Assembly: GCA_947499255.1 (NCBI GenBank)
Contig: CANMNF010000001.1
Span: 1,116,001-1,180,000, forward strand
Source: an uncultured Sphingomonadaceae bacterium
Lineage (GTDB): Bacteria > Pseudomonadota > Alphaproteobacteria > Sphingomonadales > Sphingomonadaceae
Length of the DNA stretch: 64,000 nucleotides
Direction: 5' to 3'
How positions within the stretch are numbered: the stretch's first letter is position 1; each line of letters starts with the position of its first letter. A program made the position numbers and the translations under genes. This document shows positions 1 through 64,000 of the stretch, in pieces. A model generated the notes under the pieces. It was given only the letters and a program-made list of their open reading frames with translations. It was not told where the DNA came from and did no database searches.

Positions 1-244
1 TCCGCTTACAGCTATGGAAATGAATGCTGAAGTTCGGAAAAAGTTGCCGAAGATCAAACAGCATGAAGTCTGGAAAGCAATTTCCGACAATGGACTCAAA
101 GGAAATGAAGACTACTCTGCCTATAACTTCCGCAATAGGAATCAGGAAGAGAATTTTCGCAAAACCGGCCGAGCTCCGTCGACTGTTCCTGTGATTTACA
201 ATCAGGCATCGGTCGACTTTCTAGTAAAAATCTTGACCCATTAG
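1..244 (+). CDS. Possible 3' end of a CDS truncated by the window start; hypothetical, AT-richer than surroundings
   Basis: ORF 14..244 is open upstream to the window edge; no recognised domain. Confidence 0.35.
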   Translation, partial: PLTAMEMNAEVRKKLPKIKQHEVWKAISDNGLKGNEDYSAYNFRNRNQEENFRKTGRAPSTVPVIYNQASVDFLVKILTH

Positions 245-613
245 CCGTCGAATTAGTGGCCGAATGTCCGCAATTGAGCTTGGTGAAGTCAATTGTGAAC
301 GTCCAGGATTGGGGCGCAAAGCGGACTTTCGAGAAATCAGCGGCGAATGTCCGCAACTGGATCGCGAGCGGACCGACGGCATTTATCTCGCTCCAAGCAA
401 AACCAGTCCCCTTCCCTACAGCATGCCCACCCTGCCATACCGCTTTGAGCCTCAAGCGCCGGGCGCTCACATCCGTTCGCTTGGCTTTCGCCCTAAGGGG
501 CGGCGCGCGGTCGTGCGCTGTTGTTGGCGCTGTCATTGGCCTTTGGCCGCCGAGACTTTTGCCACATAGAAAAAGCTTTCCTACTTGTGCGGCGCAATGC
601 TCCGCCTGCGCGC

Positions 614-1348
614 ATGACCAAGAAAAATCTCCCCGCCCTCCCCGCACCCGTTGGCAATACCCGCGCAATTTCGCGCCAAGCCACCAGCTATGTCACCGCG
701 CCCACCGCAGAGCCGGACGAAGATGATCCGTTGCTTGGCTTCGAACCCTATATCCACAAGGCCCCGCGCAAGAATTCCATCACCCCTGATCGCCAGCGCC
801 GCTTTATTGCGCATTTGGCGGCCACCGGCATTGTCACACAGGCGGCCAAGCATATTGGGGCCTCGATGGAGGCGCTGTATAAACTCCGGTCAAAGCCGGG
901 TGCCAAAGGCTTTGCGCAGGCGTGGGAGTTGGCGATTGATCGGGGGATGCGGCGGTTGGAGGATTGTGCTTTGCAGCGCGCTATTGAAGGGGAGGAGCGG
1001 CTGGTGGTGTCCTCGGGCAAGCTGATCGGCACTGAGCGGCGCCATAATGAAAGCCTGGTGATGTTTCTCATGCGGCAACGGCGCGCGGATCGCTATGGCT
1101 CCGAAATTCGCCCCGGCCATGCGCTGTATGAACGTATCCGCCGCGAAGTGCTCGCCGAAACAGCGCCCATGCAGGAGGACGAGGACGCCGTGCTCGCCAG
1201 CCTCAAAGCCAAGTTCGACACTATGCGCAAGCGTCAGCAGCAATGGCTGGCCGATCAGATCCGCGATGGCACGCTGCCCGATGATATCTGCACCAGCTGC
1301 GGGGCGCAATTGCCCGCGCCCATGATGTTGGAGGCCTCGTCCGCTTAA
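614..1348 (+). CDS. Hypothetical protein with an HTH-like N-terminal segment
   Basis: ORF 521..1348; likely start at MTKKNLPALP; segment RRFIAHLAATGIVTQAAKHIGASMEALYKLR resembles a helix-turn-helix. Confidence 0.6.
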   Translation: MTKKNLPALPAPVGNTRAISRQATSYVTAPTAEPDEDDPLLGFEPYIHKAPRKNSITPDRQRRFIAHLAATGIVTQAAKHIGASMEALYKLRSKPGAKGFAQAWELAIDRGMRRLEDCALQRAIEGEERLVVSSGKLIGTERRHNESLVMFLMRQRRADRYGSEIRPGHALYERIRREVLAETAPMQEDEDAVLASLKAKFDTMRKRQQQWLADQIRDGTLPDDICTSCGAQLPAPMMLEASSA

Positions 1349-1350
1349 GC

Positions 1351-2574
1351 TTATTGCACCGGTTCGATCATATCCATAGCTGGTGCCGCGCGCATCTCCA
1401 TGCCTGGCGAAATCGTGAGCGTGTAATCGCCTGCACTGCCGGCAATCGCTATGGCCCTGATGCGCAGGCGCGATAGCAGGCCGGGGTCCGCTGCAACGGC
1501 AGACAGATCAAGCGGGATCATCGCATTAAGATCGCCCGCGCTGTCATCGTCGCTATCCACTATGGCAAAACCGAGCGGGGTTTTCAGGCCCAGCTCAAGA
1601 TAGGGATCAAGCCCGCCGCCAAGGCTGTCTTCATCGGTGATGGCCGCCATGGTGATGGTGATGTCATGCATCCCGCCCGCAATCGCGGCCAGCGCCTCTT
1701 CGCTAAGCTGATAATCGATGCTGATGGGATCAATCCCGCCCGCTTCATATCCTGCGCCCAGGCGGCCACTTGCCACATCGGCAATACCGATCATTTGCAA
1801 AGGTGCCTGCGCAATCGGTTCGCGCCGTTCGCCCACGCGCAAGGTATAGTTCCCCGCTCCCTCGCTATAGCCCGAAGCGGTGATTGTAAGGGCGGCATCA
1901 TCGGACATAACGTGGCGCAGGTAGGCATTGAGGTTGGCGCCGCTATCATCATCGGCGGCCAGTTCTTCGCCTGCTTGGTTAAACACGGCTAGATAGGGGT
2001 CAAACCCGTTATCCTCTTGCGCGATCAACGCCACTTCGACGACCATGCCTGCCTCGCCAGCGAAGACAAAACTGTGCTCCGCGCCCTGCACTATTGTTCC
2101 ATCAAGCGATGCGCCCCATGTGACGCGCGTTGCCGGTTTCGGCACGAAATTGGCGAGGCGCAGCTCAAACGCGCCGCTAGTGTCTTCGCCTTCGGCGCCG
2201 CCAGAATTGACCTGTTTCACTTCGATAGCGATGCGGCGATCTGCATTGGCGGGGCGGATCGTGACCTGTGCGTTAAGCTCGCCTCCGCTATCATCATCTT
2301 CGCCCAGAACGTGGCCTGATTGTGCGTTAGTAATCGTGAGATAGGGATCGATTGAGGACGTGGAGACGGCATCCACTTTCAACAAAGCGCCTGCTGGCAA
2401 GCTGACTTCAAAGCGCGCTGGCTGTGCACCCACAACGCCGGGAAAAGTGCGCACATTGCTCGTCTCCCGGTCCAGATCGCGCACCTCTTGTGCAGCGGCT
2501 GGTATGGTCGCTGAAAAAGCAAGCGCGGCGGCGAGACAGGTGCTGGCGGCAAAGCGAGCGGCGCAAATAGGCAA
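1351..2574 (-). CDS. Secreted protein with repeated PPC-like (pre-peptidase C-terminal-like) beta domains
   Basis: Signal peptide MPICAARFAASTCLAAALAFSATIPAAAQ; repeated DPYL...DDDSGG(D/E)LNA motifs. Confidence 0.65.
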   Translation of the reverse strand: MPICAARFAASTCLAAALAFSATIPAAAQEVRDLDRETSNVRTFPGVVGAQPARFEVSLPAGALLKVDAVSTSSIDPYLTITNAQSGHVLGEDDDSGGELNAQVTIRPANADRRIAIEVKQVNSGGAEGEDTSGAFELRLANFVPKPATRVTWGASLDGTIVQGAEHSFVFAGEAGMVVEVALIAQEDNGFDPYLAVFNQAGEELAADDDSGANLNAYLRHVMSDDAALTITASGYSEGAGNYTLRVGERREPIAQAPLQMIGIADVASGRLGAGYEAGGIDPISIDYQLSEEALAAIAGGMHDITITMAAITDEDSLGGGLDPYLELGLKTPLGFAIVDSDDDSAGDLNAMIPLDLSAVAADPGLLSRLRIRAIAIAGSAGDYTLTISPGMEMRAAPAMDMIEPVQ

Positions 2575-2617
2575 ATGGTTTCTCCCAACGGAATATCGCT
2601 GCCAAAAGCAGCACGTT

Positions 2618-2643
2618 CATTGCACCGTGTCATTGCACCGTGT
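2618..2643. repeat. 13-bp perfect tandem duplication (cattgcaccgtgt x2)
   Basis: Direct reading. Confidence 0.9.
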
Positions 2644-2672
2644 CAAAGGGACATTGACCATAAGCTGGCCAA

Positions 2673-3203
2673 TCAATGTGGCCATTCATCCGCAAGCAGG
2701 CCCCAAAGCCATGTGTCGCACCAGCCAATATGCGTCTTCATCGCTTCACGCAGATGCGCCTCACGGGTGAAGCCGAGACTTTCCACCAAGCGATTGGACG
2801 GTCTATTGCGCGGATCGGTATCGGCAAAGATGCGGTGTACATCCTCTGTGCGGAACAAATGCGTGATCAGCGCGGTCACACATTCGCGCGCAATGCCTTG
2901 GCCTTGGTGGCGCGGCGCAAGGATATAGCCGATTTCGCTGACCTGTACTTCGGCAGCGCTCGCCACCATGCGAAACACCGCTTCCCCGCCTGCCAGAGGC
3001 TCTGCAATCCAAGTGCGGCCCTTCCAGTTTGTGCCGAAAAGATAATCGCGAAATTCGGCGCGATCGGTAAAAGCGCCGCGACCCCAAAAACGCATCGTTT
3101 CATTGTCCGAAAACGCATCCCACAACGCATCTTCATCGCCGTCTTTCAAGGAGCGGCAGCGAAACCTCTCGGTCAGCAATTGGGGGACTTCAAGCGGTCC
3201 CAT
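2673..3203 (-). CDS. GNAT family N-acetyltransferase (RimJ/RimL-like)
   Basis: ORF 2673..3407, internal start MGPLEVPQLLTERFRCRSL; GYILAPRHQGQGIARE and NRPSNRLVESLGF motifs; overlaps LysR end by 14 nt. Confidence 0.8.
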   Translation of the reverse strand: MGPLEVPQLLTERFRCRSLKDGDEDALWDAFSDNETMRFWGRGAFTDRAEFRDYLFGTNWKGRTWIAEPLAGGEAVFRMVASAAEVQVSEIGYILAPRHQGQGIARECVTALITHLFRTEDVHRIFADTDPRNRPSNRLVESLGFTREAHLREAMKTHIGWCDTWLWGLLADEWPH

Positions 3204-3990
3204 CGCCTGCCAGATACGCCACCAAAGCGCGCACTTTCTTTTGCCGCCATTGCGGACGCGGGGCGACCAGCCAATAGGCGCGGCGACATTCGCGCGGCGG
3301 CCCAATCGCTTCCAACCGGCCATCGCCCAGCGCTTCTTCGGCCAATTGCAGCGGCAAAGCGGTGCGGCCCATTCCCGCCAGCGCAGAGGCCAGCGCCTGA
3401 CCGGCATGGCCCACTTGTAGGCTAACGCTTTCGCCTTCGGGTGCGTCTTGTCCCGGCCATGCGATCCAGCTTTGCGCGCCGCCCGGAGCGGCCACCGTCA
3501 CTTCCATGCCCGGCGCCAATTGCACGCCTTCCAAATCGCCTGGCCCTTCGGCATGGCGCACAGCCACATCCAGATTGGCTTCGGTGAAATCGGCATCGCC
3601 ATTGGCATCCAGCTGGAACCGGGCTTCGGGGTTTTGTGCTGCAAACCCGGCAATGCGCGCGGCCAGCCATTGCGCATAAAATTCACGCGGCACCGCAATT
3701 GCATAATTGGAAGAGCTTTGCCCCGCCTGTATCGCCTGCACGCTTTCTTCAAACCGCAAAAAGCCCTCGCGCAGCGGATCAAGGCCCGTCACCGCTTCGT
3801 CTGTCAGCTCCAGCCCTTTGGACGTGCGGCGGAACAGGACCACGCCCAGCACATCTTCCAAAGCGCGGATTTGTTGACCAACAGCTGCCGGGGTCACCGC
3901 CAATTCATCGGCGGCACGGGTAAAGCTGAGATGCCGGGCGGCGGCATCAAACACGCGCAAGGCGTTCAAAGGCAAATGCGTACGTTTCAT
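3190..3990 (-). CDS. LysR family transcriptional regulator (GcvA-like)
   Basis: MKRTHLPLNALRVFDAAARHLSFTRAADELAVTPAAVGQQIRALE N-terminal HTH. Confidence 0.88.
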   Translation of the reverse strand: MKRTHLPLNALRVFDAAARHLSFTRAADELAVTPAAVGQQIRALEDVLGVVLFRRTSKGLELTDEAVTGLDPLREGFLRFEESVQAIQAGQSSSNYAIAVPREFYAQWLAARIAGFAAQNPEARFQLDANGDADFTEANLDVAVRHAEGPGDLEGVQLAPGMEVTVAAPGGAQSWIAWPGQDAPEGESVSLQVGHAGQALASALAGMGRTALPLQLAEEALGDGRLEAIGPPRECRRAYWLVAPRPQWRQKKVRALVAYLAGDGTA

Positions 3991-4083
3991 ATCTGCCCTG
4001 CCCTGTATTGGCGAAGCGCCTTTCGGGCAAGTATCGGTGCAAAACTGCTTAGCGGTAAGAGCGCCCGCAGATCGCTGCCGCGC

Positions 4084-4500
4084 TTAACCTTCGGCGGCTT
4101 CTGGCGCGGCAAGCGGGAAATAGGGGATGGCGACTTCAAACAGCGTCCCATCATCATGCGCGAAGGTATAATGCCCCTCCATCGCGCCGTGACGCGTGGT
4201 CAGTTCGCACCCTGACACGTAATCATGCGTCTGCCCCGGCTCCAAAAACGGTGTTTCGCCAACAACGCCTTCGCCATCAACGATGTTCACCATGCCGCGC
4301 GAATCGGAAATCCGCCAATGGCGCGTGCGCAATTGCACCTTTTCATCACGGCCATTTTCCAGCCGGATATGATAGACCCAAAACCAGCGTCCAGCATCGG
4401 TACGCGATTGTTCCTGCATAAAATTCACCGCGACACGCACGGTAATGCCTGCCGTGATTGCGACATGTTGAAACAGATAATTCATCGTAGGGCTGGTCAT
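4084..4500 (-). CDS. apaG: ApaG domain protein
   Basis: VAVNFMQEQSRTDAGRWFWVYHIRLEN...WRISDSRG...VVGETPFLEPGQTHDYVSGCELTTRHGAMEGHY. Confidence 0.92.
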   Translation of the reverse strand: MTSPTMNYLFQHVAITAGITVRVAVNFMQEQSRTDAGRWFWVYHIRLENGRDEKVQLRTRHWRISDSRGMVNIVDGEGVVGETPFLEPGQTHDYVSGCELTTRHGAMEGHYTFAHDDGTLFEVAIPYFPLAAPEAAEG

Positions 4501-4609
4501 GATGGGGACAGCCTAACGAGAATCCGCGCCGCCACAAGGGGGGCTTTGGTCCGGTTCGGCTGATGATCAAACATTGAGTGGGTCGTGATATTGTAATCAC
4601 ATCGCGCGT

Positions 4610-5818
4610 TTACAGCCCAGCTTTGGCAAATGCCTGATCCAAATCCTCGATCAGATCGGCGGGATCTTCCAATCCGATATTGATGCGCAGCAAGCCTTCA
4701 TGCACGCCCATCTCGGCGCGCGCTTCGGCGCTCATGCTGGCATGGGTGGTGCTGGCGGGATGACACATGAGCGATTTGGCATCACCGATATTGTTCGACA
4801 AATCAATCAGCTCCAGCGCATCGAGCACACGATACGCCTGTTCGCGCCCGCCATCCAGCGTGAAGGCAAAGATCGTGCCAAACGCATCCATTTGCCTGGC
4901 GGCAAGATCATGTTGTGGATGGCTGGCAAGGCCGGGATGCAGGATGTGGGGCACGCGTTCTTCAACAAAGCGGCCAACTTCCATCGCATTGGCGCTTTGC
5001 CGGTGCGCGCGCAAATCCAGCGTTTCCAAACCTTTGAGAACAACCCAAGCGTTGAAAGGCGCGCAGCTTGGCCCTGTATTGCGTTGGAAAGGCAGCAGCA
5101 CTTCATTGATAAATTCATCCGAACCGCACACCGCGCCTGCCAGCACCCGGCCCTGACCATCCATCAGCTTGGTAGCGGAATAAGCAACCACATCGGCGCC
5201 AAATTCCATCGGGCGCTGCAATGATGCCGTGGCAAAGGCATTGTCGACCACAGTGGTGATGCCATGCGCTTTGGCAAGGCTGCATACCGCCTCAAGATCA
5301 ACAATATCCAGCGTCGGATTGGCCGGCGTTTCGAAGAAGAACACCTTGGTATTCTTGCGGATCGCGGCTTCCCATGCGGCATTATCGCGCCCGTCGATCA
5401 CGGTGGTTTGAATGCCCCATTTGGGCAGCAAATTGTCCACCAGCCAACGGCACGAACCAAAGGCAGCGCGCGCGGCCACCACATGATCGCCAGTTTCCAG
5501 CTGACACAGCAAAGCCGTCGTCATCGCCGCCATGCCGCTGGCCTGCGCCCGGCACGCCTGCGCACCTTCCAGCATGGCGATACGTTCTTCAAGCATCGCC
5601 ACGGTGGGATTTTGCAGGCGGGAATAGGTCATCCCCTCCGCCTCTCCGGCAAAGCGCGCGGCAACAGTGGCCGCATCATCATAGGTATAGCCCGAGGTGA
5701 GGAACAATGCCTCACTCGTCTCCCCATGCTCACTGCGCCAAGTACCAGCGCGCACCGCACGGGTGGCGGGGCGCCAATGGGCGGTCTTTGAACGATCTGT
5801 GCCGGTGGTCTTTTTCAT
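4610..5818 (-). CDS. metZ: O-succinylhomoserine sulfhydrylase
   Basis: Cys/Met metabolism PLP enzyme; AYSATKLMDGQGRVLAG PLP-lysine region. Confidence 0.9.
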   Translation of the reverse strand: MKKTTGTDRSKTAHWRPATRAVRAGTWRSEHGETSEALFLTSGYTYDDAATVAARFAGEAEGMTYSRLQNPTVAMLEERIAMLEGAQACRAQASGMAAMTTALLCQLETGDHVVAARAAFGSCRWLVDNLLPKWGIQTTVIDGRDNAAWEAAIRKNTKVFFFETPANPTLDIVDLEAVCSLAKAHGITTVVDNAFATASLQRPMEFGADVVAYSATKLMDGQGRVLAGAVCGSDEFINEVLLPFQRNTGPSCAPFNAWVVLKGLETLDLRAHRQSANAMEVGRFVEERVPHILHPGLASHPQHDLAARQMDAFGTIFAFTLDGGREQAYRVLDALELIDLSNNIGDAKSLMCHPASTTHASMSAEARAEMGVHEGLLRINIGLEDPADLIEDLDQAFAKAGL

Positions 5819-5858
5819 TGCCCAGTCTTTTTGATTGCGCGGTCTTTTTGATTGCGGG
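5808..5858. repeat. 3 x 17-bp imperfect tandem repeat (gtctttttNattgcNcN) over the metZ start
   Basis: gtctttttcattgccca / gtctttttgattgcgcg / gtctttttgattgcggg. Confidence 0.9.
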
Positions 5859-5928
5859 CCAGCGTTTAGGGCGCTCGGACGCGTTTGCCAATTGCCCTTG
5901 GCATTTGTGCGTTCTAACGCTGCGCCCC

Positions 5929-7206
5929 ATGAATATGCCGCCTGCTCATACCCGGGACCCGTTTGGATGGACCTGTGTGGCCGTGCTGGTGTTTTTGGTG
6001 TTGGCTTTGGTGCGCATAGCCATCCCTTCCAGCCCTTACTTCGATGAAGTGCATTATCTGCCTGCGGTGCGATCTTTAATGGCGCTGGGGATTGCGCAAA
6101 ATTTAGAACATCCCCCGCTCGCCAAACAGATCATGGCGCTGGGCATGTGGCTGTTTGGGGATCGCCCCTTTGGCTGGCGCGCGATGAGCGTGATTTTTGG
6201 CGCGCTGGCACTGTTTGCAATGATGCGCGCGGCGTGGTTCGCCAGCGATCGGCGCGCGGTGAGCCTGCTGACAGGGGCGTTTGTGGCGACAAATTTCCTG
6301 CTCTTCGTCCACGCGCGCATTGCGATGCTCGATATCTTTATGCTCGCTTTCGTGATGGTGGCCTTGTGGATGTGCGCCGCAGTTTGCCGTGAGCCGGAGC
6401 GCCATGCGCGGGCCAAGCTGATTGTTGCTGGCATAGCAATCGGGGCGGCGATGGCGTGCAAATGGAACGCGATCCCGCTTGCGGTTCTCCCCGGACTGGC
6501 CTTTTTCGCCGCGCGCCTTGCCGCAGGGCGGCGGCGCTTGCTGGTGTCACAGCGCGGCGCGCCTGTTCCTGGCATCAGCCTGCTTGAAGCGTTTGTATGG
6601 CTGGGTCTGCTGCCATTGGCGGTCTATGCCGCAAGCTATTGGCCGTTCGCGTTCTACGCCTCCGTCCCCGGCAATCCCGATGGGGTGTTCGCGCTGCATG
6701 GGCAGATGCTCGATCTGCAAACGCAGGTTCTCAAAGAGCATCCCTATCAAAGCGTGTGGTGGCAATGGGCGGCCAATATCCGCTCCATCTGGTATCTCTA
6801 TGAGGAAATTGACGGGGCACAGCGCGCGGTAATGCTGATCGGCAATCCGGTGACAATGCTGGCAGGATTGGCGGCGCTGATCTGGTGCGCATGGGCAGGC
6901 GTGGTACAACGGCGCTGGGACGCGCTGGCGGCGGCGGTGCTTTATGTGGTCAGCCTTGCGCTTTGGATCGTCGCGCCAAAACCGGTGCAGTTTTATTTCC
7001 ATTACCTGCTACCCGGCTGTTTCCTCAGCTACGCGCTGGCTTTGGGGGTAGACGCGCTTTGGCAGCGCGGTGAACGGTTGGTGCCGGCCGCTCTTGTGAT
7101 CGGTGCAACTGCGGCATTCGTGTACTGGTTCCCCGCTTTGACAGCCGCGCCATTGGACGGGGCGCAAAGCTTTACGAACTGGGCATGGTTTGCAGGGTGG
7201 CGGTGA
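5929..7206 (+). CDS. GT39-like membrane glycosyltransferase (dolichyl-phosphate-mannose mannosyltransferase family)
   Basis: Multi-TM; YFDEVHYLPA, EHPPLAKQIMALGMWLFGDRPFGWR motifs; internal start MNMPPAHTRDPFGW. Confidence 0.85.
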   Translation: MNMPPAHTRDPFGWTCVAVLVFLVLALVRIAIPSSPYFDEVHYLPAVRSLMALGIAQNLEHPPLAKQIMALGMWLFGDRPFGWRAMSVIFGALALFAMMRAAWFASDRRAVSLLTGAFVATNFLLFVHARIAMLDIFMLAFVMVALWMCAAVCREPERHARAKLIVAGIAIGAAMACKWNAIPLAVLPGLAFFAARLAAGRRRLLVSQRGAPVPGISLLEAFVWLGLLPLAVYAASYWPFAFYASVPGNPDGVFALHGQMLDLQTQVLKEHPYQSVWWQWAANIRSIWYLYEEIDGAQRAVMLIGNPVTMLAGLAALIWCAWAGVVQRRWDALAAAVLYVVSLALWIVAPKPVQFYFHYLLPGCFLSYALALGVDALWQRGERLVPAALVIGATAAFVYWFPALTAAPLDGAQSFTNWAWFAGWR

Positions 7207-7276
7207 CCGCCAAAAACAACTGCCGACAACCCTATGGGCCACCGGCAGCTGCTTTTATGAAATTGTTAGACAGGCG

Positions 7277-7462
7277 TTACGCGATGGCGCGTGTTCCACC
7301 TTTTGGACCCGCAATATACCATGCGATAAATCCGATCAGCGGCAGGATGAAAATACCAATCGTCCAAAGCGCCTTGGCCAATACTGTCGAACCGCTAGTC
7401 CAGACATTGATAATTGCCCAAATGTTAAGTGCGAGCAGGATAATTCCGAGAACAAATTCCAT
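7277..7462 (-). CDS. Small PLD nuclease N-terminal (PLDc_N) domain membrane protein
   Basis: MEFVLGIILLALNIWAIINVWTSG...KALWTIGIFILPLIGFIAWYIAGPK. Confidence 0.75.
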   Translation of the reverse strand: MEFVLGIILLALNIWAIINVWTSGSTVLAKALWTIGIFILPLIGFIAWYIAGPKGGTRAIA

Positions 7463-7622
7463 TGTAAACTCCTAAAACTATTGCTGCCTTGGCCCCTGCG
7501 ATCATGATTACATCATGTGCGGCGCGATCGGCTTGGATATAGTTAAGGAACACACCAAGGTTGCTTTGGGTTCCGAATTTCCTTGAGCAGTATGATGGGC
7601 ATAAGCGGTTCGCGCTGCAAAC

Positions 7623-8792
7623 TCAGCGCCGAAAACGCCCCCATACGAACTTGCTCGACAGCGCGTAATTCCACACAGAGGCGATGCCGATACCCACAAT
7701 CGCGGCAACCCACCACAGCACGCCTTGATCATTCAGCACGGTGGCCACCGCCACATTGGCAAACGCGCCAACAGAGCAGGTCAGGCAGAATTTCACCCAG
7801 CCCCAGAACATGCCCGAGGCGCCATCAAGCTTCTTGTCGCGATAGGTCAGCAGATTGTTGAGCCAGAAGTTAAACGTCATCGCGACCATTGTCGCAATTG
7901 CCTGCCCCAGTGAAAATGACACCAGCCCCAGCATAAATAGCGGCCACAAAACCGCCATATGCACCACCACGCCAAGCGCGCCGACTGTGCCAAACAGCGC
8001 AAAGCGTGTCGGGATATAGCGCCCCAAATAGCGTTCGTAGATGCCTGCCACAAAATCCAAGGCAACACCGTGATCCAGCTTGCTCTCACCTGCAAGGCGT
8101 TCGGCAAATTTCAATGGAAATTCCTTCACTGTAAGTTGCGGGCGCGCGGTCGACAAAATGTCGAGCATGATTTTGAACCCGATGCCGGAAAGGTTTTCTG
8201 CCTGTTTGCGCAATTGCTCGGTGCGCAGCATGAAATACCCGCTCATCGCATCGGTCAGTTCTGTCCCTGTCAGCTTGCGGGCCAGCGCATTGGCGACGCG
8301 GCTGCCTTTTTCACGGCCCTTTGAAGAGAGGCCATCAGCATTGCCGCCCACCGCAAACCGGCTGGCATAAGCAAGATCGCATTCGCCCGATTTCAGGCTG
8401 GCCAGCATATCGTTGAGCAAAGCGGGATCATGTTGGTGATCAGCGTCCATCACCGCGACATAGGGCGCAGATGTCGCGCACATGCCTTCGATCGCAGCGC
8501 TGGCAAGGCCGCGTCGGCCAATGCGCTGGATCACGCGGATGCGCGGATCGGTGCGGCCAATGCGGCGTGCTTCTTCGGCGGTGCCATCATGTGAATTGTC
8601 ATCGACAAACACCGCTTCCCAACCCGTGGGGCCAAGCGCTTCTTCCAACCGCTGCACCATGGGCGCGATATTGGCTTTTTCATTCAGCGTGGGCAGCACC
8701 ACGGCCATCTCCAGCGGCGTGTGGGCCTGAAGATTGGCGATACGAGAGGCTGTTTCGACCTGCTGTTGAAATTGATCGTGTGTCATGTCCAT
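7623..8792 (-). CDS. GT2 glycosyltransferase (polyprenol monophosphomannose synthase-like) with C-terminal GtrA domain
   Basis: MAVVLPTLNEKANIAPMVQRLE...VFVDDNSHDGTAEEAR...MDADHQHDP, followed by TM GtrA-like region. Confidence 0.9.
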   Translation of the reverse strand: MDMTHDQFQQQVETASRIANLQAHTPLEMAVVLPTLNEKANIAPMVQRLEEALGPTGWEAVFVDDNSHDGTAEEARRIGRTDPRIRVIQRIGRRGLASAAIEGMCATSAPYVAVMDADHQHDPALLNDMLASLKSGECDLAYASRFAVGGNADGLSSKGREKGSRVANALARKLTGTELTDAMSGYFMLRTEQLRKQAENLSGIGFKIMLDILSTARPQLTVKEFPLKFAERLAGESKLDHGVALDFVAGIYERYLGRYIPTRFALFGTVGALGVVVHMAVLWPLFMLGLVSFSLGQAIATMVAMTFNFWLNNLLTYRDKKLDGASGMFWGWVKFCLTCSVGAFANVAVATVLNDQGVLWWVAAIVGIGIASVWNYALSSKFVWGRFRR

Positions 8793-8868
8793 GTCCGCTG
8801 CGGATATGTGGTTAATACTAAGATAAGGTTATCATCCGCACCGCTTACACACATGAAATAGCATCGCG

Positions 8869-9942
8869 TTAAAGACGCTCCAACACTGCATCTCCAATTG
8901 CCTTGGTCCCGGCATCACCGCCAAGATCGCCGCCGCGAATGCCATCGGCCAGCGTTTTTGCCACCGCGTCTTCAATCCGCACAGCTGCCGCTTCCTGCCC
9001 CAAAGAATGGCGCAGCAACATCGCCAGCGACAAGATCATGGCCATCGGATTGGCTTTGCCCTTGCCTGCAATATCGGGCGCGCTGCCGTGAATGGGTTCA
9101 TACAGGCCGCGCGTGCCAAATTCGGTATCGTCAGCGCCGAGCGAAGCGCTGGCCAGAAGGCCGATAGAGCCGACACACATACTCGCCTGATCGGACAGAA
9201 TATCGCCAAACAGATTGCCGGTGACAACGGTGTCGAACTGGCCGGGTTCGCGGACCAGCTGCATCGATGCATTATCGACATACATATGGGTCAGCTCTAC
9301 ATCAGGATAGTCCTCAGCGGTTTCGATCACGACGTCGCGCCATAGCTGGCTGGTTTCCAACACATTGGCCTTATCCACGCTGCAAAGCTTGCCACGCTCG
9401 CCTTCTTTCGCACGGCCCTGCGCAGCGCGGAAAGCGACATGCGCGATGCGGCGCACTTCGTCTTCGGCATAAGACATGATGTCATACCCTTCGCGCCGGC
9501 CATCTGCGGTGGTGCGCATGGCTTTTTCACCAAAATACACATCACCATTAAGCTCACGCACAATCAGCAGATCAATCGACCCGGCGATTTCAGGACGCAG
9601 GCCCGAAAGATGTTCAAGCCCTGTGAAACATTGCGCGGGGCGCAGATTGGCAAACAAGCCCAATTCACGGCGCAGGCCAAGGATCGCTTGTTCCGGGCGC
9701 AAGCTGCGTTCCAGATTGTCGCAAGTGGGATCGCCCACCGCGCCGAACAAAATGCCATCTGCTTCCTTGCACAAAGTCAGCGTTGCATCGGGCAGCGGGT
9801 GGCCATGTTGATGATAGGCTGCCCCGCCCACAAGCGCCCGGTCCACTGTTACCTGGGGCATGTCCAAAGCGATAAGCACGCGCAGCGCCTCATCCATGAT
9901 TTCAGGGCCGATTCCGTCTCCGGGAAGGCAGGCAATTTTCAT
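8869..9942 (-). CDS. leuB: 3-isopropylmalate dehydrogenase
   Basis: [16 protein letters not shown]...[16 protein letters not shown]...[17 protein letters not shown]...[21 protein letters not shown]. Confidence 0.97.
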
Positions 9943-10541
9943 CAGATCATCCGTTCAAGCAATTGTCTCAGGCGTTGGCGCGCGGCCATAACATCGCCGC
10001 GTCTATCAGGAAGCAGGTAGTGTTCAATAGCCGATCCCTGGTGATCCATTTCGGCCAATATTGCAGGCAGATCACCTTCAGGCCGCGCGCCTTGCCCGCC
10101 AAACCCAAGCTCGCGCAGCAACAATGTCTCATACCCCACCAATGCACCAGCCCAGCCGCGCGCACTGGGCGCATGGCAGATCGCATCGAGCAACCCGCCA
10201 AGCGCATTGTAAAGCGATGGATAGGCTTGACGCTCGGCCAGAGCACTGGCGGTAAGCGCGCAGGTCCAGCTTATTGCAGCGGCTGGCAAAGGCTCGCTCA
10301 ACCACGGACCGCGGCTGGTGATCAGCTCAAGCTTGGCAAAAGGTAGCTGGCTTTCAGATTTGGCGGAAAGTTGCAGATCAACTGCATTGCCGGGGATGAC
10401 AACGGGTCGCAAATTGCGTCCGCGACCACCAGCAACATATCCCGCGACGAGGCCATACTCCTCGGTCAAAAGCCGCGCGACCACCGCTGTTTCAGCGTGC
10501 GATCGGGCGGCAACAAGAATGGCGGGGGCGCGGATATGCAT
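9942..10541 (-). CDS. recO: DNA repair protein RecO
   Basis: [42 protein letters not shown]; internal start of ORF 9942..10640. Confidence 0.85.
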
Positions 10542-10638
10542 GGGCAGGGTTTCTAGTGCCGTGCGCGGCGGGTCAGTGCAAGCTGGACCAGCGCCTTGGT
10601 GCTTGACGGACGGCTCTATGCTTGGTGTGCACCTACGC

Positions 10639-11139
10639 ATGATTCACAAGAGCACCTTGCCCACTGAGAGGCTGGAAATACGCCCGTTTGCCGCATCGGA
10701 CTCAGAGCGCCTCATTGCGCTCTTCGAAGACCCGCAGGTGCATCGCTTTGTCGATGATGGCGGGCCGTTATCGCGCGAGGTTGCAGCCGAGTGGGTTGCC
10801 AATTCGCGGGCCAATCTTGAGCGCTATGGCTACGGCACCGGTGCCATTGTGGAGCGCGCCTCAAACCGGCTTGTCGGTTGGGCAGGCATTGCGCGGCCAC
10901 CGGGCGACCTTGCGGAAATAATCTACGGGTTTGAGCGCAGCGCATGGGGGAAAGGCTATGGCCGCGAAGTGCTGAACGCGCTGATTGCCTTTTCGCGTGA
11001 ACAAGGCGAATTGCCCGTGCGCGCGACTGTGGATGTGGGCAATGCCCGCTCGGTCAAACTGTTGGAAGCTGCCGGGTTCCGCCGGACAAGCGATTGCTAC
11101 AAAGGCGATTCCGCCACCCTGCTTTATGAACTGGAGTGA
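10639..11139 (+). CDS. GNAT family N-acetyltransferase
   Basis: LPTERLEIRPFAASDSERLIALFEDPQVHRF...GFERSAWGKGYGREVLNALIAFS. Confidence 0.85.
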   Translation: MIHKSTLPTERLEIRPFAASDSERLIALFEDPQVHRFVDDGGPLSREVAAEWVANSRANLERYGYGTGAIVERASNRLVGWAGIARPPGDLAEIIYGFERSAWGKGYGREVLNALIAFSREQGELPVRATVDVGNARSVKLLEAAGFRRTSDCYKGDSATLLYELE

Positions 11140-11157
11140 TCCGTTTGACGCGGGGGC

Positions 11158-11406
11158 CTACTTGCCCTGCTTCGCCTCAAGTGCCGCCAGCCGCGCTTCG
11201 AGAGCGTCGGTTTTTTCGCGGGCTGCGGCGGCCATATCTTTGACCGCATCAAATTCTTCGCGGCTGACAAAATCCATCCCGCCAACAGCCTCTTTCATCT
11301 TTTCACGCGCTTGATCGCGCGCCTCCCGGCTCATCCCTGCGAGCGTGCCCGCAGCGGAATTGGCGATTTTGACGAAGTCAGCGATGATCGGGTTTTCACT
11401 TTGCAT
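11158..11406 (-). CDS. Accessory factor UbiK-like (BMFP domain) protein
   Basis: MQSENPIIADFVKIANSAAGTLAGM...REEFDAVKDMAAAAREKTDALEARLAALEAK. Confidence 0.8.
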   Translation of the reverse strand: MQSENPIIADFVKIANSAAGTLAGMSREARDQAREKMKEAVGGMDFVSREEFDAVKDMAAAAREKTDALEARLAALEAKQGK

Positions 11407-11430
11407 TGTTTTAATGTGGGAATTGGCTGT

Positions 11431-11997
11431 TTAAAATTCAATCCGCTGGGCTTCACTTATAGGAGCAGCTGCGCCGCCATCGGGATTGGCCTCGACAAAC
11501 TGCCAGTTCAGCGCCGTCGCAAACAGCACCCATGCAAGATAAGGCAGCATGATCCATCCGGCCAATCGGCGCACTTTGAAAAACAGCCAAACGGTAATGA
11601 TTACAGCCACATCGAGCACTACAATCACGATCAGCGCGGCTTCCATATTCTGCGCGCCAAAGAAGGTGGGTGACCAGGTGAGATTGAGGCAAAATTGCAC
11701 CACAAAGGCAACAATCGCAGGTGTGCGCCAGCGCGATCCCCATGCCGAACACACCAGTGCGAGGGCAAAGCCGATCATGATGTAGAGAATGCTCCAAACA
11801 ATCCCGAATGTCGCTGATGGCGGATAAAGGGACGGCTTGTTCAGATTATCGAACCACGGGTTTTGTGCCCCGCTTCCTGAAAGCATACCGGCAAGAAACC
11901 CAAGCAGCACGACAAGTGGCACAAGGAAGACAGACCAGCGGATAAGGCTGGCACGAAGCTGCGCTGGACTGGCAAGCCGGTTCATTATGTCTCCCAT
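11431..11997 (-). CDS. TspO/MBR family tryptophan-rich sensory protein
   Basis: WFDNLNKPSLYPPSATFGIVWSILYIMIGFALALV...NLTWSPTFFG. Confidence 0.92.
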   Translation of the reverse strand: MGDIMNRLASPAQLRASLIRWSVFLVPLVVLLGFLAGMLSGSGAQNPWFDNLNKPSLYPPSATFGIVWSILYIMIGFALALVCSAWGSRWRTPAIVAFVVQFCLNLTWSPTFFGAQNMEAALIVIVVLDVAVIITVWLFFKVRRLAGWIMLPYLAWVLFATALNWQFVEANPDGGAAAPISEAQRIEF

Positions 11998-12123
11998 GAC
12001 GGATAAAGATTGTCGATTCGGAGTTGGCGCACCTTGGCGAGCCGGTCTGCCAAGCGCAAGGCGGCGCGGCGGCTCTGCCCCATTTTGGATGCTGTTATCA
12101 GCTATCTAGGCCCAATCCGGCAG

Positions 12124-12945
12124 TTAATCGGCCTTTGAACCGGCTTTGTCGTCACACTGATTATGCGGATCTTTGTGGATCGACCGTTGGGCATGAACGA
12201 GGAATTCGACATTGCCTTCGCCCCCGGTAATCAGGCTTTGCGTCAAACCGGCAATGTGCCACCCGCTTTGCTCCAGCCATGTGGTAACATCATTGCAAAC
12301 GCGTTTATGCAAAGCGGCATCGCGGACAATTCCGCCTTTGCCAATATCACCTTTGGACACTTCAAATTGCGGCTTGATCAGCGCGACAAGCTGACAGGTA
12401 TCAGCCGCCAAAGCCAACGGCACTGCAAGCACTTTGGACAAAGCGATAAAGCTCGCATCGCACACCACCAGATCGCATGGGCGATTGATCACATCTGCCG
12501 TCAAGCTGCGCGCATTGGTCTGTTCCAAAACGGTGATCCGGTCATCGGCGCGCAATTTCGCATCGAGCTGATCGGTGCCCACATCCACGGCGAAGACATG
12601 GGCCGCGCCGTGATGGAGCAAAACTTGCGTAAACCCGCCGGTGGATGATCCGATATCCATCGCCACTGCGCCGGTGACATCAAGGCCAAAATGGCTGATC
12701 GCATGGTCAAGCTTTACGCCGCCTCTGCCCACCCAGGGATGCGCTCCGCTCTTCACCGTAATCACTGCATTTTCGCGGACCTGCTGGCTCGGTTTTTCAA
12801 TCCGCTTTTGGCCCGCAAAAACAAACCCTTCGGTCACCAAAGCTTGAGCGCGGGTGCGGCTTTGCGCATGGCCATGTTCCACCAGCCATTGATCGATGCG
12901 CATACGGTCCGACTGGCCTGTTGCGGGCTTGCCTCTTGCGGTCAT
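12124..12945 (-). CDS. tlyA: TlyA family rRNA methyltransferase/putative hemolysin
   Basis: S4 domain MRIDQWLVEHGHAQSRTRAQALVTEGFVFAGQKR; DIGSSTGGFTQVLLHHGAAHVFAVDVG; start MTARGKPATG. Confidence 0.92.
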   Translation of the reverse strand: MTARGKPATGQSDRMRIDQWLVEHGHAQSRTRAQALVTEGFVFAGQKRIEKPSQQVRENAVITVKSGAHPWVGRGGVKLDHAISHFGLDVTGAVAMDIGSSTGGFTQVLLHHGAAHVFAVDVGTDQLDAKLRADDRITVLEQTNARSLTADVINRPCDLVVCDASFIALSKVLAVPLALAADTCQLVALIKPQFEVSKGDIGKGGIVRDAALHKRVCNDVTTWLEQSGWHIAGLTQSLITGGEGNVEFLVHAQRSIHKDPHNQCDDKAGSKAD

Positions 12946-13030
12946 GGCCGTAAACTTGTCATGTGATTGTCCATTTTGCCCGCGATAGGCCGCAAGATAC
13001 GTCTCTGTGAAGCCTAAAGGAATATTCGAA

Positions 13031-13561
13031 ATGCCCATGCACATGCGCTCCCTTATCCTGCTAGGATCTGCCGCCAGCCTGCTTGCGGCCTGCAATTCTG
13101 CACAAGATGCAGAAGATGTGGCGCAAGAAAGTATTGAAGCGCCCGTGCCCGAACTCACGCCCGCGCCTCTGGCAACCCAAGCAGCGGACGGCACCGCTGT
13201 GGCGCTTGGCACTTGGGATGTGAGTGAAGCGGCCAGCGGCGCGCAGGCTGTGTTCAATAGCGAGGATGGCACAGAATTGCTCGCCATTCGCTGTGACCGG
13301 TTGAGCGGATCGGTCACGATGAGCTTTGCCGCCGATGATGGTGTGCCCGTCTCCTATCGCCTTGATGCAGGCGGAGAAGCGGCGCGCGTGGATATGATCC
13401 CGGCTGGCGGCGGTTTGGCTGCTGAAATTGAACCAGGCCTTGCGATCTTCCACGCCTTTGGCGAAACAGGGCAAACCGTCTCGCTCACCTCACCTGAAGG
13501 AAATATCGTGCAATATCCAACGCATCCCGGCATTTCGCGCGTGTTATACGCATGCAGTTGA
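13031..13561 (+). CDS. Putative lipoprotein
   Basis: MHMRSLILLGSAASLLAACNSAQ lipobox; no recognised domain. Confidence 0.7.
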   Translation: MPMHMRSLILLGSAASLLAACNSAQDAEDVAQESIEAPVPELTPAPLATQAADGTAVALGTWDVSEAASGAQAVFNSEDGTELLAIRCDRLSGSVTMSFAADDGVPVSYRLDAGGEAARVDMIPAGGGLAAEIEPGLAIFHAFGETGQTVSLTSPEGNIVQYPTHPGISRVLYACS

Positions 13562-14142
13562 AGAGGTTTGCCTTCGGGCTTGGTATCATATTGGGCGCAG
13601 GCGCACTGGCATCCTGCGGTGCGCCCGCGCCAGAACCTACGCCAGCGCCGGAGCCAGCACCCACGCCGCCGCCAGCAGCAGCGCCGGTGACCGCGCCAGA
13701 GCCTGGGCCAGCGCCTCCCCCGGTGATCACAGATCGCATGGATGATTGGCAGGACCGCGCATTGACGCTGGGTGATTGGCGTTATCTGGCTGAGACTGGT
13801 GAAACATTGGCGATCTTTGCAGCAGACCCGCTTTCAAGAGAGCCCCAATTGATCATCGCCTGCAATCTGGAAACGCGCGAAGTCGGCATTGTCCGGCCAA
13901 GCGAGGCAGGTGTGCCGGTGGATATGTTCATCCGCACCGAAACGGCGGACCGGATGCTATCCGCCACCCCGTTTGATGGGCGCCAACCCATCGTGGTGGG
14001 CAAAGTCGACGCACTTGACCGATTGCTGGACGCGATGGCTTTTTCCAATGGCCGCATCGCTGTGTTGGTGGGCGGGGAAGCGCCGTTGATCGTCCCCGCA
14101 TGGCCCGAAATCACGCGCGTGGTCGAGGATTGCCGAGTTTAG
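13552..14142 (+). CDS. Putative lipoprotein with Pro/Ala-rich linker
   Basis: MQLKRFAFGLGIILGAGALASCGAPAPEPTPAPEPAPTPPPAAAPVTAPEPGPAPPP; overlaps previous gene. Confidence 0.7.
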   Translation: MQLKRFAFGLGIILGAGALASCGAPAPEPTPAPEPAPTPPPAAAPVTAPEPGPAPPPVITDRMDDWQDRALTLGDWRYLAETGETLAIFAADPLSREPQLIIACNLETREVGIVRPSEAGVPVDMFIRTETADRMLSATPFDGRQPIVVGKVDALDRLLDAMAFSNGRIAVLVGGEAPLIVPAWPEITRVVEDCRV

Positions 14143-14203
14143 GGAATATTTGTTTTGCGTTGTGTGTGTTGAGTTGTTTGTTTTACGCTCGGGAGTGTTT
14201 GTT

Positions 14204-14231
14204 TTGCGCTCGCCCATCCGGGCGAGCGCAA
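14204..14231. terminator. Strong hairpin (12-bp perfect stem, 4-nt loop), probable terminator
   Basis: ttgcgctcgccc-atcc-gggcgagcgcaa; A-run just downstream on + (cgcaaaaaaacg), T-rich on upstream side. Confidence 0.8.
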
Positions 14232-14381
14232 CGCAAAAAAACGAAGCGCAGATTTTGACTGTGAAAAAGAAAAAATCAAGACTTGTCTTATGCCTCTATT
14301 CGATTCACAAAGGGGTCAAGGCCAGCGGTTATCGCGGTCTTCGCCCGCTAATGATTATGCGTGGTGTTGGCTTATTAGCGC

Positions 14382-14396
14382 GAAAGGAGGTGATCC
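14382..14396 (+). promoter_or_regulatory. Extended Shine-Dalgarno complementary to the 16S 3' tail (GAAAGGAGGTGATCC)
   Basis: 15-nt match to the complement of GGATCACCTCCTTTC. Confidence 0.75.
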
Positions 14397-14397
14397 G

Positions 14398-14454
14398 ATG
14401 TCTCATGGTTCAGCAAGGGGGTCGGTTAAGTTCCACGCGAGGTATTATCTTTAG
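14398..14454 (+). CDS. Candidate 18-aa leader peptide MSHGSARGSVKFHARYYL
   Basis: ATG 7 nt after GGAGG; TAG at 14452-14454. Confidence 0.4.
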   Translation: MSHGSARGSVKFHARYYL

Positions 14455-14473
14455 GCATTTGCCATTCAGGTAA
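14405..14473 (+). CDS. Alternative 22-aa overlapping ORF MVQQGGRLSSTRGIIFRHLPFR
   Basis: ATG 14 nt after GGAGG in a different frame; TAA at 14471-14473. Confidence 0.3.
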   Translation: MVQQGGRLSSTRGIIFRHLPFR

Positions 14474-14511
14474 AGACTTCGTGGGCGGCACTTCCGGCCG
14501 CTGACCATGAC

Positions 14512-14545
14512 AAGGGCCGCTTCGCTTTTACGCGAGGTGGCCCTT
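14512..14545 (+). terminator. Rho-independent terminator/attenuator hairpin upstream of ilvE
   Basis: aagggccgcttcgc-ttttac-gcgaggtggccctt, ~14-bp stem (with wobbles), followed by ctcatttt. Confidence 0.8.
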
Positions 14546-14555
14546 CTCATTTTGG

Positions 14556-14585
14556 GGCCAATACCACAAAGGCCAATACCACAAA
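14556..14585. repeat. 15-bp perfect tandem duplication (ggccaataccacaaa x2)
   Basis: Direct reading. Confidence 0.95.
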
Positions 14586-14643
14586 GGCTTGCCACCCTCG
14601 TCCACGCCAACTAATTGCTCCTGCGCAAGGAGACATCACGATA

Positions 14644-15741
14644 ATGGCCACCACGCCGACACTCGAAATTGCGAGCCAGCCGCATCCCGCCCCAACGCCT
14701 GATGCGGACCGGGTGGCAGCGATTGCTGATCCCGGTTTTGGGCAGACTTTCACCGATCACATGGTCACGATTGATTATGATGAAGGCAAAGGCTGGCACA
14801 GCGCACAACTTTGTGCACGTGCACCTCTTGCGCTCGATCCTGCTGCATCTGTGCTGCATTATGCGCAGGAAATTTTCGAAGGCATGAAGGCCTATAAAAT
14901 GGAAGATGGCGCGATGGCGCTGTTCCGGCCTGATCGCAATGCGCAGCGTTTCAACGAAAGCGCGCGCCGCCTCGCCATGCCCGAATTGCCCGAAGATCTG
15001 TTTATCGAAGCAATCCGGCAAAGCGTGCTGGCGGATAGAGACTGGTTCCCAACCGTTGATGGCGGCTCGCTTTATATCCGCCCTTTTATGATCGCGACAG
15101 AGCCATTCCTCGGCGTGCGTCCGGCCAGGCAATATAAGTTCATCACCTTTCTCACTGCGGTTGGCGGATATTTCAAGGCAGGCGCGCCTGCGGTCAGCAT
15201 TTGGGTGTCCAACGATTATACCCGCGCAGCACCAGGCGGCACTGGTGCGGCGAAATGCGGCGGCAATTATGCGGCCAGCCTTGTGCCTTTGGGCGAAGGC
15301 ATGGCGAAGGGTCATGATCAGGTGGTGTTCCTCGATGCTGTGGAGCGCAAATGGATTGAGGAATTGGGCGGCATGAACCTGTTTTATGTCTTCGATGATG
15401 GCTCCATGATCACCCCGCCTTTAAGCGGCACGATCCTGCCCGGCATTACGCGTGACAGCCTGATCACGCTGGCCCGTGAAGAAGGGCTGGATGTACGCGA
15501 GGAACGCTATTCCATTGATCAATGGGAAGCGGATGCGACATCGGGCCGCTTGATGGAAACCTTTGCATGCGGCACCGCTGCGGTGGTGACGCCTGTTGGC
15601 CATGTGGCAGGCGAAGGCATTGGTTTTGATATCGGCTCTGGCGGGCCGGGTCAGCTAACCACAAACCTGCGCGAAAAGCTGGTCGCGATCCAGCGCGGCA
15701 AAGCTGAAGATCGGCATGGCTGGGTCATGCGGTTGGACTAA
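14644..15741 (+). CDS. ilvE: Branched-chain amino acid aminotransferase
   Basis: HYAQEIFEGMKAYKMEDGAMALFRPDRNAQRFNESARRLAMP...GTGAAKCGGNYAAS...EELGGMNLFYV. Confidence 0.96.
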   Translation: MATTPTLEIASQPHPAPTPDADRVAAIADPGFGQTFTDHMVTIDYDEGKGWHSAQLCARAPLALDPAASVLHYAQEIFEGMKAYKMEDGAMALFRPDRNAQRFNESARRLAMPELPEDLFIEAIRQSVLADRDWFPTVDGGSLYIRPFMIATEPFLGVRPARQYKFITFLTAVGGYFKAGAPAVSIWVSNDYTRAAPGGTGAAKCGGNYAASLVPLGEGMAKGHDQVVFLDAVERKWIEELGGMNLFYVFDDGSMITPPLSGTILPGITRDSLITLAREEGLDVREERYSIDQWEADATSGRLMETFACGTAAVVTPVGHVAGEGIGFDIGSGGPGQLTTNLREKLVAIQRGKAEDRHGWVMRLD

Positions 15742-15756
15742 CCGCTCATGCTGCGT

Positions 15757-16218
15757 TTATCCGCGCGATGCATCCGCGAACAATTCAGGCGCAATTTCGT
15801 GGCGATCGGCATCTTGCAGCATTGCTTCGGCAGCTTCCATCGCTTCGCTGGTAATGCGTGCAGCTTCGGCGGCGTCTTGCGGGCTCATCCCAGTGCGCGC
15901 AGTTGTAATCACCGCGCGTGAGAACAGGAAGATATTGCGCTTGGCCGAGCCATCCGCTGGCACGTCGGCAAAAGCAAACTGCACCGCTTCATCGTTGACA
16001 GACACCGCAATTTCATGCCCGCCTTCGGGCAGATCGGCAAAGCTGTATGCGCCATCCGCATCAGTTTGCGTGGTCAGCGAAAGCGCTGGAATGCTCACCG
16101 TCATGCCTGCAACAGGCTGCGCTTTGGCATCGGACACAGTGCCAGATAGATCACCTGCCAGCGCAGGGTGAGCAGCAAACAAAGCGAGCGGCATTGCCAA
16201 TGTTGCAAAAAGGCGCAT
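15757..16218 (-). CDS. Secreted carboxypeptidase regulatory-like domain protein
   Basis: Signal peptide MRLFATLAMPLALFAAHPALAG; GTVSDAKAQPVAGMTVSIPALSLTTQTDADGAYSFADLPEG. Confidence 0.75.
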   Translation of the reverse strand: MRLFATLAMPLALFAAHPALAGDLSGTVSDAKAQPVAGMTVSIPALSLTTQTDADGAYSFADLPEGGHEIAVSVNDEAVQFAFADVPADGSAKRNIFLFSRAVITTARTGMSPQDAAEAARITSEAMEAAEAMLQDADRHEIAPELFADASRG

Positions 16219-16368
16219 AATTTCCAGAACAATAACAAGTGTAAGGACGAAGTTCACCATCCCCTCAAGCGGCGAAATGTTACGGCTTGAAGACTCTGCG
16301 CGACAATTGTGTGACACGCAGCGCGTAATGATGGTCAAGCCATCCGCGCAGCGTTATGTGGCCGCCTC

Positions 16369-16827
16369 ATGACTATTGCAGATCGTGCATTGATGCAGGC
16401 CTATGCGGGCGAACGGTTAACTGCGTTGCTGTGCAGTTATCAGCGCCTCACAGGCGTGGTGTTGGCAGACAGTCTGGATGCCTTGTGGGAAAGCGAACAC
16501 GCGGTGGTGGCGCATGACGTGAAAGACCCGCCGCATTTCTTCTATGGCAATCATGCCGCGCTAACCTTGTTTGGCATTAAGGCGCGCAAATTTATCCGCA
16601 TGGCCAGCTATAAATCTGCCCTTCCCGATGCGCGTGAAGATCGCGCAGCCATGCTCGCACGGCTTGATGATGCAGACATTGTTACAGGCTATAGCGGCGT
16701 GCGCGTTGCCGCGGATCAATCGCGCTTTCAGATCAATAATGCGGTGATCTGGAACCTGACTGATGCTGCGGGAAAACGCGTTGGTCAGGCCGCAATGTTC
16801 GGCGATTGGACACCGATCAAGGATTAG
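16369..16827 (+). CDS. MEKHLA domain protein
   Basis: HAVVAHDVKDPPHFFYGNHAALTLFG...YSGVRVAADQSRFQINNAVIWNL. Confidence 0.75.
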   Translation: MTIADRALMQAYAGERLTALLCSYQRLTGVVLADSLDALWESEHAVVAHDVKDPPHFFYGNHAALTLFGIKARKFIRMASYKSALPDAREDRAAMLARLDDADIVTGYSGVRVAADQSRFQINNAVIWNLTDAAGKRVGQAAMFGDWTPIKD

Positions 16828-16955
16828 CGCGCCTGCGTATAATAGCGAGAGTGCAATAGCCGTCCTACGGCGAATGCAAGTCTTGGTTGGTTGCAGCAGG
16901 GCCAAATTCGCCCATCTTGGTCAGATCAAAAGACAACCAACAGGAGCCTTCCCCC

Positions 16956-17828
16956 TTGGCCGATGACACATATACACCGCCCGAAATCTGGCATGATGAC
17001 AGCAGCAATGGTGGCGCCTTTGCAGGGCTGAACCGCCCAACTGCCGGCGCGCGCGAAGAAAAAGCGCTGCCCGAAGGTGACCATGATTTTCAGCTGTATT
17101 CGCTGGCCACGCCCAATGGGCAAAAAGTCACGATCATGTTTGAAGAATTGATCGAGGCGGGCTTTTCTGATGCGGAATATGATGCGTGGATGACCAAGAT
17201 TTTCGATGCGGAGCAGTTTTGGTCAGGCTTTGTCGATCTTAACCCCAATTCCAAAATCCCAGCTCTTTTGGATCGTAGCGGTGATGAACCTTTCCGCGTT
17301 TTCGAAAGCGGTGCAATCCTGCTGCATTTGGCCGAGAAGTTTGATTACCTCATGCCCAAAAGCGGCGCGAAGCGGGCCGAAGTGCTCAGTTGGCTGATGT
17401 GGCAAATGGGCACAGCGCCTTTTATCGGCGGCGGTTTTGGTCATTTTTACAATTACGCACCGGCCAAGTTCAAATACCCCATTGATCGGTATTCGATGGA
17501 GACAAAGCGGATTTTCTCAGTGGCCAACCTCCAACTGGGCAAGACGCAATTTCTGGGCGGTGATGAGTATTCCATCGCCGATATTGCGGTTTATGGCTGG
17601 CTGTCGGCCTTGTGGCATGGCTCATACAATGGTTGTGATCACTTTTTGCAGCTGCACGAAAATGAACATGTCGGGCGCTGGATAAAAGCGATTGATGCGC
17701 GGCCCGGTGTAATTCGGGGTCGTCTGGTCAATTCTCAAGCCATGCCAGAACGCCATTCCCCGGCAGATTTCGATGCGGTGGAGGACCGTTCATGGTTCGC
17801 ACCGCAGAGAAAACGGCTCGATACATAG
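16956..17828 (+). CDS. yghU: Glutathione S-transferase family, YghU-like disulfide-bond oxidoreductase
   Basis: YTPPEIWHDDSSNGGAFAGLNRPTAGAREEKALPEGDHDFQLYSLATPNGQKVTIMFEEL; probable TTG start. Confidence 0.88.
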   Translation: MADDTYTPPEIWHDDSSNGGAFAGLNRPTAGAREEKALPEGDHDFQLYSLATPNGQKVTIMFEELIEAGFSDAEYDAWMTKIFDAEQFWSGFVDLNPNSKIPALLDRSGDEPFRVFESGAILLHLAEKFDYLMPKSGAKRAEVLSWLMWQMGTAPFIGGGFGHFYNYAPAKFKYPIDRYSMETKRIFSVANLQLGKTQFLGGDEYSIADIAVYGWLSALWHGSYNGCDHFLQLHENEHVGRWIKAIDARPGVIRGRLVNSQAMPERHSPADFDAVEDRSWFAPQRKRLDT

Positions 17829-17942
17829 GTGCAGGAGCGCGGCGGTAAATGCCAGCCTTGCACAATCAATTCGCACCAAGTGAAAGAGTCGGTATTGCAT
17901 GGTTGCGCAGGGGCGCTATATGGGCGCCTTCGCAAGACGTGC

Positions 17943-18017
17943 TGGGGCGTGGCCAAGTGGTAAGGCACCGCTTTTTGGTAGCGGCATTCGCAGGTTCGAT
18001 CCCTGCCGCCCCAGCCA
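17943..18017 (+). tRNA. tRNA-Gln (anticodon TTG) with encoded CCA
   Basis: tggggcg...ccgct-ttttggt-agcgg...caggttcgatccctgccgccccagcca; acceptor TGGGGCG/CGCCCCA, TPsiC GTTCGATCC. Confidence 0.93.
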
Positions 18018-18024
18018 GTTCTTC

Positions 18025-19269
18025 CTAAGGTTTGGAAACTTGCGAATGCCCGCGCGCTGCGACGACGGCAAATCCGCAAACAGTCATTATGCTGGCTGCC
18101 AACACTGCCAAAGCTGCGCCTGTCGCGCCAAGAACATCCATCAGCCACGGCAACGCTGCCACCGCGATAATCGTTGGCACAAGGCGCAGGAAAAAGTTGG
18201 TGATTGCTTGCCCGCGCGCCACAATCAAGGCCTCCAGGCTAGCCCCGGCAAGCTCTGTCGCAGCGGCGGCTGACAACACGATTAGCGGCCAATAAGCGAG
18301 CGTGAAAGCACTGCCCGCAATCGCCAGGATCAACCATTCACCTGCAAACAAAGAAAGCAATATCGCAGCCAGCCCTGTGACCAGCGCAACACGTGTCATC
18401 TTGCGCGCGATTTGCGTGGCTTTTTCTGGCTCTCTCACCAATTCGGGGTAAGTGGCGCGCAGCAAAGCTTCGGCTAGCTTCAAAACCCCCTCACCGATCT
18501 GCATCGCCACCCGGTAAATCCCCACCAAAGCCGCGCCGCCAAATGCGCCGATCAACAGCACAATCAACTGGCGCGAGACAATGCTGAGCATCGCGGTCAA
18601 GCTTGTCCCGGCGACAAAATTCCACGCTTTGTCCTCTTCGCGCGGAAGCTTGATGATGTTGATCGCGCGCCAGGCAATCGGCTGCGTGCGTGCAGCCATA
18701 CGCCAATACATCGCCGCCGTCGCCAGCTCTGCCACCGCCCAAAGCGCCAGAAACGCAGGGATTGTGGGCGCCCACAAGGCCACCGAAAATGCACCAGCGG
18801 CGCGCACAATCGATGTTGTCGCATCGGCCACTGCGGCGCGCGCATAGCGATCATGCAGCCGCAAAATGCCCGTAGGTGTGGACCGGATGGAGAAGAGATA
18901 AACGACGGTAAAAAGGAATGTCGCCATGCGATATTCTTGTGCAATCGGCAGCCAATCCCCAGCAAGGCCAAGGATCAATCCCGCCGCTAGCGTACCCACC
19001 ACAATGGTCACCGCATCCAAAGCCAGCGCAAAGCCCACTGCCCTGCCGCGCAATCCGCCCACCTGGCCCCAGCGAATAATCGCCTGCCATGTCTGAAACG
19101 AGGTAAAGCCCACGATCAACTGCGCGAAAGTGAAGATCAGGACAAATTGCCCGAACCCTTCAAGCCCCAGCGCCCGTGTTGCCGCGGCTAGATACACAAG
19201 GCTGAGCACCGCGTTAATGCCGCGCGCACTCATCATCCAACCAGTGTTTTTGAGCGCGCGTTGGATCAT
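18025..19269 (-). CDS. Oligosaccharide/polysaccharide flippase family membrane protein
   Basis: MIQRALKNTGWMMSARGINAVLSLVYLAAATRALGLEGFGQFVLIF; multi-TM. Confidence 0.85.
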   Translation of the reverse strand: MIQRALKNTGWMMSARGINAVLSLVYLAAATRALGLEGFGQFVLIFTFAQLIVGFTSFQTWQAIIRWGQVGGLRGRAVGFALALDAVTIVVGTLAAGLILGLAGDWLPIAQEYRMATFLFTVVYLFSIRSTPTGILRLHDRYARAAVADATTSIVRAAGAFSVALWAPTIPAFLALWAVAELATAAMYWRMAARTQPIAWRAINIIKLPREEDKAWNFVAGTSLTAMLSIVSRQLIVLLIGAFGGAALVGIYRVAMQIGEGVLKLAEALLRATYPELVREPEKATQIARKMTRVALVTGLAAILLSLFAGEWLILAIAGSAFTLAYWPLIVLSAAAATELAGASLEALIVARGQAITNFFLRLVPTIIAVAALPWLMDVLGATGAALAVLAASIMTVCGFAVVAARGHSQVSKP

Positions 19270-19300
19270 CGTTTCGCTATAGCGCAGGCGCGCTGCAACG

Positions 19301-19984
19301 CTAGCGCGCCGGGACTTCCAGCTGTGAAGTGTTTTCAGGCACAAGTGGCACAAGAATAAGTTCATTCTGCTCAATCCGCACCGAAGCCAGCCGCGATAGC
19401 AGGTTCATGCCGATCACATTGGTGCGGCCAAAACTGGGCGCGATCACGGCATCCAGACCTTGCGCCGTAATGTTGCCCACGCGCAATGTATCGACTGTCG
19501 TCAGATCAGCGGCCACCACGCCATTGGCGGTTTGCAGGCGCACTGGCACTGCGCCTGTGCGCGGCTGTAACCCGGCCATTTGCGCGGTGTCTGGCGAAAT
19601 CGCCGTCAGCGTGGCGCCGGTATCGACCATAAAGGCCGCCTCATGCCCATTGACTTGAACGCGCAGCCAATAATGCCCGTCAGGTGCAATCGGGACGCGC
19701 GTCTCTCCGCCGCTTACCACTTGCTCGGGCAAATTGGCGGCTGGAATAGCGATGGAAAAGCGCGGGTCCAGCCGCGACATTTGCACCACGATCAACACCA
19801 ATATCGCCATCAACCCAAACGTACTGGTAAGCCGCATCACTTTGCCCACAGCGGGCAAGCGGCTGAGCAAAAATGTCCCCAGCACACCCAGCGCCATTGC
19901 AATAAGCGCCGCCAGCAGCAGCCCGGAACGGGGCAGTTGCGCAAAGCTGGCGGTTAGCTGTTCCCAGATGGGGGCAAGGTCCAT
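19301..19984 (-). CDS. TIGR02281-type clan AA retropepsin-like aspartic protease
   Basis: GHYWLRVQVNGHEAAFMVDTGATLTAISPDTAQMAG...IGMNLLSRL. Confidence 0.85.
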   Translation of the reverse strand: MDLAPIWEQLTASFAQLPRSGLLLAALIAMALGVLGTFLLSRLPAVGKVMRLTSTFGLMAILVLIVVQMSRLDPRFSIAIPAANLPEQVVSGGETRVPIAPDGHYWLRVQVNGHEAAFMVDTGATLTAISPDTAQMAGLQPRTGAVPVRLQTANGVVAADLTTVDTLRVGNITAQGLDAVIAPSFGRTNVIGMNLLSRLASVRIEQNELILVPLVPENTSQLEVPAR

Positions 19985-20027
19985 GATGCTCTATATAGCC
20001 CGGTTGAGGCCGTCTGGCGATATGGCC

Positions 20028-21014
20028 CTAAGGCGCGCCGCGTGGAATCGTTGCCTTGGCTAGAACCACGGCGAAACGATTGTCCGCATCGCTCCACCGC
20101 TTCACCGGAGTCCAGCGGCCCGCAAGCAGCAATAAATGTCCGCTGCGCGCATCGAATTTATGACTGTTTTCGGTGTGGATTGTTTCACCTTGGCGCATTG
20201 CGAATTGCGTATCGGCAACGGTGAAGGAGATATCGCGCGTCGCTTCAAGATGCATTTCGATCCGCGCATACAGATCATTCCAGCGCGCCCGGTGCACAAA
20301 GGCGTCTTCGGGAATGGTGCCGGACAGCTCACGATTGATACGGGTGATGAGATTGCGGTTAAATTGCGCGGTAACGCCTGCTGCATCATCATAGGCATCG
20401 CGCAGTGTCTGTTCATCCTTGATCAGATCCATGCCGATTAAAAGCAGCGCCTCATCACCCAAAGTCTCTCGCATGGAACGCAGCAAATCCACCGCTGAGC
20501 GCGCGACCATATTGCCGATGGTAGAGCCGGGGAAGAAGCCCAGCTTTGGCATGGTAGAAACCGCATCGGGCAATGTCACCCGGCGCGTGAAATCCGCCTC
20601 AACAGGATGCACCGGAAGGCCGGGGAACTTGGCCGACAATTCCGCAGCCGAAGCGCGCAGAAAATCGCCGGAGATATCCAGTGGGACATAGGCCGCCGGC
20701 GCAATCGCGCTGAGCAGCAACGGCGTTTTCACCGAAGAGCCTGAGCCAAATTCCACCACCGCCCTGCCCGGCCCGATATGCTGCGCAAAATCCGCGCCAT
20801 TATCGGCCAAAATCGCGGTTTCGGTGCGGGTTGGGTAATATTCGGGCAACTGCGTGATCTGTTCAAAAAGCTGCGAACCGCGTTCATCATAGAACCAGCG
20901 CGCAGGGATCGCCTTTTGCAGTTGGCCCAGCCCCGCCAACACATCACGGCGGAAATTCTCATCCACGCCATCGGAATCCAGCTCAACCAGCTGCAGGCCT
21001 TTTTTGGCAGCCAT
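20028..21014 (-). CDS. egtD: L-histidine N(alpha)-methyltransferase
   Basis: WFYDERGSQLFEQITQLPEYYPTRTETAIL...VVEFGSGSSVKTPLLL...FFPGSTIGN; start MAAKKGLQL. Confidence 0.93.
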   Translation of the reverse strand: MAAKKGLQLVELDSDGVDENFRRDVLAGLGQLQKAIPARWFYDERGSQLFEQITQLPEYYPTRTETAILADNGADFAQHIGPGRAVVEFGSGSSVKTPLLLSAIAPAAYVPLDISGDFLRASAAELSAKFPGLPVHPVEADFTRRVTLPDAVSTMPKLGFFPGSTIGNMVARSAVDLLRSMRETLGDEALLLIGMDLIKDEQTLRDAYDDAAGVTAQFNRNLITRINRELSGTIPEDAFVHRARWNDLYARIEMHLEATRDISFTVADTQFAMRQGETIHTENSHKFDARSGHLLLLAGRWTPVKRWSDADNRFAVVLAKATIPRGAP

Positions 21015-22291
21015 TATACGTCCTTTGCCAGCCGCAAGCCGGTGAATTGCCAGCGTTGATGCGGGTAGAAGAAATTGCGATATGAGGCGCGCGAATGGCC
21101 GCGCACCGTGGCGCAGCTGGCGCCTTTTAACACCCACTGCCCGGCCATGAACTTGCCATTATATTCGCCCACCGCGCCCGTTGCGGGCTGAAAACGGGGA
21201 TAGGGCAAATAGGCCGAGCGGGTGAATTGCCAGCAATCGCCAAACAGATTGGTCGTGGCTTGCGGGGATGCTTGAGGTAGGGGCGGCGCTGCACCGTCCA
21301 GCTGATTGCCGCCATCGCTTGATGCGCCTTGGGCCAAAGCTGCAGCTTCCCATTCAAATTCGGTTGGCAAGCGCGCCCCTGCCCATGAGGCAAAAGCGTC
21401 CGCCTCGAAATAAGAGATATGGGCAACGGGCGCCAAGGGATCGCGCAGCTGCCAGCCGCTATGCGTAAAATGCTGATCTTCGCGCCAATATAGCGGCGCG
21501 GTGATGCTTTGCGCATTGACCCACGCCCAGCCATCGGAAAGCCACAGGGCAGCATTGCGATATCCGCCATCGGCGATAAACGCGGCCCAATCGGCATTGG
21601 TGACAAGGCCATCACCCAAAGCAAAAGGTTCCAGCAAGACGCGGTGTGCAGGGCCTTCATTGTCAAAAGCAAAGCCATCGCCTTGGTGCCCGATCATGGC
21701 GATGCCGCCGGGGTGATGGGTCCAGCCTTGTTGCTCGTTATTTGCGTGTGAAGATGCCGTTTTTGTAACTGTATCCCACACGGCCGGCCCGGTGGGATTG
21801 GCGAAGAAAGCGTGTTTGATATCGGTCAGCAACAGCTCAATATGCTGTTGCTCATGCGCGATGCCCAGCGCAATCAGATCGGCATGGCGCGGATCGTCCA
21901 GCAAAGGCTGCATCGCGGCATCAACATGCGCGCGCCATTCGATAATCTGCGCCAATGTGGGCCGCGACAGCATCCCCCTGCGCGAACGCAATAACCGCTC
22001 ACCTTCCGCTTCGTAATAGGAGTTGAACAGGTACGCGTAATCAGCATCGAAACATTGATATTGCGGCAGATGATCACGCAGCAGGAAAGTTTCCCAGAAC
22101 CATGTTGTATGCGCGCCGTGCCATTTGGCGGGCGAGGCATCATCCATCGATTGCAAAGTGGCATCTGCCTCGCTCAAAGGCGCAAGCAGATCGAGCGTCA
22201 GCGCCCTTGTTGCTGCAAAGCGTTCAGCCAGCGTCTCTTCTGCCGGTATCCGGTCAGAATGTGTTTTCAAATTGTGTTCGGCCTGCAGCAA
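21014..22291 (-). CDS. egtB: Ergothioneine biosynthesis protein EgtB (DinB-like plus FGE-sulfatase domain)
   Basis: DDASPAKWHGAHTTWFWETFLL...GIAHEQQHIELLLTDIKH...LPTEFEWEAAA...VLKGASCATVRGHSRASYRNFFYPHQRWQFTGLRLAKD. Confidence 0.94.
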   Translation of the reverse strand: MLQAEHNLKTHSDRIPAEETLAERFAATRALTLDLLAPLSEADATLQSMDDASPAKWHGAHTTWFWETFLLRDHLPQYQCFDADYAYLFNSYYEAEGERLLRSRRGMLSRPTLAQIIEWRAHVDAAMQPLLDDPRHADLIALGIAHEQQHIELLLTDIKHAFFANPTGPAVWDTVTKTASSHANNEQQGWTHHPGGIAMIGHQGDGFAFDNEGPAHRVLLEPFALGDGLVTNADWAAFIADGGYRNAALWLSDGWAWVNAQSITAPLYWREDQHFTHSGWQLRDPLAPVAHISYFEADAFASWAGARLPTEFEWEAAALAQGASSDGGNQLDGAAPPLPQASPQATTNLFGDCWQFTRSAYLPYPRFQPATGAVGEYNGKFMAGQWVLKGASCATVRGHSRASYRNFFYPHQRWQFTGLRLAKDV

Positions 22292-22398
22292 GCCGCTCTC
22301 CCAACTGCGATCTAAACGATTGATAAAGGCTCATGAACCATCGCTGCGACAATTGAAAGACTAGTATCGAAAAAGACCGGTTGGAGCGTGGTTGGGTA

Positions 22399-24204
22399 TC
22401 AGGCGGCGCGTTTGACCTGATTGCGACCGCCTTCCTTGGCTTCATATAGAGCCGCATCAGCTCGGGCGAGCAGTGTTTCTACCGTGTCGTTTGGCCCATA
22501 CATTGCCATGCCGATGCTCGCCGTGACATGCGGATGTTCGCTATCGCGGGTGCCTTTCTCAATCGCCTGGCGTAATCTCTCGGCAAGCCGGGTTACTTCT
22601 CTGGCGGGGACGCCGGGCAGCAACCAGACAAATTCCTCACCGCCAATACGGCCCACCAGATCTTCTGACCGCGTCTGCTGGCGTGACAATTGCGCGACTT
22701 TGACCAGCACATCATCACCAGCTTTGTGACCAAATGTGTCGTTGACCTTCTTGAAGTGATCAATATCAAACATGATTGCAGCAAGCGGGCGCGAGGCCTG
22801 ATGCGCTCTATCAATCATCGCATCGAGCCGCGCAAAAGTGCAGCGCCGATTGGGCAGACCGGTAAGCGCATCGGTATTGGCAATCTTTTGCGCTTCGGCG
22901 GCCAGCCGCACGGCCCGCCCGCGCGCCAGATCAAGCGCTTCTTCGCGCCGGATTTGATCGGTCACATCAATCGCAACGCCAAAAACGGCGACGCGTTCGC
23001 CCTCTCGATCAAATTCGTTGAGCATCGACATGCGCAAAATTCGTTCTGGCCCATCAAGTGGTTTGGCCTGATAATCGAATGTGTAGGGCAGCGGATCGGC
23101 CTTGTTCTGCTCCAGTTCGAAGAACAGCCGTTCCCCCTTGTCCGGCAAAATGCGCTTGAGATCACCGGGGTCAGGCGCCAGTTCACGCGGCAAGCCATGC
23201 AATTCCAGCATGGTGGGTGACCAGTTTTGCTTACCGTCCTTCAAACCGATGCGATATCGGCCAATGCCTGCCAATTGTTCAGCAAGGCCCAGGATCGTGA
23301 TGTTGTCATGCAAATTTTCGTTGCGTGCAATCAGCTGCTTTTTCAGCTGAGCGCGCTTATCCATAATGGCCGAAATCGGCAACGCGGTGCACAGCATAAC
23401 TATCATCACCATCTGCAGCACGAACAGATCGCCAAGCTGCGATCCACCCGGCATTGGCACGATGCTCCTGCCCGACAGATCCGCCCCGATCGCAACAATC
23501 GCTGCGGTAATGACCATTGCCGGGGCGAAGATAGAGCCAAAGCGGATGCTGCCAAATACAACGCTTGAAACAAGCAGCGTAAGCGCGGCCCAGTGCCATG
23601 TCACGCCAAGCCATGCGATGCCTGTTGTAACAATCAGCCATCCAGTAAACTCACCATGCCCCAGCAAGCTTGGCAGGCCTTTGCCCAGACGATAATTGCA
23701 CAGCACAAAGCGCAGGAATTGCACCGATGCCATCAGTCCGATCAGCTTGGCGGCATACCACCAGCGGGTCATCTCGAAATTCGCTTCGGGCTGCAGAAGC
23801 ACGCCAATACACGATGCAATGGTAACGCCCGCGATGGCGCTTCCCCATAATCCAAGCAACTGCCCAATATTGGTGGGCAGCCGGCCTCGTCCACCCAGAA
23901 CACGCAGGCTAATCGCGGCAACGATCACGGCTTCAAGCAGCGATGTCGCCGTCCAGATCAGCGCAAGATAGGCCGGCAAGCCCATCACGGTGAGCGTCAG
24001 GAAAAATACAGGCGCAAGAAACGCAACAAGCGTCAGCCAGCGGGTTTTGCGCGATTCCAGAAATGCGGCAACGGTGACTGCTTCTGCAAACCAGATAGCG
24101 GGCGGATGATCTGCACCAACGGCAATCATGCCAAGCACAGTGAAGGCCACCCAGCCAAGGCCGGTCGCAAACAAATCTGCACTGGATCGCAAATTGTGCA
24201 ACAC
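22399..24204 (-). CDS. Diguanylate cyclase: N-terminal MASE1-like membrane sensor, PAS-like, GGDEF (RIGGEEF)
   Basis: DALTGLPNRRCTFARLD...DIDHFKKVNDTFGHKAGDDVL...RIGGEEFVWLLPG. Confidence 0.92.
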   Translation of the reverse strand: MLHNLRSSADLFATGLGWVAFTVLGMIAVGADHPPAIWFAEAVTVAAFLESRKTRWLTLVAFLAPVFFLTLTVMGLPAYLALIWTATSLLEAVIVAAISLRVLGGRGRLPTNIGQLLGLWGSAIAGVTIASCIGVLLQPEANFEMTRWWYAAKLIGLMASVQFLRFVLCNYRLGKGLPSLLGHGEFTGWLIVTTGIAWLGVTWHWAALTLLVSSVVFGSIRFGSIFAPAMVITAAIVAIGADLSGRSIVPMPGGSQLGDLFVLQMVMIVMLCTALPISAIMDKRAQLKKQLIARNENLHDNITILGLAEQLAGIGRYRIGLKDGKQNWSPTMLELHGLPRELAPDPGDLKRILPDKGERLFFELEQNKADPLPYTFDYQAKPLDGPERILRMSMLNEFDREGERVAVFGVAIDVTDQIRREEALDLARGRAVRLAAEAQKIANTDALTGLPNRRCTFARLDAMIDRAHQASRPLAAIMFDIDHFKKVNDTFGHKAGDDVLVKVAQLSRQQTRSEDLVGRIGGEEFVWLLPGVPAREVTRLAERLRQAIEKGTRDSEHPHVTASIGMAMYGPNDTVETLLARADAALYEAKEGGRNQVKRAA

Positions 24205-24303
24205 CGTACCCCTTTCTCAGCGAAAGAAGTAGGCGAAACAGGTTAGTTTGCCTTGTCGCTATACCTAGGCACTACACCCAGGGTATCGCCTGCGTGATTG
24301 CCC

Positions 24304-25683
24304 TCAGGCGGCGTCTTGCTGCTGTTCTGTCAGTTCAAGATTGAGCATCTCGGCAAGCAGAAACGCCAGCTCCAGCGATTGCGCCGCATTCAGGCGCGGG
24401 TCGCAATGGGTGCGATACCGGTCTGTGAGGCCTTGATCCGTAATCGCCACAGCACCGCCGGTGCATTCGGTCACATCCTGCCCGGTCATTTCGACATGGA
24501 TGCCGCCAGCATGGGTGCCTTCGGCGCGGTGTACGGCGAAAAAGCCCTTCACTTCGGCAAGAATGCGTTCGAACGGACGGGTTTTCAGGCCGCTATCCGA
24601 TTTGATGACATTGCCATGCATCGGATCACAGCTCCACACCACCGGATGGCCTTCACGCTCTACTGCGCGCACCAATGGCGGCAGACCTTCTTCCACTTTG
24701 GTATGGCCAAACCGCGCGATCAGCGTAATGCGCCCCGCCTCGCGCGCAGGGTTCAAAATGTCGAGCATTTCGATCAGCGCGTCAGGTGTTAGGCTTGGGC
24801 CGCATTTCACACCGATAGGATTGTTCACGCCGCGCAGGAATTCCACATGCGCGCTGTCCACAAAGCGGGTGCGATCACCGATCCACAGCATGTGCGCAGA
24901 GGTGTCATACCATTCACCCGTCAGCGAATCCTGACGCGTCATCGCCTGCTCGTAAGGCAACAGCAATGCTTCGTGGCTGGTGTAAAAATGCGCGGTTTTC
25001 AACTGCGGCTGATCTTCAATATCAACGCCGCACGCTTCCATGAAATCAAGCGATTCCCCGATACGCTGCGCGATTGACTGATATTGTTCAGACCACGGGC
25101 TGCGACCCATGAAATCCAGCGTCCAGCGATGCACCTGACGCAAATTGGCATAACCCCCGCCAGCAAAGGCGCGCAGCAAATTAAGCGTCGCGGCCGCTTG
25201 TGAGTATGCGCGCAGCATACGTTGCGGATCATTGCGGCGGATCGCGGGATCAAATTCGATCCCGTTCACATTGTCACCGAAATAGCTGGGCAATGTCACA
25301 TCGCCCTTCGTTTCCGTCGCAGAAGAACGCGGCTTGGCAAATTGCCCGGCCATGCGGCCAACTTTTACAACCGGCATCTTGCTGGCGAAAGTCAGCACAG
25401 CGGCCATTTGCAAAATCACGCGGAAGGTATCGCGGATATTGTTGGGCGAAAATTCCTTGAAACTTTCCGCACAATCGCCGCCTTGCAGCAGGAATGCCTC
25501 GCCATTGGCGACATCGCCAAGGCGCGATTTCAGCTTGCGCGCTTCACCTGCAAAGACAAGCGGAGGATAACCGGCAAGGCTGGCTTCAACATCGGCCAAT
25601 TCGGCCTGATCTTCATATTGTGGAAGATGTTTCGCAGTGAAACTGTCTTGCTTCCAGCTTTCCGGTGTCCAATTCGTCGCCAC
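24304..25683 (-). CDS. Class II 3-deoxy-7-phosphoheptulonate (DAHP) synthase
   Basis: [21 protein letters not shown]...[11 protein letters not shown]...[16 protein letters not shown]...[17 protein letters not shown]. Confidence 0.96.
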
Positions 25684-25807
25684 TGTATTTATCCTGATAA
25701 TAGATCAATTGCCCCAGATAGGGCGCAAAACTGCGATTTCACGGGGAAATTTCGCCCTAACGCGCGCCTCAAGGGGAGGCAAAGGTTATCTTGGATACCA
25801 AATGCGC

Positions 25808-28741
25808 TTAACGGCCCACCGCCCTCACTTCGCCAGCTATCGGTGCAGCTTCGGGCAAAACGGCGATTTTAAAGCCGCCATGGCTCACCAGATATTGTTG
25901 AGCCAGAACGCGCAATTCCTCAGGCGTGGTGTTCGAGAAATCACCATAGAGCGAGCGCAGATAGATCACCCGGTTCATATCAAAAGCCGCGCCTTCCAAT
26001 TGGTTGAGCCAGAATGTATGACCGGTGCCAGCGCGTTGAATATATTGCCGCATTGGCTCCACCACCCGCGCCAGTTCATCATCGCTTGGTCCATTGGTGG
26101 CAAGATCTTGCGCAATGCGTTCCGCTTCCTGAAAAAAGACGGGCATCAAGGCAGGCTCGATTTGCACCAAGGCCAGCAGCATTCCGCCGCTTTGCACATC
26201 CTGCGGCCAGTTCGATGTTACGAAAGGCGAATAGGCCGCGCCTGCGCGCTCTCTCAGCTGATCGATCAGGCGATTGGAAAAGACATTGGCCAACAGATCA
26301 AGCTTGCGCCCACGGGTCACTTGATCAGAGCCGCCGCCAGTTGGCCATGCAATAACCGCCGCCGCCTGATCCAGATCGCCTGCATGATTTAACCGCAAGG
26401 GATCACTATTGGCCGCCGGGAAATCCGTGCCGCGCACCGCCTGATCAGCCGGCAAAGGTTCGCGCGGTGGCAAAGCGCCAAATGTTTCAGACAGCATGTC
26501 GATGGTGGTTTCGCGGTTGATATCGCCAAACACCGCCACTTCGAGCGGACCTTGTGACAAAAGCCGCGTCCAAACCTGTTCAAAGCCTTGCGCGCTTGCT
26601 TGATCCAGCATTGCCGGATCCGGCGTTGCAAAGCGCGGATCACGGCCGCGCAAAAGCCAATCGAGATCGCGGTTCAAAACGCCGTTGGGATCAGAACCAT
26701 AGGTGGCATAAGATAGCGCGGCGCTGGCCTTGGCACGTTCAAACGGTGCAATATCCCATCGCGGCATGGCAAGTTTTGCGGCGAACAGATAAAGCTGATC
26801 CCGCAGATCGGTGGCCCGCGTAATCCCTTCAAAAACAAACGCGCCATCATCAATGCGCAGGCCAAACGACATCTTGCGCCCTGCCGCCAGTGCATCCAGA
26901 TCATTTTGACCCAACGGACCAATACCTGAATTGACCAGCGCAGTCTGGCCAAGCGCGGCATAAACCGCCTCATCATCGCCAACAGCGCGCCAGCCGCCGC
27001 CAAAGCGCACGCGCACGGTAACGCGGCCCGGTTCATTCCCGCGGCTGAACAAGATGGCGCGCACGCCATTGGCAAATTCCACCAGCTCAGTGTGGGGAAT
27101 ATCGGGCAGAGGCCCACGCGATACAGGCGCAGCAGGCGTCCCGATGGGTGGAAGCTGTGCAAAATCAATCGCTTGTGCATTGTCACGTGCACCGGCGAAA
27201 GCCTGGGCCGGCGCGGAAAGTTGTGCGCGCAATGCTTGCGGCGTGGCTTCGCCTGCTTCAGGTGTAATCATGACAGAGCGGATTACTTCGCCTGCAAAAA
27301 TACGTTTTGTTGCTGCGTGGAGTTGGTCGGGCGTGAAGCGATCCTGCATATTGCGAAACACGCTTAAGAAAGTGCGCGGCGCGGCAACAGCTTCGCGAAT
27401 ATCCACCGCATTGACGATATCATCGGCCAGTTGCCGCCCCGCCTGAATGCGCGCTTGCTCCACCATATTGACAAAGGTGATGTCGAATTCTGATGCGGCG
27501 CGATCAATCTCCACCTGACTGGGCGGCGCTATCAGCGCATCGGCGATCACTCCGCGCACATCACCCAGCGCTTCTGCCCAATTTTCATCCAATGGGGCAA
27601 AGGCTACAAAAGTGCCGTCAACCGAACGGCTGATCTTATCGCGGCTGACCTGTGCAAACAGAAACTTGCCGCCATCACGCGCACGGTTTTCCAACCGGCG
27701 GTTGACGATCGCAGCTGCCATAGCGTCAAGCAGGACGCCGCGATTATATTCCAGATTGTCGATCACGCCGATCCACGGGCGCATAATCGCATATGTCAAA
27801 ATACGCGGTGATCCTGGTTCGACCAACACGTCGGTCGCTCCAACAGGGTTTTCGCTGTCTGTGCCAGCAGGGGCCACAGGTTCGCCAAAATCAGGCGCGG
27901 GGGTGTGTGGACCCTTGCCTTCCCAATCGCCAAAATGGTCTTCGATTAACCGGGCGAGCAGCTGCACATCGGCATCACCCACCAGCACCACGACAGCATT
28001 TTCCGGGCGATACCAGCGGTCATGAAAAGCGCGCACCGCCTGCGCGGTTGCCCCCTCCAATGTTGCCACCGTGCCGATGGGACTGCGATTGGCGAGGCGT
28101 TGTCCGGCGAACAATGTCTGGCGCGTCACTTCGGCAATGCGTCTGTCTGGCCCTGCCTGTTCGCGCCGTTCGGACAGCACAATGGGCACATCCGCTGCCA
28201 GATTATCGGCGCTGAGAGCAGGCTCGCGGATCATACCGGCAAAGCCACGCACGCTCTCTTCCAATGTGGCGCGCCGGGCATTGGGCAAAGTCAGCTTGTA
28301 AACGGTGTGCGTGGGGCTGGTTTCGGCATTGGTATCGCTGCCAAGCTGCGCGCCCAGCCGTTGAAAATGCGGGATCGCTTCGCCGGGGCCAAAATCGCGA
28401 GATTCGCGGAAAGTGAGATGTTCAACCAGATGAGCAAAGCCGCGCTCGCTTTCTTCCTCATGCAAAGATCCTGCATCAATGCGCACCCGCATCGAAATCT
28501 GGCATGGCGGCACACCATTTTCGCGCACGGCATACCGCACACCATTGGGCAGCTCCCCCATCAACCAACCATCATCCACCGGGATATCGGTGCCGCGATA
28601 GATCCACGGATCATCCGCCTGCGCATATTGGGGCGGTGCATCATCGATGCCTTGTTGCAACGGACAAGCGAGCGCGGTGGCAGGCGCAAACAGCAAAGCG
28701 ATGGGGGCAAAAGCGCGCGTGAGGCGCGAAAAAATAGTCAT
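25808..28741 (-). CDS. M16 family metallopeptidase (secreted, two-domain)
   Basis: Start MTIFSRLTRAFAPIALLFAPATALA; HLVEHLTFRES (HXXEH) motif; two M16 C-terminal-like regions. Confidence 0.93.
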   Translation of the reverse strand: MTIFSRLTRAFAPIALLFAPATALACPLQQGIDDAPPQYAQADDPWIYRGTDIPVDDGWLMGELPNGVRYAVRENGVPPCQISMRVRIDAGSLHEEESERGFAHLVEHLTFRESRDFGPGEAIPHFQRLGAQLGSDTNAETSPTHTVYKLTLPNARRATLEESVRGFAGMIREPALSADNLAADVPIVLSERREQAGPDRRIAEVTRQTLFAGQRLANRSPIGTVATLEGATAQAVRAFHDRWYRPENAVVVLVGDADVQLLARLIEDHFGDWEGKGPHTPAPDFGEPVAPAGTDSENPVGATDVLVEPGSPRILTYAIMRPWIGVIDNLEYNRGVLLDAMAAAIVNRRLENRARDGGKFLFAQVSRDKISRSVDGTFVAFAPLDENWAEALGDVRGVIADALIAPPSQVEIDRAASEFDITFVNMVEQARIQAGRQLADDIVNAVDIREAVAAPRTFLSVFRNMQDRFTPDQLHAATKRIFAGEVIRSVMITPEAGEATPQALRAQLSAPAQAFAGARDNAQAIDFAQLPPIGTPAAPVSRGPLPDIPHTELVEFANGVRAILFSRGNEPGRVTVRVRFGGGWRAVGDDEAVYAALGQTALVNSGIGPLGQNDLDALAAGRKMSFGLRIDDGAFVFEGITRATDLRDQLYLFAAKLAMPRWDIAPFERAKASAALSYATYGSDPNGVLNRDLDWLLRGRDPRFATPDPAMLDQASAQGFEQVWTRLLSQGPLEVAVFGDINRETTIDMLSETFGALPPREPLPADQAVRGTDFPAANSDPLRLNHAGDLDQAAAVIAWPTGGGSDQVTRGRKLDLLANVFSNRLIDQLRERAGAAYSPFVTSNWPQDVQSGGMLLALVQIEPALMPVFFQEAERIAQDLATNGPSDDELARVVEPMRQYIQRAGTGHTFWLNQLEGAAFDMNRVIYLRSLYGDFSNTTPEELRVLAQQYLVSHGGFKIAVLPEAAPIAGEVRAVGR

Positions 28742-28858
28742 GGAAGCGCAGTTGCACCTGAACCAATGAAGGCAAAGTGAATAACGCTGCAGAAATGCTT
28801 GTCCAGCTGTGCTCGAACCTGCCTTGTCGCCGCCGCCGCCTGTGCCTACATAACCCCC

Positions 28859-29437
28859 ATGTTTATTGAGACCGAAACAACGCCCAATCCCTCCACGCGC
28901 AAATTCTTGCCGGGCCGCCAAGTCATGCCCAGCGGAACGCGCGATTTTGCAACCCCGGAAGAAGCCGCCGCCTCCCCGCTGGCACAAACCCTGTTTGATA
29001 CAGGCGATGTGACCGGCGTGTTCTTCGGATACGACTTTGTGTCCGTCACATGTGGACCGGGCGTGGATTGGGCTGATCTCAAGCCGCAAGTTGTGGCCGT
29101 GCTGCTTGATCACTTTGTCTCCGAAGCACCTTTGTTCACCGCAGGCGATGCGAGCGGGATTGCGGTTCCGGCAGAAGATGATGCCGCCGTTGAAGATGAT
29201 GAAGGCACAGAAGATATCGTTGCCCAGATCAAGGAATTGCTGGAAACGCGCATTCGCCCCGCCGTGGCCAGCGATGGCGGCGATATCCGCTATCGCGGGT
29301 TTCGCAGCGGCGTTGTCTTCCTGCAAATGCAGGGCGCATGTTCAGGCTGCCCCAGCTCAACCGCCACGCTCAAACATGGTATTGAAGGCTTGCTGAAACA
29401 CTACGTTCCCGAAGTGACCGAAGTGCGCGCTGCTTAA
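28859..29437 (+). CDS. NifU family Fe-S scaffold protein (NfuA-type)
   Basis: MFIETETTPNPSTRKFLPGR; C-terminal GDIRYRGFRSGVVFLQMQGACSGCPSSTATLKHGIE. Confidence 0.94.
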   Translation: MFIETETTPNPSTRKFLPGRQVMPSGTRDFATPEEAAASPLAQTLFDTGDVTGVFFGYDFVSVTCGPGVDWADLKPQVVAVLLDHFVSEAPLFTAGDASGIAVPAEDDAAVEDDEGTEDIVAQIKELLETRIRPAVASDGGDIRYRGFRSGVVFLQMQGACSGCPSSTATLKHGIEGLLKHYVPEVTEVRAA

Positions 29438-29462
29438 GACCCCTCGCAAGCGGAGTTTGTGA

Positions 29463-30056
29463 ATGTCCCAAGTCCTTTCTCAAGCTGCCCTTGATCAGCT
29501 GTTTAATGATGCGCGCACATTTTCGCATTGGCTGGATAAGCCAGTTAGCGATGAACAAATCCATGCAGTTCATGATCTGCTGAAGATGGCTCCCACATCG
29601 GCCAATCAACAGCCCGGCCGCTATGTCTGGTGCAAATCGCCAGAAGCGCGGGAAAGGCTGGCCGCCTGTGCGTCGCAAGGCAATACCAAGCAGATTTTGA
29701 CCGCGCCTGTTTGTGTGGTGATCGGGTATGATCTTGAATTTCATGAACAATTGCCATGGCTTTATCCGCATACAGATGCGCGCAGCTGGTTTACTAACGA
29801 TGCCGAGGGCCGCGAAGAAAGCGCATTTCGCAATGGCACTTTGCAAGCCGCCTATCTAATCATGGCCGCGCGCGCATTGGGGCTGGATTGCGGGCCGATG
29901 TCCGGTTTTGATGCCGATGCTGCTGACAAAGCCTTTTTTGCTGATCAGCCGAATTACCGCGCGAACTTCATCTGCTCTATTGGATATGGCAATCGCGAGA
30001 AACTGCATGATCGCAGCCCGCGCCCTGATTTCGATCAATTCAACCGCATCGCCTGA
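29463..30056 (+). CDS. Nitroreductase family, malonic semialdehyde reductase RutE-like
   Basis: LLKMAPTSANQQPGRYVWCKSPEARERLA...QAAYLIMAARALGLDCGPMSGFD. Confidence 0.88.
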   Translation: MSQVLSQAALDQLFNDARTFSHWLDKPVSDEQIHAVHDLLKMAPTSANQQPGRYVWCKSPEARERLAACASQGNTKQILTAPVCVVIGYDLEFHEQLPWLYPHTDARSWFTNDAEGREESAFRNGTLQAAYLIMAARALGLDCGPMSGFDADAADKAFFADQPNYRANFICSIGYGNREKLHDRSPRPDFDQFNRIA

Positions 30057-30080
30057 TTAGCGCAAATCCCGGAAAGTAAT

Positions 30081-30764
30081 GTGAGAACGCTCGCCATCGA
30101 TTGCGCCACGCAGGCTTGTTCGGTGGCCCTTTTTGATGAGGCGTCTGATGGGGCCACCTTGTTGGCCAACGCGCATGACGTGCTGGGCCGTGGCCATGCC
30201 GAACGGCTGATCCCCATGATCGCGCAATTGCCGGACAAAGGCCGCGCGGACCGCATCCTTGTATCGCGCGGACCGGGCAGCTTTACAGGCGTGCGGATCG
30301 GAATAGCCGCTGCACAAGGGCTTGGGCTGGCATGGAGCGCACAGGTGCTGAGCTATCCAACATTGGCATTGGTTGGGGTTATGGCGCAAAAGAGCCATAC
30401 CAAAACGCCTGTCACAGTCTGCATGAACGGTGGGCATGGCGAATGGTTCGTGCAGCAATTTGCTGCTGATGGAACGCCCGCAACCACCGTTGCATCGCTA
30501 AAGCCTGAACAGGCGCGCGCGATGTTGCAGCCCGGCAATATCGTTGCAGGAAGCAAAGCGGATGCAATGTGTGACGGGCAAGAGGGTATGACAGCGCTTC
30601 ATATCCTGCCCGATGCGCGGGATGTTTTGTTATTGCCCGGCGCACTTCTTTCCAGCGACCTTGCCCCCATCTATGGCCGCGCACCTGATGCAAAACCCGC
30701 GCAGGCAAAGCCCGCGCCTGCCCAAACCTCACGGGTGAAATCTACAAAGACCAAACCTGCCTGA
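30081..30764 (+). CDS. tsaB: tRNA threonylcarbamoyladenosine biosynthesis protein TsaB
   Basis: MRTLAIDCATQACSVALFDE...SRGPGSFTGVRIGIAAAQGLGLAW; Ala/Pro/Lys-rich C-terminal tail. Confidence 0.93.
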   Translation: MRTLAIDCATQACSVALFDEASDGATLLANAHDVLGRGHAERLIPMIAQLPDKGRADRILVSRGPGSFTGVRIGIAAAQGLGLAWSAQVLSYPTLALVGVMAQKSHTKTPVTVCMNGGHGEWFVQQFAADGTPATTVASLKPEQARAMLQPGNIVAGSKADAMCDGQEGMTALHILPDARDVLLLPGALLSSDLAPIYGRAPDAKPAQAKPAPAQTSRVKSTKTKPA

Positions 30765-31213
30765 TGGACCCTGTCGATGCCATAATGGTGGTGATGCAAG
30801 AAGCTTTCGATCCGGCTTTTGGCGAGGGATGGACGCGGGCGCAAATTTCCGATGTGCTTATCCTGCCCAGCACGCATTATCGCCTCGCAATGTCGGATCC
30901 GCTTGGTGATGGGCAGCGCGAAGTTCAAGGCTTTACTTTGTCCCGTATTGCAGCGGACGAAGAAGAACTGTTATTAATAGGCGTGAGGCCAAAGTTTCGC
31001 GGCCGCGGAATTGGCAAAGCGCTTATGCAAGCATTTTGCAACGAAGCGCGGCGCAGAGGAGCTCGGCACTTGTTCTTGGAAATGCGCAAAGGGAATAATG
31101 CGCAGTCGCTTTACGAATCGCTTGGTTTCACCTGTGTAAACCGTCGAGAAAACTATTATCGTAGAGCGACAAATGGTCCGATTGATGCGTTAACATTCAA
31201 GCTTACATTATAA
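30764..31213 (+). CDS. rimI: Ribosomal-protein-alanine N-acetyltransferase RimI-like
   Basis: GNAT fold, GVRPKFRGRGIGKALMQAFCNEARRRGARHLFLEMRKGN; overlaps tsaB stop. Confidence 0.85.
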   Translation: MDPVDAIMVVMQEAFDPAFGEGWTRAQISDVLILPSTHYRLAMSDPLGDGQREVQGFTLSRIAADEEELLLIGVRPKFRGRGIGKALMQAFCNEARRRGARHLFLEMRKGNNAQSLYESLGFTCVNRRENYYRRATNGPIDALTFKLTL

Positions 31214-31385
31214 AATTGCTCTGAAACACTTTTCCACGATATATTCACATAGAGGTTGCGTCAGCTATTGCCTATGCCCCTGTATTGTTACAGGGTTTTA
31301 ATGGGAAACTAATAACGGCGCTCGCCAACTAATTTTAACAATCAGTGATCCAATCAAGATCACCTATAATAACACGGGACATACG

Positions 31386-31820
31386 ATGGATAGCAACCAA
31401 CTGGAAAACCAAGACTTGCTGATAACGCTCACATCCGAGATCGTCACAGCACATGTCGCCAACAATGAAACTGGTGTCGAAGATGTGCCGGTTTTGATCC
31501 AGAGTGTTTATGGCGCGCTGTCGGGGTTGAGCACCCAGGCCGAAGAAGAACCGCGACCCGAACCTGCTGTCTCGATCCGTGCTTCGATCAAACCTGATTA
31601 CATCGTCTGCCTGGAAGACGGTAAGAAAATGAAGATGCTCAAGCGTCACTTGATGACCGCTTATGGCATGACGCCTGATGATTATCGGGAGCGCTGGGGC
31701 CTTCCTGCTGACTATCCAATGGTTGCGCCCAATTATGCAGAAAAGCGCCGCGAACTGGCCAAGAAAATTGGTCTGGGCCGCAAGCCTGGCCAACGGCGCG
31801 GTCGTCGCAAGGCGAAATAA
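31386..31820 (+). CDS. MucR/Ros family transcriptional regulator
   Basis: SIRASIKPDYIVCLEDGKKMKMLKRHLMTAYGMTPDDYRERWGLPADYPMVAPNYAEKRRELAKKIGLG. Confidence 0.95.
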   Translation: MDSNQLENQDLLITLTSEIVTAHVANNETGVEDVPVLIQSVYGALSGLSTQAEEEPRPEPAVSIRASIKPDYIVCLEDGKKMKMLKRHLMTAYGMTPDDYRERWGLPADYPMVAPNYAEKRRELAKKIGLGRKPGQRRGRRKAK

Positions 31821-31998
31821 CTTCGCCACTCTCCACCAGCTCCGATCATACCAATTGGCCTCGACACTAACTGGCCTCGATCAATTCGAGGGCAAGTTCC
31901 AGCCATTTTGCGGGCAAAGTTCGTACAACGCTTGAGCGCAGGCGCGCCTGTCCCTATGTCATGGCGATGGGTGCAGCACCAACTATCAAGGGGCACAG

Positions 31999-32433
31999 GT
32001 GAGCCAGCGAATTGATCTTGAAGCTTTGTGCGCCGAACGCGGCCTCAGAATTACTGAGCAGCGCCGTGTGATCGCGCGTGTTTTGTCCAACAGTGATGAT
32101 CACCCCGATGTGGAGCTGTTGCACGAACGCGCTTCTGCCATCGATCCCAAGATCTCTATCGCGACGGTCTATCGCACGGTGCGTCTGTTTGAAGAGGCAG
32201 GTATCCTTGATCGCCACGATTTCGGCGATGGCCGCGCCCGCTATGAAGCCGCGCCCGAAGCGCATCATGATCATCTGATCGATGTGGAAACGGGCAAAGT
32301 CGTCGAATTTGTCGATCCTGAATTGGAAGCGCTGCAACGTGTGATTGCGGAAAAGCTTGGCTATCGCCTCGTGGATCACCGGATGGAGCTTTACGGCGTG
32401 CGGCTTGACCGCGAAGAGCCCAAGGGATCGTAA
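31999..32433 (+). CDS. Fur family transcriptional regulator
   Basis: LCAERGLRITEQRRVIARVLSNSDDHPDVELLHERA...HHDHLIDVETGKVVEF. Confidence 0.95.
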   Translation: MSQRIDLEALCAERGLRITEQRRVIARVLSNSDDHPDVELLHERASAIDPKISIATVYRTVRLFEEAGILDRHDFGDGRARYEAAPEAHHDHLIDVETGKVVEFVDPELEALQRVIAEKLGYRLVDHRMELYGVRLDREEPKGS

Positions 32434-32453
32434 GCGCCAGCGGGGAGACGGGC

Positions 32454-33305
32454 ATGATGACGCCCAAGCGCGCAGCAATTGCCGCTGGTGAGAAGCAGCC
32501 CATTACACTGCTTGGCTGGGTGCGGATCGTGTTGCGCGTATTGGCGCTGCTGCTTTTGTTGTTGAGCTTTGTGCCGCTGCATTACCTCTATCGCATTTTC
32601 GCCTATGGCTCGCCCTTCCCCAAATATTTTCTGAAATTCGCCACCCGCATTTGCGGTGCGCGCGCGCACCGGCATGGCACAGCATTAAAGCGTGATGTGG
32701 TGTTTCTTTCAAATCATGTAAGCTGGCTCGATATCCTGGCGCTGGCAGGCGCGAGCGGAACGGCTTTTGTCTCCAAGGCAGAGCTGAAGAAGGTCCCCAT
32801 TGTCAGCTGGCTCGCGGGTCTTAATCGCACCGTCTATATCCAGCGTGAAGCGCGCCGCGATGTGGCCGATCAGATCAATGCTGTGCGAGAGGCGATGAAA
32901 GACAATTGGTCCGTCACCATCTTTCCCGAAGGCACCACGACCGATGGCCAATCGCTGCTTCCTTTCAAGACGCCGCTATTGAAAATGTTGGAGCCGCCCC
33001 CGCCCGGCGTGATGGTTCAGCCTGTGGTGATGGATTATGGTGCGGTGGCCGAAGACATCGGCTGGATCGGTGATGAAACGGGGCTGCACAATGCGCTGCG
33101 TGTATTATCACGGCCGGGCACCTTTGTGGTGAAACTGTTCTTCCTTGAGCCCTTCGACCCGGACGAATGCGCAGGGCGCAAAGCCATCGGCGCAAAGGCA
33201 CGCGCGGAAATCGAGGCGAAGCTGCTGGAACAATTGGGCAAACCGCTGCGCGATTACCGGCTGGACGCGCCGCCGGTACGGTATGAGGGAACGGTTGGCG
33301 ATTGA
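32454..33305 (+). CDS. 1-acyl-sn-glycerol-3-phosphate acyltransferase (PlsC family)
   Basis: FLSNHVSWLDILAL (HX4D) and FPEGTTTDG motifs. Confidence 0.93.
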   Translation: MMTPKRAAIAAGEKQPITLLGWVRIVLRVLALLLLLLSFVPLHYLYRIFAYGSPFPKYFLKFATRICGARAHRHGTALKRDVVFLSNHVSWLDILALAGASGTAFVSKAELKKVPIVSWLAGLNRTVYIQREARRDVADQINAVREAMKDNWSVTIFPEGTTTDGQSLLPFKTPLLKMLEPPPPGVMVQPVVMDYGAVAEDIGWIGDETGLHNALRVLSRPGTFVVKLFFLEPFDPDECAGRKAIGAKARAEIEAKLLEQLGKPLRDYRLDAPPVRYEGTVGD

Positions 33306-33665
33306 GGAAAAATTGACCGTTCTTGGCTCGCATGTGGCAATTGATTTGCACTTGCTCGATTTGGCATGACGCGTTTTTTTGCCTCACATGTCCAACCGCC
33401 ATCATCACGCAATGGCTGATCCTCCGGGCGGCGAAATCTGGCGTGGCTTCCCGGCTGTACACCCATGCGCCAATGCTCACCAAACGTTGTCGAGACCAAA
33501 CGCTGCAACATTGGCAAAGACTATCGTACAGATCACCAAGCAGCCTTTTGATATCCTTGTTTGCAAATGGAAAATCGTGCTTGATCGGGGCCGTTGGAAA
33601 GGGCAGGAACACGAGCAACAAAAAAGGTAAACCTATTGGGAGTAGTTGGATTGGACCTTCGTATC

Positions 33666-34658
33666 ATGCCGTCTGAAGATATCGCGGCGAAGACTTCGGA
33701 AAAAACGTCGCAGGCTGCGCAAAACAGCTTGCAGCCACGCAAATACGCAATGCACCTATTGTCGGCCGCGGCTTGCCTTAGCCTGGCGGCATGTGGCGGA
33801 GATGATCAGCAAACTTCAAGCGGCCCCATCGCAGGCGGTCCCGGTGGCGGCGCAACGCCCACGCCCACGCCCACGATGACAGCGACGCCGACGCCAACGC
33901 CCACACCAAGTGCGACCCCGACTACACCGGCAAACCAGCTGTTTGCTCTAAGCTTCGATGCTGCCACGCGCTCGCCGCTCGAAACCCGCCTGCTCGATAG
34001 AAATTTTGGAGTGATGGTGCCCAATAGCGGTCCCGATGGCTCCACAGCATTGCGGGTTACGTACACCGGTAATGATGTGGGCAGCCCAAGGCTCACCGGT
34101 CGTGCGGATTTGAGCAAAAAAGTGTGCGCGGCAATGCTTCAATTTGACGTGAAGTTCAATCAGGACTGGATTTGGGTGCGGACCGGAAAATTGCACGGTG
34201 TCGGGCCTGCTGATCCGGTAACCGGAGGCAGGCCAAGAACGCCTACTGGCTGGAGTTCACGGACCACTTTTGACGAAAATGGCACGATTGCCACCTATCT
34301 CTACGACCAGGATCCCGTACGTACCTTTGGGGTCACCACCAGAAGCCAAAATCCGGTGTTTACGCGCGGCCAGTGGCATCAGGTCCAGCTTTATACGACA
34401 TTGAACGGGATCGGTGCGGCTGATGGGTCTGCCCGGGTAACCGTTGACGGGACCGAAGTGGTCAATGCGACTGGGGTCATGTTCCGTGCAGCAGGTGGCG
34501 AGGATTCATTGATCCAGCAATTCATGTTCTCGACATTCTTTGGCGGAAACAATCCTTCATTCGCGCCCATGGATGCCAATGGGTTTGCTACGGTAACAGC
34601 CGATTTCGACAATTTTGAAGTTTACGAGATCGCGACGCAAAGCAGTTGCCAGCCCTAA
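33666..34658 (+). CDS. Polysaccharide lyase PL14-like lipoprotein (paralog 1)
   Basis: Lipobox MHLLSAAACLSLAACGG; PT-rich linker; AAMLQFDVKFNQDWIWVRTGKLHGVG, GWSSRTTF, IATYLYDQ, RGQWHQVQLYTTLNG, FSTFFGGNNPSFAP, DFDNFEVYE. Confidence 0.75.
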   Translation: MPSEDIAAKTSEKTSQAAQNSLQPRKYAMHLLSAAACLSLAACGGDDQQTSSGPIAGGPGGGATPTPTPTMTATPTPTPTPSATPTTPANQLFALSFDAATRSPLETRLLDRNFGVMVPNSGPDGSTALRVTYTGNDVGSPRLTGRADLSKKVCAAMLQFDVKFNQDWIWVRTGKLHGVGPADPVTGGRPRTPTGWSSRTTFDENGTIATYLYDQDPVRTFGVTTRSQNPVFTRGQWHQVQLYTTLNGIGAADGSARVTVDGTEVVNATGVMFRAAGGEDSLIQQFMFSTFFGGNNPSFAPMDANGFATVTADFDNFEVYEIATQSSCQP

Positions 34659-34663
34659 GCACA

Positions 34664-34698
34664 TGTAAGTGCGCGCAAATGGTCTGCGCGCACTTACA
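34664..34698. repeat. Near-perfect inverted repeat, 14-bp arms with 7-nt loop (tgtaagtgcgcgca-aatggtc-tgcgcgcacttaca)
   Basis: Direct reading; lies 6 nt after paralog 1 stop; no T-run. Confidence 0.9.
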
Positions 34699-34820
34699 CA
34701 ATCGAACCTTGGGGCGACCACGCAAATTCGTGATGGCGCAGCGGTATCGGTTGTTGCTAGCCAGCATCTGTTCGGGCATTATTTGCGTTAGAGCATTTCA
34801 GAACAGGTGATCGCGGCGCG

Positions 34821-35867
34821 ATGAATAGCAGTAATAAGCGATCAACAATGGTGCGTTCGGCGGAGTCGCAAACGATATCACCGGCCCGGCAATGTCATGG
34901 CAATTTCGCTGCGGTGCAGACAGAAAGCCAGCGAACCGGTCCGATACATGCATTCAGGACGCGGTTTTTTCGCAGCCGCGCGCCCCTGTTGAGTGTTGTT
35001 GCCGCTGCGGGTCTTGTCGCTTGCGCAGGCAACGGCGGCACAAGCTCCAGCTTTGACCTTGCTGCTGGACAACAATCCGGCGCATCGCAATCGCCAACCC
35101 TGTCCGCACACTCCCGTGTTCCGCAACCCGGCGACACGAATTTGTTGTTCGGCGCAGATTTTGATGGGGCTGAACGCACCACTTTTGAAAGGAACCTGCT
35201 GCGCACCGGTTACGTTGCATTCGCGCCCAATGCAGGACCAGATGGCTCAACAGCGCTGCGTGTTACATATCCGGGCCGGGACAATGGCAGCGAACGCGTG
35301 ACTGCGCGCGCGCCTTTGCGCAAGAAAGTATGCGCAGCGATGTTGCAGTTCGATGTGCGCTTTGATCAGGACTGGATCTGGGCAAAATCTGGCAAGCTGC
35401 ACGGCGTTGGGCCGGCCAAACCCGTCACCGGAGGCCGGACCAGAATAGCTGAGGGGTGGAGTTCGCGCACCACATTTTATGATGAAGGCAAGATCGCTAC
35501 GTATCTGTACGATCAAAACCCGAACAAGAAATGGGGTGCCACAACTCCAAGCCCGAACCGCGTGTTCACGCGCGGCCAATGGCACCGTGTCCGGCTTTTC
35601 ACGACATTGAACGGTGTTAACGCCGCTGATGGTTCTGCTGTGATCACGGTTGATGATGTCGAAGCGGTCAATGTAACCGGAGTTGTGTTTCGCACGGCGG
35701 ATGGTGAACGCTCGCTTATACAACAGTTCCTGTTTTCAACCTTTTTTGGCGGAAACAATGTGTCCTTTGCGCCCAAAGATGCAGACGGAAACTTGGCCAC
35801 GGTCACGGCGGATTTCGACAACTTCGCAGTTTATGAAATGCCTTCGCAAAGCACCTGCCAAATATAG
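34821..35867 (+). CDS. Polysaccharide lyase PL14-like lipoprotein (paralog 2)
   Basis: Same motif series as 33666..34658: CAAMLQFDVRFDQDWIWAKSGKLHGVGPAKPVTGG, GWSSRTTF, FSTFFGGNN; lipobox-like GLVACAG. Confidence 0.75.
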   Translation: MNSSNKRSTMVRSAESQTISPARQCHGNFAAVQTESQRTGPIHAFRTRFFRSRAPLLSVVAAAGLVACAGNGGTSSSFDLAAGQQSGASQSPTLSAHSRVPQPGDTNLLFGADFDGAERTTFERNLLRTGYVAFAPNAGPDGSTALRVTYPGRDNGSERVTARAPLRKKVCAAMLQFDVRFDQDWIWAKSGKLHGVGPAKPVTGGRTRIAEGWSSRTTFYDEGKIATYLYDQNPNKKWGATTPSPNRVFTRGQWHRVRLFTTLNGVNAADGSAVITVDDVEAVNVTGVVFRTADGERSLIQQFLFSTFFGGNNVSFAPKDADGNLATVTADFDNFAVYEMPSQSTCQI

Positions 35868-35940
35868 CGTGATCGGCCCTGTGTGAACAATTGCTACCCC
35901 CTTCACCCCCGCGCGCATTTGGGCTAAGCGCGCTCGACTT

Positions 35941-37296
35941 ATGAAACAGACCACCCCGCCCCCCGGCTCTCCGCGCACTTACCGCGTCAAAAGCTTTGGC
36001 TGCCAGATGAACGTCTATGATGGCGAGCGTATGGCTGAGCTGCTTGAAGCTGATGGCATTGCGCCTGCGCCAGAAGGCGAGGATGCTGATCTGGTGGTGC
36101 TCAACACCTGCCACATTCGCGAGAAAGCGACCGAGAAGGTTTATTCCGATATTGGCCGGATTGAAAAGGCCGGTCGCAAGGCGGGCAAAAAGCCGATGAT
36201 CGCGGTTGCAGGCTGCGTGGCGCAGGCCGAGGGCGAAGAGATTATGAAGCGCTCACCCGGCGTTGGCATGGTGGTTGGCCCGCAGGCTTATCACCGGCTG
36301 GGCGATATGGTGGGCAAAGCGGCCAAAGGCGAACGCTCCACCGATACAGACATGCCCGAGGATGCGAAATTTGCAGCGCTTCCGGCACGGCGCAAAGTCG
36401 CCCCTTCAGCTTTTCTCACTGTGCAGGAAGGGTGCGACAAGTTCTGCACCTATTGCGTGGTTCCTTATACGCGCGGGGCTGAAATATCGCGGCCTTACAG
36501 TGAATTGCTGATTGAAGCGGAGAAACTGGTTGAAGCTGGCGCGCGGGAAATCACGCTGCTTGGTCAAAACGTCAATGCGTGGTCCGGTGAGGACGACAAG
36601 GGGCGCAGCGTCGGCCTTGATGGCTTGATAAGACAGCTGGATAAACTCCCGGATTTGCAGCGTATTCGCTACACCACCAGCCATCCCAACGACATGACGC
36701 CCGGCCTGATCGCTGCCCATGGCGAAGTGGGCAAGCTGATGCCGTATCTGCATCTGCCAGTGCAGAGCGGATCGGACCGCGTGCTCAAGGCCATGAACCG
36801 CAGCCACACGGCGGAAAGCTATCTCAAACTGCTCGACAAGTTTCGCGAAGTGCGTCCCGATATTGCGCTGTCGGGAGATTTCATTGTCGGTTTTCCCGGT
36901 GAAACCGAAGCTGAATTTGAAGAGACTTTGGCGCTGATCGATGCGGTGCGATATTCCTCTGCTTTCAGCTTCAAATACTCACCCCGCCCCGGCACACCCG
37001 CCGCGACGATGGAAGGCCAGATCGCAGCCGAAGTGATGGATGACCGCCTGCAACGACTGCAAGCTTCATTAGGCCGCGATCAACATGCATTTAACACGGC
37101 CAAAGTTGGCACGGTTTGTGATGTCCTGATCGAACGCAAAGGCCGCCGCCCCGGCCAATGGTTGGGCAAATCCCCATGGCTGCAATCGGTATTCTTCGAA
37201 GAGGAACTGGCCATCGGCGATATGGTCCGCGCCGAACTTGTCTCTGCCGGGCCGAGTTCTTTGGCGGGGCGGTTAGTGGAGCGCGCACCAGCCTAA
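35941..37296 (+). CDS. miaB: tRNA-2-methylthio-N6-isopentenyladenosine synthase MiaB
   Basis: YRVKSFGCQMNVYDGERM...VQEGCDKFCTYCVVPYTRG. Confidence 0.96.
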   Translation: MKQTTPPPGSPRTYRVKSFGCQMNVYDGERMAELLEADGIAPAPEGEDADLVVLNTCHIREKATEKVYSDIGRIEKAGRKAGKKPMIAVAGCVAQAEGEEIMKRSPGVGMVVGPQAYHRLGDMVGKAAKGERSTDTDMPEDAKFAALPARRKVAPSAFLTVQEGCDKFCTYCVVPYTRGAEISRPYSELLIEAEKLVEAGAREITLLGQNVNAWSGEDDKGRSVGLDGLIRQLDKLPDLQRIRYTTSHPNDMTPGLIAAHGEVGKLMPYLHLPVQSGSDRVLKAMNRSHTAESYLKLLDKFREVRPDIALSGDFIVGFPGETEAEFEETLALIDAVRYSSAFSFKYSPRPGTPAATMEGQIAAEVMDDRLQRLQASLGRDQHAFNTAKVGTVCDVLIERKGRRPGQWLGKSPWLQSVFFEEELAIGDMVRAELVSAGPSSLAGRLVERAPA

Positions 37297-37616
37297 GGCA
37301 GCAGGGGAGGACCAATGTCCGGAAAACTCTCGAAAGTCTTGTGGCCGGACCGACGCGCTGCGTATTCCGCAAGAATTCAGAGCAGTGGCCTGCTATTCAT
37401 CGCGTTCATGACGGCTGCTGCGCTATAAGCAAGGCCCCAATATCTTTGCCTTGCTCTAGGCATTGCGGCGGACAAGCTCGCGTGGCAACTTGAAATGACG
37501 GAACAAAAGCGCTGACTTGGTGCCAAATTTGAGATAAGGGTCGAAAACTTAATTGCATAGTATCGCTGCTGCAGCGCTTTGTCAGCAAAGCCCTTACAAG
37601 AGGCTTGGCTAACAAC

Positions 37617-37991
37617 CTAATCCATCGCAATGGTTTGATTACCAGCGCTCCTTAAATAGAAGACCCCGAAAACTAGCAATGAACAGGAATTAAAAATAGT
37701 AAGAATATTTATACTTCCAAAATCATAATAATTTAAATTATTAAATAATAATGGCGTCAAATAGATTAGCGACAGAAAAGACGCGAAAATATAACACCAA
37801 GCTTCAGATCGATAACGCTTGGCAACCGCCAATACTAATGCTGCACACAATGCTATCATGATAGACCATATTAGCACTCCATCCTCGGGGAGGAGGAATG
37901 GAACCTCAAGAGCAGCCAAGGCACTCATCAGCGTTAGACAAATGAGCATAAGCGCTAGAGTTCGACACAAGAGCTTCACAGCGCCCTCCAA
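37617..37991 (-). CDS. Hypothetical multi-TM membrane protein, AT-rich
   Basis: 124-aa hydrophobic ORF MEGAVKLLCRTLALMLICLTLMSALAALEVPFLL; no recognised family. Confidence 0.5.
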   Translation of the reverse strand: MEGAVKLLCRTLALMLICLTLMSALAALEVPFLLPEDGVLIWSIMIALCAALVLAVAKRYRSEAWCYIFASFLSLIYLTPLLFNNLNYYDFGSINILTIFNSCSLLVFGVFYLRSAGNQTIAMD

Positions 37992-38175
37992 TATTATCTT
38001 AAAAGCAAAGCCTTGGCCCGCATCGCGTGCGGGCCGACGCGTGTTTGTGCGTAGGTGCGGCCCTTAACGATACATGACATCCACATGACTTTCCACCACT
38101 CTCGCCCCTCCTCCAGCTTGCCAGCCGCCGCAACGCGCTTATCTTAAAGCCACAACCCGAATCCGAAAGGAACGA

Positions 38176-39228
38176 ATGGCTCGTAAAGCGCACCCCGTCG
38201 CCGCCAATGGCAGCGACACCGCCCTGTCCCCCGATACCAGGCCAGAAGATCGCCGCGACGCATCGCGCCGCGCCCGGATCGAGGTTGCCTTCGATGAGCA
38301 GGCGACGCTGGGCATATTGTTCGGGGAGTTTGATGCCAATCTTGTGCAGATCGAAAACCGGCTTGGCGTCTATATCGGCGCGCGCGGCAATAAGGTTGTC
38401 ATAGAAGGCACCGCCGACAGCGTAGGCCGGGCGCGCGATGTGCTGTTAAAAATGCACGAAAAATTGCTGACCGGTGAGGAAGTGGATGCCGGCGCCATCG
38501 ATGCGCTGATTTCCATGGCGGATGAGCCGACGCTGGATGGCATTATCACCGGCAAGGCCAAAGCGCCCTCCATCATGATCCGCACGCGCAAGAAAACCAT
38601 CGTTCCGCGCAGCGCCATGCAGGGCGAATATATGCACCAATTGGCCAGCCGCGATGTGATCTTTGCGCTGGGGCCAGCAGGCACGGGCAAAACCTATGTT
38701 GCCGTGGCACAGGCGATTAGCCAGTTGATCACAGGCAGCGTGCAGCGCCTGATCCTCTCTCGCCCGGCGGTGGAGGCGGGGGAGAAGCTGGGGTTTCTGC
38801 CCGGAGATATGAAAGAGAAAGTCGATCCATATCTGCGCCCGCTATATGATGCGCTGTATGATTGCATGCCGCCTGAACAGGTGGACCGGCGCATAGCCAG
38901 CGGCGAGATAGAAATTGCGCCGATTGCGTTTATGCGCGGGCGCACGCTTGCCGATGCCTTTGTGATTTTGGATGAGGCGCAGAACACCACAAAGGAACAG
39001 ATGAAGATGTTCCTCACCCGTTTTGGCCAAAACTCGCGCATGGTGATCTGTGGCGATCCCAAGCAAGTCGATATCCCGGGCGGCGACCGGATGAGCGGGC
39101 TGGCCGATGCGGTGGAGCGGCTGGAAGATGTCGAAGGCATCGGCGTCACACGCTTCGGCGTTGGCGATGTGGTACGCCATCCGATTGTTGGGCGCATTGT
39201 CGAAGCTTATGAGGGGGATGGGTCGTAG
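38176..39228 (+). CDS. PhoH family ATPase
   Basis: FALGPAGTGKTYVAVAQAIS; PAVEAGEKLGFLPGDMKEKVDPYLRPLYDAL; ILDEAQNTTKEQMKMFLTRFGQNSRMVICGDPKQVD. Confidence 0.96.
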   Translation: MARKAHPVAANGSDTALSPDTRPEDRRDASRRARIEVAFDEQATLGILFGEFDANLVQIENRLGVYIGARGNKVVIEGTADSVGRARDVLLKMHEKLLTGEEVDAGAIDALISMADEPTLDGIITGKAKAPSIMIRTRKKTIVPRSAMQGEYMHQLASRDVIFALGPAGTGKTYVAVAQAISQLITGSVQRLILSRPAVEAGEKLGFLPGDMKEKVDPYLRPLYDALYDCMPPEQVDRRIASGEIEIAPIAFMRGRTLADAFVILDEAQNTTKEQMKMFLTRFGQNSRMVICGDPKQVDIPGGDRMSGLADAVERLEDVEGIGVTRFGVGDVVRHPIVGRIVEAYEGDGS

Positions 39229-39452
39229 AGAGAAACGCGCTGTGTCTTGGACGGTTGAACGGTTATTGCTGGCCTGTCAGCCAAGGTCAGAAGGTTGATA
39301 AGCTCAGGCGCGCGGTGTGCGAAATTATAGGCGAGCTTGCCTCGTGCACGCCTTTCCTACGCGCATAAGGCCCGCTAAACCCCCAGCTAATGTACGCAGC
39401 CTATTCGCCATCGATCCTTGCGCCTGTTTTGGCCACCAGTGCGAAGGCTGCG

Positions 39453-39482
39453 TTTTTAGTTCTAAGGTTTTTGGTTCTAGGA
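39453..39482. repeat. 15-bp imperfect tandem duplication (tttttagttctaagg / tttttggttctagga)
   Basis: 13/15 identical. Confidence 0.8.
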
Positions 39483-39537
39483 CTGTGTCCAACGTGTCCA
39501 TTTTGTAGGGGTTTTGCATGATGGACCGTGCCCGGCA

Positions 39538-40029
39538 ATGACCTTCGAAATTGACATCGAAGCCTGGCCGAATGGCGATTGGGATGCGTTGGCGCAAGCC
39601 GCCTTGGCGGCTGTCTCTCAGGTTGAGCCTGCGCTGGCCAATCAGCGCCTAGAGAACTCGCTGCTGTTCACCTCGGATGCGCAGGTCCACGCGCTGAACA
39701 AGCAATGGCGCGATAAGGACAAGCCCACCAATGTGCTCTCCTTTCCGATGATCGCGCGTGAAGACTTGCTTACGATGGACAGCGATGGCCCGCCTGCGAT
39801 GCTGGGTGATCTGGCGATAGCGTATGAGACTTGTGCGCGTGAGGCGACAGAAAAGGGCGTTTCCTTGGAAGATCACACGGCCCACCTCATCATTCACGGC
39901 CTGCTGCATCTGGCCGGACACGATCATGAAACATCGCCAAATGATGCAGATGTTATGGAAGCACTGGAAATTACGGCTCTTGCGTCTATGGGCATTGCCA
40001 ACCCATATAGTGATAACGACTCACGCTAG
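39538..40029 (+). CDS. ybeY: Endoribonuclease/rRNA maturation factor YbeY
   Basis: NKQWRDKDKPTNVLSFPM...HLIIHGLLHLAGHDHE. Confidence 0.95.
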   Translation: MTFEIDIEAWPNGDWDALAQAALAAVSQVEPALANQRLENSLLFTSDAQVHALNKQWRDKDKPTNVLSFPMIAREDLLTMDSDGPPAMLGDLAIAYETCAREATEKGVSLEDHTAHLIIHGLLHLAGHDHETSPNDADVMEALEITALASMGIANPYSDNDSR

Positions 40030-40044
40030 GAGAATAAGCGGGCC

Positions 40045-41007
40045 ATGCCCGAGAACGACAGACCTGACGGCTCTCAAACAGGAGAGGCGGAGAGTAGCGG
40101 CTCGCATGAGCAGGGCAGCGGATTGTGGAAATCGATCCGTGGCCTGTTCGACTCCAATAGCGACACCTCGCTGCGCGCCCAGCTTGAAGAAGCGATTGAC
40201 GAGCATGAAGACGAAGCCGCCGCCAATGGCGAGGACGCCGACCATGTGCCCGATCCAGATGACCTGTCTGCGGTTGAAGTGACGATGGTCAAGAACCTGC
40301 TGCAATTCAGCGATCATGATGCCGATGATGTGGCGATTCCGCGTTCAGAGATCATCGCGATCCCTTCCAGCGCGACCTGGAAAGAAATGGTTGAGCTGTT
40401 TTCCGAACATGGCCATTCGCGCTTGCCGGTTTACCGTGATCAGCTCGATGAAGTGATCGGGATGATGCATATCAAGGACATCTTCCCCTTCCTTGCCAAT
40501 GGCGTGACACCGCCCGAAGATTGGACGGTATTGATGCGCCAGCCGATCTATGTCCCGCAATCGCGCGGGGCGCTGGATGTGTTGGCCGATATGCGCACAA
40601 GACGCACCCATTTGGCGATTGTGCTGGACGAGTTTTCAGGAACTGATGGCATCATTACCATCGAAGATCTGGTCGAAGAGATCATCGGTGAGATTGAAGA
40701 TGAACATGACGAACTGCCCGTTGATCCCTTGGTCGAAGTGGCTGAAGGTGTGTGGGACGCCGAAGCGCGCGCGGAATTGCGCGTTGTGGCTGAACGTGTG
40801 GGAGATGCGCGCCTTATGGAGATCGAGGAATCGGTAGATACGCTGGGCGGTGTTGCTTTCGTGCTGGCAGGCGAAGTGCCGCAGCCGGGCCGCGTGCTTG
40901 AACACCCCAGTGGCTGGACCATCGAAGTGATCGACGGGGATGAGACCCATGTGACACGGCTTAGGCTGCATAGCCCGACGGATGACAGCAAAGAGGCGGA
41001 GGAATAG
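40045..41007 (+). CDS. CorC/HlyC-type CBS domain transporter-associated protein
   Basis: VAIPRSEIIAIPSSATWKEMVELFSEHGHSRLPVYRDQLDEVIGMMHIKD; CorC_HlyC C-terminal domain. Confidence 0.93.
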   Translation: MPENDRPDGSQTGEAESSGSHEQGSGLWKSIRGLFDSNSDTSLRAQLEEAIDEHEDEAAANGEDADHVPDPDDLSAVEVTMVKNLLQFSDHDADDVAIPRSEIIAIPSSATWKEMVELFSEHGHSRLPVYRDQLDEVIGMMHIKDIFPFLANGVTPPEDWTVLMRQPIYVPQSRGALDVLADMRTRRTHLAIVLDEFSGTDGIITIEDLVEEIIGEIEDEHDELPVDPLVEVAEGVWDAEARAELRVVAERVGDARLMEIEESVDTLGGVAFVLAGEVPQPGRVLEHPSGWTIEVIDGDETHVTRLRLHSPTDDSKEAEE

Positions 41008-41140
41008 CGGTTTCTACGAGCTTAATCCGACGATCGAATCACAGAATTTGCGGCAACAATGCTGCGCCGCACAGTAATATTGTGCATCGCACGCATAAAG
41101 TACTCGACACGAGACAATATAGTCTCATGATAAAGACACC

Positions 41141-42019
41141 ATGCGGCGCCTCCCTCCTCTCCGTGCGCTTGAAGCCTTTGTTCGCGTTGTCCGCCTGGGT
41201 TCTGCCAGGGCAGCGGCAGCGGAGCTTGGCTTGTCGCCTTCTGCATTATCGCGCCGCATCACCAATCTTGAAGAGTTCACCGGCAAAAAGCTGTTCTCAC
41301 GCACGGGCCAGGTGATGCGCCTGTCCATTGAAGGCCGCGCGTTTTACGATAACGTGACACCGCATCTGGAAGCGCTTGCAGACGCGGTGGAGGCGCAATC
41401 GGAAAATTTGCAGCTGTTGCGCCTGCGTCTTGGCGTCATGCCCTTATTTGGAACGCAGCGTCTTTTCCCACGCCTTTCAGAACTGCGCACGGCTTACCCG
41501 CGGCTGCATCTCGACATTGATACAGGCGCGCAGCTGGTGGACCGTGTTGGCGATACTTTGGACGCCGCGATCACATTGATGAGCGAACCTGATCCCTCCT
41601 TGCATGCGGTGCAGCTGGATCAAAACAAGCTGCACGCTATCGTCAATAAAGACCTGGCTGAACAAATCGGGCCTGTGCCTGATCGCGCCAAACTGGAAAA
41701 GCAGACCTTCCTTTTGCACACCGATATGCCGTTGAGCCTTAATGCGTGGCGTGAAGCGATTGGCCTGCCTGACATGCAACCCAATGCCGTTGATCATTAT
41801 GATTCAGGTCAGCTCATTTTGGAAGCTGCTGCGCAGGGGCTGGGCATCGCGACGATGCATAATGATCACCTCGCGCGTAACAATGATCCGCGGCTTGCCC
41901 GGTTGTTCGATGTGACGGTGGACAGCCCCTATTCCTATTGGTTCATCTGCCGCCCTGCAGACCTGGAAGCGCGGCCTGTGCGTATTTTTCATGATTGGGT
42001 GGTGAAAGCCGGTCTTTAA
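41141..42019 (+). CDS. LysR family transcriptional regulator
   Basis: MRRLPPLRALEAFVRVVRLGSARAAAAELGLSPSALSRRITNLEEFTGKKLF. Confidence 0.9.
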   Translation: MRRLPPLRALEAFVRVVRLGSARAAAAELGLSPSALSRRITNLEEFTGKKLFSRTGQVMRLSIEGRAFYDNVTPHLEALADAVEAQSENLQLLRLRLGVMPLFGTQRLFPRLSELRTAYPRLHLDIDTGAQLVDRVGDTLDAAITLMSEPDPSLHAVQLDQNKLHAIVNKDLAEQIGPVPDRAKLEKQTFLLHTDMPLSLNAWREAIGLPDMQPNAVDHYDSGQLILEAAAQGLGIATMHNDHLARNNDPRLARLFDVTVDSPYSYWFICRPADLEARPVRIFHDWVVKAGL

Positions 42020-42921
42020 TTGTCTTGGCACAAGCGCATTATTACCGGGCCTGTTTCGCTTTGGCCGGGATGGGGCACCAGATTGCCTGCATCATCGCAA
42101 TATCGGTTAAGCTTGGGCGGTAGGACGCCGTTATCTTCGAGCAATCCATGTGCCACCGCATCTTGATAGGCCGCAATCCAGATCAGGCAATCGCCAAGCC
42201 GGCGCATCTTGTGATCTGCGAATGACGAATCGCCCGGATTGCAATCGAGGATAAAGCTATCTTGTCCGGGAAAGTTCTTGGCCCGGCGCAGCAATTGCAA
42301 AAACTCCCCCCGTTCCGATATTGCCATCCGATCACCTGCAGCAGGGTTCATCGTGTCGGAGAAATGCGGTGAGGAGTTGAAAATCCGCATCTTTACATCG
42401 CTGTTTCGCAATGAGACTTCCGCTGCAATCGCACCGCCAAGCGAGTGGCCCGTCACAGAAATCGGCACATCGGACCAGCCTGCATCGTCCAATTGATCGC
42501 GTACCTGGTGATAAAGCTGCACACCGCGTTCGCGTTGCAGCGTGCCGATATTGCCGTGCCACCAATCATCCCAGCTGCCAAATTCCGTCCCGCGAAAGGC
42601 CAGAATCACTTCGGTCAGCTGGCCGTTTTCCAGCCGATCAAACACCGCATAGGCAAACCCGTATTCATCATTGGGGACCAGGGCCCGCATCGCGATATCG
42701 GGATGCAGCACGGCGTATGTTTCATGATCAGGTTCATACGCGTTCTGGGAAAGCTGAGCATATTCATAGCTTTCCAACGCCATTTGCGTAGTGAAAGAGC
42801 ACCAGCCGCCCGGCTCACTATTACACGCGCTGCGGGCTTGCATCCCATCGGGGGAAACTGATGTGCAGGCGCCAAGGGCGCCTGCACACAATAAAGCCAG
42901 CCATTTACAGGTGCCAGCCAT
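42016..42921 (-). CDS. Lipase (class 3)-like secreted alpha/beta hydrolase
   Basis: Lipoprotein signal MAGTCKWLALLCAGALGACTS; AFRGTEFGSWDDW; VTGHSLGGAIAAE. Confidence 0.82.
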   Translation of the reverse strand: MAGTCKWLALLCAGALGACTSVSPDGMQARSACNSEPGGWCSFTTQMALESYEYAQLSQNAYEPDHETYAVLHPDIAMRALVPNDEYGFAYAVFDRLENGQLTEVILAFRGTEFGSWDDWWHGNIGTLQRERGVQLYHQVRDQLDDAGWSDVPISVTGHSLGGAIAAEVSLRNSDVKMRIFNSSPHFSDTMNPAAGDRMAISERGEFLQLLRRAKNFPGQDSFILDCNPGDSSFADHKMRRLGDCLIWIAAYQDAVAHGLLEDNGVLPPKLNRYCDDAGNLVPHPGQSETGPVIMRLCQDN

Positions 42922-42931
42922 TATTCGTTGC

Positions 42932-43396
42932 TTAGGCAACAGTTGCCTTGACGATTTTGCCCGGTGATGCGGGCGGTTCGCCTTTGGGCAACGCATCGAT
43001 CATGTCCATGCCATCTGTCACTTCGCCCCAAACCGTATATTGGCGATCGAGGAAACGCGCATCATCCAGACAGATAAAGAATTGCGAGTTTGCGCTGTTG
43101 GGATCTTGCGTACGCGCCATGGAGCATACGCCGCGTGAATGCGGGGCATCGCTGAATTCTGCGTTGATGTCTGCCTTGTCCGAACCGCCCATGCCGGTGC
43201 CGGTGGGATCGCCGCCTTGCGCCATGAAACCATCGATTACGCGGTGAAACACCACGCCATCATAAAACCCATCGCCCGCAAGCTCGGTAATACGCTCAAC
43301 GTGGCCGGGGGCCAGATCAGGACGCAGCTTGATCACGACATCCCCGCCTTTTCCATCTCCACAGTCGAGAGTGAATGTCAGTGTTTCAGCGGCCAT
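42932..43396 (-). CDS. Peptidylprolyl isomerase (cyclophilin type)
   Basis: FYDGVVFHRVIDGFMAQGGDPTGTGMGGS...NSANSQFFICLDDARFLDRQYTVWGEV. Confidence 0.96.
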   Translation of the reverse strand: MAAETLTFTLDCGDGKGGDVVIKLRPDLAPGHVERITELAGDGFYDGVVFHRVIDGFMAQGGDPTGTGMGGSDKADINAEFSDAPHSRGVCSMARTQDPNSANSQFFICLDDARFLDRQYTVWGEVTDGMDMIDALPKGEPPASPGKIVKATVA

Positions 43397-43499
43397 TATG
43401 GTATCTCCTAATAATCAGTCGTCGCCGATATAGGCGCATAGGCAAGAATGTCACCCGCCCGCTTGCTTTTACGCAGCGTTACAATAGACCTGCCCCTCG

Positions 43500-44915
43500 A
43501 TGGCTGAGACCGATCTTCAGGACCGCGACGTCGAAACGCTGCTGCGCGGCGAAGGCGAGCAGTTTGATGATGAAAACCGGCTCAAGGCGGAATTTGTCCG
43601 CGAAGTTCGCGATGCGCTCAATATCGAAGATACAGGCCGCGTCTATTCGCTGGTAGAGCCGCTGCACCCGGCAGATATTGCCGATTTGCTCGAACTGCTC
43701 GAACCTGATGAACGGCGCGATGCAGCCTCTGCCATCACCGATCTTATGTCGAGCGAGGTAATCGCGGAACTCAACGATTATGTCCGCGAAGTTATGGTTG
43801 AAGCGCTGCCCGCCGCTGCCGTCGCCGAAATTGCTGAGCAGTTGGACACAGATGACGCCGTCCAGCTGATCGAGGATTTGGACAAGCCTGATCAGCAGGC
43901 CGTTCTTGCAGAACTTGATCCCGAAGATCGCGCGGCTATCGAAACTGCTCTGGCCTATCCTGATGAGACCGCCGGACGGTTGATGCAGCGAGAGCTGGTG
44001 GCAGTGCCTGAGCATATGACGGTGGGCGATCTGATTGATTACACCCGCGATTCTGACCAGATGACGACGGAGTTTTGGGAAGTTTTCGTGGTTGATCACC
44101 GCCATCGGCCCGTCGGCACATGTCAGCTTTCATGGATCTTGCGCTCCCCGCGTAACATCGCTTTGACCGATGTGATGAAGCGCGAACAGACGCTCATCCC
44201 GGTTGATATGGATCAGGAAGAAGTGGCGCTAAGGTTCCAGAAATACGCGCTAATCTCGGCTGCGGTGGTGGATGAAGATGGCCGCTTGGTAGGCCAGATG
44301 ACGGTGGATGATATCGTCCATATCATCTCCGAAGAAGCCGGCGAAGATGCCTTGTTGATGAGCGGTGCGGGCGAAGGCGACATTAATGAGCCGATCCGCG
44401 ATGCCTATGCTGATCGCGTGCGCTGGCTGATCGCCAATCTGGGCACTGCGCTCATCGCCAGCTTTATCATCGCAGCGTTTGATAGCGCGATAAATCAATT
44501 GGTTGCGCTCGCCATACTGATGCCCATCGTGCCGTCTTTGGGCGGCAATGCAGGCACGCAAACTATGGCGGTGACAGTGCGCGCGATTGCCATGAACCAG
44601 CTCACCCGCGCCAATACCAAGCGCATGGTGTGGCGCGAATTTCGGGTGGCGATGTTGACCGGCGGGACGGTTGCGCTGATCATCGGCGCGGGCGTTGGCG
44701 CGATCTTCGGGCCGATGCTGGGCGGTGTGATTGCTGCTGCCATGATCATCAATATCGTCACCGCCAGTATCGCCGGTGTCGCGGTGCCCGTGCTGTTTGA
44801 ACGGTTGAAGCAAGACCCGGCGGTCGCCTCCAGCGTTTTTGTCACCATGATCACCGATTCAATGGGCTTTTTCGCCTTTCTTGGCCTTGCGGTGGCCTTC
44901 GGGCTGGTGGGCTAA
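43500..44915 (+). CDS. mgtE: Magnesium transporter MgtE
   Basis: MgtE N domain, tandem CBS, VPSLGGNAGTQTMAVTVRAIA and TM domain. Confidence 0.95.
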   Translation: MAETDLQDRDVETLLRGEGEQFDDENRLKAEFVREVRDALNIEDTGRVYSLVEPLHPADIADLLELLEPDERRDAASAITDLMSSEVIAELNDYVREVMVEALPAAAVAEIAEQLDTDDAVQLIEDLDKPDQQAVLAELDPEDRAAIETALAYPDETAGRLMQRELVAVPEHMTVGDLIDYTRDSDQMTTEFWEVFVVDHRHRPVGTCQLSWILRSPRNIALTDVMKREQTLIPVDMDQEEVALRFQKYALISAAVVDEDGRLVGQMTVDDIVHIISEEAGEDALLMSGAGEGDINEPIRDAYADRVRWLIANLGTALIASFIIAAFDSAINQLVALAILMPIVPSLGGNAGTQTMAVTVRAIAMNQLTRANTKRMVWREFRVAMLTGGTVALIIGAGVGAIFGPMLGGVIAAAMIINIVTASIAGVAVPVLFERLKQDPAVASSVFVTMITDSMGFFAFLGLAVAFGLVG

Positions 44916-44963
44916 CCTTTCGGCGGGGTTGAGGCTTGCGCCAAGGCGCTTATCTTGTGCCCC

Positions 44964-45356
44964 ATGCCGCTGCATATGACCAAGATTGCCTTTGGCGCAA
45001 AAAGCTATGCCGACCTTGCCGGATGGTATGAGGATCGCGATGGCATCGCGCTGACCACGCGCTATCGCCCGAAACGCTATGCAGAGCTGGTGGGCGGATC
45101 CCTTTATTGGATTTTACAGCACGCAATGGTGGCGCGCAGCGAGATTTTGGAATTTCGCGAAACCACAGACGGGCGCTGGAACATCCTGCTCGAACCCAAG
45201 CTGATCCGCGTGCATCCCAAAGCCAAACGCGCGCATCAAGGCTGGCGGTATTTAACCCAAGGCAAAGCGCCCAAGGACCTTGCTCCCGGAGAGCTTGCCG
45301 GTGACGCAATGCCCGGGCGCATGGTGCGCGAATTGTCGAAATTGGGACTGGTTTAA
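44964..45356 (+). CDS. DUF1489 family protein
   Basis: MTKIAFGAKSYADLAGWYEDRDGIALTTRYRPKRYAELVGGSLYWILQHAMVARSEI. Confidence 0.8.
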   Translation: MPLHMTKIAFGAKSYADLAGWYEDRDGIALTTRYRPKRYAELVGGSLYWILQHAMVARSEILEFRETTDGRWNILLEPKLIRVHPKAKRAHQGWRYLTQGKAPKDLAPGELAGDAMPGRMVRELSKLGLV

Positions 45357-46027
45357 GCCGTTTCGGATTCGGCCGCGATCTGTTTTAGGATTTTCGCAAA
45401 TTGTTCGGGGCGTTGGCCGCCGGGAATGCCGTATTTGCCGTTGATCACGAATGTCGGGACGGATGTAACGCCCATCTGCTGGCCGCGCTGCAATTCAACG
45501 TTCACAGCTTCCTCCAGCGCTGGGTCCGCCAACGCTTCTTTCGCTGCTGCGCGGTCCAACCCGGCGGTGTCAGCGATATCGAGAAGCTCATCATCATCGG
45601 AGATATTGCGCTGCTCCTGAAAGTTTGCACGGAACAACGCATCGCTCAAGATGCACTGCTTTTCAGCGCCAGCTGAATCCAAGGCCCAGCGGAGCAATTT
45701 GTGCGCGGTGAAGGTGTTCCAGATCATGCCCTTGCCTTCAGGATCTTCGTCCCAAGGAATGACAAAACCAACTTCGCGTCCTGCGCGAACCACGTTCTCG
45801 CGCGCTGGTGCAAATTGCGCGAAAGGTTTTCCTGATTTCAACGCGAAATTTTCACGCATGGTGCGGCCTTCTGGCGGCACGTCAGGGCTGAGCTGAAAAG
45901 GCTTCCACTTGACTGTCGCTTCAACATCATCGCCAAGCAATTCAAGCGCTTCTTGCAGGCCTGCATGGCCAATGGGGCACCACGGGCACACCACGTCTGA
46001 CCATATGGCGATATCCAGTTTGCTCAT
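45353..46027 (-). CDS. DsbA family (FrnE-like) oxidoreductase
   Basis: MSKLDIAIWSDVVCPWCPIGHAGLQEALELLG; GVTSVPTFVINGKYGIPGGQRPEQF. Confidence 0.93.
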   Translation of the reverse strand: MSKLDIAIWSDVVCPWCPIGHAGLQEALELLGDDVEATVKWKPFQLSPDVPPEGRTMRENFALKSGKPFAQFAPARENVVRAGREVGFVIPWDEDPEGKGMIWNTFTAHKLLRWALDSAGAEKQCILSDALFRANFQEQRNISDDDELLDIADTAGLDRAAAKEALADPALEEAVNVELQRGQQMGVTSVPTFVINGKYGIPGGQRPEQFAKILKQIAAESETA

Positions 46028-46914
46028 GTCTTGTGCTCCAACCACCATGCTATCAAATGCGCTGCGATGGCGAAGCTGAGAGGGGGCTGAAAGCCATCCA
46101 CGCCTTCCCCATCGCGCACCGCATCGGCGATTTCCTTGCGGGTGAACCACCTTGCCTCGGCGATCTCGGTTTCGTCGATGGTCAATTCGCGGCTCTTCGC
46201 ATAGCAATGACAACCGATCATCAGCTGGGAGGGAAACGGCCATGGCTGGCTGGCGATATAGGTCACATCGCGGACCATCACGCCGACTTCTTCCAACACT
46301 TCGCGCGCTACGGCGTGTTCAATCGTTTCGCCCGGCTCCACAAATCCGGCGAGCGCTGAAAACAGTTTGGGCGGGAAATTGAGGCCGCGCCCCAGCAGCA
46401 AATCGCCATCATGTTCCACCAGCATAATCGCCACCGGATCAACTCGCGGAAAATGCTGCGCGCTGCATGTCTCATCCGTGCAGCCGCGTTGCCAACCGCC
46501 TTTCGCAATCTCTGTTGGCGCACCGCAATGGCTACAAAACCGATGCCGTGCATGCCAATCAACAAGCGAGCGCGCCGCGCCGTAAATCGCCAGTTCCTGT
46601 GGAAGCATCCGCGATAACGCTTCCCGGCTGGCGCGTTGTTCAAATGCCGGGCGATTGTCACCTGTTTGCGGTGGAATGGCAAAGCGCGGGGAGCCATCCT
46701 GAAGGCCAAGGAAGACCATCTCTTGCCCGGCCATCTCCACATCCAAGGGCTGCCAAACAAGGCGTTCATCCACCAGTTCAGGGGCCAAGCCATCAAGCGT
46801 CAGCACCTTTGCATCCGCGCGCGCCTGCATCTGCGTCAAACGCGCAGGATCAGCCCGCACATGATCAGCCCGGTCCAGTCCCGGGACAACAAACGCCATC
46901 TTTGTATCGATCAT
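46024..46914 (-). CDS. nudC: NADH/NAD pyrophosphatase (NUDIX, NudC)
   Basis: HRFCSHCGAPTEIAKGGWQRGC zinc motif; GFVEPGETIEHAVAREVLEEVGV Nudix box. Confidence 0.93.
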   Translation of the reverse strand: MIDTKMAFVVPGLDRADHVRADPARLTQMQARADAKVLTLDGLAPELVDERLVWQPLDVEMAGQEMVFLGLQDGSPRFAIPPQTGDNRPAFEQRASREALSRMLPQELAIYGAARSLVDWHARHRFCSHCGAPTEIAKGGWQRGCTDETCSAQHFPRVDPVAIMLVEHDGDLLLGRGLNFPPKLFSALAGFVEPGETIEHAVAREVLEEVGVMVRDVTYIASQPWPFPSQLMIGCHCYAKSRELTIDETEIAEARWFTRKEIADAVRDGEGVDGFQPPLSFAIAAHLIAWWLEHKT

Positions 46915-48272
46915 TGCGCGCGCATCGCCGCCACATCTTGCGCAACCGTGCGCGGGAAAGATTCCCACAATCCGTAAAGACTGCCGGGCATATGCTGCAC
47001 CATCAGATTAAGCCGCAACCCAAGCGCCAAATTGACCATGCCCACGGTGCCCGCCGCTCCGCTCCATCCGAACAATCCGGCATTTTGCGTCCCTTGCAAG
47101 CCGACCAGGCCGCCTGCCCCATAGCCAAATTCGCCAGAGCGAAATTCTCCGCCTGGAACCAGCGTATCGGGCATCAGATCAGATGTGCCCAACAACACCG
47201 CCCGCTCGCTCATCACGCGGCGTCCATCGATCACGCCAAATCCCGCCAGCATTTGCAGGAAACGGTCATAATCGCGGGCGGTGGAGACAAGACCCGCGCC
47301 GCCAAAGGGAAAGGCAGGCTGATCCAGATAGACAGAGCTTTCAGGCAGATCGAGCGGGAATGGAATGTCAGTCCGGAAGAAGTAATTTGCCACTAAGCGT
47401 TCGGCGTCTTTGGCTGCGACATGGAAGCTGGTGCTGTCCATGCCGCATGGATCAAAAATACGCTGCTGCAAAAACGCATCAAAGGCCTGCCCGCTGACCA
47501 CTTCGATAATGCGGCCCAGCAAATCGAGCGAGACCGAATAGGTCCAACGCTCCCCCGGCTGCACGACAAGCGGCAATTGCGCCAGATTATCGGCAAATTC
47601 AGCCAGGCTAGGCGCAGCTTCGCCACCGAAGATCGATTGTGCGAAAGGCAAATCTGTTACCACGCCTGGGACAATACCTGCATCACTATACAAATCGCGA
47701 ATGGGGCCTTGCTGCACGATGGAATAGCCCAGCCCCGCTGTATGGGTGAGCAAATGGCGAATGGTGATGGGGCGCTTGGCAGGCTCCAGATTGTCGGGCG
47801 AAATTGCGCCGTCATATTCCACCTGCACCTGCATTTTGGCAAAAGCGGGCAGGATGTCGGCAATCGGCTGATCCAGCGCGATCAGCCCTTCATCAATACA
47901 GATCATCGCCGCCATGCCGGTGATCGGCTTGGTCATGGAATAGATGCGGTAAATTGTATCGGGCCCCACTGCGCCCCCGCCAGTATAGTTCCTGTGCCCT
48001 TTGGCGATCACATGCGGCGCGTCCTGCCCCCACCCCAAAGTCGCGATCATATTGGGCAGCTTGCCCGAACCGACAAAGTCATCCACCATTGCCGACACGC
48101 CGGGCCATTGGCGCATCGGATCACGCGCATCTGCCAAAGCGGGAACAGGCAGGCCAGCAGCGAAAGCTCCTGCCCCCAATGCTCCTGCCCCAAGCGCTCC
48201 TGCCCCAAATCCAACACCCCGCCGCAGCAATTGACGGCGAGAAAGACTGAAAGCTGATTGGTCATTGCGCAT
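46911..48272 (-). CDS. Serine hydrolase, beta-lactamase-like (class C), Tat-type signal
   Basis: SRRQLLRRGVGFGAGALGAG; YSMTKPITGMAAM (SxTK); YSVSLDLLGRIIEV. Confidence 0.9.
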   Translation of the reverse strand: MRNDQSAFSLSRRQLLRRGVGFGAGALGAGALGAGAFAAGLPVPALADARDPMRQWPGVSAMVDDFVGSGKLPNMIATLGWGQDAPHVIAKGHRNYTGGGAVGPDTIYRIYSMTKPITGMAAMICIDEGLIALDQPIADILPAFAKMQVQVEYDGAISPDNLEPAKRPITIRHLLTHTAGLGYSIVQQGPIRDLYSDAGIVPGVVTDLPFAQSIFGGEAAPSLAEFADNLAQLPLVVQPGERWTYSVSLDLLGRIIEVVSGQAFDAFLQQRIFDPCGMDSTSFHVAAKDAERLVANYFFRTDIPFPLDLPESSVYLDQPAFPFGGAGLVSTARDYDRFLQMLAGFGVIDGRRVMSERAVLLGTSDLMPDTLVPGGEFRSGEFGYGAGGLVGLQGTQNAGLFGWSGAAGTVGMVNLALGLRLNLMVQHMPGSLYGLWESFPRTVAQDVAAMRAQ

Positions 48273-48379
48273 GGCAAGCTATGTCGCAGACTTGCCTGAC
48301 CGGAGCAAGACAGCCTGAGTACTGGGTAAACCCGCGATGTAATCTTGATTTGCTCGCGTGTCTTATCTATATAATACAC

Positions 48380-48601
48380 ATGCTCAATATACTTGCTATT
48401 CTTACAGGGCTTGTGTCCCTTATCATCGTTATCCCGGCGCAAATCCCGCTTTTGGGCTGGGCCAATTGGTTTGCCTTGCCTCTGATTGTGATCGGTATTG
48501 TGATAGGGCAGCTTTCCAGCAGCAATGCCGGGCGCAATTTCTGCCTTGTAGTGTTTTTGATCGCGGTGGTGCGGCTATCGCTGGGTGGCGGCGTCCTGTA
48601 A
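48380..48601 (+). CDS. Small hydrophobic membrane protein
   Basis: MLNILAILTGLVSLIIVIPAQIPLLGWANWFALPLIVIGIVIGQLSSSNAGRNF. Confidence 0.6.
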   Translation: MLNILAILTGLVSLIIVIPAQIPLLGWANWFALPLIVIGIVIGQLSSSNAGRNFCLVVFLIAVVRLSLGGGVL

Positions 48602-48615
48602 GCGGAGATCAGTCT

Positions 48616-49665
48616 TTAAGCGAGGATCAGGCGGGCAGCTTTTACGAACAAAGTTGGCAGGCCCGCTTCTTCGATCTGGTCAATCGGCCACCATTCGCCT
48701 TCACCTGAATGATCTGGCTGTCCGCCAGCCCAAATGGCCACGCCCAATTCAAGATCGAAATGGGTGAAGGAATGGCGCACCACGCCGCCCGCTTTCCACG
48801 CGCCGCGAAGGGGTGGCTGCTCATCTCCATCGCCGCGTGCAGACCAGCCATCATCGGGCAGGCTGCGCATCCCGCCCAGCATTCCTGTACCCGGCCTTGT
48901 CACCAACCAAACCGCATCCGCGCGCGCGATCCAGAAAGCGGTTCCGCGCCGCTGCGGTTTGGGCTTTTTCTTCGCTTTTACCGGCAGGCGCAACGGATCG
49001 CCTTGCGCGCGCCCTGCGCAGACTTCCTGCACGGGGCATAACAAGCATTTGGCATCGCGCGATGTGCAAATGCTCGATCCCAGATCCATCATGGCTTGCG
49101 CGAAATCACCAGCGTGTTTGTCCGGTGTGATCGTGTCCGCCCGCGCCTGGATGGCTTTGCGCGCGCCGGGCAATGGCTGCTCAATTGCGAAAAGCCGCGC
49201 GACGACGCGCTCCACATTGGCATCGACAACAACCGCCCGCTTTCCAAAAGCAATCGCGGCAATCGCAGCGGCGGTATAATCGCCAATGCCGGGCAATCTG
49301 CGCAAGGCCGCCTCGTCGCTCGGAAAGCCGCCCAGCGCTGCCACTTCGCGCGCACATTTCACCAGATTGCGCGCGCGCGAATAATAGCCAAGCCCCGCCC
49401 ACTGCGCGAGGACTTCGGCCTCATCCGCTGCCGCCAAAGCCGCAATATCGGGCCAGCGCGCGGTGAACTTTGCAAAATACGGTTTCACCGCCTGAACAGT
49501 CGTTTGCTGGAGCATGATTTCGGACAGCCACACACGATAAGGATCGGGCGACGGCAGCGTGCTGTCATGGGCGCTATCACCTGATCCGGGCGCGGCACGC
49601 CAAGGCAAATCGCGCGCATGGCGGCGATACCAGTCGAGAAGCAGCGGGGCGACCCTATCCTCCAT
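48616..49665 (-). CDS. mutY: A/G-specific adenine glycosylase
   Basis: LPWRAAPG...VWLSEIMLQQTTVQAVKPYFAKF...LPGIGDYTAAAIAAIAF; 4Fe-4S Cys cluster CTSRDAKCLLCPVQEVC. Confidence 0.95.
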   Translation of the reverse strand: MEDRVAPLLLDWYRRHARDLPWRAAPGSGDSAHDSTLPSPDPYRVWLSEIMLQQTTVQAVKPYFAKFTARWPDIAALAAADEAEVLAQWAGLGYYSRARNLVKCAREVAALGGFPSDEAALRRLPGIGDYTAAAIAAIAFGKRAVVVDANVERVVARLFAIEQPLPGARKAIQARADTITPDKHAGDFAQAMMDLGSSICTSRDAKCLLCPVQEVCAGRAQGDPLRLPVKAKKKPKPQRRGTAFWIARADAVWLVTRPGTGMLGGMRSLPDDGWSARGDGDEQPPLRGAWKAGGVVRHSFTHFDLELGVAIWAGGQPDHSGEGEWWPIDQIEEAGLPTLFVKAARLILA

Positions 49666-49679
49666 GCGAGCGCTATGGC

Positions 49680-50294
49680 ATGAGCGCTGGCAGCATGGAA
49701 CGCGATAAACCAACGAAACGGGGGAAGCCTGTAAAGCCGCGCGGTAAAGCAGGAGCGAAACCCGGTGCAAAAGCAGGTGCCAAGCTCGCCAAAGCCAAGC
49801 CGTATTCGCGCCCGCGCGGTGGCCCTGCCAAAGCCGTATCTGATCTTGTCCCGCGCATCGGGCGCGCTGCATTTCGCCGCTATGGTTTTGTGCAAAGCTC
49901 CGTCGTCACCCGCTGGCCCGAAATCGTGGGGGAAGATCATGCCAAGGTCTGCGCGCCGGAACAGATCCGCTTTCCCCCCGGTGAGAAAAGCGAAGGCATT
50001 TTGCAGATGGTGGTGATGCCCGCCCACGCCCCGTTGATCCAGCATGTGATCCCTGAAATTATGGAGCGGGTGAACCGTTTCTTTGGGTATCGCGCAGTGG
50101 CGCAGGTGCGCATCCGGCAAGGCGCGGTTAAGCCGCCACCTGCTCAAGAGACCAAGGAAGCGCCAAGCTTAAAGCCGATACCGATGGAATTGGGTGAAAG
50201 CTTGCGCGATATTGGTGATCCGGAATTGCGCACAGTGCTGGAATCGCTGGCGCGTTCTATGGGTGCGAAGGAAGATAAGGAGAAGGACAGGTGA
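49680..50294 (+). CDS. DciA/DUF721 family protein with basic low-complexity N-terminus
   Basis: YGFVQSSVVTRWPEIVGEDHAKVCAPEQIRFPPGEKSEGILQMVVMPAHAPLIQHVIPEIMERVNRFFGYRAVAQVRI. Confidence 0.85.
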   Translation: MSAGSMERDKPTKRGKPVKPRGKAGAKPGAKAGAKLAKAKPYSRPRGGPAKAVSDLVPRIGRAAFRRYGFVQSSVVTRWPEIVGEDHAKVCAPEQIRFPPGEKSEGILQMVVMPAHAPLIQHVIPEIMERVNRFFGYRAVAQVRIRQGAVKPPPAQETKEAPSLKPIPMELGESLRDIGDPELRTVLESLARSMGAKEDKEKDR

Positions 50295-50992
50295 AGCTGC
50301 GCTTTGGATCAAAGACCGCGATATGTGCCGCAGCAGCTTTGATCAGCCTGCCGCCGGCAATCGCCACGGCGCAAAACTGGAACGCGGAATATCGCGAGGA
50401 TGTGCGCGGCCATACGGTCGGCAATCCTGATGCGCCGGTAAAGCTGACCGCTTTCGTCAGCTATACCTGTTCGGTTTGCGCGGCATTCGAAATCCGTTCT
50501 GATGCGCCTTTGCGCGCGGCCTATATCCATGAAGGCAAAGTGGAAATGGAAGTGCGCCCGGCGATCCATAACCCTGTCGATCTGGCCGCAGCTTTGATTG
50601 CCGAATGCGGTCCGAAAGAGAAATTCTTCGACAATCACCGGCGGATTATTTTCGCCCAATCTGTGTGGATGCGTAAAGTACAAAACGCTAATGAAGCGCA
50701 ACAAGCGCGCTGGTATTCCGGCTCCACAACATCGCGGATGCGCGCCATTGCCGCTGATCTGGATTTCTACGATCTGATGGAAACGCGCGGCTATTCGCGT
50801 TCACAACTGGATCGCTGCCTGGCCGATGAAGCCCGCGCCGATGCGCTGGCCGAAATGTCTGCCGCTGATAAAGCGCGCGTCGGCTATCCCGGCACGCCAA
50901 GCTTCCTGATCAACGGCACATTGGTTGATGGGGCCCATTCATGGGGCAGCCTGCAACCCGCCATTGATGCCAGTTTGTCGTCCGGCGAATAA
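50291..50992 (+). CDS. Thioredoxin-fold DsbA-like secreted protein (paralog 1)
   Basis: HTVGNPDAPVKLTAFVSYTCSVCAAFEIRSD...GYPGTPSFLINGTLVDG. Confidence 0.85.
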   Translation: MKLRFGSKTAICAAAALISLPPAIATAQNWNAEYREDVRGHTVGNPDAPVKLTAFVSYTCSVCAAFEIRSDAPLRAAYIHEGKVEMEVRPAIHNPVDLAAALIAECGPKEKFFDNHRRIIFAQSVWMRKVQNANEAQQARWYSGSTTSRMRAIAADLDFYDLMETRGYSRSQLDRCLADEARADALAEMSAADKARVGYPGTPSFLINGTLVDGAHSWGSLQPAIDASLSSGE

Positions 50993-51133
50993 GAATTTAC
51001 CAGATTTGCACGTGCAAAAGGGGATAAGGCTGTGCAAAAGGCCGGTAACGCCCAGTCTGCCTGCTTTGCGCTGCCTTGGCCCCTCGTCTAGCTTTGTCTA
51101 GCTTTTACAGCCTTGAACAAACGGGATCACCTG

Positions 51134-51883
51134 ATGACACTTTTCCGCAATATCCTTCGCGCTTCTTTTGTGGCTCCGCTGGCTTTGGCGATTGCCGCCT
51201 GCGGAACCGATGCAGAAACTGATGGCGCGCTTGAAGGTGATCCCATTGCTCCGATTGCCGCGCCCGAAGGGACCAGTTGGGTCGATACGGTCAGCGTCTC
51301 CGAAGCTGATGGCTATGTGGTTGGCAACCCTGATGCGCCGTTGAAGCTGATCAAATATGGCTCGCTCACATGCGGGGCTTGCGCGGCCTTTGCTGAAGCT
51401 GCCACTGGCAGTTTGAAAGAGGATTATGTCGCGAGCGGCGTTGTCTCTTTTGAACTGCGCAACCAAGTGCATAACGGCGTTGATCTGGCTCTGGCGCGGC
51501 TTGTGCGGTGCAGTGCGCCCGGCAGCTATCAACCGCTGTCTGATCAGGTTTGGAAGAACCTGCAAACCTTGCTTGCCAATGCTGATCAAGAAACGGTGGC
51601 CAATGCGCTGACGCAGGCGCCCGAAGAACGTTATGTCATTCTGGCGCAAAATCTGGGCTTTTTTGAATTTTTCGCCGCGCGCGGTATCAGCGTGGATCAG
51701 GCCGTGTCCTGCCTTTCAGACGCCGCATCTTTGGAAGCCATTGCCGAACGCTCTGACCAACAATCGGCAGAACTGGGCGTTACCAGTACGCCGACTTTCT
51801 TCCTCAACGGCCAACAATTGAGCGAGCGCTCATGGCCCCAGATCGAAGCCACGCTGCAAAGCGCAGGCGCCCGGTCGCAATAG
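51134..51883 (+). CDS. Thioredoxin-fold DsbA-like lipoprotein (paralog 2)
   Basis: LALAIAACGTD lipobox; VVGNPDAPLKLIKYGSLTCGACAAFAEAA...GVTSTPTFFLNGQQL. Confidence 0.87.
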   Translation: MTLFRNILRASFVAPLALAIAACGTDAETDGALEGDPIAPIAAPEGTSWVDTVSVSEADGYVVGNPDAPLKLIKYGSLTCGACAAFAEAATGSLKEDYVASGVVSFELRNQVHNGVDLALARLVRCSAPGSYQPLSDQVWKNLQTLLANADQETVANALTQAPEERYVILAQNLGFFEFFAARGISVDQAVSCLSDAASLEAIAERSDQQSAELGVTSTPTFFLNGQQLSERSWPQIEATLQSAGARSQ

Positions 51884-51901
51884 AGCGAGACGGCCCCGCG
51901 C

Positions 51902-54900
51902 ATGCAGATCAGGAAGCTCCGTCTAAGCGGCTTTAAGAGCTTCGTTGAACCTGCCGAATTGCGCATTGAACCCGGCCTGACCGGCGTTGTGGGCCCCAAT
52001 GGGTGCGGCAAATCCAACCTGCTGGAGGCGATCCGTTGGGTGATGGGTGAAAACTCGCCAAAATCCATGCGCTCTGGCGGAATGGAAGATGTGATCTTCG
52101 CAGGCACAGAAACCCGCCCGCCACGCGACTTTGCCGAAGTGGTCCTCAACGCTTTTGACGATGACGGCGAGGACCTTGATGTCACCCGCCGGATCGAACG
52201 CGGAGCGGGCAGCGCGTACCGCGTGAACGGATCGGATGTACGGGCCAAAGATGTGGCGCTAGTCTTTGCCGATGCTGCGACAGGCGCGCATTCGCCAGCT
52301 CTGGTGAGCCAGGGCAAAATCGCGCAAGTCATCGCCGCCAAGCCGACAGAACGGCGCATGATGCTCGAAGAAGCAGCGGGCATTGCCGGCCTGCATGTGC
52401 GCCGCCGCGATGCTGAACTCAAATTGCGGCAGACAGAGCGCAATCTGGCGCGGCTTGAAGATTTGATGGCGGGGCTGGATTCGCAAATCGCATCCTTGCG
52501 CCGCCAAGCCAAGCAGGCCGAACGGTATAAAAAGCTCACCGATCAGATCACCATTGCCGAAGCGCGGCTGGTCTATGCCCGCTGGCGTGATGCCGCCGCT
52601 GCTGCTGAAAAAGCGCGCGAACAAGCCCGCAATGCCGATGCGCTTGTGGCCAAGGCACAAATGGCTGCAAAAGAGGCGCAAGCCGGGCAACATGCTTTGG
52701 CCGAGCAGCTGGCGCAATTGCGCGATGAACTGGCCGACCGGCGCGATGACGCTTCGGCCCATGGGCACCGCATGGCTGCCCTTACCAGCCACCTTGAAGC
52801 GGCTGAACAACGGTTGAAAGATCTCGATCGGCAACGCGAACGGCTTGAGGAAGATCGCGGCGAAGCAGATCGCATGACACGCGATGCCGCCCAAGCTTTG
52901 AAAGAGCTTGAAGCGGCCTTGAAGCAGGGCGAAAAATCGCTTGCGGAAGATGAAGCGTTGCGGCCTGAATTGGCCGCCAAAGTTGAAGCCGCCGAACGAG
53001 CCGGGCGCGCCGCAGAACTCGCACTTGCCAAAGCGACGGCGGACAATGCCGGGACCGAAGCGGAATGGCGCGTGGCCGAGGCGGAGATTGCGCAGGCAGA
53101 AAACCGCCTCACGCGGCTTGATGGCGAAGTTGAGCGGCTTGAACAACAACGTACAGCGCTAACCAATCATAGCGATCCGGATGCAGCGGTTGCAGACGCA
53201 AAATTTGCTCTGGAACAGGCGCAAGCTGCGCTGGCAAAAGCGCGCGAGGCGCTGGACACTGCGCGCGGACGCAAGGACGCATTGGCGCAAAGCCGTGATG
53301 AGGCAGGATCTGCGCTTTCCACAGCGCGCGCTGAACTCGCCGGGATTGAACGCGAGTTTCAAGCACTTATGCGGGACCGCGATGCACGCGCCCGGCAGAA
53401 GGCCAACGCGCATGGACTGCCTGCCGCGCTGGATAGACTAGCGGCTGAACCCGGCTATGAACGCGCGCTTGCCGCAGTGCTGGGCCGCGATGCAAAATCG
53501 CCTTTGGGAATGCCAGGTGAAACGTCTGAGGGGCGTTTCTGGACCGGTTCGAACACGCCTGCGCGCGTGGCGGATTCGCTGGCTTCGCATCTGCGCGCTT
53601 TCCCCGATGAACTGGCGGCGCGGCTGGCGCTTGTTCATGTGGCCGATGGTGATGATGGGCGCGCGCTCAAACCGGGGGAGTGGCTGGTGACCAAGGATGG
53701 TCTGCTGCGCCGCTGGGACGGGTTTGTTGCACGCGGTGAAGGCGCGGCTGAAGCTGCGCGGTTGGAAGCGGATAACCGCATGGGCGCGCTGGAAAAACAA
53801 CTGCCCACCTTGCAATCCGCGGTGGAAACCGCGCAAGAAACCGAGGCTGAGGCGCAATCTGCTTTGGCGCAATTGCAGCGCGAACTTGTGGCGTTGGAAC
53901 GCGAAGTTGGCGAGCATTCTGAAAGCGAACGACAAGCACTGCGCGCGATGGATCAGGCCGAAGCTGAACGCGAACGCCTCACCACGCGGCGCGCAGAATT
54001 GGCCAATGGCAGCGAAGAATTGGCCATCCAACGCGCAGAAGCGCAAAAGGAACTCACGGCCGCACGTGACAAACGCGATGCCCTGCCCGATCCGGCAGCC
54101 GGGCGTGCAGCTTTGGAAGCAGCGCGGTCCAGCAACGAAGCCAATCGCGAAAATCTGCAAACCGCCACAGCTGGCCTTGCCGCGCATGATCAAGGCCTCG
54201 CCGTGGCGCGTGAACGCGTTGCCGGGCAGCGCGCCGATATCAACGGTTGGCGCGCCAGAGCAGGCGATGCGGCGCAGCGTCTTGCCGGAATGGCGGCGCG
54301 CTTTGAAGAAATCGAAGCAGAGCGCGCCATCACCGCGGCCAAGCCCGAAGGATTAATACGCGAGATTGAAGGCGGCGAAGCGGTGCGCGCGCGCCTTGGC
54401 GAAGAACTGGCCAAAGCCGAACGCGCCGTGGCCGAGACCGAAGGCAAAGCGCGCGTTGCTGACAATGCGCTGGCGCAAGCAGGCGAGGCCCTTGCCACTG
54501 CACGCGAAGGCCGCGCCGGCGCCGCCGCGCGCGCAGAAAATGAGGAAAGCCGCCGCGAGGAAATGGCGCGCATTTCTGGCGAACGCTTCCAATGTCCGCC
54601 CTCCATGCTGTCTGGCAAATTCGATTTTGACGAAGCGACGATCGTGGATGCAACCGCAGCGCGCGAGGAACATGATCGCCTCGTCACCAGCCGTGAACGC
54701 ATCGGCCCTGTCAATCTGGTTGCCGCAGACGAGCTGACGCGGGTTGAGGAAGAGCACGGCACCAGTTCCGCTGAACAGGCCGAACTTGCCGAAGCGGTTA
54801 GCCGGTTGCGCGGCTCCATCGGCAATCTCAATCGCGAAGGGCGCGAACGTTTGCGCGCCGCTTTCGAAGCTGTGGATGGCCATTTCCGGCGTCTGTTCAC

Positions 54901-55324
54901 CCGGCTTTTTGAAGGCGGGCAAGCGCATCTTGCGCTGATCGATTCTGATGATCCGCTTGAAGCGGGGCTGGAGATTTATGCGCAGCCGCCGGGCAAACGC
55001 CTGCAATCGCTTTCCCTGCTTTCCGGCGGCGAACAGGCGCTAACCGCAACGGCACTTATTTTCGCGCTATTCCTCACCAATCCGGCACCTATTTGCGTGC
55101 TGGATGAAGTCGATGCGCCGCTCGATGATGCTAATATTGACAGGTTTTGCGATCTGCTCGATTCCATGGTGAAAGAAACCAATACGCGTTATCTCATCGT
55201 CACGCACAATGCCGTCACGATGAGCCGGATGCACCGTTTGTTTGGTGTGACGATGGTCGAAAAAGGGATTTCGCGCCTGGTGAGCGTGGATCTGGGTGAA
55301 GCGGAATTGATGGCTGCGGAATAA
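51902..55324 (+). CDS. smc: Chromosome segregation protein SMC
   Basis: MQIRKLRLSGFKSFVEPAELRIEPGLTGVVGPNGCGKSNLLEAIRWVMGE; coiled coils; SLLSGGEQALTATALIFALFLTNPAPICVLDEVDAPLDDAN. Confidence 0.97.
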   Translation: MQIRKLRLSGFKSFVEPAELRIEPGLTGVVGPNGCGKSNLLEAIRWVMGENSPKSMRSGGMEDVIFAGTETRPPRDFAEVVLNAFDDDGEDLDVTRRIERGAGSAYRVNGSDVRAKDVALVFADAATGAHSPALVSQGKIAQVIAAKPTERRMMLEEAAGIAGLHVRRRDAELKLRQTERNLARLEDLMAGLDSQIASLRRQAKQAERYKKLTDQITIAEARLVYARWRDAAAAAEKAREQARNADALVAKAQMAAKEAQAGQHALAEQLAQLRDELADRRDDASAHGHRMAALTSHLEAAEQRLKDLDRQRERLEEDRGEADRMTRDAAQALKELEAALKQGEKSLAEDEALRPELAAKVEAAERAGRAAELALAKATADNAGTEAEWRVAEAEIAQAENRLTRLDGEVERLEQQRTALTNHSDPDAAVADAKFALEQAQAALAKAREALDTARGRKDALAQSRDEAGSALSTARAELAGIEREFQALMRDRDARARQKANAHGLPAALDRLAAEPGYERALAAVLGRDAKSPLGMPGETSEGRFWTGSNTPARVADSLASHLRAFPDELAARLALVHVADGDDGRALKPGEWLVTKDGLLRRWDGFVARGEGAAEAARLEADNRMGALEKQLPTLQSAVETAQETEAEAQSALAQLQRELVALEREVGEHSESERQALRAMDQAEAERERLTTRRAELANGSEELAIQRAEAQKELTAARDKRDALPDPAAGRAALEAARSSNEANRENLQTATAGLAAHDQGLAVARERVAGQRADINGWRARAGDAAQRLAGMAARFEEIEAERAITAAKPEGLIREIEGGEAVRARLGEELAKAERAVAETEGKARVADNALAQAGEALATAREGRAGAAARAENEESRREEMARISGERFQCPPSMLSGKFDFDEATIVDATAAREEHDRLVTSRERIGPVNLVAADELTRVEEEHGTSSAEQAELAEAVSRLRGSIGNLNREGRERLRAAFEAVDGHFRRLFTRLFEGGQAHLALIDSDDPLEAGLEIYAQPPGKRLQSLSLLSGGEQALTATALIFALFLTNPAPICVLDEVDAPLDDANIDRFCDLLDSMVKETNTRYLIVTHNAVTMSRMHRLFGVTMVEKGISRLVSVDLGEAELMAAE

Positions 55325-55345
55325 CAGCTCTGAAACGCGCAGACG

Positions 55346-56014
55346 TTACCGCGCCGCAAACCAGATCACATGGCGCGGGCCTTTGCCATTGCTGCGCGCA
55401 CGCACGATCCGTTCTTCGACGCGAAAACCGGCTTTGCGCAGATAACCTTTGAAGCGATCATCTTGCGCGGCTGACCAAATGGCGAGGATACCGCCGGGCC
55501 GCAAAGCTGCGCGCGCGGCTGCCAGCCCTTCTCGCGAATACAGACGGTGATTGGCATCGCGCACCAAGCCATCGGGGCCATTATCCACGTCCAGCAGGAT
55601 CGCATCATACCGCCCCGGGCCAGCGGCGATCAGATGGGCGACATCGCGCAGCTCTAGTGTGACGCGTGGGTCTTCAAGGCAATCGCCGGTCAGCTCCGCC
55701 ATTGGCCCTTGCGCCCATTCGATGATCTTGGGGACCAGTTCAGCAACGGTCACGCGGCCAGCATCTCCCATCGCTTTCAAAGCTGCGCGCAAAGTAAAGC
55801 CCATGCCATACCCGCCGATCAGCAATTGCGGCGCCGGGTTCTCGCCCAAACGCTCAATCGACATGGTCGCCAGCGCCTCTTCCGAACCGCTCATGCGGCT
55901 GTTCATCAGTTCGTTACGGTCAAGCACGATCATGTGATCAGCGCCGCGCCGCATCAAGCGCAGCTCATCACCGCCGGGCACTTCGGCGGTGTCCAAATGT
56001 TCTAATGGGATCAT
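55346..56014 (-). CDS. Spermidine synthase-like SAM-dependent methyltransferase fold protein
   Basis: LLIGGYGMGFTLRAALKAM...VTVAELVPKIIEWAQG...YDAILLDVDNGPDGLV. Confidence 0.85.
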   Translation of the reverse strand: MIPLEHLDTAEVPGGDELRLMRRGADHMIVLDRNELMNSRMSGSEEALATMSIERLGENPAPQLLIGGYGMGFTLRAALKAMGDAGRVTVAELVPKIIEWAQGPMAELTGDCLEDPRVTLELRDVAHLIAAGPGRYDAILLDVDNGPDGLVRDANHRLYSREGLAAARAALRPGGILAIWSAAQDDRFKGYLRKAGFRVEERIVRARSNGKGPRHVIWFAAR

Positions 56015-56047
56015 GTTTGTTGCGCTTAGCGTTTTCTGGCGCAGCGT

Positions 56048-56482
56048 CTAGTCAAGCACAGCGCGCGGGCCGGGACCTTTGAGGCCAAGCTTGTCATCTT
56101 TGTTATAAAGGCGGCACTTCTCAAGGCTTAAGCACCCGCAGCCGATACATTGATCCAGCTGATTGCGGGTGCGGTTGAGGAGGCGGATTTTGTCGTCAAT
56201 CTCTTCGCGCATGGACCGGCTTATCTTTTGCCAATCAGCCAAGCTTGGGTTGCGGCCATCGGGCAGTTCGGCCAGCTGCTTTTCAATCTCACTCAGCCCC
56301 AGACCAAGCTTTTGCGCGATCAAAATAAAGCTGACGCGGCGAATGTCGGAACGCAGAAAACGGCGCTGATTGCCGCTGGTACGCAGCGGAGCAAGGAGGC
56401 CCTTTTCTTCATAAAAACGGATCGCAGAAACGGCAACGCCGGTGCGCTTTGACAATTGGCCGATGGTGATAAAGCGTTCCAT
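56048..56482 (-). CDS. soxR: Redox-sensitive transcriptional activator SoxR
   Basis: MERFITIGQLSKRTGVAVSAIRFYEEKGLLAPLRTSGNQRRF MerR HTH; CIGCGCLSLEKC [2Fe-2S] motif. Confidence 0.95.
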   Translation of the reverse strand: MERFITIGQLSKRTGVAVSAIRFYEEKGLLAPLRTSGNQRRFLRSDIRRVSFILIAQKLGLGLSEIEKQLAELPDGRNPSLADWQKISRSMREEIDDKIRLLNRTRNQLDQCIGCGCLSLEKCRLYNKDDKLGLKGPGPRAVLD

Positions 56483-56565
56483 AAGTAGCCCCGAAGTTCT
56501 GCCTGCCCCCACACGCAGAATTTGATTGGCATCACCCGAATCGGTGAAGTTTTTTCCACACACTC

Positions 56566-56596
56566 TTGACCTCAACTTAGCTTGAGATTGCATAGT
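56566..56596 (+). promoter_or_regulatory. SoxR-type promoter: TTGACC - 19 bp - CATAGT with inverted repeat CTCAActtagcTTGAG
   Basis: ttgacctcaacttagcttgagattgcatagt; elongated 19-bp spacer typical of MerR-family promoters, next to soxR. Confidence 0.85.
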
Positions 56597-56680
56597 GACT
56601 CAAGCGATGATTCGCAGCGTCCTAAAATGGGGCAGCACAATGCGTTTTGAAACAAGAGCTTGATAGAAGGAATTAAGACT

Positions 56681-57060
56681 ATGCCTCACGGAGTTCTCGA
56701 ACATGTAAACCTGACCGTCAGTGACATTGACCAGTCAGCCAATTTTTTCGCTAAGCTGATGGGCTGGCGCGAACGTTGGCGCGGGGAGGCAATGAATGGC
56801 GGGGAAACCATTCATTTGGGTGAGCCGGAATTGGGCAAAACTTACCTTGCTTTTTACACTGACTGGAAAATGCATGAGGGACAGGAAAAGGGGCATCCGA
56901 TGAACCATATCGGCCTGAGCGTTGATGATGTGGAGGCTGCCGAAAAATCGTGATTTCCGCGGCTCTCGAACCCTTCAATCATGGCGATTATGAACCGGGG
57001 CGCCGCTTCTATTTCCTCGATTGGGATGGGAATGAATTCGAGGTGGTCAGCTATGCCTGA
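56681..57060 (+). pseudogene. VOC/glyoxalase family protein, frameshifted at A5 tract 56943-56947
   Basis: Frame 1 MPHGVLEHVNLTVSDIDQSANFFAKLMGWRERW...NHIGLSVDDVEAAEKS*; a second frame continues VISAALEPFNHGDYEPGRRFYFLDWDGNEFEVVSYA* to 57060. Confidence 0.8.
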
Positions 57061-57190
57061 ACCAATGCCGAGAGAGCCGATGGTCCTTAAAAAGCGAACA
57101 CGCTAGCGAACCGCGCAATGATCGCTGTGCGTATTGCTATGCGACGCACCTGCCAATATCGTTTTGGCCTGGGCCTCCCCAAATCGCGTG

Positions 57191-58576
57191 TCAGAAGCTT
57201 TCTTCATAGATGCGAGTAATATCTCCACCCCATTCGCCATGATACTTGGCAAGCAGGCGTTGGGCCGGTGTCTCACCGCTTTCCACAATCTCACGCAAAG
57301 GTTCAAGAAAGCCGGTTTCATTGTCGCCCATTGAATTGGGTTTTGCGCGCGCGGCAAGGCCGGCATGCGCGATGTCGAGCACTTCACCAGCAAGATCGCC
57401 CAAAGTGCGGCCACCGGGAATAGGCGCATCCAGCGCCATTTTTGGCACCGCACTGCGCAGCGCCTCACGCTCTTCCATCGACCAGTCTTTGACCAGATCC
57501 CATGCCGCATCGAGCGCGCTTTGATCATACAGCAAGCCAACCCACAAAGCCGGAAGCGCGCAAATCCTGTTCCACGGACCCCCATCAGAACCCCGCATTT
57601 CCAGAAAGCTTTTCAGGCGCACTTCAGGGAAAGCCGTGCTCAAATGGTCCCACCAATCGCTTTGCGTGGGCAGTTCACCGGGCAATGCAGGCAATTCGCC
57701 TTTCAGGAAATCGCGGAAGGATTGGCCCGCTGCATCGATATATTTGCCGTCACGGAAGACGAAATACATCGGCACATCGAGCATGTAATCGACATAATGT
57801 TCATAACCAAAGCCTTCATCGAATACGAACGGCAACATGCCCGTGCGGTGCGGATCGGTGTCTGACCAGATGTGGCTGCGATAGGAGAGGAAACCATTGG
57901 GCTTGCCTTGGGTAAACGGGGAATTGGCGAACAAGGCCGTGCCCAATGGTTGCAAAGCAAGGCTGGTGCGGAACTTTTTCGCCATATCGGCTTCACTTGA
58001 ATAATCAAGATTAACCTGAATGGTACAAGTGCGCAGCATCATATCAAGCCCGAGCGAGCCGACCTTGGGCATATGGCGCATCATGATTTCATAACGCTGT
58101 TTAGGCATTACCGGCAGTTCTTCTCGGGTCTTGTCAGGCCACATGCCAAGACCCAGAAACCCTACGCCGCATTGCTCACCAATCGCTTTGACCTGCGCCA
58201 GATGGCGGCCCGTTTCTGCGCATGTTTCATGGATGGTGGTGAGCGGCGCGCCTGACAATTCCAGCTGTCCGGCAGGCTCCAGACTGATCGTGCCATCTGT
58301 GCCGGACATCGCGATGACGCCGATTTCGCCATCTGGCCCGGCCTCTTCAACAGGCTCCCAACCATAGGCCTGATTGGCGAGCAGGATATCGCGAATACCG
58401 CCTGGCTCATCATAAGACGGCGCGTGAAAATCGCTGGTCTTGTAGACAAGCTTTTCATGCTCTGTACCGATGCGCCATGCTTCGCGCGGTTTTTCACCGG
58501 CGATCATCGGCGCGATAAGCTGGTCGCGGCTTTCGATCCGCTGTTCATCTTCGTTCGAAACATTACGCGTGCTCAT
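57191..58576 (-). CDS. gshA: Glutamate-cysteine ligase (plant/alphaproteobacterial type)
   Basis: RIGTEHEKLVYK...QLELSGAPLTTIHETCAE...RYEIMMRHMPKVGSLGLDMMLRTCTIQVNLDYSSEADM. Confidence 0.95.
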   Translation of the reverse strand: MSTRNVSNEDEQRIESRDQLIAPMIAGEKPREAWRIGTEHEKLVYKTSDFHAPSYDEPGGIRDILLANQAYGWEPVEEAGPDGEIGVIAMSGTDGTISLEPAGQLELSGAPLTTIHETCAETGRHLAQVKAIGEQCGVGFLGLGMWPDKTREELPVMPKQRYEIMMRHMPKVGSLGLDMMLRTCTIQVNLDYSSEADMAKKFRTSLALQPLGTALFANSPFTQGKPNGFLSYRSHIWSDTDPHRTGMLPFVFDEGFGYEHYVDYMLDVPMYFVFRDGKYIDAAGQSFRDFLKGELPALPGELPTQSDWWDHLSTAFPEVRLKSFLEMRGSDGGPWNRICALPALWVGLLYDQSALDAAWDLVKDWSMEEREALRSAVPKMALDAPIPGGRTLGDLAGEVLDIAHAGLAARAKPNSMGDNETGFLEPLREIVESGETPAQRLLAKYHGEWGGDITRIYEESF

Positions 58577-58647
58577 GACCATCGCGTTAGGCTGATCAAT
58601 TGCATCGCGCCACCGCGAATTTCAAATGAACGCGTTGCCCCGCCCTA

Positions 58648-59391
58648 TCAGGTCCAATCGCCAGTAATGCCCATCCACAAGGACAGGGCGGCAATCGCGG
58701 CAGTTTCTGCGCGCAGAATGCGTGGTCCTAAAGTGATCGCCAGCGCTTGATCATGCGCGCGAATGGCGCTGCGTTCCTGATCGGTGAAACCACCTTCGGG
58801 GCCGATCAGGATAGCCGCCGGTGCGCTGTTCGTGAAAGCTTGCGCCGCGGGACTACCGCCCAATTCATCGGCGAAGAACAAGGCGCGTTCCTGCGGCCAA
58901 TCGCGCAGCAATACGTCAAGTTTCACAGGTGCGCTTACATCCGGCAAGGCCGTGCGCGCGCATTGCTCTGCTGCTTCTGTGACAATAGTGCTGGCGCGAT
59001 CAGGGTTCAGCTTATCTGCCACGCAGCGTGTGGTCACAACAGGTTGAATACGCGCTGCGCCAAGCTCGGTTGCTTTTTCTAATACCAGATCGAACCGGTC
59101 TTTTTTGAGCAATGCAGGGCATAGCCACAAATCCGGCACCGCTTCGCGCTCTCGCAGCTTCTCGGCCAATTCCAGCACGATAGAACGCTTGCCCACCTCA
59201 ACAATGCGCGCGGCCCATTCGCCCGTGACGTTATCGCACAAAATCACCGCATCACCCGGACCTGATCGCATCACGCGCGCGAGATAATGCGCCTGATTGC
59301 CCTCCACCTGCACCTGCGCGCCATCGCTAAGCTTGTGCGCAACAAACAAGCGCGGTGCGGATCGCGGGGGCCAGGCAGGCGTTGCAGCCAT
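58648..59391 (-). CDS. rsmE: 16S rRNA (uracil1498-N3)-methyltransferase
   Basis: VEGNQAHYLARVMRSGPGDAVILCDNVTGEW...ILIGPEGGFTDQERSAI...LGPRILRAETAAIAAL. Confidence 0.94.
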   Translation of the reverse strand: MAATPAWPPRSAPRLFVAHKLSDGAQVQVEGNQAHYLARVMRSGPGDAVILCDNVTGEWAARIVEVGKRSIVLELAEKLREREAVPDLWLCPALLKKDRFDLVLEKATELGAARIQPVVTTRCVADKLNPDRASTIVTEAAEQCARTALPDVSAPVKLDVLLRDWPQERALFFADELGGSPAAQAFTNSAPAAILIGPEGGFTDQERSAIRAHDQALAITLGPRILRAETAAIAALSLWMGITGDWT

Positions 59392-60188
59392 CAGGCAGGT
59401 TTAATCGAGCGAGTGGCGATGAAATTGTTGAACAATTCAGAAAGCGGATCAGGCTCATCCCAATTGTCTTCGAACATGTCGGTCATTTGCAATCCAGCGG
59501 CCAACTGCCCGCCAATTTGCTGTTCCAGCGTGTGGCTGAAACTCAATATGCGGCTGTTATCGGCGGCCATGATTTCCTCACGCTCTGTTTCTGGCAGATC
59601 AAATTCGCTCATCGGCAATTTGTGTCGCGCGATCACTTCGCCGCGTTCAAGCGCGAGCACATCGAAGACGTAGACGATGGGATTGGTGAAGCCTGAAAGC
59701 AGCGCGCCACCAGGCCGCAAAACACGCGCGCATTCTTTCCAAACTGGCAGAATTTCAGGCGCAAAGCAGTTCGAGCAAGGGTGAAAAATCAGATCGAAAC
59801 TGGCATCATCAAAGGCGCAGAGATCATCCATATAGCCCTGCACCGTGCGCAGTTCCAAACCTTCGCGCGCCGCAACATCGCAATCACGCTGCAATTGCTC
59901 GTCCGATGCGTCCAAGCATGTCACGTGCGCGCCAGCGGCGGCAAAGGTCGGACATTGCTGACCACCGCCTGAGGCGAGCCCGAGCAGATCCTTGCCCGCA
60001 ATATCGCCAAACCATTCACGCGGGACAGTTTTGGAAGGGGTCAGCAATACATCCCAATCATCTTTGCGGGCACGCGCGATAACGTCTTCATCAACGGGCA
60101 CAGACCAACGCCCATCGGCATTTGCCCATGCGTCCCACCCGGTGCGGTTGAATTGTTTTGGATCCATGCCAGCGATTCCCCATTCCAT
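59391..60188 (-). CDS. Class I SAM-dependent methyltransferase
   Basis: DLLGLASGGGQQCPTFAAAGAHVTCLDASDEQLQRD...FDLIFHPCSNCFAPEI. Confidence 0.85.
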   Translation of the reverse strand: MEWGIAGMDPKQFNRTGWDAWANADGRWSVPVDEDVIARARKDDWDVLLTPSKTVPREWFGDIAGKDLLGLASGGGQQCPTFAAAGAHVTCLDASDEQLQRDCDVAAREGLELRTVQGYMDDLCAFDDASFDLIFHPCSNCFAPEILPVWKECARVLRPGGALLSGFTNPIVYVFDVLALERGEVIARHKLPMSEFDLPETEREEIMAADNSRILSFSHTLEQQIGGQLAAGLQMTDMFEDNWDEPDPLSELFNNFIATRSIKPA

Positions 60189-60240
60189 CGCTGCACAGGG
60201 TTAGACGAGACCCAAGCAAGGCGCTAGGCATAGCGCCATC

Positions 60241-61152
60241 ATGAGCACCGATCCCATCACACCTGATAGCCAGCATCGCAAAGCTGCGCTCGGCCTGCCT
60301 GAACGGCTGCGCGATTATGCGCTGTTGGCGCGGTGGGACAGGCCGATTGGCTGGTGGCTGCTCTATTGGCCCTGCGTGTTTGGCGTAGTGCTGACAGGGG
60401 CACCGTTATCGCTGCAATGGCCGCTGCTCTTATGGCTTCTGCTGGGCGCGGTGGCGATGCGCGGGGCAGGATGTGTTTATAACGATATCGTCGATGCTGA
60501 TCTGGACAAAAGCGTAGCGCGCACCGCCAGCCGCCCCATTGCCAGTGGCCGGGTTAGCAAGCGCGCAGCATGGATTTGGGTTATTGCGCAATGTCTTGTG
60601 GGCTTTGTCGTGCTGCTTCAATTGCCCTGGGAAGCGCAATTGGTGGCGCTGGGCAGCCTTGCTCTGGTGGCCGCCTATCCGTTTATGAAGCGCATCACAT
60701 GGTGGCCGCAATTGTGGCTGGGGCTGGTGTTTAACTGGGGCGCATTGGTGGGCTGGTTGGCGCTGCGTGATGATCGGATTGAAGTGATGGCAGCGCTGTA
60801 TGCCGGGGCGGTGTTGTGGTGCGTTGGCTATGACACGATTTATGCGTTGCAGGATAAGGAAGACGATGCGCTGGTCGGTATTCGCAGCTCTGCCCGGCGG
60901 CTGGGCGGCTCTGTTCGTGCAGGCGTGGCCGGGTTCTATATCGCAGCGATAGCGTGCTGGGCGCTGTCGTTTTATATGCTCAGGCTCGATTGGATGGCTT
61001 TGTTGGCGCTGGTGCCGATTGCGCTGCATCTTGGCTGGCAGGTGATCACGCTGGAGCCTGAAGATGGGGAGAATGCCCTCACCCGTTTTCGCAGCAATCG
61101 TATGGCCGGATTGCTGATCGCAGCAGCGTGCTTTGTGGTCGGTAATGCCTGA
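60241..61152 (+). CDS. ubiA: 4-hydroxybenzoate octaprenyltransferase
   Basis: YALLARWDRPIGWWLLYWPC...RGAGCVYNDIVDADLDKSVARTASRPIASGRVS...YDTIYALQDKEDDALVGIRSSAR. Confidence 0.96.
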   Translation: MSTDPITPDSQHRKAALGLPERLRDYALLARWDRPIGWWLLYWPCVFGVVLTGAPLSLQWPLLLWLLLGAVAMRGAGCVYNDIVDADLDKSVARTASRPIASGRVSKRAAWIWVIAQCLVGFVVLLQLPWEAQLVALGSLALVAAYPFMKRITWWPQLWLGLVFNWGALVGWLALRDDRIEVMAALYAGAVLWCVGYDTIYALQDKEDDALVGIRSSARRLGGSVRAGVAGFYIAAIACWALSFYMLRLDWMALLALVPIALHLGWQVITLEPEDGENALTRFRSNRMAGLLIAAACFVVGNA

Positions 61153-61194
61153 CTGCTATTGGGCCTGACCGCTATTGGGCCTAACTGCTATTGA
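61147..61194. repeat. 3 x 16-bp tandem repeat between convergent ubiA and ICMT-like genes
   Basis: gcctgactgctattgg / gcctgaccgctattgg / gcctaactgctattga. Confidence 0.93.
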
Positions 61195-62543
61195 ACTGGC
61201 CGAACTTCGCTGCGCTTCCTTGGATTGGCGCGGCGCAGCAATCGCGACAAGGGCGCTGTCAGCAATCCGTGCTGTTCCATCCAGGCATAATATGCCCGAT
61301 ATTTGGGATCTTCGGCCAGCAAATGCGCCTCCTCTGTACGCGCGCGCCAATAGTAAATCGCACTCACAATCGCGAGGAAACAGGTGTTGCGGATCGCATC
61401 CGCCATGGAATCGCTGGTGACCAGAAACGGCATTGCCGAACACCACCAGAACAGGTTTTTCGAAACATAGGCCGGGTGGCGCGTATAGCGATACGGGCCA
61501 TTGGTCAGCACGCCGCGATAGGTCAGATTGGAAAAGCGAATGCCAAATGCAATCGTTGCCCAAGCATAAATCGCGGTGAGGAACACCAGCCACGCAGCCC
61601 AAAACCACAAAAGCGTATCGTGTCCGGCGAACCAATATCCCCAATCAGCGGTGTTGTATTCATACTGGATAATCCCGCCATTGCCCATGAAGGCAAACAC
61701 AAAGGGCGGATAACAAATCAGCGCCGCAAGCCAACCTGCAAGAAACGGATTGCCGCTGCGAATATGCGCATCAAGCGGGCGCAGCGTCAGCAAATATCCC
61801 ACCGTGCCGATCTGCACATCGATCACGAAAAGCAGTTCGAACAACAAGACACCAAGGCGCACCGGATCGCTGACGGTCACCGATAAATCCGCCTCAACAA
61901 TGGAAGCAAAGCCGGGCGGCAGGATTGAGATCATAAAGGCGCCAAAAAAGCCTTTGATAATCCATGCGCGCCAATGCTTTTTAACCTCGTCGCCGTCCCA
62001 TGGCTCACGCCCGATTAGCATCGCGCCAAAGTGCCACGCATGATCGGCTGGGTTTTTCATCACCCGGTCCAGCCAGATGACATACGGCACGCTCAAGATG
62101 AAAAGCGGGATTGCCGCTGCGCCAATAACGCGCATGGCAAACAGATATTGCCCATCCCAATACCAACGGCCCAGCGCATACAGAATGCCGATGATCACCC
62201 ATGTCGCCCACAAGCCAGCAAGCTTGGTGGTGGCAGTTTCCAATGCTTGGGAAACAGGGCGCTTATTGTCCCAATCGATGCCCGTCGATGCGTTGCGGTG
62301 CACTTTATCGACCAGCACCGACCATGCCGCCATCGCAAGCCCTGTCACCACCATCGTGGCAAGCGCTGCATGCGGGCCGGAAAGCGGTCCGCGAGAGGCA
62401 TCCATACCCAAGGCCAGCGCAATATCTGGCCAACTGCGCGCAAACGCGATGCACGACAGCAAGACCGCCAAGCCGACAAATCCCACCCAAGGGGAAACGT
62501 CGCTGGCCGGTGGCTGCGAAGCAGGGGCGTGATGCGCGCTCAT
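61188..62543 (-). CDS. Multi-TM protein with C-terminal isoprenylcysteine carboxyl methyltransferase-like domain
   Basis: C-terminal GPYRYTRHPAYVSKNLFWW...EDPKYRAYYAWMEQHGLLTAPL motifs. Confidence 0.75.
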   Translation of the reverse strand: MSAHHAPASQPPASDVSPWVGFVGLAVLLSCIAFARSWPDIALALGMDASRGPLSGPHAALATMVVTGLAMAAWSVLVDKVHRNASTGIDWDNKRPVSQALETATTKLAGLWATWVIIGILYALGRWYWDGQYLFAMRVIGAAAIPLFILSVPYVIWLDRVMKNPADHAWHFGAMLIGREPWDGDEVKKHWRAWIIKGFFGAFMISILPPGFASIVEADLSVTVSDPVRLGVLLFELLFVIDVQIGTVGYLLTLRPLDAHIRSGNPFLAGWLAALICYPPFVFAFMGNGGIIQYEYNTADWGYWFAGHDTLLWFWAAWLVFLTAIYAWATIAFGIRFSNLTYRGVLTNGPYRYTRHPAYVSKNLFWWCSAMPFLVTSDSMADAIRNTCFLAIVSAIYYWRARTEEAHLLAEDPKYRAYYAWMEQHGLLTAPLSRLLRRANPRKRSEVRPVQ

Positions 62544-62636
62544 CGCCGCGTATCTATAGCGCAAGGGTTAATGCGCCGGTAACAGATTACGCAACAGATT
62601 GCGCAACCGGTGCTGTGGGGCATCAGATGGCCGAGA

Positions 62637-63965
62637 TTAGCGCCAGGCAGTGATGCGTCCGCTGTCATCTAGGATGTAGAGCGTTTCATTGGCCACGATC
62701 GGCGGCAAAGATACGCCATTATTCAGCTCTGTAAACTCTGTCACAGTGCCGGTCATTACGTCAGCGGACTGCACAACGCCGCGGCTGCTTGCGATCCACA
62801 GGCGGTTATTCGCCAGCACTGGCCCCGTCCAGAAAATCGGACCTTCGCGGTTTTTAACATTACGGAACTGTTCCAGCTGCGTCATCCAACGAATGCGTCC
62901 AGAGGTGCGTTGAATAGCCAGCAGGCGCGCATCATCGGTAAGGGTAAATACCCATTCGCCCACCACGGTGGGGGTTGAGATACCCGCCAGCGTCAATTCC
63001 CAGATACGTTGCCCGGTCGTCAATTCATAAGCGGCCATGCGGCCACCTTGGCCAAGCGCATAGACGCGGCCAGCATCGATAATCGGGTTGGCATCAACAT
63101 CGGTTAGCGTGCCAACCTGCGTGCTGATTGATGTACGCGCCAATGCATCTGACCAAAGGTTGCGGCCATTTTCATACCGGTACGCCACCAGCTCGCCCGA
63201 AGAATATCCAGCGATAACCGAACCTTGGCCCACAGCGGGGGCGGCAACGCCGAACACACCGGCTTGACCTGTTGCGGCGGCATCTTGCCACACAACAGAG
63301 CCATCTTCGCTGTTAAGCGCGTGGATCTGGTTGTCCTGCGTCATCACAAAAACGGTGTTGAACGCCACGGTAGGCGCGCCGCGCAATGGCCCTGCAGGCT
63401 TTACGCGCCAAAGCACTTGGCCAGTTGCCGCTTCCAGCGCGACCACATCGCCAACGCCGTTGGTGGCATAAAGCCGCCCATTGGCAAAACTTGCTCCGCC
63501 GCCAAAAGTTGCATCGCGCAAATCGCCCGAAACGCGGATCTCATGTTGCCAGCGCCGTGCGCCCGTTTGCGCATCAAAAGCGTGGATCACCGCGCCTGTA
63601 TCTACTGCGAAAAGCAATCCATCTGCCACCACGGGAGCTGCGGCCAGACGGCGCGTCTTCGTGGTGCCGGCGATTTGTGCCGTCCATGCGCGCACCGGAG
63701 CATCGCCCAAGGCCACATGGCCCGCCACTTTTGCTGCATTTCCGCCAGCTTGGGGCCAGCTTACATTGGCGCGCGCAGGGGGCACGATGACAGACACGTC
63801 TGCCAAAATTGGATCCGCCACAATCTCAGTCGCCAAGCGCGACAAAATCGGTTCACGATTGCCCGTTGTTGGTGTGCTTGCCTCTTCAGACCCACCAAAG
63901 GCCCCGCAGCCCGTCACACCAAGCGCCACAAGCGGGGCAAGAACCAAACGCATGGTGTGTGACAT
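62637..63965 (-). CDS. bamB: BamB-like lipoprotein, PQQ-type beta-propeller
   Basis: Lipobox LVALGVTGCGAFGG; repeated ALEAATGQVLWRV, ALNSEDGSVVWQD, AYELTTGQRIWEL blades. Confidence 0.88.
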   Translation of the reverse strand: MSHTMRLVLAPLVALGVTGCGAFGGSEEASTPTTGNREPILSRLATEIVADPILADVSVIVPPARANVSWPQAGGNAAKVAGHVALGDAPVRAWTAQIAGTTKTRRLAAAPVVADGLLFAVDTGAVIHAFDAQTGARRWQHEIRVSGDLRDATFGGGASFANGRLYATNGVGDVVALEAATGQVLWRVKPAGPLRGAPTVAFNTVFVMTQDNQIHALNSEDGSVVWQDAAATGQAGVFGVAAPAVGQGSVIAGYSSGELVAYRYENGRNLWSDALARTSISTQVGTLTDVDANPIIDAGRVYALGQGGRMAAYELTTGQRIWELTLAGISTPTVVGEWVFTLTDDARLLAIQRTSGRIRWMTQLEQFRNVKNREGPIFWTGPVLANNRLWIASSRGVVQSADVMTGTVTEFTELNNGVSLPPIVANETLYILDDSGRITAWR

Positions 63966-64000
63966 TGAACGAAATCGAATGGGAATCATCAAAATATCTC

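Follow-up and report, generated by a model that had tools for sequence, protein, structure and literature searches.

The caulobacter small RNA CC2171 (Rfam RF01867), reportedly first described by Landt in 2008, is an intergenic RNA of about 160-190 nt with GAAAGGAGGUGAUCC followed by RUGUCUCAU on its 5′ side and a long helix which closes directly before a terminator hairpin; no function was found for it in a search of the literature. A match to CC2171 has been recorded as MH_s33, with sequencing coordinates, in Mesorhizobium huakuii (PMC5596092). Most ncRNAs of C. crescentus have been described as intergenic, and such regions as not translated, in a study that does not name CC2171 (PMC4117421).

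Comparable devices are known from other RNAs. In the alpha operon (uS4) and rpsO (uS15) mRNAs of E. coli a pseudoknot covers the translation start, leaves the Shine-Dalgarno sequence accessible to the 30S subunit and regulates a ribosomal-protein gene in cis. The amino-acid attenuators of the ilv, trp and his leaders consist of a short ORF followed by a terminator, and dual-function sRNAs are structured RNAs carrying a translated-looking ORF, the classical ones conserving either the peptide or a separate seed region. We know of no anti-Shine-Dalgarno sequestration in Proteobacteria of the kind found in Bacteroidota. The flavobacterial rpsU mRNA, which encodes bS21, uses for its regulation an extended Shine-Dalgarno sequence that is complementary to the 16S tail over an unusual length (PMC10931766).

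Within the window, i.e. the whole stretch of 64,000 nt of contig CANMNF010000001.1 analysed here, the features collected in Table 1 form an element which shares with CC2171 the 5′ motif, the long helix closing directly before the terminator hairpin, the intergenic location and the length. All features that a first-pass annotation had placed in this region were found at their positions. Differences from CC2171 are observed in helix P1 (CAUGG/CCAUG in the element, CAUUG/CAAUG in CC2171), in the partner strand of helix S1, which is near, at codons 7-10, and in the additional 5′ hairpin of the window's family. With a permissive threshold RF01867 matches positions 14374-14543 over the whole length of the model (positions 1-159) with 40.1 bits (E 4e-7), which falls below the gathering score of 75 bits; at the curated threshold Rfam has no match to the element. 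Because the 75-bit threshold is missed, the element is regarded as a divergent homologue of CC2171 and not as a formal member. Our own model R1, derived from 33 other loci with the window left out, matches with 45 bits (E 3.2e-10, positions 1-175) and finds a single significant copy in the window's genome. 6S RNA was considered as well and rejected, as RF00013 has no match in the window and the 6S-like RNA of this genome lies elsewhere (C1:853444).

Table 1. Features of the CC2171-like element and its upstream region (coordinates of the window)
Feature	Position	Strand	Sequence or location	Support
Conserved upstream block, candidate promoter/regulator region	14278..14310	+	CAAGACTTG...CGATTCACAAA	Columns >90% conserved in 51 Erythrobacteraceae/Novosphingobium-like loci
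5′ hairpin	14318..14341	+	AAGGCC...GGTCTT	Confined to the window's family
15-nt complement of the 16S rRNA 3′ tail	14382..14396	+	GAAAGGAGGTGATCC	Invariant in 30 family loci (blastn)
Helix S1, 5′ strand	14395..14403	+	CCGAT.TCT	Equivalent helix covaries across the class; no variation in the window's family
ORF1, 18 codons	14398..14454	+	MSHGSARGSVKFHARYYL	Stop conserved at codon 18/19
Helix P1, 5′ strand	14404..14414	+	CATGGT.CAGC; codons 3-6, in the loop of S1	Own versus swapped pairing energy
Helix S1, 3′ strand	14417..14425	+	GGGGGTCGG; codons 7-10	Class-wide covariation of the equivalent helix
Internal hairpin H2	14436..14483	+	Contains the stop codon of ORF1	Compensatory pairs in 37 sequences, e.g. 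columns 66-73 with 87-94
Internal hairpin H3	14484..14502	+	GGGCGGC...GGCCGCT	CG/UA exchange at columns 113-123
Helix P1, 3′ strand	14500..14509	+	GCTGACCATG; directly before the terminator	Own versus swapped pairing energy
Intrinsic terminator	14512..14553	+	14-bp stem and CTCATTTT tract	Many both-side changes in the family alignment

By blastn the element is detected in 56 of 101 related genomes, nearly always in one copy per genome, and several other genera of the family share its core (14380-14433) at 93-96% identity. Class-wide searches recovered relatives in 66/289 and 73/290 alphaproteobacterial genomes, while the pattern AAGGAGGTGRTCYNDTG occurs in 81 of 290 such genomes versus 3 for a reversed-pattern control; about a quarter of the Alphaproteobacteria sampled carry the element. 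When 249 genomes from across the phylum were sampled, matches occurred in 34, every one of them alphaproteobacterial (34/34), with zero matches in the roughly 180 genomes of other classes. The named hosts include Novosphingobium, Sphingomonas, Erythrobacter, Bosea, Methylobacterium, Microvirga, Azospirillum, Brevundimonas and Roseomonas-like bacteria. These comparisons establish the kinship of the element, which by family and anatomy is well supported as the branch of the alphaproteobacterial CC2171 lineage that is found in sphingomonads. Genome G110, from the window's family, contains two copies, at C1:805104 (L049) and C1:2922049, one of the MSHC type and the other of the MSHG type. A plasmid or phage origin was rejected, the element of the window having no match in such records; the L102 relative is present, unannotated, in four alphaproteobacterial plasmid records. 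On contig CALQFM020000040.1 (locus L124), which belongs to a bin labelled Candidatus Kuenenia, the element and its upstream region are identical to those of the alphaproteobacterial locus L044, and this contig is probably mis-binned.

The 15-nt Shine-Dalgarno sequence had been recognized in the first-pass annotation as complementary to the 16S rRNA tail, and this is borne out by the same genome: the antisense of its own 16S 3′ end equals GAAAGGAGGTGATCC over all 15 nt, and on the opposite strand the 16S gene has the sequence TTAGAAAGGAGGTGATCCAGCC. Only two exact copies of the 14-mer AAAGGAGGTGATCC exist in the 2.96-Mb genome, one here and one in the 16S gene, and the 11-mer GGAGGTGATCC is likewise restricted to these two places. 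The sequence GCGAAAGGAGGTGATCCGATGTCTCATGG is unchanged in 30/30 loci read, a set obtained by blastn and not selected by the motif. A covariance model retrieved 20 divergent loci; the full 15 nt are retained in 16 of them, a count which is only partly independent because the model itself weighs the motif; the other four have one change each, and three of these preserve the pairing via G-U. Loci L064-L183 were fetched by the motif itself and are unsuitable for judging its conservation. A simple antisense fragment of the 16S gene was rejected, as the homology ends after 15 nt and the ORF, the helices and the terminator come next. Divergent loci (L230, L232, L236, L237, L238, L240, L244, L056) have in common an ORF-internal GGAGCAACCU(U/C)C-like motif (peptide EQP) that resembles the 16S tail and could either pair with the Shine-Dalgarno sequence or represent a conserved peptide motif with synonymous changes.

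The predicted fold of the element (-81.8 kcal/mol) is 4.8 SD better than that of shuffled sequences. In helix S1, GAUCC and a dinucleotide running into the start codon pair with an ORF-internal stretch, the 5′ strand extending from the 3′ end of the 16S complement across the start codon. In most orders the partner is CUGGAUC, near codons 15-17, and in sphingomonads GGUCGG at codons 7-10, with [GT]TCGG retained in about 84/89 sphingomonad-type loci. Dinucleotide and partner change together (AG with CT, GG with CC, CG with CG): 62 loci have a match between the dinucleotide preceding TG and its partner, whereas 2000 label shuffles gave 24 on average and 37 at most, kinship not being removed. In the window's family S1 never varies; its support there is its presence only, the covariation evidence coming from other orders. 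For helix P1 the loci's own strands pair with -11.05 kcal/mol versus -7.66 kcal/mol for swapped strands over 172 loci, and with -8.8 versus -4.9 kcal/mol in the most divergent 20 loci, where the variants CATTG/CAATG, CATGG/CCATG, CATCG/CGATG and ATGAGATT/AATCTCAT are found. In alignment A3 the fraction of paired cells is 92.4% for S1 and 91.7% for P1 and drops to 20-45% when the strands are slid, alignment A1 being similar; 21 cells are changed on both sides versus 5.5 in shuffles, with the kinship between sequences not removed. Since the loop of S1 contains the 5′ strand of P1, whose partner strand follows only after S1, the two helices constitute a pseudoknot, which is well supported by these comparisons and is predicted to cover the start codon and to leave GAAAGGAGGU free. 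For the family alignment RNAalifold, which cannot represent pseudoknots, returned S1 but not P1.

Hairpin H3 is compatible with the outer part of P1 and competes with its inner CAGC/GCTG; owing to these shared bases the two may alternate. The strong hairpin followed by a U-rich run, as described earlier, is present and covaries in the family, and 14512-14545 is the sole terminator-like site found in 14140-14660. At the other end no match to a consensus sigma-70 promoter was detected in the window. In other orders a TTG-(N16-18)-10 promoter ends 19-22 nt before the motif, with a TTG -35 candidate in 70/90 loci versus about 29 expected from shuffles. The RNA of these orders therefore should start shortly before the 16S complement and, equipped with its own promoter and terminator, form a self-contained transcription unit. 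In the window's family the extra 5′ hairpin, which displays paired changes in the alignment (AAGGCC/AAGACC/GAGGCC with GGCCTT/GGTCTT/GGTCCTC), and the conserved upstream block suggest an earlier 5′ end. The sequence data support a free-standing small-RNA gene at 14374-14553, possibly extending from about 14310. This coincides with the fallback of the first-pass annotation, which had allowed for a separate small gene or sRNA with its end at the hairpin; the element is now recognizable as a divergent CC2171 homologue that has a terminator and, in other orders, a promoter of its own. Within the conserved upstream block CAAGACTTG (14278-14286) is a palindrome and a possible regulator site. Further upstream, after a lipoprotein-like gene, a perfect hairpin GCTCGCCCATCCGGGCGAGC at 14208-14227 occurs once in the window, and in some relatives similar TCCGGG hairpins are located close to the element.

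The 18-residue ORF described behind the 16S complement (ORF1) is confirmed, and its boundaries are under selection. It starts with ATG in 89/89 sphingomonad-type loci and stops at codon 18 or 19 in 82 of these 89, using TAA, TGA and TAG; the position of the stop is constant across 41 different sequence contexts, the stops of the other two frames being scattered. In the other main type (70 loci) ORF1 starts with GTG or ATG and mostly comprises 20-26 codons. In Azospirillum-type genomes and one other family (L104, L145, L234, L241) the same Shine-Dalgarno and start region opens an ORF of 55-59 codons with a signal-peptide-like N-terminus, which replaces the ORF of 18-26 codons. The Shine-Dalgarno sequence, the ORF1 start and stop and the terminator are all conserved among relatives. 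This does not extend to the second overlapping ORF: the ATG at 14405 does open ORF2 of 22 codons, as had been noted, but the frame is not conserved, ending after 3 to 70 codons in relatives, and ORF2 was rejected as a gene.

Because the start and stop of ORF1 are conserved and the peptide largely is not, docking and translation, rather than the leader peptide, appear to be the selected output. Classical dual-function sRNAs conserve peptide or seed, whereas this element conserves its ORF boundaries and the 16S complement. Shine-Dalgarno sequences longer than six nucleotides reduce translation in E. coli (PMC2176067), strong Shine-Dalgarno pairing is believed to delay translocation at its first step (PMC4611024), and trapping of 30S subunits at such start-codon pseudoknots is established (PMC10931766). 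Together these reports lead us to consider an RNA for which docking on ribosomes and its own translation both belong to the mechanism. Our preferred, still tentative reading is hence a ribosome-docking RNA whose start codon would be buried in the pseudoknot and opened by the 16S tail, selection acting on translation and not on the peptide. We infer a toehold displacement in the following order: the free GAAAGGAGGU would serve as a toehold catching the 30S subunit; the rest of the 16S tail (GGAUC) would then displace the GAUCC strand from S1 and thereby free the start codon; finally, the ribosome would translate the ORF of 18-25 codons through P1 and stop inside the RNA. The physiological output may be to titrate or report free 30S subunits, or to set the fold and lifetime of the RNA. 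The predicted duplex with 16S rRNA amounts to -14.0 kcal/mol for the core only and to -28.5 kcal/mol for the whole tail, from which it follows that the tail could displace S1 and open the start. A further-reaching and doubtful extension is that of a class of alphaproteobacterial stand-alone RNAs measuring or titrating free 30S subunits via a maximal 16S-tail complement, rRNA strand displacement and a mini-ORF translated only as mechanism.

Unlikely, and first among the alternatives, is a mini-mRNA for a functional micropeptide, in which the strong Shine-Dalgarno sequence would ensure high expression and the structures would stabilise the mRNA or tune its translation. The conserved start and stop are in line with this, as are the Met-Ser kept in divergent loci with four different Ser codons and the long ORF with its signal-peptide-like N-terminus in some Azospirillum-type loci. 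Outside the sphingomonads frame 0 has a modest BLOSUM excess of +1.9 to +3.2, which leaves room for a functional peptide there. In the sphingomonads themselves, however, purifying selection on the amino acids of ORF1 was looked for in the substitutions and none was seen: synonymous changes are fewer than expected (885 observed vs 1185), and the third codon position is the least variable one. Moreover, the peptides of different orders are barely similar beyond MSH, and NCBIfam contains no family for the ORF1 peptide, with one chance-level match to RhoL (E 0.13).

The combination of a pseudoknot over the start codon with an over-strong Shine-Dalgarno sequence would also fit an entrapment switch, in which binding of a ligand or ribosomal protein to the pseudoknot would keep the 30S subunit in a non-productive complex, as happens with uS4 and uS15 on their mRNAs. 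The trapping established for such pseudoknots, cited above, lends this idea some plausibility. In the alpha operon and rpsO, however, a ribosomal-protein gene is regulated in cis, while here an ORF of 18-25 codons is all that follows; likewise the rpsU mRNA encodes bS21, whereas the element encodes no ribosomal protein. As neither a ribosomal-protein gene nor any constant gene is situated downstream, and the conserved neighbour clusters of the element contain no ribosomal-protein gene, only the mini-ORF could be regulated, and we rate such a switch as quite improbable.

Hardly to be expected, too, is a trans-acting sponge or base-pairing sRNA whose GGAGG captures sRNAs with anti-Shine-Dalgarno loops (suhB/ar14 type) or CCUCC stretches of mRNAs. 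Three suhB-type (RF00519) RNAs are encoded in the window's genome (G000; C3:417268, C2:706510 and C1:992002), two of them above the cut-off, and in Caulobacter CrfA has been shown experimentally to sponge four sibling sRNAs, SisA-D (PMC12559287). The suhB copies nevertheless lack CCTCC in the matched stretch and are the weaker partners, the best of them reaching about -20 kcal/mol where the 16S tail reaches -28.8 kcal/mol. Nor would a sponge account for the start codon, the stop or the conservation of the GAAA and UGAUCC ends.

The main reading of the first-pass annotation, a translation-coupled attenuator or leader peptide controlling ilvE, has become very improbable. In the window and most close relatives ilvE is indeed the gene that follows in the same orientation, but its distance varies from 217 to about 1400 nt in the window's family, or the gene is absent from the fetched flank. 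Beyond this family the linkage is lost and the element is conserved without ilvE, next to unrelated and mutually different neighbours; it is thus independent of its neighbouring genes. Like the ilv, trp and his attenuators the element has a short ORF followed by a terminator; unlike them it possesses no regulatory codon run, no alternative antiterminator that could be found and no fixed downstream gene. A run of Ile/Leu/Val codons is missing in ORF1 and its homologues, as had already been remarked for the window's peptides. The terminator is a separate hairpin past P1, which abuts it without overlap, no antiterminator overlapping the terminator was found, and neither RNAalifold nor the MFE folds show an alternative; the non-conservation of ORF2 likewise speaks against the attenuator. 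Between the terminator and ilvE, at 14559-14588, two tandem copies of a 15-nt unit are found (AATACCACAAAGGCC / AATACCACAAAGGCT). Strong Shine-Dalgarno sequences occur in many genes, but an ordinary small gene with such a sequence by chance is practically eliminated by the 11-mer being unique outside the 16S gene, the class-wide conservation and the covariation.

Annotation of the locus as an ilvE leader would be as misleading as its annotation as non-coding. An RNA family long known by name only turns out to be spread through the Alphaproteobacteria with the longest possible Shine-Dalgarno sequence, and its start codon is apparently kept in a pseudoknot without a gene to regulate in cis. If the docking on ribosomes holds true, the RNA would constitute a direct link between the supply of free ribosomes and gene control.
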